26,487 nt of DNA, from positions 1 through 26,487 of the IMG/VR virus record IMGVR_UViG_3300042456_000074. The stretch is one strand, 5' to 3'. Below the pieces are notes generated by a model, which was not told the DNA's origin, did not search any database, and saw only the letters and a list, made by a program, of their open reading frames with translations. Below are positions 1-26,487 of this stretch, one piece after another (positions within the stretch are counted from its first letter, which is position 1; each line of letters begins with the position of its first letter). The position numbers were made by a program, and so were the translations under genes. Source of the DNA: a virus.

Positions 1-102
1 GTCATGGTGGCGACGTTCGCACTGGCGTTCTACCTGATCGTTCGCAACAAAGCGACTGAGCAGGAAACGAACGCCATGCTTCGCGAAGACCTGTGGTCAT
101 GA
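1..102 (+). CDS. C-terminal part of small membrane protein (5'-partial)
   Basis: The frame is open from the first base and ends in TGA at 100-102. It reads V-M-V-A-T-F-A-L-A-F-Y-L-I-V-R-N-K and finishes with ...MLREDLWS. One hydrophobic stretch (residues 3-14 of what is visible) is followed by a charged tail, as in a single-pass membrane protein. An ATG at position 4 could start a complete 32-aa protein, but no ribosome binding site can be judged at the window edge, so it may be the end of a longer gene. Its stop overlaps the next start as ATGA (99-102), which links it to the downstream gene. Function unknown. Confidence 0.5.
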   Translation, partial: VMVATFALAFYLIVRNKATEQETNAMLREDLWS

Positions 103-635
103 GTAGTTCCAGCGGATCTTTGCCGCGTCACTACTACGTCTGGGTGGACTCCTCCTTCCTGCGCGAACAGGGCACCGGGTATGAACCGGCAGTATGGTTC
201 GGCCTGCACAGCCATCCGGGCCGCGCATGGGGCTGTCACGTCATGCTGGAGTGCGGCGCGTTCTATCGTGGTTTGCCGCCGCACTCCATCGCGTTCAGCC
301 CCGAGCCGGCCTGCACTGATTGGACACTGCCGCAGGCGCAGGTGTGGGACTGCTACGGCAGGGACTTCTCGCTTTTGGTGTATGACTATCTGGACGGGCT
401 ACGGGTGCGGGTGAAGAGCGGGGAGGCCGGTGAGTATCTGTTCACGGCGGTGCCGCAGGGCGATGCGTTCACGCACGACCCGTCACAGGGCAAGGAGTTT
501 ATGTTCATCCGCACAACGGGCGACAGGCTGACCATCGTGCCAACGAACAACCTGTTGTTCGAGGAGCGGTCATTCACCGTTGACAAGGGCTGGCCACGCC
601 TCAAGAAATCCACAGAAGTGTGGTCATGCGAATGA
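99..635 (+). CDS. conserved-looking hypothetical protein, 178 aa
   Basis: I do not recognise a function. The protein is soluble, with no signal peptide or membrane segment, and is rich in aromatic residues and cysteines (AVWFGL, GRAWGCHVML, VWDCYG, VYDYLDGL, EVWSCE at the C-terminus). That density of W, Y, F, G and C suggests a compact beta-rich fold rather than a spurious frame. The start is taken at ATG 99 because it overlaps the preceding stop as ATGA. A GTG at 93 in the same frame would add two residues. It lies at the head of the DNA-transaction genes and so is probably early, but that is only inference from position. It ends in an ATGA at 632-635 that opens only an 11-codon frame. Confidence 0.75.
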   Translation: MSSSSGSLPRHYYVWVDSSFLREQGTGYEPAVWFGLHSHPGRAWGCHVMLECGAFYRGLPPHSIAFSPEPACTDWTLPQAQVWDCYGRDFSLLVYDYLDGLRVRVKSGEAGEYLFTAVPQGDAFTHDPSQGKEFMFIRTTGDRLTIVPTNNLLFEERSFTVDKGWPRLKKSTEVWSCE

Positions 636-684
636 CGAATAAGGATGTGCGCGATCCGCGCGACTGACTTGGGTGTGCCGGGAA

Positions 685-706
685 GACTTTCCAATATTGG
701 GGAGTC
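685..706 (+). promoter_or_regulatory. leader hairpin 1 upstream of helicase
   Basis: GACTTTCC (685-692) and GGGGAGTC (699-706) can pair as RNA over 8 bp, two of them G-U, around an AATATT loop. It lies in the 129-nt gap between 635 and 765. There is no following U-tract, so it is not an obvious intrinsic terminator. It could be an RNA processing or attenuation element, or chance. Confidence 0.3.
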
Positions 707-723
707 GGCACATCGCCCCCCGC

Positions 724-750
724 TGGCAGACCGGGCCAAGATGTCTGCCA
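724..750 (+). promoter_or_regulatory. perfect 8-bp inverted repeat (hairpin 2 / operator) before helicase start
   Basis: TGGCAGAC (724-731) and GTCTGCCA (743-750) are exact reverse complements separated by 11 nt. The right arm ends 3 nt before the AGGA ribosome binding site (754-757) of the helicase gene starting at 765. It could be a protein operator (dyad) or an RNA hairpin that tunes helicase translation. No U-run follows, which argues against a rho-independent terminator. Confidence 0.45.
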
Positions 751-764
751 AACAAGGACATACA

Positions 765-2252
765 ATGCAGCTTCGAGATTATCAGGAATCCGCCGTGCAG
801 GCGGTGCGCGATAGCTTTCGCGCTGGTCACAAGCGCACCCTGCTGGTCAGCCCGACCGGCAGCGGGAAGACGGTGATCTTTTCATACATTGCCGCCGGCA
901 TGGCGCGGAACAACAAGCGCATCCTGATCGTGGCCCACCGCCGCGAACTGCTGAAGCAGATCAGCAACGCCTTGAAGAAGGTCGGCGTGGCGCATGCGGT
1001 GATGGCAGGCGGGTATCGCGGCGTGCCTACGGCGAACGTCGTCGTGGCCTCCGTGTTCACGCTCGTGAAGCGAATCAAAGGCATGCAGCCGTTCGATCTC
1101 ATCATCGGCGACGAGGCCCACCACTTCACGCCTGACTCCAGCTGGGGCAAGGTCGTCATCGGCTTCCCGGGCGCCCGCGTATTAGGCGTCACAGCCACGC
1201 CTGAGCGCCTCGATGGCAAAGGGCTGGGGCAGATGTTCGAAGACATGGTGATGGGCCCTACGGTGGCTGAATTGACCGCTCAGGGGTTCCTATCCCATGC
1301 CGTGGTCTATGCGCCGAGTGCGCCGAATCTGGACGGTGTCGGCACCCGCATGGGCGACTACGTGCAGAAGCAGCTTGAGGAGGCGATGGTTAAGACCGTC
1401 ATCACCGGGAGCGCGGTCAAGCACTACGGGAAGTATGCGCCGGGCAAGAAGGCTATCGCGTTCTGCGTGAGCGTGAGGCACGCTAAGGATGTGGCTGCAG
1501 AATTCCGGGAAGCAGGATTCACCGCGAGCCACATCGACGGGGGCATGAAAGAAGAGGAACGCGACGGCGTCCTGAAGGCGTTCGAGGAAGGCCGGGTGCA
1601 AGTGCTGACCAGCTGCGATCTGGTGAGCGAGGGCTTCGATCTACCAGCGGTGGAGGTGGCAATCCTGCTGCGCCCGACGAAGTCTCTGGGCCTATACCTG
1701 CAGCAGTGCGGGCGCGCTATCAGGCCGCACCCTGACAAGGAGAAGACCATCATCCTCGATCACGCCGGCAACACGGCGCGGCACGGGTTCATCGACGACG
1801 ACCGCGAGTGGACGCTGGCCGATGGGTTCGTTCAGGGGCGTGGCAACGGCGACAAGGCGGAGACGGTGCGGACATGCACTGCCTGCTTCGCCATGCACAA
1901 GCCGAGCCCGACCTGCCCGGTGTGTGGTTACGTCTATCCGGTCAAGCCGCGCGTTGTGAAGCACGTCGATGGCGATCTGGTGATGATGGCCCGCGAGGGT
2001 GAACAGGACATCACGACCGACGAGGGCATGCTCCAGAACAAGTTCAAGGTGCTGATCAGCGTCGGGCGCAAGCGTGGATATAAGAACCCAACGCTCTGGG
2101 CATATAATGTCATCTGCGGTCAGGAGGCCGCGCGGATTGCGAAGAAAGTGGGAACACGAAACATTCCGACCACGAATGGGCTTACTCAGGAAGAGAGGGT
2201 ATCGATATGGAAGACGATAAATGGAACGGGTCAGAGTGCGACGCGGTATTGA
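765..2252 (+). CDS. DEAH-box superfamily 2 helicase with C-terminal zinc ribbon
   Basis: ATP-dependent nucleic-acid translocase of superfamily 2, expected to act in phage replication or recombination. The 495-aa protein has Walker A SPTGSGKT (residues 29-36), a DEAH box (116-119), motif III TATP (143-146) and motif VI QQCGRAIRP (313-321) with its arginine finger region. Both RecA-like domains are therefore complete. A Cys4 zinc ribbon follows (C371, C374, C384, C387), then an extension of about 110 residues ending in GTGQSATRY. The frame is open upstream to an ATG at 645, but I choose 765: AGGA lies 8 nt ahead, and the helicase fold begins there with MQLRDYQ, the usual opening of the family. 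The last codons overlap the next gene (2207). The exact polarity and substrate cannot be read from sequence. Confidence 0.93.
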   Translation: MQLRDYQESAVQAVRDSFRAGHKRTLLVSPTGSGKTVIFSYIAAGMARNNKRILIVAHRRELLKQISNALKKVGVAHAVMAGGYRGVPTANVVVASVFTLVKRIKGMQPFDLIIGDEAHHFTPDSSWGKVVIGFPGARVLGVTATPERLDGKGLGQMFEDMVMGPTVAELTAQGFLSHAVVYAPSAPNLDGVGTRMGDYVQKQLEEAMVKTVITGSAVKHYGKYAPGKKAIAFCVSVRHAKDVAAEFREAGFTASHIDGGMKEEERDGVLKAFEEGRVQVLTSCDLVSEGFDLPAVEVAILLRPTKSLGLYLQQCGRAIRPHPDKEKTIILDHAGNTARHGFIDDDREWTLADGFVQGRGNGDKAETVRTCTACFAMHKPSPTCPVCGYVYPVKPRVVKHVDGDLVMMAREGEQDITTDEGMLQNKFKVLISVGRKRGYKNPTLWAYNVICGQEAARIAKKVGTRNIPTTNGLTQEERVSIWKTINGTGQSATRY

Positions 2253-2431
2253 TTCCTCTGTCGCTGATACACGCGCTGTCAGTTGGGCTGCTGAGGGCGC
2301 TGGACGAATGGCAGGAAGAGCGCGGCATTGAGGAGATGGACGCGGACAAGTGTGTCGTTGCGATGGCCGCCGCTGTCAGCGCCGCAATGGAAATGCTGAC
2401 CAGCGAGAACGAAGGGTTTACGATCCAGTGA
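2207..2431 (+). CDS. hypothetical protein, 74 aa
   Basis: Small acidic, mostly helical protein (MEDDKWNG... ending in ENEGFTIQ) with a central hydrophobic helix pattern LIHALSVGLLRALDEW and a second, alanine/methionine-rich one. No recognised domain. It overlaps the helicase end by 46 nt and the VRR-NUC start by GTGA (2428-2431), so it is probably translated as part of the helicase-nuclease operon. AGAGAGGG about 5 nt upstream of ATG 2207 is a good ribosome binding site, lying inside the helicase gene. Confidence 0.7.
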   Translation: MEDDKWNGSECDAVLIPLSLIHALSVGLLRALDEWQEERGIEEMDADKCVVAMAAAVSAAMEMLTSENEGFTIQ

Positions 2432-2748
2432 AGGAGGCCGTTCTCCAGCAGGAGATTCGCCTCGCTCTGGGCCAGCGCCAAGACATCATGATGTTCCGCA
2501 TCAACGTGGGCAAGTTCCGACCGCTGGACGGTGGGCCCCGCGTTATCCAGTCGGCGCCGGAGGGAACGCCCGATCTGCTGGGGGTCATCTCCCCCGGGCG
2601 CGCGTTCGCAATCGAGGTCAAGGCCCCGCGCGGCACACAGCGCACCGTGCAGATTGCATGGCAGGCTGCGTGGGAAAAACGTGGCGGAATCTACATCTTA
2701 GCCCGTTCTCTCGACGATGTTTACAGGGGGCTTGACATAAATCCGTAG
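2428..2748 (+). CDS. VRR-NUC domain nuclease (PD-(D/E)XK fold)
   Basis: The 106-aa protein is essentially one VRR-NUC domain, the stand-alone phage type of the nuclease fold used in FAN1. Visible signature: FRINVGKFR (23-31), GTPDLLGV (47-54) with catalytic D49, and FAIEVKAP (60-67) with E63 and K65. Then comes QIAWQAAWEKRGGIYIL (75-91), where the conserved glutamine helix and the last strand belong. These proteins cut structured or single-strand/double-strand junction DNA and often sit beside SF2 helicases, as here. The start is the GTG at 2428, overlapping the previous stop (GTGA), with AAGGG about 12 nt ahead. An in-frame upstream ATG at 2350 would give a basic, unlikely N-terminus. Confidence 0.88.
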   Translation: MKEAVLQQEIRLALGQRQDIMMFRINVGKFRPLDGGPRVIQSAPEGTPDLLGVISPGRAFAIEVKAPRGTQRTVQIAWQAAWEKRGGIYILARSLDDVYRGLDINP

Positions 2749-2761
2749 ACAGCCGTATGCT
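2732..2761 (+). promoter_or_regulatory. candidate sigma70-type promoter for the recombination cassette
   Basis: A perfect -35 hexamer TTGACA (2732-2737) is followed after 18 nt by TATGCT (2756-2761), 4 of 6 matches to the -10 consensus. It overlaps the last codons of the nuclease gene and ends 33 nt before ATG 2795, which has a GGAGG ribosome binding site at 2786-2790. It would allow separate transcription of the YqaJ-RecT cassette. Confidence 0.5.
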
Positions 2762-2794
2762 ACAAGCCTTACAACAACAAGACCGGAGGTATAC

Positions 2795-3733
2795 ATGGTA
2801 GCAGTATCTGTGCGTGACCAGATTCACTGGCACGAGTTGAGATTAAAACACATCGGCGCAAGCGAAGTCGCCGCGCTCTTCGACATGTCCCCGTTCACGA
2901 CGCTCTGGCAGTTGTGGATGGAGAAGTCTGGCAAGCTGCCGCCCGAAGATCTCTCGGGCAACAAGTTTATTCAGGCAGGCACCTTCCTTGAAAGCGGCAT
3001 CGCTAACTGGGCGGCGCACCGTTGGGACATGAAGATCGATAAGGTCGTCGATTACTTCACGGCGGACGACTGCCTCGGCATGGGCGCATCGCTGGACTTC
3101 CAGACGGACGGTGGTCACCCGGTCGAGATCAAGTGGTCGGCCTACGGTGACGGCTGGGAATACGAAGGTGAGACGATCACCTGCGCTCCCGACAATTACG
3201 TCCTGCAGGTTCAGCACCAGATGGCATGCACTGGCGCTGAGTATGGCTGGCTGATTGCGCTGCTCCGTAACGAGCCGCGCCGCATGAAGATCCCTCGCAG
3301 TGAGGAGATAATTTTTAAAATTAAATCCGAGGTTGCGAATTTCTGGGACAGCATCCGGGCAGGCCAAGAGCCCCCGGTGGACTTCGATAAGGACGGGGAC
3401 GCCGTTGTGCGCCTGCTGGACTTCGTGCCCATGTCTGAGGTGACGCTCACCACGGAGCATGCCCACTTGTTCCAGACGTATCTGGAGAACGCTGCGATTG
3501 AGAAGGAGGCCAAGGCCAAGAAGGAGGCAGCGAAGACCGAGCTTCTGACCCTCAGCATTGAGGCGATGGGGAAGATGAACACGTCGCAGGAGAAGGCCGT
3601 CGTTAAGTGCGGCGACCACAAGCTGTCGATCAGCACCGTGAAGGCGTCGGTTGGCACGGAGATCACGGAGCAGATGATCGGCGAGTTCTACGGCGCTCGT
3701 TCTGGCTACAAGAAAGTAACGGTGTCTAAATGA
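2795..3733 (+). CDS. YqaJ-family (lambda Exo-like) recombinase exonuclease
   Basis: Expected to resect double-stranded DNA ends and hand the single strand to the RecT annealase encoded two genes downstream. The 312-aa protein begins with the family signature HIGASEVAALFDMSPF (19-34), followed by LWMEKSGK (40-47) and AGTFLESGI (61-69) with an acidic residue at E66. The catalytic D-(x9)-E-x-K is D101 (SLDF) and E111-I-K113 (VEIK). The supporting motif YVLQVQHQMACTG (135-147) follows. A lysine/alanine-rich helical region (about 225-265) and a C-terminal tail complete it. Length is usual for phage YqaJ proteins. GGAGG sits 4 nt before the start. The stop overlaps the next ATG as ATGA (3730-3733). 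Confidence 0.93.
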   Translation: MVAVSVRDQIHWHELRLKHIGASEVAALFDMSPFTTLWQLWMEKSGKLPPEDLSGNKFIQAGTFLESGIANWAAHRWDMKIDKVVDYFTADDCLGMGASLDFQTDGGHPVEIKWSAYGDGWEYEGETITCAPDNYVLQVQHQMACTGAEYGWLIALLRNEPRRMKIPRSEEIIFKIKSEVANFWDSIRAGQEPPVDFDKDGDAVVRLLDFVPMSEVTLTTEHAHLFQTYLENAAIEKEAKAKKEAAKTELLTLSIEAMGKMNTSQEKAVVKCGDHKLSISTVKASVGTEITEQMIGEFYGARSGYKKVTVSK

Positions 3734-3915
3734 TAAGGTACACTACGATTAGAAAAGACAGCGTGATGATGCGGGTCGACCGTATGTTGCTGGCACAGCT
3801 TCGCTCACTGGCTGGGCGTCACCCATTGAAACCCACCCTGCGCGCCACGGTCGAGCGCGCCATCGAACTCATGATTGAAGATCTTGAAGAGGAACTGAGC
3901 AATGCAAACAAGTAA
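3730..3915 (+). CDS. small ribbon-helix-helix-like DNA-binding protein, 61 aa
   Basis: Residues 9-50 follow the CopG/Arc-like plan: a short strand (KDSVMMRVDR), a helix (LLAQLRSLAGR), a turn, then a second helix (RATVERAIELMIEDLEEEL). The ATVERAIELMI segment is typical of RHH proteins. It would act as a dimeric DNA binder, either a repressor of this operon or an accessory recombination factor. It is sandwiched between exonuclease and annealase with overlaps on both sides (ATGA at 3730; 14 nt with RecT), so it is cotranslated with them. Start 3730 is chosen for the coupling. ATG codons at 3766 and 3769 are alternatives that would leave out the N-terminal strand start. The family assignment is by pattern only. 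Confidence 0.6.
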   Translation: MIRYTTIRKDSVMMRVDRMLLAQLRSLAGRHPLKPTLRATVERAIELMIEDLEEELSNANK

Positions 3916-4942
3916 TCTTCCCGCCAAGCCGATGGATCGGTTCAAGCAGGAACTCGCCATGCGCGAGAGCCACCTGCGCAGCCTCCTGCCGCAGTCCATG
4001 ACCGTCGATAAGTTCCAAGGCATCGTCGTGGCCGCCGTGGCTGACAACATGGACCTGCTGGAGTGTGATCGCGGCTCGCTCCTGAAGGCGTGCCTGAGCG
4101 CCGCAGAACTGGGCCTGAGCCTCAACAAGAGCATGGGTGAGGCTGACATCCTGAAGGTGTGGGACAACCGCCTGAAGAAGAACGTGGCGCAATTCCGGCC
4201 CCGCTATAAGGGCCTGATGAAGCTGGCCATGCAGTCGGGTGAAGTGCTGAAGATCGAGAGCCGGCTGGTCCACGAGAACGATGTGTTCGAGGTGGAAGAA
4301 GGACTGGACTCGCGCATCGTTCACAAGCACGGCCTGTCCAATCGCGGCGCGATGGTCGGTGCCTACTGCGTGTGGAAGCTGAAGAACGGCGAGACCCAGT
4401 TCGAGGTGATGAACAAGGAGCAGATCCTTGCCATCCGTGACCGCTCATCGGCCAAGACTAAGGACGGCAACATCGTCGGCCCGTGGAAGACGGACGAAGC
4501 CGAGATGTGGCGCAAGACCGTGGTTCGCCGGGCCAGCAAGTATATGCCGCTCTCGACCGAAGCGCAGCGCGCCGTGGCCGTGGACAATCAGGCGGAAGGC
4601 GTGATCGAAGCTGACGAGTATGCCGGCAGCGAGGTCGACATCACGGACTTCGATGAGACCCCGGCTGCGGAAGTGCAGGTGCAGAACCTCGAAGAGAAGC
4701 TGGCCGCCAAGACAACGGCAGCGCCACGCCAGAAGAAGGAACTTCACATCGACATTCTGGAGCCGCAGGAAGAAGGCGACATGGTCGATTGGGATGGCTG
4801 GTGCGAAGCCGCATGCGACATCGTCGCGAAGCTGACACCGGAAGAGCGCGGCGAGTGGCGGGAACTGCACAACGGCTATCTCGACGAAGCCGAACTGATG
4901 GCACCGCGCGGCGCCTTGAAGCTGCGCAAACTGTTTAACTGA
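3902..4942 (+). CDS. recT: RecT-family single-strand annealing protein
   Basis: The 346-aa protein is a RecT/Red-beta-type annealase, partner of the YqaJ exonuclease. Recognisable family blocks are SLLKACLSAAELGLSLN (59-75), the early RecT helix pair. Then QFRPRYKGLMKLAMQSGEV (96-114), the core strand/helix block. Then MWRKTVVRRASKYMPLS (202-218), the late family motif. The C-terminus beyond about residue 245 is acidic and lower in complexity, ending LKLRKLFN, and is probably a species-specific partner-binding tail. GAGGA lies 8 nt before ATG 3902, inside the preceding gene. It acts in replication-linked recombination and end repair of phage DNA. Confidence 0.93.
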   Translation: MQTSNLPAKPMDRFKQELAMRESHLRSLLPQSMTVDKFQGIVVAAVADNMDLLECDRGSLLKACLSAAELGLSLNKSMGEADILKVWDNRLKKNVAQFRPRYKGLMKLAMQSGEVLKIESRLVHENDVFEVEEGLDSRIVHKHGLSNRGAMVGAYCVWKLKNGETQFEVMNKEQILAIRDRSSAKTKDGNIVGPWKTDEAEMWRKTVVRRASKYMPLSTEAQRAVAVDNQAEGVIEADEYAGSEVDITDFDETPAAEVQVQNLEEKLAAKTTAAPRQKKELHIDILEPQEEGDMVDWDGWCEAACDIVAKLTPEERGEWRELHNGYLDEAELMAPRGALKLRKLFN

Positions 4943-4953
4943 GGAGAGAAGAC

Positions 4954-5247
4954 ATGGCTAAGAAATACGATCTGGTCGTCAAGGTTGGCGAATACACTGA
5001 CGGCCAAGGCCAGACCAAGGGCCGCTTCAAGAACGTCGGCGTTGTGATGGACGGGAAGAACGGCCCCTACATCCTGCTCGACCGCACGTTCAATCCTGCT
5101 GGCGTCGGCGGCAACGATAGCCGCGAGAGCATCATCATCTCGATGTATGAGCCGAAGCAGGAAGGTGGTCAGCCCACCCAGCAGCGGTCGGGAGGGCCCT
5201 CGCAGCGCCCCGCTCCGGCCCCGCTGGACGACGACGTCCCGTTCTGA
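4954..5247 (+). CDS. small protein with SSB-type C-terminal tail, 97 aa
   Basis: A compact beta-rich body of about 70 residues (DLVVKVGEY, FKNVGVVMDGKNGPYILLDR, SIIISMYEP) is followed by a Gln/Gly/Pro-rich linker. It ends with the tail PLDDDVPF. That ending matches the SSB C-terminal peptide (acidic residues then P-F), which docks SSB-interacting partners such as RecO, RecQ and exonuclease I. The body is shorter than a standard OB fold, so it may be a divergent SSB or a DNA-binding protein that borrows the tail. It follows RecT by 11 nt with a GGAGA ribosome binding site and is the last plus-strand gene, so it belongs to the recombination operon. The tail is observed; the SSB role is inference. 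Confidence 0.75.
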   Translation: MAKKYDLVVKVGEYTDGQGQTKGRFKNVGVVMDGKNGPYILLDRTFNPAGVGGNDSRESIIISMYEPKQEGGQPTQQRSGGPSQRPAPAPLDDDVPF

Positions 5248-5254
5248 ATGATGA

Positions 5255-5282
5255 AGCAGGCGGCCTTAACGGGTCGCCTGCT
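5255..5282. terminator. stem-loop between convergent operons
   Basis: AGCAGGCG (5255-5262) pairs exactly with CGCCTGCT (5275-5282). After one G/T mismatch, CC (5264-5265) pairs with GG (5272-5273), leaving a 6-nt loop. It lies 8 nt after the stop of the SSB-tail gene and overlaps the stop codon of the opposite 1973-aa gene. The position suits a bidirectional terminator, but neither side has a clear U-tract, so termination may need a factor or be weak. Confidence 0.5.
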
Positions 5283-8200
5283 CCACCTGATTATAGACCC
5301 GGTTGAAGCGCACGAACTCACCGTCGATCCGCTCCCGAAGAACCTCAAGCCGCTCCGCCTTCGTGCCCTCATCTATGTCCAGATTTTGAATGCGCTTGCG
5401 CTCTTCGTTCAGCTTTTTAACCGCCGCGCGCGTCGAAGTCAGGGCCGACTGAATCCGCGGGCTGGTTTCCGTCGGAAACTTTTCAATCAGCGCCCGACGC
5501 TCAGCCCCGGTCGAATCCTTCAACTGCTGGTTCACAACGCGCGCCTTCTCTTCGCGCTCGTAATACTCACCGACGTTCCTGCCCTTGCCCGGCTGACCGA
5601 CAAGGCGCCGGACCACAGGGGCCGCCACAGCGTCGCCTTCGCTTCCCGTCCGGTAGAGAGACTTGGCGAGGTTGGTCACGCCACCAAGGGAGAACTCTAG
5701 GAGATACTCGAAGCTCTCGGCGGGCACGTTTAGGTTGCCCTTAACCTTGCCCTCACCGCCGGTTATGTCATTCAAGAACTGAGAGAATTCCTTGTAGCCT
5801 TCGGGCGTGTTGTATCGAGCCACGGAGGCGTATGACTGCCCCTTGTCGAACGGCTCATTGTAGATCGGCTTGCCCATGAAGTTCTCATTCAAGGCGAGTT
5901 CCGTCAGCGGTTTGAACACGGTCGGCGTTGCCGCCCGGGCAACGGAGCTTGTGGCATTGCCGGCACTGAACTGCACTGGAGAGAAGTTCCCGAGCGCAGC
6001 GGTCACGATATCGATCCCAGCGGCGCCAAGGTCGTCACCGCGGCGGGCCGCGTCCATTGTCCGGGTGGCCAGATACGGGAAGAAGCCGAAGCCATAGGGC
6101 ATCGGGATCTTCACGTAGGTCTTACCGTCGACGGGGTTCATAATGATAAGGTTGCGCTCTTTCTCGTAGTCCGGGATCTTATCCCAGAAGAGTTTGCCGT
6201 CATCGTCTTCGTCGGACATCGCCGCGTTGGCAGCCGCGAGTGTGGCAGCCGTGGCCATCATACCAAGCAGCGCCGCCTGAGTGCTCGACAGCTTGCCGGT
6301 CTTGAACGGGTTGTTCGACAGCGCCCGCGCCGTGCGGACACTACCCTGAACCCCTGCATTGAAGAAGGCGTAAAGCGCATTAAGCAGGGCGCCAGCCTCG
6401 CCGCGCCGGTTGAAATCCACGGTCGCCTCACGGGAAAGCATGGCCGCCTGTTCGCGGCTCATGTTGAGTTCGAGCGCGGCACGGTAAGCGGCGAAGCGGA
6501 TACCGTTCTCGAAGATGGCGTTGGTGTTTTCCAGAGCCCCGACCATAGCGCGGAAGCTCTTACTCGTGGGCTTCCACAGAGCGTCAATGGTCTGCTTAGC
6601 GCCCTTGGCATCCTTGATGTCCTTCAGCCTTTCGTCGAGCGTCTTCAGATCATCCTGAATGCGGGCGGCAGCCTCTTGCGGAGTCTCACGCTGTGCCCAC
6701 GACACTGATCCACCGTCCAGTTTGAACTGCTCATACTGCTTGCGCAGGTTGGGATCCCCGCCTGCGCGGCCATACTCGAAAGCCGCGATAGTGCGGAACG
6801 CCTTCCTGTCCCTCGCGAACTTTCTGAAAGCCTTGGACAGCCCCGGAGCATCAGCTGCAAGGTTCAGCGCCGCAGACTGCAGATCGCGGAAGATGTTAGG
6901 CACAAAGAAGTCCGGGTTCGCCGTGGTGAACGAGCGCGACAGCAGGCGCGTCACCTTGTTTGAGAACTCTAGGAACGCATTCATCTGCGTCGGGTTCAGG
7001 TTCTTCGCAGCCTTCGCAAGCAGGGGATCGTTGATACGCACATAGAACGTATCGCCGCCGCGCTTCACGATCATGAAGTTCGGATCGAAGGGCGATGGAC
7101 GCTGGGGGTTCCCGTTCTTATCGCGCGGAGGATTGCGGTCACTGAAGACGCGCCATTCATTGGACGGATTGCCGATGAAGAAATCCATCATCTTCTGGCC
7201 GACGCGATTGCGCTCGCCGCGAATGATGCGAGCGCCGACGTCAGAGACGAACGTGCCATACGGGGAGAAGGGCAAAGTCTTGCGACCGCGACGCTGACGC
7301 CACTCGTTCTTGGTGATGGAGAAGCCAGCGCCGCCGGACATCATCTGCTCATAAGCATCCCCCTGATCGTCCATCAAAGCGAAGTCGGCGTCAGAGAGGG
7401 ATTGCCCCGGTTTGGTGGCACCCTTTACCGGAACATAATGAGGGATTGCCTTGAACATTTCGTCGGCAATCTTGCGCGACTTCACGCCGCGAGCAACGTC
7501 GTTGTCCAACGTCCACTTCACGGAGTCCCGATGCACCTTGGCAATGTCTTTCCAAGCCTGCCCCTTGGTTCCGTTCTCCAACTGATCCGTTTCTTCAAAG
7601 GCATCCTTGTTGGAAATGCCAGACGCGGACAGCAGCGGCGAGCCCGTCTTTTGATATTCAGCGAGGATGGCCGCATCAATCGCCGGGTCAGGGTGTGACC
7701 AGCGCGGCTGATCCGGGGTCCAGTCCCGCTCACGCTGGTTCATGTCGAAGTTTGGATTCGTGCCATTGACCTTGACCATGAGGGTCGGGTCGCCGTCCTT
7801 CTTCCTGACAAGACGACTGATTTCCCGCATCTCAAAGTCGGCGTTTATTTCCGGAGCCGCCTTGGAGTAGAGATACAGATCGATGTCGTTCATCCCGAAG
7901 CCGGCCTCGCGGGCGATCTCCTTGATCTTCTTACCGAAGTCCCGCTCGAACTTTTGCATCAGTTCGCCGGCACGGCTGTCGAACTTACGTGCCGCCTCGT
8001 AGAAACCCTCAAAGCCAGCGGCCAGTTGGCCAAGGCTCTGCACAACGCGCAGGCGCTCAAAGCGGTCAACCAGCTTGCGAGAGTAGCGTTGAGCGCGCGT
8101 TTCTTTTGGCAGCACGACGCCGGGCTGCGGCGCTGATGGAGGCTGCTGCGGCGGAGGCGGAGGCGTTGGGGTTTTTGGCGGCGGGGGCGGCGCGGGCGGA

Positions 8201-11187
8201 GGCGTCGGAGGTTTTGGCGCAGGGGGCTGTTGCGGCAGCGGAGGCGAGGGAGGCGCCGGGGGCTGCTGCGGAGGTGTTGGCGGTGCGGGCGGAGGCGTCG
8301 GGGGCTGCTGCGGAGGGGGCGTTCCAACACCAACACCGGGCGCCCCAAGGACGCGCGCCGCACCAGTGGTCACATCGGCAACGTCTTGCTGACCTTCAGG
8401 AATAACCCTGTCGGAAATTTCAATCAGTCGAGCCAGCGCATTCTGGTCCTTGGGCCCAACACCGAGCAGCTTGCCGATGTAGCGCACAAAGTCGGTGAAC
8501 GCATTACCCGTCTTGGTCGGGATGGTCTTCAGATAGTTCTGGAAGTTGCTATCAGTCAGGCCCCATGCGAGAATCTCGTTGGGGTCTTGACGATAAATCC
8601 TGTACTTCTTACTCCATCCGAGCGTTCCTGCTTTCTCGTCTTCACGCATTCTCTTTGCGATTACTTTAGACAGAGATTTTAAATCTTCAACCGCCTTGCT
8701 TATATTGGAATCAGGCGGAAGCCTATCCTGATACGTGATGCCAAGAGCGGTCACAGCATGAATAAGTTCATGCGCCAGAAACCGCTCAGAGACACCGGGG
8801 TTCTTAAAATCCATACCACCAACAACGACACTCATAGATGTGTTCGATGGACTCCATGCAGCTACGCCGCTCCAAGTTGGATTAAGATAGACTCCGGGAA
8901 CACCCTCCTTGTTCTTAGTCGCAACGCCAATGCCGAGCCGTATCCCGGCCTTCTCGAACTCATCCAAAATGTTTGCAACGCGCGGCATGATGGTGCGAGT
9001 GGTGTCGAGGACCGCAGTCTTACCCAATTGGCGAGCCACCTGCGGCATCGTCTTGCCGCCGATCATCTTCTGAATTTTGGCAGTCGCAGTCTCTGCAGCG
9101 GCAAACTGCTCAGGCGTAATCGGCCCGACGTCATCAATCGGAGTGGCGGATATAGCCCCACTCGGAGGTGTTATATTAATTGGACCGGACGGCGTCTCGA
9201 CAGACGAAGGCGCAACGGCAGCGCGCGCGGCAGGCGCAGATACAACCGGAATAGATTTGCCCTGAAAAAACGCCTCAGTGAAGTTATCCGACGACGCGCG
9301 CCCGCCTTCGCTGACGAGGCTCGAACCAAAATCAAGAATCTTTCCGTCATTCAAAGATCTTGCCCGCTGGCCACTGCTACCAAAGACATGAACTGGAACG
9401 GGTTGATCGCCATTGAGCTCCCGAATCACCATCATGCGATGGCGACCGTCGTGACCGCTGACCTTGCCCGTCTCAAAATCTACATTTAAGAATGGGGAGC
9501 CTACAGGTTTCCCTGAAGAGATCTCCTTGGTGAGATAATCAAGGCTACTCTGCTTCGGCGCCTCCAGATCGGCGGCAAGTTCAAGAAACTTGGACGGCCT
9601 CATCATCGCTGTGAACCCTCTGTAGTCCACATTCTGATTTAAAGGCACCTGACCAATGCCGGATTCCTGATCGAACGTAACAACGCCAACCTGCGAACGC
9701 TTCTCTGTGTTATCGGGAGCCGGCGCAGCGGGAACCACAGGTGCGGGCTCAGTCTCCGCCGCCCGCGCAGATTCGCCACCCTGACGTCGAGCAAACTCAG
9801 CCTCGATCTCAGGCCCAAAGTTTGCCGCATACTGCTGCATCTCAAGATCGCCGGGCGTGTCACCGCGACCTTCGCCAGCAAGATAACGCTCAACGTAAGA
9901 CTGAGGCGTCAACCCGGCAGGCGTTTCAACCGGCGGCGTAGGCGTTCCCCGCGTCGCATCCCACTCCTCACGGGGGACGTACCGAATGCTGCCATCCGGG
10001 CTTTCAATGATTACCAGATCATCTTCAATGATGACGGTATCTTCAGGGCCTGCGATAACAGGGGTGGGGCTGGGGCCAGCCGTAGGCTCAGTAGGAGCGC
10101 CGAAAGGCGTAACCGGGACGCCGGGCTCAGGCTCAGGCTCTCCAGTCGGCGGCGGCGGCTCTGCTCCCGGCTCTGCTTCCGGCCCACGCAGGCCGCTAAT
10201 ACCACCAGCCCCGCCGCCCATCGTACCGCCAAGGATCAGACCAGCAGCCGCGCGACCACCGAGACCCTCCGTCAGAGCGACGTTCGGATCGATGGCCTGA
10301 GCGCCAACATTCTCAGCAACGCCCTGACCAGTTTCCTGAACCAGTTCGGTGCCGCCTTCACGGATAGCGCCCTCAGCACCGCCGCGAACAACGCCACGGC
10401 GCAGGCCGCCTGTCAGCAGCGCGGCTTCAAGACCAAGCGGGCCAGTGGCGGCTGCAATCGGAGCGGCGATGGCGGCAGCGCGGCGGGCTGCGGAAACAGC
10501 GGCAGCCTCAATAGCCTCTTCCGGCGTTGCGCCAGCGGCAATCGCCTCGCGATAAGCAGTGGACCGCGCGACAGCCTCCGGGGGCATCTGCTTCACACGA
10601 TCATAGGTGGTCTGCGCCGCGTCGCCACCAACGATGGCAGCTTCGCCAGTGGCGGCGCCCGCCAGAGCGCCACGCTTTGCTGCCTGCTGGCCAATCAGAC
10701 GCCCAGCCAGAGCGCGACCAGCGAGACCGGCGCCGCCCGTACCAATCATAGCCGGCACCGTCTGAGCAATGCCAGCGGCCAGCGACAGGGGATCGGTGAG
10801 CAGTTCTTTGGCCTGTTGCCCGAAGGCCGCAAGCTGACCTTCCTTCTCGGCCTCTGCCACGCGCTCTGCCTGCTGACGCTGGCGCTCACGGAATGCTTCC
10901 GTCTGGAGCTCTTCGCCGAACTCCTCAACGGCTTTGCCGGCGCGCGTGGAGATGTTATCCATGTCGCCGGTAGCGAGCCCGTAAAGGACACCCGGAAGGC
11001 CAATGACTTGGCTACCGACGCCGCGAACGGCAGCGCCACCTACATCACGGAGGAAAGAGGTTTCAGCTTTCGGAATGCTCGCGGCATTTGCCTGCACGTA
11101 TGCGATGGCGTCCTGTTGGGTTGCCCCTTCAGGTGCGTTCACCTCATACATTGTTCCATCTGGGGATTTAACGCGGAACCTAGGCAT
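5266..11187 (-). CDS. giant polyvalent virion protein, 1973 aa, with zincin motif and LPD38-like region
   Basis: Probably a virion protein delivered with the DNA, in the place where short-tailed phages keep their largest internal (ejection) protein. Architecture: a small N-terminal beta domain (1-40, MPRFRVKSPDG). Then a long Ala/Gly-rich amphipathic region (about 50-330). Then a Pro/Glu-rich linker. Then a ParB-like segment with D580-G-R-H-R584. Then a metallopeptidase-like block with H806-E-L-I-H810. Then a poly-proline hinge (about 953-1025). Then a long C-terminal region resembling large polyvalent protein-associated domain LPD38, with NPDFFVPNIFRDLQSA (near 1423) and a KIPMPYGFGFFPYLATRT block (near 1692). 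The stop is inside the convergent stem-loop. Start ATG 11187 follows TAGGGTCC at 4 nt, 14 nt after the preceding gene. Domain names are from pattern recognition; enzyme activity is unproven. Confidence 0.85.
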   Translation of the reverse strand: MPRFRVKSPDGTMYEVNAPEGATQQDAIAYVQANAASIPKAETSFLRDVGGAAVRGVGSQVIGLPGVLYGLATGDMDNISTRAGKAVEEFGEELQTEAFRERQRQQAERVAEAEKEGQLAAFGQQAKELLTDPLSLAAGIAQTVPAMIGTGGAGLAGRALAGRLIGQQAAKRGALAGAATGEAAIVGGDAAQTTYDRVKQMPPEAVARSTAYREAIAAGATPEEAIEAAAVSAARRAAAIAAPIAAATGPLGLEAALLTGGLRRGVVRGGAEGAIREGGTELVQETGQGVAENVGAQAIDPNVALTEGLGGRAAAGLILGGTMGGGAGGISGLRGPEAEPGAEPPPPTGEPEPEPGVPVTPFGAPTEPTAGPSPTPVIAGPEDTVIIEDDLVIIESPDGSIRYVPREEWDATRGTPTPPVETPAGLTPQSYVERYLAGEGRGDTPGDLEMQQYAANFGPEIEAEFARRQGGESARAAETEPAPVVPAAPAPDNTEKRSQVGVVTFDQESGIGQVPLNQNVDYRGFTAMMRPSKFLELAADLEAPKQSSLDYLTKEISSGKPVGSPFLNVDFETGKVSGHDGRHRMMVIRELNGDQPVPVHVFGSSGQRARSLNDGKILDFGSSLVSEGGRASSDNFTEAFFQGKSIPVVSAPAARAAVAPSSVETPSGPINITPPSGAISATPIDDVGPITPEQFAAAETATAKIQKMIGGKTMPQVARQLGKTAVLDTTRTIMPRVANILDEFEKAGIRLGIGVATKNKEGVPGVYLNPTWSGVAAWSPSNTSMSVVVGGMDFKNPGVSERFLAHELIHAVTALGITYQDRLPPDSNISKAVEDLKSLSKVIAKRMREDEKAGTLGWSKKYRIYRQDPNEILAWGLTDSNFQNYLKTIPTKTGNAFTDFVRYIGKLLGVGPKDQNALARLIEISDRVIPEGQQDVADVTTGAARVLGAPGVGVGTPPPQQPPTPPPAPPTPPQQPPAPPSPPLPQQPPAPKPPTPPPAPPPPPKTPTPPPPPQQPPSAPQPGVVLPKETRAQRYSRKLVDRFERLRVVQSLGQLAAGFEGFYEAARKFDSRAGELMQKFERDFGKKIKEIAREAGFGMNDIDLYLYSKAAPEINADFEMREISRLVRKKDGDPTLMVKVNGTNPNFDMNQRERDWTPDQPRWSHPDPAIDAAILAEYQKTGSPLLSASGISNKDAFEETDQLENGTKGQAWKDIAKVHRDSVKWTLDNDVARGVKSRKIADEMFKAIPHYVPVKGATKPGQSLSDADFALMDDQGDAYEQMMSGGAGFSITKNEWRQRRGRKTLPFSPYGTFVSDVGARIIRGERNRVGQKMMDFFIGNPSNEWRVFSDRNPPRDKNGNPQRPSPFDPNFMIVKRGGDTFYVRINDPLLAKAAKNLNPTQMNAFLEFSNKVTRLLSRSFTTANPDFFVPNIFRDLQSAALNLAADAPGLSKAFRKFARDRKAFRTIAAFEYGRAGGDPNLRKQYEQFKLDGGSVSWAQRETPQEAAARIQDDLKTLDERLKDIKDAKGAKQTIDALWKPTSKSFRAMVGALENTNAIFENGIRFAAYRAALELNMSREQAAMLSREATVDFNRRGEAGALLNALYAFFNAGVQGSVRTARALSNNPFKTGKLSSTQAALLGMMATAATLAAANAAMSDEDDDGKLFWDKIPDYEKERNLIIMNPVDGKTYVKIPMPYGFGFFPYLATRTMDAARRGDDLGAAGIDIVTAALGNFSPVQFSAGNATSSVARAATPTVFKPLTELALNENFMGKPIYNEPFDKGQSYASVARYNTPEGYKEFSQFLNDITGGEGKVKGNLNVPAESFEYLLEFSLGGVTNLAKSLYRTGSEGDAVAAPVVRRLVGQPGKGRNVGEYYEREEKARVVNQQLKDSTGAERRALIEKFPTETSPRIQSALTSTRAAVKKLNEERKRIQNLDIDEGTKAERLEVLRERIDGEFVRFNRVYNQVEQATR

Positions 11188-11201
11188 GCCCGGACCCTAT
11201 A

Positions 11202-12560
11202 TTAAAACTTAATGGCTGACCACCCTGCGCCACCCTTCGTAGCGCCCGCGCTTGCGCCCGGAACCGCAGCCCGCCGACCCGGAGCGGGAGCAGCAGGGGT
11301 GCCGTCCGGCAAACGCATCTCGCCAGCACCAGCCGGGGGACGGCCAAACGTCTTTTCATAAACGCGACGCATGTCTTCTCTGCGCTGGAGAAGTGCCTTG
11401 TATTTTGCGAATTTAGCCGCGTCTATGCTGGTTTTAACACCCTTAGCCTGTTCGTAATCTGCCTTATACTCTTCGAGGGCCTCTTGCATTTTTTCGTCAG
11501 CCGCGATGAAATTTTGCTCGGCGGTGTACTGCTGATTAGCAGTCATTTCGCGCGCCCGATCACTGCCTCGGCGCCGGTTTTCTTCCGCTGATGATCGCGT
11601 CAAATCAAGATCAGCCAGCGCTTCCGCCTCCGCATATTTTGCTCCAACTGCCGCCTTCTTGGCGTTCGCAAGAGCCGTATCAACCGTGGCCTGAGCAGTC
11701 TCCTCATCCACGCCAGCCCTTATCAGGGCAGACTTACGGGCTATTGCCTGTGCTTGCAGCGTGTTCTGGGTATCAATTAAATTCGAAGCGTCGGTGCGGG
11801 CCTTCTCGGAGAGCTCAAGCCGTTTCAACGCCGCCTCATCACGCGCCTCACCAAGCGCCTCAACGCCTTCTTCGTTGGCGCGGCGAGCACTGCCATACTG
11901 CTGAAGCCCGGCCTGCAGACCCCGCGTCAGGGCTTCGCCAAAGCTCTCGCCTCGACGGCCCTGCGCCAGCGCGGCACCGCCAGCAATCAGCGCTTCAAAC
12001 GGCGAGCGTGCTCTGGCTTCCTGAAGAAGCTCTTCGCGACGGCCAAGGCGTTCTTCTCTTTTTGCCAGCGCGGCCAGCATCTCTTCAGGGACGGCGGCAT
12101 TCTCCTGAGCCAGTGCGCGCTGCTCCAAATCCTGAACAAGCTCTTGTTGCGCTCCCAGTCTCGCCTTATCGGCGGGTGAAATCGGCTGCTTGTTCGCGGC
12201 GGCCTCCGCAATAGCCGCCTCCATTTGCCCGAGTCGCGCCTTTGCGGTTTCAAACATCGGGCGAAATTGCGACGGACGCGGAGCCGGCCTCTGAGGCGCG
12301 GCCTGTTCCGGAGCGGGAGCCTCAGCTACCGGCTTAGGCGCAACCAACGGCACACCCTGCTGCATCGGAGCCGGCGTAGCAGGCGTAACCTCACGCGGCT
12401 GTGGGGCCACCACACCAATCGCCGTATCGGGCGCACCAGCGCCACCTGACTCCGCAACTATCTGCTGCACAAGAGCTTCACGACTCAGGCCCTTGCTCTG
12501 CCCAGTCTTGATCAACTCTTCCGCAAGGGCTTGAGCCCGCCTGTAATCCATCACAGCCAT
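11202..12560 (-). CDS. coiled-coil virion protein, 452 aa
   Basis: Probable internal or tail virion protein. Residues 1-45 are helical (EELIKTGQSKGLSREALVQQI). Then comes a Pro/Ala-rich stretch (about 48-100), then a long Ala/Glu/Arg/Gln helical region (about 105-395) of coiled-coil type. A small Gly-rich patch (EALIAGGAALAQGRRGES) interrupts it near 190-205. The C-terminus is Pro/Gly/Ala-rich and ends GAGWSAIKF. No catalytic motif is seen. The start overlaps the stop of the upstream gene as ATGA (12557-12562 region), with AGGATG upstream; a second in-frame ATG follows at codon 4. Its place between the 317-aa protein and the 1973-aa protein fits a set of ejection proteins, as in T7 gp14-gp16. 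That comparison is positional only. Confidence 0.75.
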   Translation of the reverse strand: MAVMDYRRAQALAEELIKTGQSKGLSREALVQQIVAESGGAGAPDTAIGVVAPQPREVTPATPAPMQQGVPLVAPKPVAEAPAPEQAAPQRPAPRPSQFRPMFETAKARLGQMEAAIAEAAANKQPISPADKARLGAQQELVQDLEQRALAQENAAVPEEMLAALAKREERLGRREELLQEARARSPFEALIAGGAALAQGRRGESFGEALTRGLQAGLQQYGSARRANEEGVEALGEARDEAALKRLELSEKARTDASNLIDTQNTLQAQAIARKSALIRAGVDEETAQATVDTALANAKKAAVGAKYAEAEALADLDLTRSSAEENRRRGSDRAREMTANQQYTAEQNFIAADEKMQEALEEYKADYEQAKGVKTSIDAAKFAKYKALLQRREDMRRVYEKTFGRPPAGAGEMRLPDGTPAAPAPGRRAAVPGASAGATKGGAGWSAIKF

Positions 12561-13513
12561 CAGCGTACATCCTTCAGCCAGCCAAGCCCGTGCATCGGGT
12601 GCTTGATGTTGCGCTTACCGTTCTTGACGGGACGCTCAATCTCGCCGCCGTCCTTAAAGCCCTTCTTGCCAAACCCGCCAAGCGCGCCAATCGTACCGAC
12701 AACCGTCGCTGCCGTGCCCAGAGCCGAGCCAAGGCCAGACGTGCCCGGCTCGGTACGGATAGCCGTTCCAGACCCGGATGGCGACGGGGTCCCACCGATG
12801 CCGGCAAACTGCTGCACCTGAGTCAGCGGGAAATCGCGCTGACGCTGGAAGTCCTCATATGCCAGATCAGCTGACTTCTGACCCAGTTCCTGACGCTTCG
12901 CGCCGATGGATTCCAGACCGGTCAATTCGCGCAGGCGCTGGTTCTGGGCAGTCTCGCCCAGCTGCGAATACTGCTGGGCTCCTGTAAGCGCGCGGCTGGC
13001 CTCAGTGCCATACAGATCGGCGCCCGACTTATAGGCATCGGCCATCGCTTCCATCTGTTTGCTCAGCGCCTGAGCCTGCGTATCGCGAATCGCTCGTTGC
13101 GTAAATTCTGCGCTGCGTGAGCCTCCGAACGTGCCTCCACCAACAAACGTGCGATTGATCTGCGGCAGGATGTTTTCAGACAGGTTGCGGGCTGCCGTCG
13201 AGCCGATCCCAGAAATGACGCTCTGGATATATGGGTTCATGTAGCGACCAGCCACGCCCGGATCCGTGAACGAACCGGTGCCGCGATTGACCGCCTCCGT
13301 TGCAGCATTCACGTAGGGCTGATAGGAACCCATGCCCTGCTGGAATAGGTCAAAAGCCTGCTCCTGCTCAGGCTGGAACCCGGCGATTCGAGCCGCCTCA
13401 TATCGCTGATACGGCTGAGACGTTGCGGCGCTGGCACGGCCAAGAAGGTCCTGAGCGTACTGAGTATACCACGCCGGCAGGATGGTCTGTGTCTGGGTAG
13501 TCTGCGTGGCCAT
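12560..13513 (-). CDS. virion structural protein, 317 aa
   Basis: The protein belongs to a type often seen in short-tailed phages, but I cannot name its exact role. Seen are an N-terminal LPAWYTQYAQDLLGRA helix, a RYMNPYIQSVISGI motif (near 90), GGGTFGGSRSAEFTQRA (near 125), and a long Gln/Ala-rich helical middle. The C-terminus is hydrophobic and glycine-rich (TAATVVGTIGALGGFGKKGFKDGG), resembling a membrane-active segment. This could help form a channel during DNA ejection. It overlaps its downstream neighbour as ATGA at 12560 and its upstream neighbour as TAATG at 13513. Cysteine is absent, as is common for virion proteins. Confidence 0.75.
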   Translation of the reverse strand: MATQTTQTQTILPAWYTQYAQDLLGRASAATSQPYQRYEAARIAGFQPEQEQAFDLFQQGMGSYQPYVNAATEAVNRGTGSFTDPGVAGRYMNPYIQSVISGIGSTAARNLSENILPQINRTFVGGGTFGGSRSAEFTQRAIRDTQAQALSKQMEAMADAYKSGADLYGTEASRALTGAQQYSQLGETAQNQRLRELTGLESIGAKRQELGQKSADLAYEDFQRQRDFPLTQVQQFAGIGGTPSPSGSGTAIRTEPGTSGLGSALGTAATVVGTIGALGGFGKKGFKDGGEIERPVKNGKRNIKHPMHGLGWLKDVR

Positions 13514-15954
13514 TACACTGCACCTCCAACAGCCTTCAGCATATCTTCAATCCCACGCTGTGGCTTAGCAATCTTTTTCACGTCTTTGCGTCCAGCACCC
13601 TTACGCACCATTTGGCGCATCTTGTCGAGACGGCGGACGCCTTCATCGGTTGAGCCATCACCAAGATCAGCGACATCCTGCGCACTCCAGACATACTCGC
13701 CGTCCGAGAGCCAAGCCGGGATCTTGTCCTCCTGACCACTGCCGATGCCCTTAACCTCCCCCGGACCCATGTGACCGCCGCCCTTCCGATAAGCGATAAG
13801 GTGGCTTACCATATCGTCGTCGACTTCGCCACCTTCGGCCATGCCGGTAGAAGCTGCAGCGTTAAAAGCAGGTTCCGCCGCCATTGCTTCTTGCAGGTTT
13901 TGTAGCATGATCGGGTTGTTGAGCGCACCAAGAAGGCCGCCCGTTGATTGCATTATAGGCTCCGCTGAAAACCGAGAAGGAGCCGGGGCTGAGGCGGGAC
14001 CTGTATTGAAAAACTGGAACTCGCCTTCCCTCTGCCCGTAGGTGAACGGATCGAAGGTCGCTACGTTGCGCGTTCGGCCAATGCCAGAGCCCGCGCCCGG
14101 AACAGTGTAGCCGGTGCCAAGATCCAGAGGGCCGCCGCCGCCGCCGTCACCGCCAACGGCGTCTGCAAGAGCGCTTGCCAAGGTCAAGCCGGCGGACGCT
14201 TTCTGAAGAGGGGTAAGGCCCTTCTTGTCCTTCTTCTCAGCCTGCTCCTGCTCAAGGGACTTGCCTTGTGGGCTGGTTAGATCAGACACCACGAAATTGC
14301 CAGCAACGGGAGCAAGCAAGTCTGTGGGGCTCAGGGTCGCCGGAAGTTCTCTCTGGCCCGTAACAACGATCTGATTGGGTTCATACACGGTCTTCGTGCC
14401 GGGTAGCTCACTAAGCGGGCTCGCCGCAAGTGCGTCAGGGAGGCGGGTCGGGCGGATACGACTGGTCGCAACGTCAATGAAATCTTCGCCGGGTAGGCTT
14501 ATGTCAACCGGCGGCGTGCCGAGGTTAAGCGCGCCGCCAACACCCGTGGTGAGGACGGTATCAAGCCCAGCTTTTGGCAGCGCGTTATTCGTGACGACGA
14601 TCTCTTTGTCCGCTGGAGTTTCAGCCATCTGCGTAGCGGTTTGACCCGCGACCTCAGCCGGGTCGGCAATGTAACGAATTCCCGCAGGAGCCGCAGCCGA
14701 TGCACCGGCTAAAGGAATATTGCTCGTTGAGCCCCGCAAGCCAGTGACCACCGTGTCGCCGAGGCCAAGCTCGTTATATAGACGCGCCTTATCAAGCGCC
14801 TGCTGGAACGGGTCAATAGACTTGCCGATATTACCCAGCAGAGAGCCGCTTGTAGAGCTAATACCGCTGAGAACGGCGGGGGCAATTTTCGACCCAACAA
14901 CCGTGATAAGACCTTCTTCGGCGGCTTTTTTCGCTGCTTCGCTAATGCCCTGACCAACAGTCTCACCAACAAGCGCGCCCTTCCCGCTGCCAAGAACAGC
15001 GCTCTTAGCACTCCTAAAGGCATCGCTCAGATCGGCGCCCAGACCGCTAACGTCCAGCAGACCTGCAGTGGCACCTGAGGCCAAGCCGCTGATGGCGCCA
15101 GCCTTGAGGGCTTCACCAAGTTTTTCGCCAGTGGCAATACCCGCCCCGCTGCGTCCTATGGCCGAAGTCAAACCTATGCCGGCAGCCTTGCCAAGCATGG
15201 TCTTGGCCGCTGCCTTGCCGAGAAGACCTGCGCCCATGCCAAGGCCGGGTATGACGTTCAACGCAATCGGAACGGCAATCTTAGCGATGTCGGCAACGGT
15301 GCTCCAGCCAGATTTGTTGTACAGATCGCCGCCGAGCGTTGTGATATATAACCCCGTTTCGGGCTCCAGAGCCGAACCGAACTTGCTGTCAGACGGCTTT
15401 TCACTCACCTCCTGAAGCCGCCAGTCAGCCATGCGGCCTTTACTGGCAAGCCCCTCTGCGATGTCCTGCATACGCAGAAACTCTTCAGGAGTGCTGCCCG
15501 ACGCGATGACCTCGCCGTTGTTCTTGCCTGTGAAATCGACGATCTGGTATTGCCTGCCGGGCTGAAGCGTAATGTTGTCAGCAGGCTTTTCACCACGCAC
15601 GTCCTTGGTGTTGGTGGTCATCCACGAACGAATGGTAACAGGCTTTTGCAGGCGCTCCTGCTGGACCTCTAGCTCGCGCTGCTGTGCAAGGCGCGGATCA
15701 CCACCGCGCATGGTGCTGTAACGCTCAGGCTCGCCATCCGGTCCCATGCGTCCGGTGTAGTCATCATCACGGAACGCAGTCGTCGCGGCACTCAAGCCGC
15801 GCACAGGCTGAGACTCTGGCGCCGGCTCTGGCGCACTGATACTAGACGCGTCAGAGGCGCTGACGAACTCACCCGTGTTCGGGTCGTAATAAAGATCGCC
15901 GGATTGATCTTCATAGAGACCCGGCTCTTGCTCGTTATAAAACCGTCGAGCCAT
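13513..15954 (-). CDS. large virion protein, 813 aa, with TonB-box-like motifs and C-terminal LSDGEY domain
   Basis: Probable tail or internal virion protein. The N-terminus (1-120) is polar and acidic. A hydrophobic Gly/Ala-rich centre (about 225-385) could insert in or line a membrane. Three IVVTG-like segments follow: DTVVTGLR (400-407), EIVVTN (451-456) and QIVVTGQRE (528-536). The C-terminal 80 residues hold the phage motif KIPAWLSDGEYVWSAQDVADLGDGS plus a basic tail. That motif recurs in virion proteins of many marine and alphaproteobacterial podoviruses and marks this as a structural protein. The stop overlaps the next ATG as TAATG (13511-13515). The exact role is not known to me. Confidence 0.78.
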   Translation of the reverse strand: MARRFYNEQEPGLYEDQSGDLYYDPNTGEFVSASDASSISAPEPAPESQPVRGLSAATTAFRDDDYTGRMGPDGEPERYSTMRGGDPRLAQQRELEVQQERLQKPVTIRSWMTTNTKDVRGEKPADNITLQPGRQYQIVDFTGKNNGEVIASGSTPEEFLRMQDIAEGLASKGRMADWRLQEVSEKPSDSKFGSALEPETGLYITTLGGDLYNKSGWSTVADIAKIAVPIALNVIPGLGMGAGLLGKAAAKTMLGKAAGIGLTSAIGRSGAGIATGEKLGEALKAGAISGLASGATAGLLDVSGLGADLSDAFRSAKSAVLGSGKGALVGETVGQGISEAAKKAAEEGLITVVGSKIAPAVLSGISSTSGSLLGNIGKSIDPFQQALDKARLYNELGLGDTVVTGLRGSTSNIPLAGASAAAPAGIRYIADPAEVAGQTATQMAETPADKEIVVTNNALPKAGLDTVLTTGVGGALNLGTPPVDISLPGEDFIDVATSRIRPTRLPDALAASPLSELPGTKTVYEPNQIVVTGQRELPATLSPTDLLAPVAGNFVVSDLTSPQGKSLEQEQAEKKDKKGLTPLQKASAGLTLASALADAVGGDGGGGGPLDLGTGYTVPGAGSGIGRTRNVATFDPFTYGQREGEFQFFNTGPASAPAPSRFSAEPIMQSTGGLLGALNNPIMLQNLQEAMAAEPAFNAAASTGMAEGGEVDDDMVSHLIAYRKGGGHMGPGEVKGIGSGQEDKIPAWLSDGEYVWSAQDVADLGDGSTDEGVRRLDKMRQMVRKGAGRKDVKKIAKPQRGIEDMLKAVGGAV

Positions 15955-15957
15955 CTG

Positions 15958-16215
15958 CTACGATCCCTGACTAATCACGTCGTTGAAACGCATCGCCCAT
16001 TCGCGCCAATCGTCGAACTGGTACGCATTGGGAATCCCAAGCCCGGCGAGAGACGCGATACTTGATAACCCAGAGGCCCACTGTTTCCAATCTCTTTCAT
16101 CCATGAGCCGCACGGCAACGCCAAAATCCTCAATGGACGGAAACATGAAGTCCGCCCACTCCACCACGGTGTCAACGATACGCGGGTCGATGGTAGTGGT
16201 GACAATCTTAGCCAT
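15958..16215 (-). CDS. hypothetical small virion-operon protein, 85 aa
   Basis: Small acidic protein rich in tryptophan (VEWADFMF, DWKQWASG, DWREWAMRF) with no signal peptide, membrane segment or recognised domain. It is coupled to the upstream 534-aa gene by a TAATG overlap (16213-16217) and lies 3 nt before the 813-aa gene, so it is certainly in the same operon. It could be a small structural or assembly factor. Function unknown. Confidence 0.7.
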   Translation of the reverse strand: MAKIVTTTIDPRIVDTVVEWADFMFPSIEDFGVAVRLMDERDWKQWASGLSSIASLAGLGIPNAYQFDDWREWAMRFNDVISQGS

Positions 16216-17819
16216 TAGCTTTGATACCGCCCATCAGCCGGCTCGATGTGAACGATGATCTGGCCCATCTGATAGTCGCCATTCACCGTGTTCGACGCAA
16301 AGCGGAAACGGAGCTCACGGCGCTGTTCCTTGAAGAACACCTGCTGTTCATACTTATCGGAGGCAACCGCCGGGAACGCGCGCAGCGGGCCCGCAATCTC
16401 AGGCGCCCGCGCGTTGATCCGGCCCGTGATCTGAACCGTCATCTCCCCAGCCTGCACGAAGTCGGGCTCTATCATCTCGACGTGGATTGCCCGGTTCTTT
16501 GGCGGATCCGAGATGATCAGCGCAATGTCGCCGGTTTCAAAGAAGCTCTCGACCGCATTTACGGACGGCCCATCGATCTCATCGACGCCAAACTCGTGGC
16601 GCCAAATCTTGTAATTGATTGTGCCGTTGTCAACGACGCGCGTGTTGCTATCCTCTGTAATGCGGATGTCGCCGGCCTCTGTAATGCGAGTATCGGCAGG
16701 GGGCAGCGGAATCGGATCGACGCCAGCCAAGATCGGCGACGGGAACACCTGAGCATACAAGCCGGCAGAGCGCCCGCTGTTTGGAAGCTGGGTGTCGTAC
16801 CACGTATTTTCGCGGAAGTTATAGATCACCGCATGGGTGCATTCAGTGGCATCGCCGCGCGGGTAGCACCACCAGATTTCGCCGTAACGGGGGACTTTGT
16901 AGGCAAAGATCTTATTTGCGTTGTTCGTGTTTAAGCCGTCAAAAAAGTAGTTGATATTCAAGTTGTTAGGCACTTCACGGACGACGCCGTTATACATCAT
17001 GAACCGGTCACGACCGATCCAGAAGTAGATGCCATCGTATTCGATCACGCTGTTGACGGCGAGGATGCTGATCTGCGAGCTAATCGTGTCAAACGCAAAC
17101 ACGTCCGAGCCGCCAGTGTAGTAGCAACGGATCAGGCTATCGAGCGACCAGAAAAGCCCAGCCGGGTTCTGGCCACCGCCACGCAGCGGCAGGCCCTTGA
17201 CGATCTTCGAGGCCGTGATGAATGCGTCGCCAGCGTCACCGCTCGTGAAATTCGTGGGGTCGTTCACGTCTGACCACTTCACGTAGCCATCGGACGAAAA
17301 CATAAACAGATATGGATGCAGCACCACAATGCCGCCAGACACGCCCGCCGTTGGGATTGGCGTCAGGATGGCTGTGCCGTATGCGTCTCCGATATAGGCA
17401 ACGTAGTTTGCGTCGCTGGTGATGTCCATCAGGGTGTCCGAGGCATGGGCAATGATGACGTTGCCGCCGCCCCCGCCATCGAACATGGCGTCGAACATCC
17501 AGTTGTAGTTAAAGTTCTCGACAAACGTCACTGGCGTCCGGTCGACGGGCGCAGAGGTGTTGCCGTTGACGTCAATCGTGAACCGTTGGACGCCGTATTG
17601 ATGTCCGATGTGCGTGTAGGCGAAATTGTTTAGGCCCAGAGTGTGAATCTGCCGGACGATGCCAGACGAGTAATTGCTGATCTGCCTGTAGCCGCCGATC
17701 TTGCGCGGCAGCCCGCGCTGAAACCGCACCCACTGCCCGTCGACGTAGAAGTTCCCTTCGAACCTCGTGCCGTCGCGCTTGATGCCGGCCTCCGATCTGA
17801 CGTTGACGGGGACGAGCAT
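16215..17819 (-). CDS. tail nozzle / hub protein (T7 gp12 or P22 gp10 type), 534 aa
   Basis: Likely the tail tube/nozzle of a short-tailed phage. The protein is almost all beta: many short strands with aromatic ends (GGYRQISNYSSG, IYFWIGRDRFMMYNG, EIWWCYPRG, VIYNFRENTWYDTQL), as in the beta-propeller nozzle proteins. The opening RFEGNFYVDGQWVRFQRGLP (19-38) is typical of phage stabilisation/tail hub proteins. A near-repeat DTRITEAGDIRITEDSNTRV (about 380-399) precedes the C-terminal beta domain. It lies downstream of the adaptor gene, as gp12 follows gp11 in T7, though here one fibre-like gene intervenes. Family assignment is by pattern and position. It starts with ATG 17819 in a TAATG overlap. 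Confidence 0.7.
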   Translation of the reverse strand: MLVPVNVRSEAGIKRDGTRFEGNFYVDGQWVRFQRGLPRKIGGYRQISNYSSGIVRQIHTLGLNNFAYTHIGHQYGVQRFTIDVNGNTSAPVDRTPVTFVENFNYNWMFDAMFDGGGGGNVIIAHASDTLMDITSDANYVAYIGDAYGTAILTPIPTAGVSGGIVVLHPYLFMFSSDGYVKWSDVNDPTNFTSGDAGDAFITASKIVKGLPLRGGGQNPAGLFWSLDSLIRCYYTGGSDVFAFDTISSQISILAVNSVIEYDGIYFWIGRDRFMMYNGVVREVPNNLNINYFFDGLNTNNANKIFAYKVPRYGEIWWCYPRGDATECTHAVIYNFRENTWYDTQLPNSGRSAGLYAQVFPSPILAGVDPIPLPPADTRITEAGDIRITEDSNTRVVDNGTINYKIWRHEFGVDEIDGPSVNAVESFFETGDIALIISDPPKNRAIHVEMIEPDFVQAGEMTVQITGRINARAPEIAGPLRAFPAVASDKYEQQVFFKEQRRELRFRFASNTVNGDYQMGQIIVHIEPADGRYQS

Positions 17820-19021
17820 TAAAAGGAACCACCGTCGACTGTGCCCGATGGTGCAGGACCAAGCGCGGCCCAGACGTTGCTGGGCGCGCCTGCTGTAAAC
17901 ACGGTAATGCCCAGAGAGGAGCCGCCGAGATTGACCAAGGCTCCGTTTGCCGTCGTAGAGCCGGTGCCGCCCTGAGAAACTAACAGCGGGACGCCAAGGC
18001 CGCCCGTGTCAGCCGCAATGACATTGGTGCCGTCGCAATACAGGATCTGTCGCCCACCCTGAGTTATGCTCACGCCCGTGCCCGCAGCCGTTTTAACCGT
18101 GAGTGTGTAAGCACCGCTCGTGTTGTTATCGACCCAGTACTGCTGCACGGTAGTGGGCACGACGATCTGCATATTCGCCAACAGCGTACCGCTAAACTGA
18201 TAAGCAATGCGGTTCAGTTCCACACCGGAAAGCACATAAGGGCTCGTCTCACCAGTCAGATCGATGGAGATGTAATCGAAGGTGAACTCAGCGGGCTGCC
18301 CAAGCCCAAGGGTGTAGAATTCTGTACCGTCGCAAACGAAAAACGCGCTGGCACCCGGGTTCATAATCAGCGACGCGCCATTGTCGATGGTTTCGCCACC
18401 GGGCCCCTGAATGGTGATGGCGCCAGTGCCTCCGTTACGAATCTGGCAGAACCAATCATTGCCAACTGTGGAAGCTGCAGGCAGCGTCAGCGTGCCAGCG
18501 CCGCCTGTCCACAGGAACATCTTGGAACGGTCGGAATTGCCAATCGTGTAGTTGGAATTTAGTCCGTCAACCAAGATGGATTGATTCAACGTCGCGCCGA
18601 TTGCCTTGATGCCCAAGCCGGCAAGAGAGGCGGCGTTGATAGCGGATGAGCCAACGCCATAGGCCAGTGCGCGCCACGAACCGTTCACTGTGGTGTTGTT
18701 TGTCAGATACAACTGCCAGCTTTGCCCAGCCGCAATCGACGCAAGCGTGTTGCCGCTATTGTCGGCAACGATGAACGTGAAGGCCCCCGGGTTGAAAAAC
18801 AGGGCCGTCTCGCCAACCGAAGCCTGAGAGGCGTCGGGCATGCGGATCGTAAAGCCGCCCGCTGAAGGGGTAACGTCCATGATGGACGAGACGACATCAG
18901 TGTTGGAGGCAAGCTCAGTCGGCCACGTCAGGGTGACGTTTGCGGTGAGAGCAACAGCGCGATAGCTGGGGTTGGCCGAATAGATATTCGTGCCGCCGAA
19001 AGTGTTTGTGAAGCTCGGCAC
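17819..19021 (-). CDS. fibre-like / beta-rich virion protein, 400 aa
   Basis: The protein is low in charge and rich in Thr, Ser, Gly, Asn and Ala, as in trimeric beta-helical fibres and spikes. Two copies of a short beta unit are visible: PGAFTFIVADNSGNTLASIAAGQSWQLYL and PGASAFFVCDGTEFYTLG. Each follows a GGTG or GGFTI strand set. Near the end is VSQGGTGSTTANGAL, the GGTG hinge shared with the other fibre genes of this window. Position between adaptor and nozzle suggests a tail or neck appendage. The start is GTG 19021 with AGGGAGG about 8 nt upstream. It ends DGGSF in a TAATG overlap with the next gene. Confidence 0.72.
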   Translation of the reverse strand: MPSFTNTFGGTNIYSANPSYRAVALTANVTLTWPTELASNTDVVSSIMDVTPSAGGFTIRMPDASQASVGETALFFNPGAFTFIVADNSGNTLASIAAGQSWQLYLTNNTTVNGSWRALAYGVGSSAINAASLAGLGIKAIGATLNQSILVDGLNSNYTIGNSDRSKMFLWTGGAGTLTLPAASTVGNDWFCQIRNGGTGAITIQGPGGETIDNGASLIMNPGASAFFVCDGTEFYTLGLGQPAEFTFDYISIDLTGETSPYVLSGVELNRIAYQFSGTLLANMQIVVPTTVQQYWVDNNTSGAYTLTVKTAAGTGVSITQGGRQILYCDGTNVIAADTGGLGVPLLVSQGGTGSTTANGALVNLGGSSLGITVFTAGAPSNVWAALGPAPSGTVDGGSF

Positions 19022-19024
19022 GCC

Positions 19025-19678
19025 TTAGTCCTCCCTGCGGACGATGCCGCGATCAACAATCTGACGAATGTCTTCGCCATTGAGCGCGGCGATGGACCGG
19101 TCGTAGAAGCCCTGCCAGATCGGAATGATCTCTTCGTTCTTCAGGAACGGCGCGGCCTCCAGCAGCGAGGCGTAGAGCAGCGCGTTCGGCGCATATTCCG
19201 TGAACCAGTTTGTCTGGAGATCTTCGCCGAGCAGGGGCGGAAGCTCGTAGTAGATGATTTCGTATGGGAACGCGGCGTTCGGCGTGGGCGCAAAGAACCA
19301 GTGCGAATAATCATAGTCCGCGTAAAAGCGCGGCGTCCCGGTCAGGGTCTGGTTTGGCCAGTACTGACGCATATACTCATACGCGCGCGGGAAGATTTCC
19401 TGCGTCGTGTTGTAGCCGGTGCCCGTGCCGACTCGGATGCTGACGGTTTCACGCCAGCGATCCGGCTTGGGGTAGGTCGGCTCTCCCACCGTCATGGTCG
19501 ATGAGACCACAGTGACGGTGCCCTGAATCTTCAGTTCACGGGCAAGGCGGCGCTCAGCAAGGCCGATCAGGCTGGGCAACTGAAGGTAGACGGACGGGTC
19601 AGTCGCGAACGTAGCCCCGCGCTCCAGATAGTTCCGGAGGTCGTTCAGCAGACTGGTATAGGTCATTGCCGTGGCCAT
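19025..19678 (-). CDS. head-to-tail adaptor protein (T7 gp11 / P22 gp4 type), 217 aa
   Basis: Probable adaptor ring that docks under the portal and carries the nozzle. Visible are the N-terminal helix YTSLLNDLRNYLERG (7-21) and QLPSLIGLAERRLARELKIQG (33-53), the typical helix of phage adaptor proteins. These are followed by strands with many aromatics (YPKPDRWRETVSIRVG, YYELPPLL) and helices TEYAPNALLYASLLEAAPFL near 165-185. Length fits the family (about 170-220 aa). ATG 19678 is preceded by TAGGGTCC at the same spacing as in the 1973-aa gene. It follows the lysis block, a departure from the common order in which the adaptor follows the capsid genes. Confidence 0.78.
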   Translation of the reverse strand: MATAMTYTSLLNDLRNYLERGATFATDPSVYLQLPSLIGLAERRLARELKIQGTVTVVSSTMTVGEPTYPKPDRWRETVSIRVGTGTGYNTTQEIFPRAYEYMRQYWPNQTLTGTPRFYADYDYSHWFFAPTPNAAFPYEIIYYELPPLLGEDLQTNWFTEYAPNALLYASLLEAAPFLKNEEIIPIWQGFYDRSIAALNGEDIRQIVDRGIVRRED

Positions 19679-19687
19679 AGCGGGACC

Positions 19688-19858
19688 CTACATCAATTCA
19701 ACAGCAGCCGCAATTAAGCCTGCAACAGCCGCAAACGCAATCACAGCTTTGCTTTTCACGTTCGTCAGTTTGTCCATCAGCGAACGCTGGGGAGGGTGCG
19801 GGTCGCCGATGACGCCATCGGTGATCTTTTTAGCGATGATGGCCTTGATGATGTTCAT
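19688..19858 (-). CDS. small membrane protein, 56 aa
   Basis: Starts MNIIKAIIAKKITDG and ends with a hydrophobic segment VIAFAAVAGLIAAAVELM, one transmembrane helix at the very C-terminus. I take ATG 19858 as start because AAGGAGA lies 5 nt upstream. An in-frame ATG at 19909 would add 17 residues but has no such site and overlaps the Rz1 end. Lying directly after the spanin genes, it could be a lysis accessory (pinholin- or antiholin-like), but the sequence does not prove it. Its TAG stop forms part of the ribosome binding site of the adaptor gene. Confidence 0.6.
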   Translation of the reverse strand: MNIIKAIIAKKITDGVIGDPHPPQRSLMDKLTNVKSKAVIAFAAVAGLIAAAVELM

Positions 19859-19881
19859 GGAAATCTCCTTAGAACCAAACG

Positions 19882-20214
19882 TCATTTTACCGCTACCGCG
19901 TCTTTCCATGCCTCAATGGTCAGCCGGTGTTTCTCCGCGCAGTCGTTCCTGCGTTCGATCAGGTCTTTTTCCCACAGCAGCCGGGCTGGGTCGAGAAATG
20001 GCTTGGGCGGATTGTTTAACAGGGAACACGGGCTCGCCAGATTGGACGGCGGCGGCTTCAGTGTTTGGATTACCGATGACTTCGAGGAGCACCCGGACAG
20101 CGTCGTCAGGAGGAGCGCAGCTGGCAGCAGCGGCAGGCACCGTGTGGTAAATCTCACGAATGGTGTTGATCCGTTCGACGGAGCGCACATCGGCAGCGGC
20201 GCGTGTTTCTTCAT
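19882..20214 (-). CDS. Rz1: Rz1-like outer-membrane spanin lipoprotein (nested in Rz)
   Basis: The o-spanin lies in an alternative frame inside Rz and runs 31 nt past its stop. It has a hydrophobic stretch LPLLPAALLLTTLSGC with lipobox L-S-G-C (cysteine 42 from this start), so it should be lipidated and held in the outer membrane. The mature part is proline-bearing (LKPPPSNLASPC, NNPPKPFLDP) and ends in a charged helix, the expected Rz1 composition. The start is uncertain. ATG 20214 gives MKKHAP with AAAGG 9 nt upstream. GTG 20157 gives a cleaner 23-residue signal but no good ribosome site. It works with Rz to fuse inner and outer membranes at lysis. Confidence 0.8.
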   Translation of the reverse strand: MKKHAPLPMCAPSNGSTPFVRFTTRCLPLLPAALLLTTLSGCSSKSSVIQTLKPPPSNLASPCSLLNNPPKPFLDPARLLWEKDLIERRNDCAEKHRLTIEAWKDAVAVK

Positions 20215-20398
20215 ATTCTGCGGCCTTTGTATCGAGGATGACATCCGCTTTGGCACGTTGCTTTCCCGCCTTTTCCAGAGCCTTTGCATACGCCGCGTTG
20301 CACTGCCAATCGCGGACTTTGTATCCTGCGACCGCGCCGACAACGAGAGCGCCTGCCGCCGCATAAAGCATGATCGGGTTAGGGATCACGGCATCCAC
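19913..20398 (-). CDS. Rz: Rz-like inner-membrane spanin (i-spanin), 161 aa
   Basis: N-terminal transmembrane helix MLYAAAGALVVGAVAGYKV (10-28) followed by a long periplasmic helical region (about 35-90) with coiled-coil character, then CAPPDDAVRVLLEV as in other Rz proteins. The C-terminus is proline/arginine-rich and would bind Rz1. GTG at 20398 is the start; the gene overlaps the end of the endolysin by 13 nt. The presence of an embedded lipoprotein frame (Rz1) supports the call independently. Its job is the last step of lysis, disruption of the outer membrane, after holin and endolysin have acted. Confidence 0.85.
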   Translation of the reverse strand: MDAVIPNPIMLYAAAGALVVGAVAGYKVRDWQCNAAYAKALEKAGKQRAKADVILDTKAAEYEETRAAADVRSVERINTIREIYHTVPAAAASCAPPDDAVRVLLEVIGNPNTEAAAVQSGEPVFPVKQSAQAISRPSPAAVGKRPDRTQERLRGETPADH

Positions 20399-21000
20399 CC
20401 GGCAAACTTCTTCGTCTTCAGCTTGCGATCATCGAGGCCGTGTGTGCCGCCGTTGATGCGCTTCGTCAGCGCGAGAATGGCGGCGTCGTTGATGCCCTGA
20501 TCACAGATCGACCACAGCTTATTCCTGTCGAAGAACCACAGCGCCGACTCGAAGCAGAGCTCATTCGCAACCAGATCGGGGTTGGTCATCACGTCCGGGC
20601 GGTCGATGTAGTCCGCGAACGCCTGATAGTTCGCGTTGCCCGTCAGCTGCAACGCGCCGCGACCGCGATACTTCCAGCCGTCGCCAGACGCCTCGACACT
20701 GTTGCCCATGCGGCTGGCATAGACGCGGTTGGCGATCTTCTGGGGCTGGCGCGCATATGCCTTGGCCATATCTTCCGTAGGGAAATACTTACCGAAGATG
20801 CCGCGCAGGCCGGGAGCGCCGTAGTTCAGGTTCTCGCTGAAGGCCGTGAAGTTTCCTGACTCGTGCGCCGTCTGGGCGAAGAAGTGCGCAGCGCGGCTCT
20901 TATTCAGCTTGTAGTAGGCCGCAGCAGCCTTGAGCGTGCCCGGACCGAACGCACCGTCAGCGGTAACGCCGATCTTTTTCTGGAGGTCTACGAGGCTCAT
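20386..21000 (-). CDS. endolysin, glycoside hydrolase family 19 (chitinase-like) muramidase
   Basis: Degrades peptidoglycan at lysis. Residues 3-28 (LVDLQKKIGVTADGAFGPGT...) look like a short peptidoglycan-binding helix pair. The catalytic domain begins HFFAQTAHESGNF (39-51), where E47 is the expected catalytic acid, followed by SENLNY (55-60). Then GIFGKYFP, SGDGWKYRGRGALQLTG and TKRINGGTHGLDDR follow, all standard GH19 endolysin blocks. No signal peptide or SAR domain is seen, so release depends on a holin. At 204 aa it is of usual length. The start overlaps the previous stop as ATGA (20997-21000). The C-terminus, ending KFAGWMP, is complete. Confidence 0.93.
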   Translation of the reverse strand: MSLVDLQKKIGVTADGAFGPGTLKAAAAYYKLNKSRAAHFFAQTAHESGNFTAFSENLNYGAPGLRGIFGKYFPTEDMAKAYARQPQKIANRVYASRMGNSVEASGDGWKYRGRGALQLTGNANYQAFADYIDRPDVMTNPDLVANELCFESALWFFDRNKLWSICDQGINDAAILALTKRINGGTHGLDDRKLKTKKFAGWMP

Positions 21001-21158
21001 TTGCTCTTATTCCATAGCTCGAACAGCGCCTTGATCTTCTCCTCAACCACGGCAAGACGCACGTCCATCTTGGCGAGGATGATCGTCAGGGAGATGAACG
21101 CCAGAACAATCGGCCAAAGCTGGCCGATCAATTCAACGGTGGAGAGTTCGCCAGTCAT
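20997..21158 (-). CDS. small holin-like membrane protein with coiled-coil tail, 53 aa
   Basis: Residues 10-33 (LIGQLWPIVLAFISLTIILAK) form one transmembrane helix; the rest (DVRLAVVEEKIKALFELWNK) is an amphipathic coiled-coil helix. The start is ATG 21158, forming TAATG with the stop of the holin-like gene above. An in-frame start at 21179 has no coupling. Sitting immediately ahead of the endolysin, with this shape, it could be a second holin or an antiholin. It resembles the 73-aa protein on the other side of the holin-like gene. Confidence 0.65.
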   Translation of the reverse strand: MTGELSTVELIGQLWPIVLAFISLTIILAKMDVRLAVVEEKIKALFELWNKSK

Positions 21159-21607
21159 TACTGCCCCGCGCGGCGCCAATCAGGAAAGTCGCTTTCATCG
21201 ACAACGCCGTCGCCGTTGGCGTCATAGCGCAGGTCGTTGCGATACTTCTCCCACGGAGCCATATCGTCATCATCGTCGGCCTCAGCGGCAGGCTCCGGCG
21301 GCGCAGGCAGCGGCTCAGGCTCGACCGGAGCAGGCTCTGCTGGCTTTGCGTCACGCGCATTCGCGTTGAGGCTCAGACCACCCAGCAGGCCGACGAACGC
21401 ACCGACAATGGTGTTGAACGCAGGTCCGATAATCTCGAAGACATTCTCGCTGCTTACGATCTCGTTGGACACGAACATGCCAGCGACCATTGCGATGACG
21501 ACGACGAGGATGACCGCCGCAAGCGTCACGACCGCCGTGCGAATCGTGAACTCAATCGTGTCCTCGATGCCGTCGCGGCTGCTTTCAAAGCGATCCCAGA
21601 AGCTCAC
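21158..21607 (-). CDS. holin-like membrane protein with C-terminal EF-hand, 149 aa
   Basis: Two hydrophobic segments (about 25-46, AVVTLAAVILVVVIAMVAGMF, and about 57-80, IGPAFNTIVGAFVGLLGGL) suggest a two-helix membrane protein. This resembles holins found beside endolysins and gene-transfer-agent lysis genes. A Pro/Glu linker and five aspartates (111-115) follow. The C-terminus then has a canonical calcium-binding loop: D129-x-N131-x-D133-G-x-V-D137-x-x-D140. The start is GTG 21607 with GGGGAG about 6 nt ahead. It is in the lysis block, with the endolysin one gene downstream. Holin function is inferred; the EF-hand is read directly. An alternative reading is a membrane anchor for another structural function. 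Confidence 0.72.
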   Translation of the reverse strand: MSFWDRFESSRDGIEDTIEFTIRTAVVTLAAVILVVVIAMVAGMFVSNEIVSSENVFEIIGPAFNTIVGAFVGLLGGLSLNANARDAKPAEPAPVEPEPLPAPPEPAAEADDDDDMAPWEKYRNDLRYDANGDGVVDESDFPDWRRAGQ

Positions 21608-21618
21608 AGGGCTCCCCT

Positions 21619-21840
21619 TCAGTTAGGTTGTCGGTCAGCCACCTGCTGCAGACGATCTTCAATCCGCCTCAGGTGAATGATCATCTCATCAAAGCGCCGG
21701 TCAATTAACTGGAAGCGTTCGTCGCCAAACTGCAAACGTGTCTCCAGCTTCGTCAACCGATTGCTCAGCGTCGTCCATACACCGATCAGGCCACCAACAA
21801 ATGTCAGGACCGTTACGATTGTGTTGATGTCGACCATCAT
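21619..21840 (-). CDS. small membrane protein with long coiled-coil, 73 aa
   Basis: N-terminal transmembrane helix (INTIVTVLTFVGGLIGVWTTL, 5-25) followed by a continuous coiled-coil (about 27-70) with regular hydrophobic heptads (LTKLETRLQFGDERF, RRFDEMIIHLRRIEDRL). The N-out/C-in or reverse topology cannot be told. ATG 21840 forms TAATG with the stop of the gene above. Proteins of this shape are common in phage lysis blocks, often with unproven holin or antiholin roles. Its partner by shape is the 53-aa protein downstream of the EF-hand gene. Confidence 0.62.
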   Translation of the reverse strand: MMVDINTIVTVLTFVGGLIGVWTTLSNRLTKLETRLQFGDERFQLIDRRFDEMIIHLRRIEDRLQQVADRQPN

Positions 21841-22202
21841 TATCGAAGGTTTCGCAGTTTATAGATGGCAGAGAGATAGACCGCCGTGAGGGTATCGATC
21901 AGATTCCCAACGGCGCGATTGCCCTTGGAGATCTTTTCGTGATTCGCCTCGATCCACTGAGCGTCAGCCTCTAGGCACTTCAGGCTGTCGCTCATCGTCT
22001 GCTCAGGAACCGGAATGGCGCCGATCAGCGAGAACGCGCCCTGATACGCTTCGACAAGCGGATCGATGGTGTCGATCACGCCGTCGTAGAATTCGCCCAG
22101 AGCCATGTGCTTGGCGAAACTGCCCTCACCCTTGGCGCGCCAATGCTCGAAGTGCGCCAGATTGCGTGCATAAAACACGCGAGAGATGAGTTCCTCAATC
22201 AT
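21840..22202 (-). CDS. Dps/ferritin-like protein, 120 aa
   Basis: The protein is all-helical in pattern. The core matches the ferroxidase part of E. coli Dps: H20-W-x-x-K-G25, H32, ID44, D47-x3-E51 correspond to H51-W-x-x-R-G56, H63, ID75, D78-x3-E82 with identical spacing. One ligand (Dps D67) falls on G36, with E37 next to it. Phage proteins of this sort are usually filed as unknown (I believe as DUF5856, from memory). It could bind iron or be a ferritin-fold protein without activity; the function is not proven. It is coupled by ATGA to the upstream gene and by TAATG to the downstream gene. At 120 aa it is shorter than Dps (about 165), losing the N-terminal tail and part of the last helix. 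Confidence 0.65.
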   Translation of the reverse strand: MIEELISRVFYARNLAHFEHWRAKGEGSFAKHMALGEFYDGVIDTIDPLVEAYQGAFSLIGAIPVPEQTMSDSLKCLEADAQWIEANHEKISKGNRAVGNLIDTLTAVYLSAIYKLRNLR

Positions 22203-22897
22203 CAGGCGATCCGCATCACAGGGCAGATGATCGACGGAATTGCCGGCGCGATGGCGCCTGCTGCGAAATGCTCAATCGTTACGGCCACGTTTTCCGGCAA
22301 CCACATGATCTCGATGTACTGGCCTGCGGTAACAGTATCAAAGAAACTCAGACTGAAAATAGCAGCACCGCCGTCAGCAGCCTTCGGAATGTTCACAATC
22401 GTGGCGGAGTTTGCAATGTTGGTGCCGTTCTTGCGGAACCAGACGGTCGCGTCGTGATCGTTCGAGTCGGTGTTCTTAAACTGAATCGACGGTGCCAGCA
22501 TGTACGTGCCAGCAGCCGTGAACGTGATCTGCGTGCTGGCCACGACGCTGATCCCAGTGCCGGTCAGGTCGGTGTTAAACGTCACAGCGGTGGCGGCTGC
22601 CACGTTGCCGGTCTGATCTGTGGTGCTCGAAGGCTGAGCGAACGCGCGACCCGCCAGATCGGCGAATGGCACTGTCGCTGCTGCTGTAAACGCGGAGGTG
22701 CCGTTGCCCTTGACGTAGCCCGTGAGCGTTGACGCGCCCGTGCCGCCGGTCGCAACCGTGCGCACGTTCGATGCCGACGCCGCGATATCAGAGGCCGCCA
22801 CCTTACGGCTGGCGCCGCCCTGAACGATTTCCAGAAGCTCCGTACCGGCCAGCGGCGTGCTCGCTGCGGTAAGGTCCGTGATCTTTACGTTAGCCAA
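22202..22897 (-). CDS. fibre-like protein with C1q/TNF-like C-terminal beta domain, 231 aa
   Basis: The N-terminus (MANVKITDLTAASTPLAGTELLEIVQGGASRKV, positions 1-33) matches the virion-anchoring start of many phage tail fibres. It is followed by a GGTGASTLTGYVKGNG hinge (about 51-66). The C-terminal 130 residues form a beta-sandwich-like domain (ITFTAAGTYMLAPSIQFKN, ATVWFRKNGT, YIEIMWLPENVAVTIEHF). This resembles C1q/TNF-like trimeric heads. The start is TTG 22897, read with GGGAGG 5 nt upstream; no ATG or GTG is better placed. It is probably a short fibre or head decoration. Confidence 0.75.
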   Translation of the reverse strand: MANVKITDLTAASTPLAGTELLEIVQGGASRKVAASDIAASASNVRTVATGGTGASTLTGYVKGNGTSAFTAAATVPFADLAGRAFAQPSSTTDQTGNVAAATAVTFNTDLTGTGISVVASTQITFTAAGTYMLAPSIQFKNTDSNDHDATVWFRKNGTNIANSATIVNIPKAADGGAAIFSLSFFDTVTAGQYIEIMWLPENVAVTIEHFAAGAIAPAIPSIICPVMRIA

Positions 22898-22920
22898 AAC
22901 AGCCTCCCGCTGCGTGAAAC

Positions 22921-22939
22921 TGATAGACGGTCACTATCA
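22921..22939. repeat. short inverted repeat in intergenic gap
   Basis: TGATAG (22921-22926) and CTATCA (22934-22939) are exact reverse complements around 7 nt. They lie in the 59-nt gap between the 108-aa gene and the 231-aa fibre gene (the largest gap in this part of the late operon). It could be an operator or RNA hairpin, or chance. Confidence 0.3.
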
Positions 22940-22956
22940 CAAAATCTGACCGCGTG

Positions 22957-23283
22957 TCACGCACCCCACGGCAGCGGTGGGGTTACGACCGGCGGGTTGA
23001 TCTGGTCGCCAATCTGCGTAGCGACGTTAGCTTCGTAAGCAGCGACCTGCTCTTCGCCCATTGCGCTCTGCACCCAGCCGATCACCTGCTCTTGCGTCAG
23101 GTCAGCGTAAGGCGTGAACGGAGCGTCTGGGTCAACCGTCACACCAGCAGAGCCATACACACCAGCGGTGTAGGTGCCATCCGTGCCGGTCAGCGTCCAG
23201 TGGACGGTGAAGACCACATCGGTCTCGCCGTCGAGTTCGGGGTAGGCGTTCATCTGGACAACTGCCCAAGTGTTTGTAATCAT
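22957..23283 (-). CDS. hypothetical phage tail-region protein, 108 aa
   Basis: Small acidic protein with a beta-rich N-terminus (WAVVQMNAYPELDGETDVVFTVHWTLTGTDG). It also has a helical segment with the pattern LTQEQVIGWVQSAMGEEQVAAYEANVATQI, and a proline-rich end (NPPVVTPPLPWGA). Proteins like this lie near tail fibre genes in many phages. No function is known to me, although a fibre-assembly or accessory role is possible. The start ATG 23283 has GGAGA 7 nt upstream. A gap of 13 nt separates it from the glycine-rich gene above. Confidence 0.75.
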   Translation of the reverse strand: MITNTWAVVQMNAYPELDGETDVVFTVHWTLTGTDGTYTAGVYGSAGVTVDPDAPFTPYADLTQEQVIGWVQSAMGEEQVAAYEANVATQIGDQINPPVVTPPLPWGA

Positions 23284-23296
23284 AGTCTATTCTCCT

Positions 23297-23914
23297 TTAG
23301 GTGTACGCGAAAGAAACTTGGCCCCGCGCACCCGCGCCGGATGTAACACTTCCAGCGTCGAGGCCGCTACCGCCGCCGCCACCGCCCGGAGCAGTGCCGT
23401 TGATTGTCCCGAGATAGCTACCGCCTGCCGCCCCGCTTGCGCCAGCACCGCCTGCGCCATCGCCCGAAATATCGGAACCCGCAGTGCCTGTGGTGTTGGT
23501 GTCGCCGCCCGAGGCAGTGCCGCCTGCGCCGCCAGAACTTGTGGTGCCGCCGCCTCCGCCGTTGGAGGTCATGCTTATAGAGCCGCCAGAAACAGTACCC
23601 GACGTGCTTGATGCAACACCCGCCGTACCGTTGCCGTTAGTGCTACGCCCGCCGACAGAGCCGCCGACCGTGTAGAGCATGGTGTTTCCGCCGATCACCG
23701 CAATGGTCTTGACCGAGCGGCCACCGCCTCCGCCGCCGCCACCTAGCGTAGTGCTGTTGTAACCCCCGGCACCGCCGCCGCCGTCCAGCGTAATGACAAC
23801 CTGCGTAGCGCCAGTGGGCACTGTCTCAGTCGCGGCAGTCCCGGTCGTGTACGTATTGGTGACAGGAGTGAAGCCGCCAGCGCCGCCGGCTAGGACGCAC
23901 AGGATGCCCGTCAT
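23297..23914 (-). CDS. glycine-rich adhesin-like tail protein, 205 aa
   Basis: Residues 15-45 (NTYTTGTAATETVPTGATQVVITL) form a beta strand set. Then come several long glycine runs (DGGGGAGGYN, LGGGGGGGGRS, SNGGGGGTTSSGGAGG, DGAGGAGASGAAGG, APGGGGGGSG) separated by short beta/polar pieces. This is the plan of glycine-rich fibre-tip adhesins, as in the polyglycine sandwich of T-even gp38. The start ATG 23914 forms ATGA with the stop of the 816-aa fibre gene. An upstream in-frame ATG at 23938 would add a basic, unlikely leader. It is probably attached to the fibre tip and sets host range; this is inference from composition and position. Confidence 0.75.
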   Translation of the reverse strand: MTGILCVLAGGAGGFTPVTNTYTTGTAATETVPTGATQVVITLDGGGGAGGYNSTTLGGGGGGGGRSVKTIAVIGGNTMLYTVGGSVGGRSTNGNGTAGVASSTSGTVSGGSISMTSNGGGGGTTSSGGAGGTASGGDTNTTGTAGSDISGDGAGGAGASGAAGGSYLGTINGTAPGGGGGGSGLDAGSVTSGAGARGQVSFAYT

Positions 23915-26361
23915 GTCACGTTGCCTGTGACGACCCACTCGGTGGCGGCCACCTTGACGCAGGTCGCAAGCCCTCGCTGAGCAAGGCTCCGGGTTCCAGT
24001 GGTCGCCGTGCCTGCAAGCCGCAGCGTGTCAGTCGTGATCGAGATGTTCTGGGCGCTGCCGCTGTCGTTGTAGACCACGATGGTTGAGCCGATGGGGAAA
24101 GCCACCGAGCCGTTCGCAGGGATGACAACGCCACCAGTTGTGATGCTGATGTGCTTGCCCATGTCCGACAGCGCCAGCGTGTAGGCGGAAGTTTGGGCGT
24201 TCTGCGGGACGCCTTTGTAGCCAACGGCGTCGGCTAGGTCGGAGGAGGTGATACCTCCGGTGTTGAGAATACGCAGGCGCTCGGAGCCATTAGTGCGGAA
24301 GGCGAGAACGCTTGAAACGCCGTCCGTCTGGATGGTCATAGCACCAGTATCAGAACAGGCGATAATACCGTTCTGCGCTGAAACAGTGCTGGTAGTGAAC
24401 TGGATCGTTGCCGCCGTTGCGGTCGCGTTTGAGCGCAGACGCATAGCGTATCCAAGGCCAGCAGTCGTGTCGCCAGAGGCAATATCAAGGCGGTAGCCGG
24501 GGCCGCTCGTCCCGATCCCAACATCGCCCGCGCTGGTGATGCGCATCAACTCTGTGCTAGAAATACCAAAAGTAAGCGCATTACTGTTGGCCGCTGTTGA
24601 CCCAGCTAAAATGTCCCAAAACCCACCAGAAGCCGCCAGACGAAGGGCAGACGTAGCAGATGAACCTGCGTCTTGATTGGAAATAGCTACGCGAGTGCCT
24701 GCATTCTGGGACTGCGTAACAGTAAGACGCTCACCCGGCGCAGTCGTCCCAATCCCGACGTTGCCCGCCGTATCAATACGCATGCGTTCGTTAGTGCCAG
24801 CAAGGAAAGCCAGCGCGCGAGCAGACCCAGTGCCGCCGTTCACGTTACCGAGAAGCGTTACCTGCGTTGACGGGTCTACCCGGATTTCAAAGCGGTCATA
24901 GTTCGCACCGAACGGAGAAGTGCCGATCTTCGGGGCGAAGTAGACAAAGCCACTGGCATCACCCCGCGTAACTTGACTGCCGTTGACATCCAGCACCGCC
25001 TCTGGCGTAGCCGTCCCAATCCCGACGTTGCCGTTGGCGCTGACACGCATTTTTTCGGTGGGAGTTACCCCCTCGCCCGTCCAGAATTGCAGCGTGGTAT
25101 TTGATCCGCCAGCCGATGAGATCATCGCGTAGCGGTTATCTGACAGGTCGAACGCCCCAGAGATAAATTGCACAGCCGAAACTGGCGTACCGCTACCGTT
25201 GCGGTTCTGGATAAGCGCCGAAGTCGTGCCGTTCTGATCTTGGCGCACATGCAGCAGCTGCGTGGGGGTGGACGTCCCAATCCCAACGTTGCCGCCAAGA
25301 GGTTGGAGTACAATGTTGTACGTAGCGGTCGTTGGGTTTGTGAACGAGGATTGTATCCATGAGGCAAAAGTAGTCGGATACTGACCGACATAAATCGCGT
25401 TTCCGCCTTGCCCGCCCAGAATGGAGTTCGAGGTGCTGATTATATCCGTGGCAGATGGGGACGATTGCGCGACTGTGGTGCCGATCTTGCCGACGCCAGA
25501 GCAATCGAAAGACCCACTGACAGAAAGTTTGGAAACGGGGCTGCTCGTCCCGATCCCGACGTTGCCGGTGCTGTCGATGCGCATGGCCTCGACGCCGCCT
25601 TCGCTGAACGCAAGCGTGTCCGCACCGGGCGACCACATGCCGGTGTTGAGGTCACCCGTGAAGGTGTAAGACGGCGTAGCGGCTGCGCCAAGGCCGTTGG
25701 CAATGCTAGTGGCCGAAGCCGCGCCGAGAGTGGGCGTGACAAGGGTCGGGCTGTTCGACAACACCACCGAGCCGGTGCCGGTCGAGGCAGTCACACCAGT
25801 CCCACCGTTAGCAACAGCCAGAGTGCCAGCAAGCGTCAACGTCCCCGTGCCAGTGACCGGGCCACCGCTGAACGTCATGCCAGTCGTGCCGCCCGAAGCG
25901 TCTACCGAAGTGACCGTGCCGCCGCTACCCGTTGCGGAAATCGTGATACTGCCAGTGCCGTTGCTGATGCTTACGCCAGAGCCGGCGGTGAGCGTGGCCT
26001 TGGTCAGCGTGTTGCCGGTGGTATTGCCGATCAGCAGTTGGCCGTTGGTGTAGGTCGTCTGCCCCGTCCCGCCGTTCGCCACAGCAAGCGTGCCGCTCAG
26101 CGTCAGCGTCCCCGCGCCGGTAATCGGGCCACCGCTGAACGTCATGCCAGTCGTGCCGCCAGAGGCAGCTACGGAGGTGACGGTGCCGACATACGTCGAG
26201 TCCGCCAGCACCTTGACGACGCCGCTGGCGTTTTCAAAATACAGCTTCTCGTCGGTGAGGTTGATCGCCAGTTCGCCGGCCACGAGGTTCCCCGCCGTGG
26301 GCACCGCAGCCGCAGTGGTCGAACGGTACAACTGGATGGGCGTAAACCCGGAAGCACTCAT
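23911..26361 (-). CDS. large tail fibre protein, 816 aa
   Basis: The N-terminus (SASGFTPIQLYRSTTAAAVPTA) leads into the anchor motif AGELAINLTDEKLYFENASG (28-47), typical of phage tail fibres. Residues about 60-185 hold two near-identical units (SGGTTGMTFSGGPITG... and SGGTTGMTFSGGPVTG...), each ending in LAVANGGTG. Five GNVGIGT-type repeats follow near 264, 357, 444, 532 and 614. The C-terminal domain (SAYTLALSDMGKHISI, AFPIGSTIVVYND, EWVVTGNVT) is a beta head seen in other fibres. No peptidase S74 chaperone domain is present, although such repeats often precede one. The start ATG 26361 has GGAGA 7 nt upstream; the stop couples to the glycine-rich gene. Confidence 0.92.
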   Translation of the reverse strand: MSASGFTPIQLYRSTTAAAVPTAGNLVAGELAINLTDEKLYFENASGVVKVLADSTYVGTVTSVAASGGTTGMTFSGGPITGAGTLTLSGTLAVANGGTGQTTYTNGQLLIGNTTGNTLTKATLTAGSGVSISNGTGSITISATGSGGTVTSVDASGGTTGMTFSGGPVTGTGTLTLAGTLAVANGGTGVTASTGTGSVVLSNSPTLVTPTLGAASATSIANGLGAAATPSYTFTGDLNTGMWSPGADTLAFSEGGVEAMRIDSTGNVGIGTSSPVSKLSVSGSFDCSGVGKIGTTVAQSSPSATDIISTSNSILGGQGGNAIYVGQYPTTFASWIQSSFTNPTTATYNIVLQPLGGNVGIGTSTPTQLLHVRQDQNGTTSALIQNRNGSGTPVSAVQFISGAFDLSDNRYAMISSAGGSNTTLQFWTGEGVTPTEKMRVSANGNVGIGTATPEAVLDVNGSQVTRGDASGFVYFAPKIGTSPFGANYDRFEIRVDPSTQVTLLGNVNGGTGSARALAFLAGTNERMRIDTAGNVGIGTTAPGERLTVTQSQNAGTRVAISNQDAGSSATSALRLAASGGFWDILAGSTAANSNALTFGISSTELMRITSAGDVGIGTSGPGYRLDIASGDTTAGLGYAMRLRSNATATAATIQFTTSTVSAQNGIIACSDTGAMTIQTDGVSSVLAFRTNGSERLRILNTGGITSSDLADAVGYKGVPQNAQTSAYTLALSDMGKHISITTGGVVIPANGSVAFPIGSTIVVYNDSGSAQNISITTDTLRLAGTATTGTRSLAQRGLATCVKVAATEWVVTGNVT
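24510..25582 (-). repeat. GNVGIGT repeat array within fibre gene
   Basis: Five copies of the heptad G-N/D-V-G-I-G-T occur in the fibre at intervals of about 82-93 residues, usually after MRI/MRV and followed by a proline within three residues. At DNA level two copies share a stretch of 20 bases or slightly more that includes CCCAATCCCGACGTTGCC. It is a protein repeat of fibre shafts, not a CRISPR array. Confidence 0.8.
25858..26160. repeat. 36-bp direct repeat in fibre gene
   Basis: A 36-bp sequence at 25858-25893, beginning CGGGCCACCGCTGAACGTCA, recurs exactly at 26125-26160, 267 bp (89 codons) apart and in frame. It encodes the SGG..TGMTFSGG unit twice in the 816-aa fibre. Recombination between the copies would delete one module while keeping the frame. 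Confidence 0.85.
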
Positions 26362-26389
26362 TGTTGTTCTCCACTCACGGCTTAGGCCA

Positions 26390-26487
26390 TCATGCCAATC
26401 CGTATAGCTGATTCAGGTAAAGCGAGAAAGCGTTAGCAGCAACCTCCTGAGCGTCCGTCTGTGCGTCCTGCGAATCCGGGCGTGGGT
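26390..26487 (-). CDS. C-terminal end of an unidentified gene (5'-partial)
   Basis: Reading leftward from the window edge, one frame stays open and ends in TGA at 26392-26390. It encodes 31 residues rich in D, Q and A (PRPDSQDAQTDAQEVAANAF and SLYLNQLYGLA). The two other frames on this strand have stops within about 75 nt. The end is helical in appearance with no diagnostic motif, and it could be from a capsid, scaffold, portal or other late protein. The 28-nt gap to the fibre gene includes the GGAGA ribosome site. Confidence 0.55.
   Translation of the reverse strand, partial: PRPDSQDAQTDAQEVAANAFSLYLNQLYGLA

Follow-up and report, generated by a model that had tools for sequence, protein, structure and literature searches.

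The 120-residue protein discussed here, encoded where the tail-fibre-like genes of the window meet its lysis genes (by the window we mean the whole 26,487-base virus record analysed), is best explained as a short Dps-type mini-ferritin that is produced late in infection and probably oxidises Fe(II), a reading to which we assign a probability of about 0.6. The protein belongs to a phage family known in Pfam as DUF5856 (PF19174; 49.3 bits against a cut-off of 34.6, E 1.1e-12) and in PHROGs as phrog_858, 'starvation-inducible transcriptional regulator' (E 3.2e-13), and all 33 aligned members match the PF19174 model at the E-value limit used. NCBIfam holds no model that matches this family. The Pfam Ferritin/Dps model PF00210 gave no match to the protein at E <= 1 and none in a genome search at E 0.001, and probing viral contigs with E. 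coli Dps by way of exact peptide patterns did not find relatives.

The first-pass annotation of this DNA had described the 120-residue ORF, which is present, and had noted that H20, H32, D47 and E51 are spaced as the ferroxidase ligands H51, H63, D78 and E82. Comparison with the actual E. coli Dps sequence bears this out, the HWxx(K/R)G and ID motifs are common to the two proteins, and the D67 ligand is lost, as G36 falls on its position. The pattern had also been called hard to get by chance, and it is unusual: of 14,283 ORFs outside the family, taken from contigs of the same kinds, five have it (about 3e-4 per 120 residues, or a chance of roughly 1% that one of the ~40 genes of a window shows it), but alone it would not settle the matter. 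When HxxH is added to the four residues, with either loop length, none of the 14,283 non-family ORFs carries the pattern.

The decisive evidence is conservation. The same four residues are conserved in all of 196 unique relatives, and so is H17, which had not been noticed before; these five are the sole zero-entropy columns among 30 representatives with less than 70% pairwise identity. The spacings H17-H20 (3), H32-D47 (15) and D47-E51 (4) are constant in 196/196, with the helix B intervals equal to those of Dps throughout. The interval between H20 and H32 varies between subfamilies (9 in 128, 12 in 66 and 13 in 2 of the 196), as is expected because the A-B loop is variable. The exact Dps spacing of these histidines was thus rejected as a family trait, since 12 is confined to the subfamily of the window and most relatives have 9. 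The column of G36 is mostly non-acidic (G, R, N or A). At the Trp52 position of the conventional Dps centre the window protein has W21, and the 30 representatives have W in 16, L in 10 and F in 4.

The protein almost certainly has a ferritin fold. The AlphaFold2 model, built from the 33-sequence alignment, is a four-helix bundle with helices at 2-21, 28-56, 73-92 and 96-118 (pLDDT 94.6, pTM 0.88), and this check of the fold, which the first-pass annotation had proposed, led to Dps: all 50 of the Foldseek matches listed from the PDB are Dps or Dps-derived, one being a Dps onto which a ferritin E-helix was grafted, with probabilities of 0.99-1.00, TM (query) up to 0.80 and modest E-values of 0.01-0.2. 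A T4-type member (L302, an IMG/VR copy 100% identical to T4 RI.-1) is also modelled as a ferritin-like bundle (pLDDT 88.0), which is less Dps-specific, matching Dps, other ferritin-like proteins and CopM. Aligned with hhalign against 11 Dps proteins, the family profile gave probabilities of 72.7-92.7 depending on the choice of columns, with scores of 34.8 and 45.1, and 30 column-shuffled controls in the setting of the higher score reached at most 19.4. The match places H20/H32/D47/E51 on H51/H63/D78/E82, which is the ligand register. Among BFVD matches, Dps-like folds were also met as parts of longer proteins from phages, annotated as prohead protease, NUDIX hydrolase and ParB/sulfiredoxin, which may represent fusions of mini-ferritin domains, and proteins of giant viruses (Pithovirus, Fadolivirus) are among the Dps-like matches as well.

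E. coli Dps builds site A from H51, H63 and E82' and site B from K48, D67 and D78', and a salt bridge joins K48 to D67 (PMC6150300). The family retains all site A residues and D78', and the K48/D67 pair is replaced by an invariant histidine and a mostly non-acidic residue. E37, beside G36, had been put forward as the stand-in for D67, which we reject because its column is variable (E, K, H, D and others). Invariant H17 is the better candidate, and the alignment suggests that it is likely to be the site B ligand in place of D67, because it sits at K48, the salt-bridge partner of the lost residue. Histidine at this position was considered and rejected as a feature unique to the family: two of the 11 sampled Dps have it, once together with loss of D67 (position 67 is D in 10 and M in one), and the alignment of H. 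pylori NAP also has His at position 48.

From H32, residues D47 and E51 lie 15 and 19 positions further along one helix, or about 22 and 28 A when 1.5 A is taken per residue and the helix boundaries are those of the AlphaFold2 model. At such distances a single site would have to be shared by two subunits, which is how Dps is arranged, and from the predicted helix boundaries we infer that the five residues are placed between subunits. A conserved intersubunit metal site is accordingly very likely. The suggestion that the protein could bind iron stands as regards a metal site, for which conservation gives good support, and iron would be the most likely metal. Without the D67 carboxylate the site may prefer a different metal, and this loss and the extra histidine together would favour softer ones; Zn is what the His-type Dps centres of cyanobacteria bind (PMC7327923). 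The protein could then combine the Dps fold with a conserved Zn (or Mn) site of structural or catalytic function and not be a ferroxidase, in which case a metal-held two-fold dimer would serve as a small virion or assembly component, as might fit with the one member detected in virions and the many encoded among head or tail genes. We consider this unlikely, as iron centres of Dps typically have the two carboxylates and the complete site A set that the family conserves, and the three peptides seen for the virion member do not point to stoichiometric incorporation.

In the mini-ferritin mechanism that we propose, the protein would be made late in infection, and two subunits would pair antiparallel, as in Dps. 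Site A would consist of H20 and H32 of one subunit and E51' of the other, and site B of H17 and D47', with E51' possibly bridging, so that a direct histidine ligand would take the place of the K48-D67 salt bridge. The site would most likely bind Fe(II) and oxidise it with H2O2 or O2, by which Fenton-active iron would be cleared from the late-infected cell, and from the virion where the particle carries the protein. Ferroxidase activity as such we would call an even bet, and assembly into a 12-mer cage is plausible to the same degree; the role would be protection. Condensation of DNA in the manner of E. coli Dps is unlikely to be part of this mechanism.

Many Dps proteins bind DNA, although not all. 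A nucleoid or packaging protein that, like E. coli Dps, acts on the phage DNA itself to condense or protect it would agree with the Dps fold, with the virion detection of one member and with the PHROGs name, which suggests DNA-related roles; it is nevertheless very improbable here. Direct DNA binding is not supported because the Dps N-terminal tail, which is lysine-rich, is absent (helix A starts from residue 2) and the protein is acidic, with a pI of 5.5 and a net charge of -4, equal to the family median. The idea in the first-pass annotation that the protein might protect packaged DNA does not hold for protection by DNA binding, while indirect protection of the virion is still conceivable because a relative, ORF78 of phage LIMEstone1, was detected in virions. 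ORF78 (117 residues, 13.15 kDa; family HMM E 5e-29) has all five residues, carries the record note 'confirmed structural protein', and was detected in purified virions by mass spectrometry with 3 peptides and 28.21% coverage (PMC3296691), which corresponds to 33 of its 117 residues. It may be a minor or co-purified protein. A second relative, g280 of phiR1-37, is annotated 'phage structural protein'. For the phage of the window itself, we consider presence in the virion somewhat less likely than not.

The gene starts with ATG and is joined to both neighbours on the minus strand by one-base overlaps, its start with the stop of the upstream gene (TGATG) and its stop with the start of the downstream gene (TAATG), and lies directly upstream of the lysis genes (Table 1). 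The downstream protein has an apparent N-terminal membrane segment and a coiled coil.

Table 1. Positions in the window of the mini-ferritin gene, its proposed metal-site codons and its neighbours.
Feature	Position	Strand	Basis
Predicted Dps-type mini-ferritin gene, 120 aa, DUF5856 / phrog_858	21840..22202	(-)	Pfam, PHROGs, AF2, Foldseek
Codon of H17, aligns with E. coli Dps K48; proposed ligand in place of D67	22152..22154	(-)	Invariant 196/196; hhalign register
Codon of H20 (= Dps H51), proposed site A ligand	22143..22145	(-)	196/196
Codon of H32 (= Dps H63), proposed site A ligand	22107..22109	(-)	196/196
Codon of G36, at the Dps D67 position	22095..22097	(-)	G 123, R 26, N 18, A 16 of 196
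Codon of D47 (= Dps D78), proposed partner-subunit ligand	22062..22064	(-)	196/196
Codon of E51 (= Dps E82), proposed partner-subunit ligand	22050..22052	(-)	196/196
Upstream gene, weakly tail-fibre-like	22202..22897	(-)	phrog_33320 E 5e-4
Downstream 73-aa gene, possible holin-type	21619..21840	(-)	phrog_12015 E 2.9e-6; holin phrog_1296 E 0.007
Endolysin (GH19-like), one of the lysis genes downstream in the same run	20386..21000	(-)	phrog_181 E 4e-59; PF00182

Other features of the window were also recorded. At 19882-20398 (-) there is a likely Rz/Rz1-type spanin pair in overlapping frames, composed of an Rz-like ORF (20398-19913; phrog_1152 E 0.0015) and, in a different frame, an ORF (20364-19882) with the lipobox-like motif LLLTTLSGC. 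A 108-residue DUF7936 protein (PF25590, E 2e-34) is encoded amid the tail-fibre-like genes at 22957-23283 (-), and at 5266-11187 (-) lies the gene of a 1,973-residue polyvalent protein that contains an LPD38 domain (PF18857, E 1.6e-35) and is probably a multi-domain protein carried in the virion. On the opposite strand, at 2795-4942 (+), a YqaJ/RecE-like exonuclease and a RecT-family annealase lie side by side as a recombination pair of the phage. RNA families were not found in the window.

The position beside lysis genes raises the question of a role in lysis timing, as has been proposed for T4 RI.-1, in which the protein would modulate holin or antiholin, possibly by sensing iron or oxidative state. 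In T4, according to the account of Golec 2010 in PMC6832632, rI.-1 shares an operon with the antiholin gene rI, and the latent period under lysis inhibition becomes slightly longer when rI.-1 is over-expressed. Some relatives likewise adjoin endolysin (L082, L101, L125), lysozyme (L083) or peptidase (L091) genes. However, the T4 effects are slight and were seen on over-expression, phage RaK2 has a homologue but neither holin T nor RI (PMC3622015), and many relatives have other neighbours, namely portal or terminase genes (L086, L096, L107, L133, L094), virion structural protein genes (L106, L110) or a methyltransferase gene (L247, L279). A fixed link to lysis genes was rejected as a rule on account of these lysis, portal, terminase, tail and methyltransferase contexts, and we find the lysis-timing role quite improbable. 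In one laboratory line of T4, rI.-1 is frameshifted (PMC8573959), so the gene is dispensable in the laboratory.

The mini-ferritin reading, if correct, extends well beyond the window. The first query gave 388 matching stretches in viral contigs and other queries added more; relatives were found directly in 22 phage records and via intermediate members in 1,338-1,427, mostly of T4-like phages and Ackermannviridae. T4 rI.-1 (RI.-1, MobD.6) is a member with all five invariant residues, and the family HMM, whose alignment includes T4, scores it at E 1.7e-29; a tblastn chain links it to the family independently of the HMM. About 200 phage proteins, T4 RI.-1 and one detected in purified virions among them, keep the proposed metal-binding residues without change, so many phages probably carry a mini-ferritin of their own. 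In a single-protein query, close relatives in bacterial genome contigs were limited to two 4-kb contigs (L289, L290) in MAGs of Alphaproteobacteria, one of them Beijerinckiaceae, which together with the relatives in Caulobacter phages hint at an alphaproteobacterial host.

Phage-encoded Dps as such is already known, and the PHROGs name of the family implies a likeness to Dps. The literature that we searched covers the field in part; within it, T4 RI.-1 is described only as a lysis-inhibition accessory, DUF5856 is not mentioned, and we found no description of a conserved centre, of H17 as an invariant residue or of how RI.-1 folds. As far as this literature goes, the site and its connection with T4 and the virion thus appear to be unpublished, the existing family labels coming without a site, a mechanism or a T4 or virion link. 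The predicted intersubunit metal site provides a testable biochemical function for a family whose labels read 'unknown function' or 'transcriptional regulator' and which occurs in more than 1,400 phage records and includes a gene of the model phage T4. The predicted metal site together with the virion detection of one member bears on whether phages themselves handle iron and oxidative damage.

Compared with E. coli Dps (PF00210), the window protein shares the four-helix bundle, invariant equivalents of H51/H63/D78/E82 and, according to the model, a geometry that would require an intersubunit site. It differs in being about 45 residues shorter, in the absence of the N-terminal tail, in a shorter B-C connection, in the loss of D67 and in an invariant His in place of K48. 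T4 RI.-1, within the same family, departs from it by a short N-terminal extension, the 9-residue H-H spacing and the neighbouring antiholin gene rI. True Dps proteins are encoded by Lactobacillus phages and gut phages (Gratiaviridae) (PMC8008677), and by Streptomyces phages as well; these are phage-borne and Dps-type like DUF5856, but L300 and L301, the ones examined, have the ordinary centre with D67 in place and, unlike DUF5856, are found with a cellular Dps query. In DpsL and bacterioferritin the canonical site lies within the subunit and uses four Glu and two His over four helices (PMC13168243), whereas the five invariant polar residues of DUF5856 are all on helices A and B. The cyanobacterial His-type Dps (TeDpsA, NpDps4, TlDps1; PMC7327923) resemble the predicted DUF5856 site in having extra histidines in an intersubunit centre. 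In these proteins they occupy Dps position 78 and a place near 164 (TlDps1 numbering; PMC7327923), and in contrast DUF5856 has an invariant Asp (D47) at 78 and its extra His at 48. A speculative extension, which we would not favour at present, makes T4 RI.-1 a metalloenzyme instead of a transcription regulator and DUF5856 a ferritin class peculiar to phages. Its intersubunit centre, with His at Dps 48, would be of a third type, and the protein would travel in the particles of many tailed phages, from T4-like to Caulobacter phages, and disarm or deliver iron in late infection and entry.
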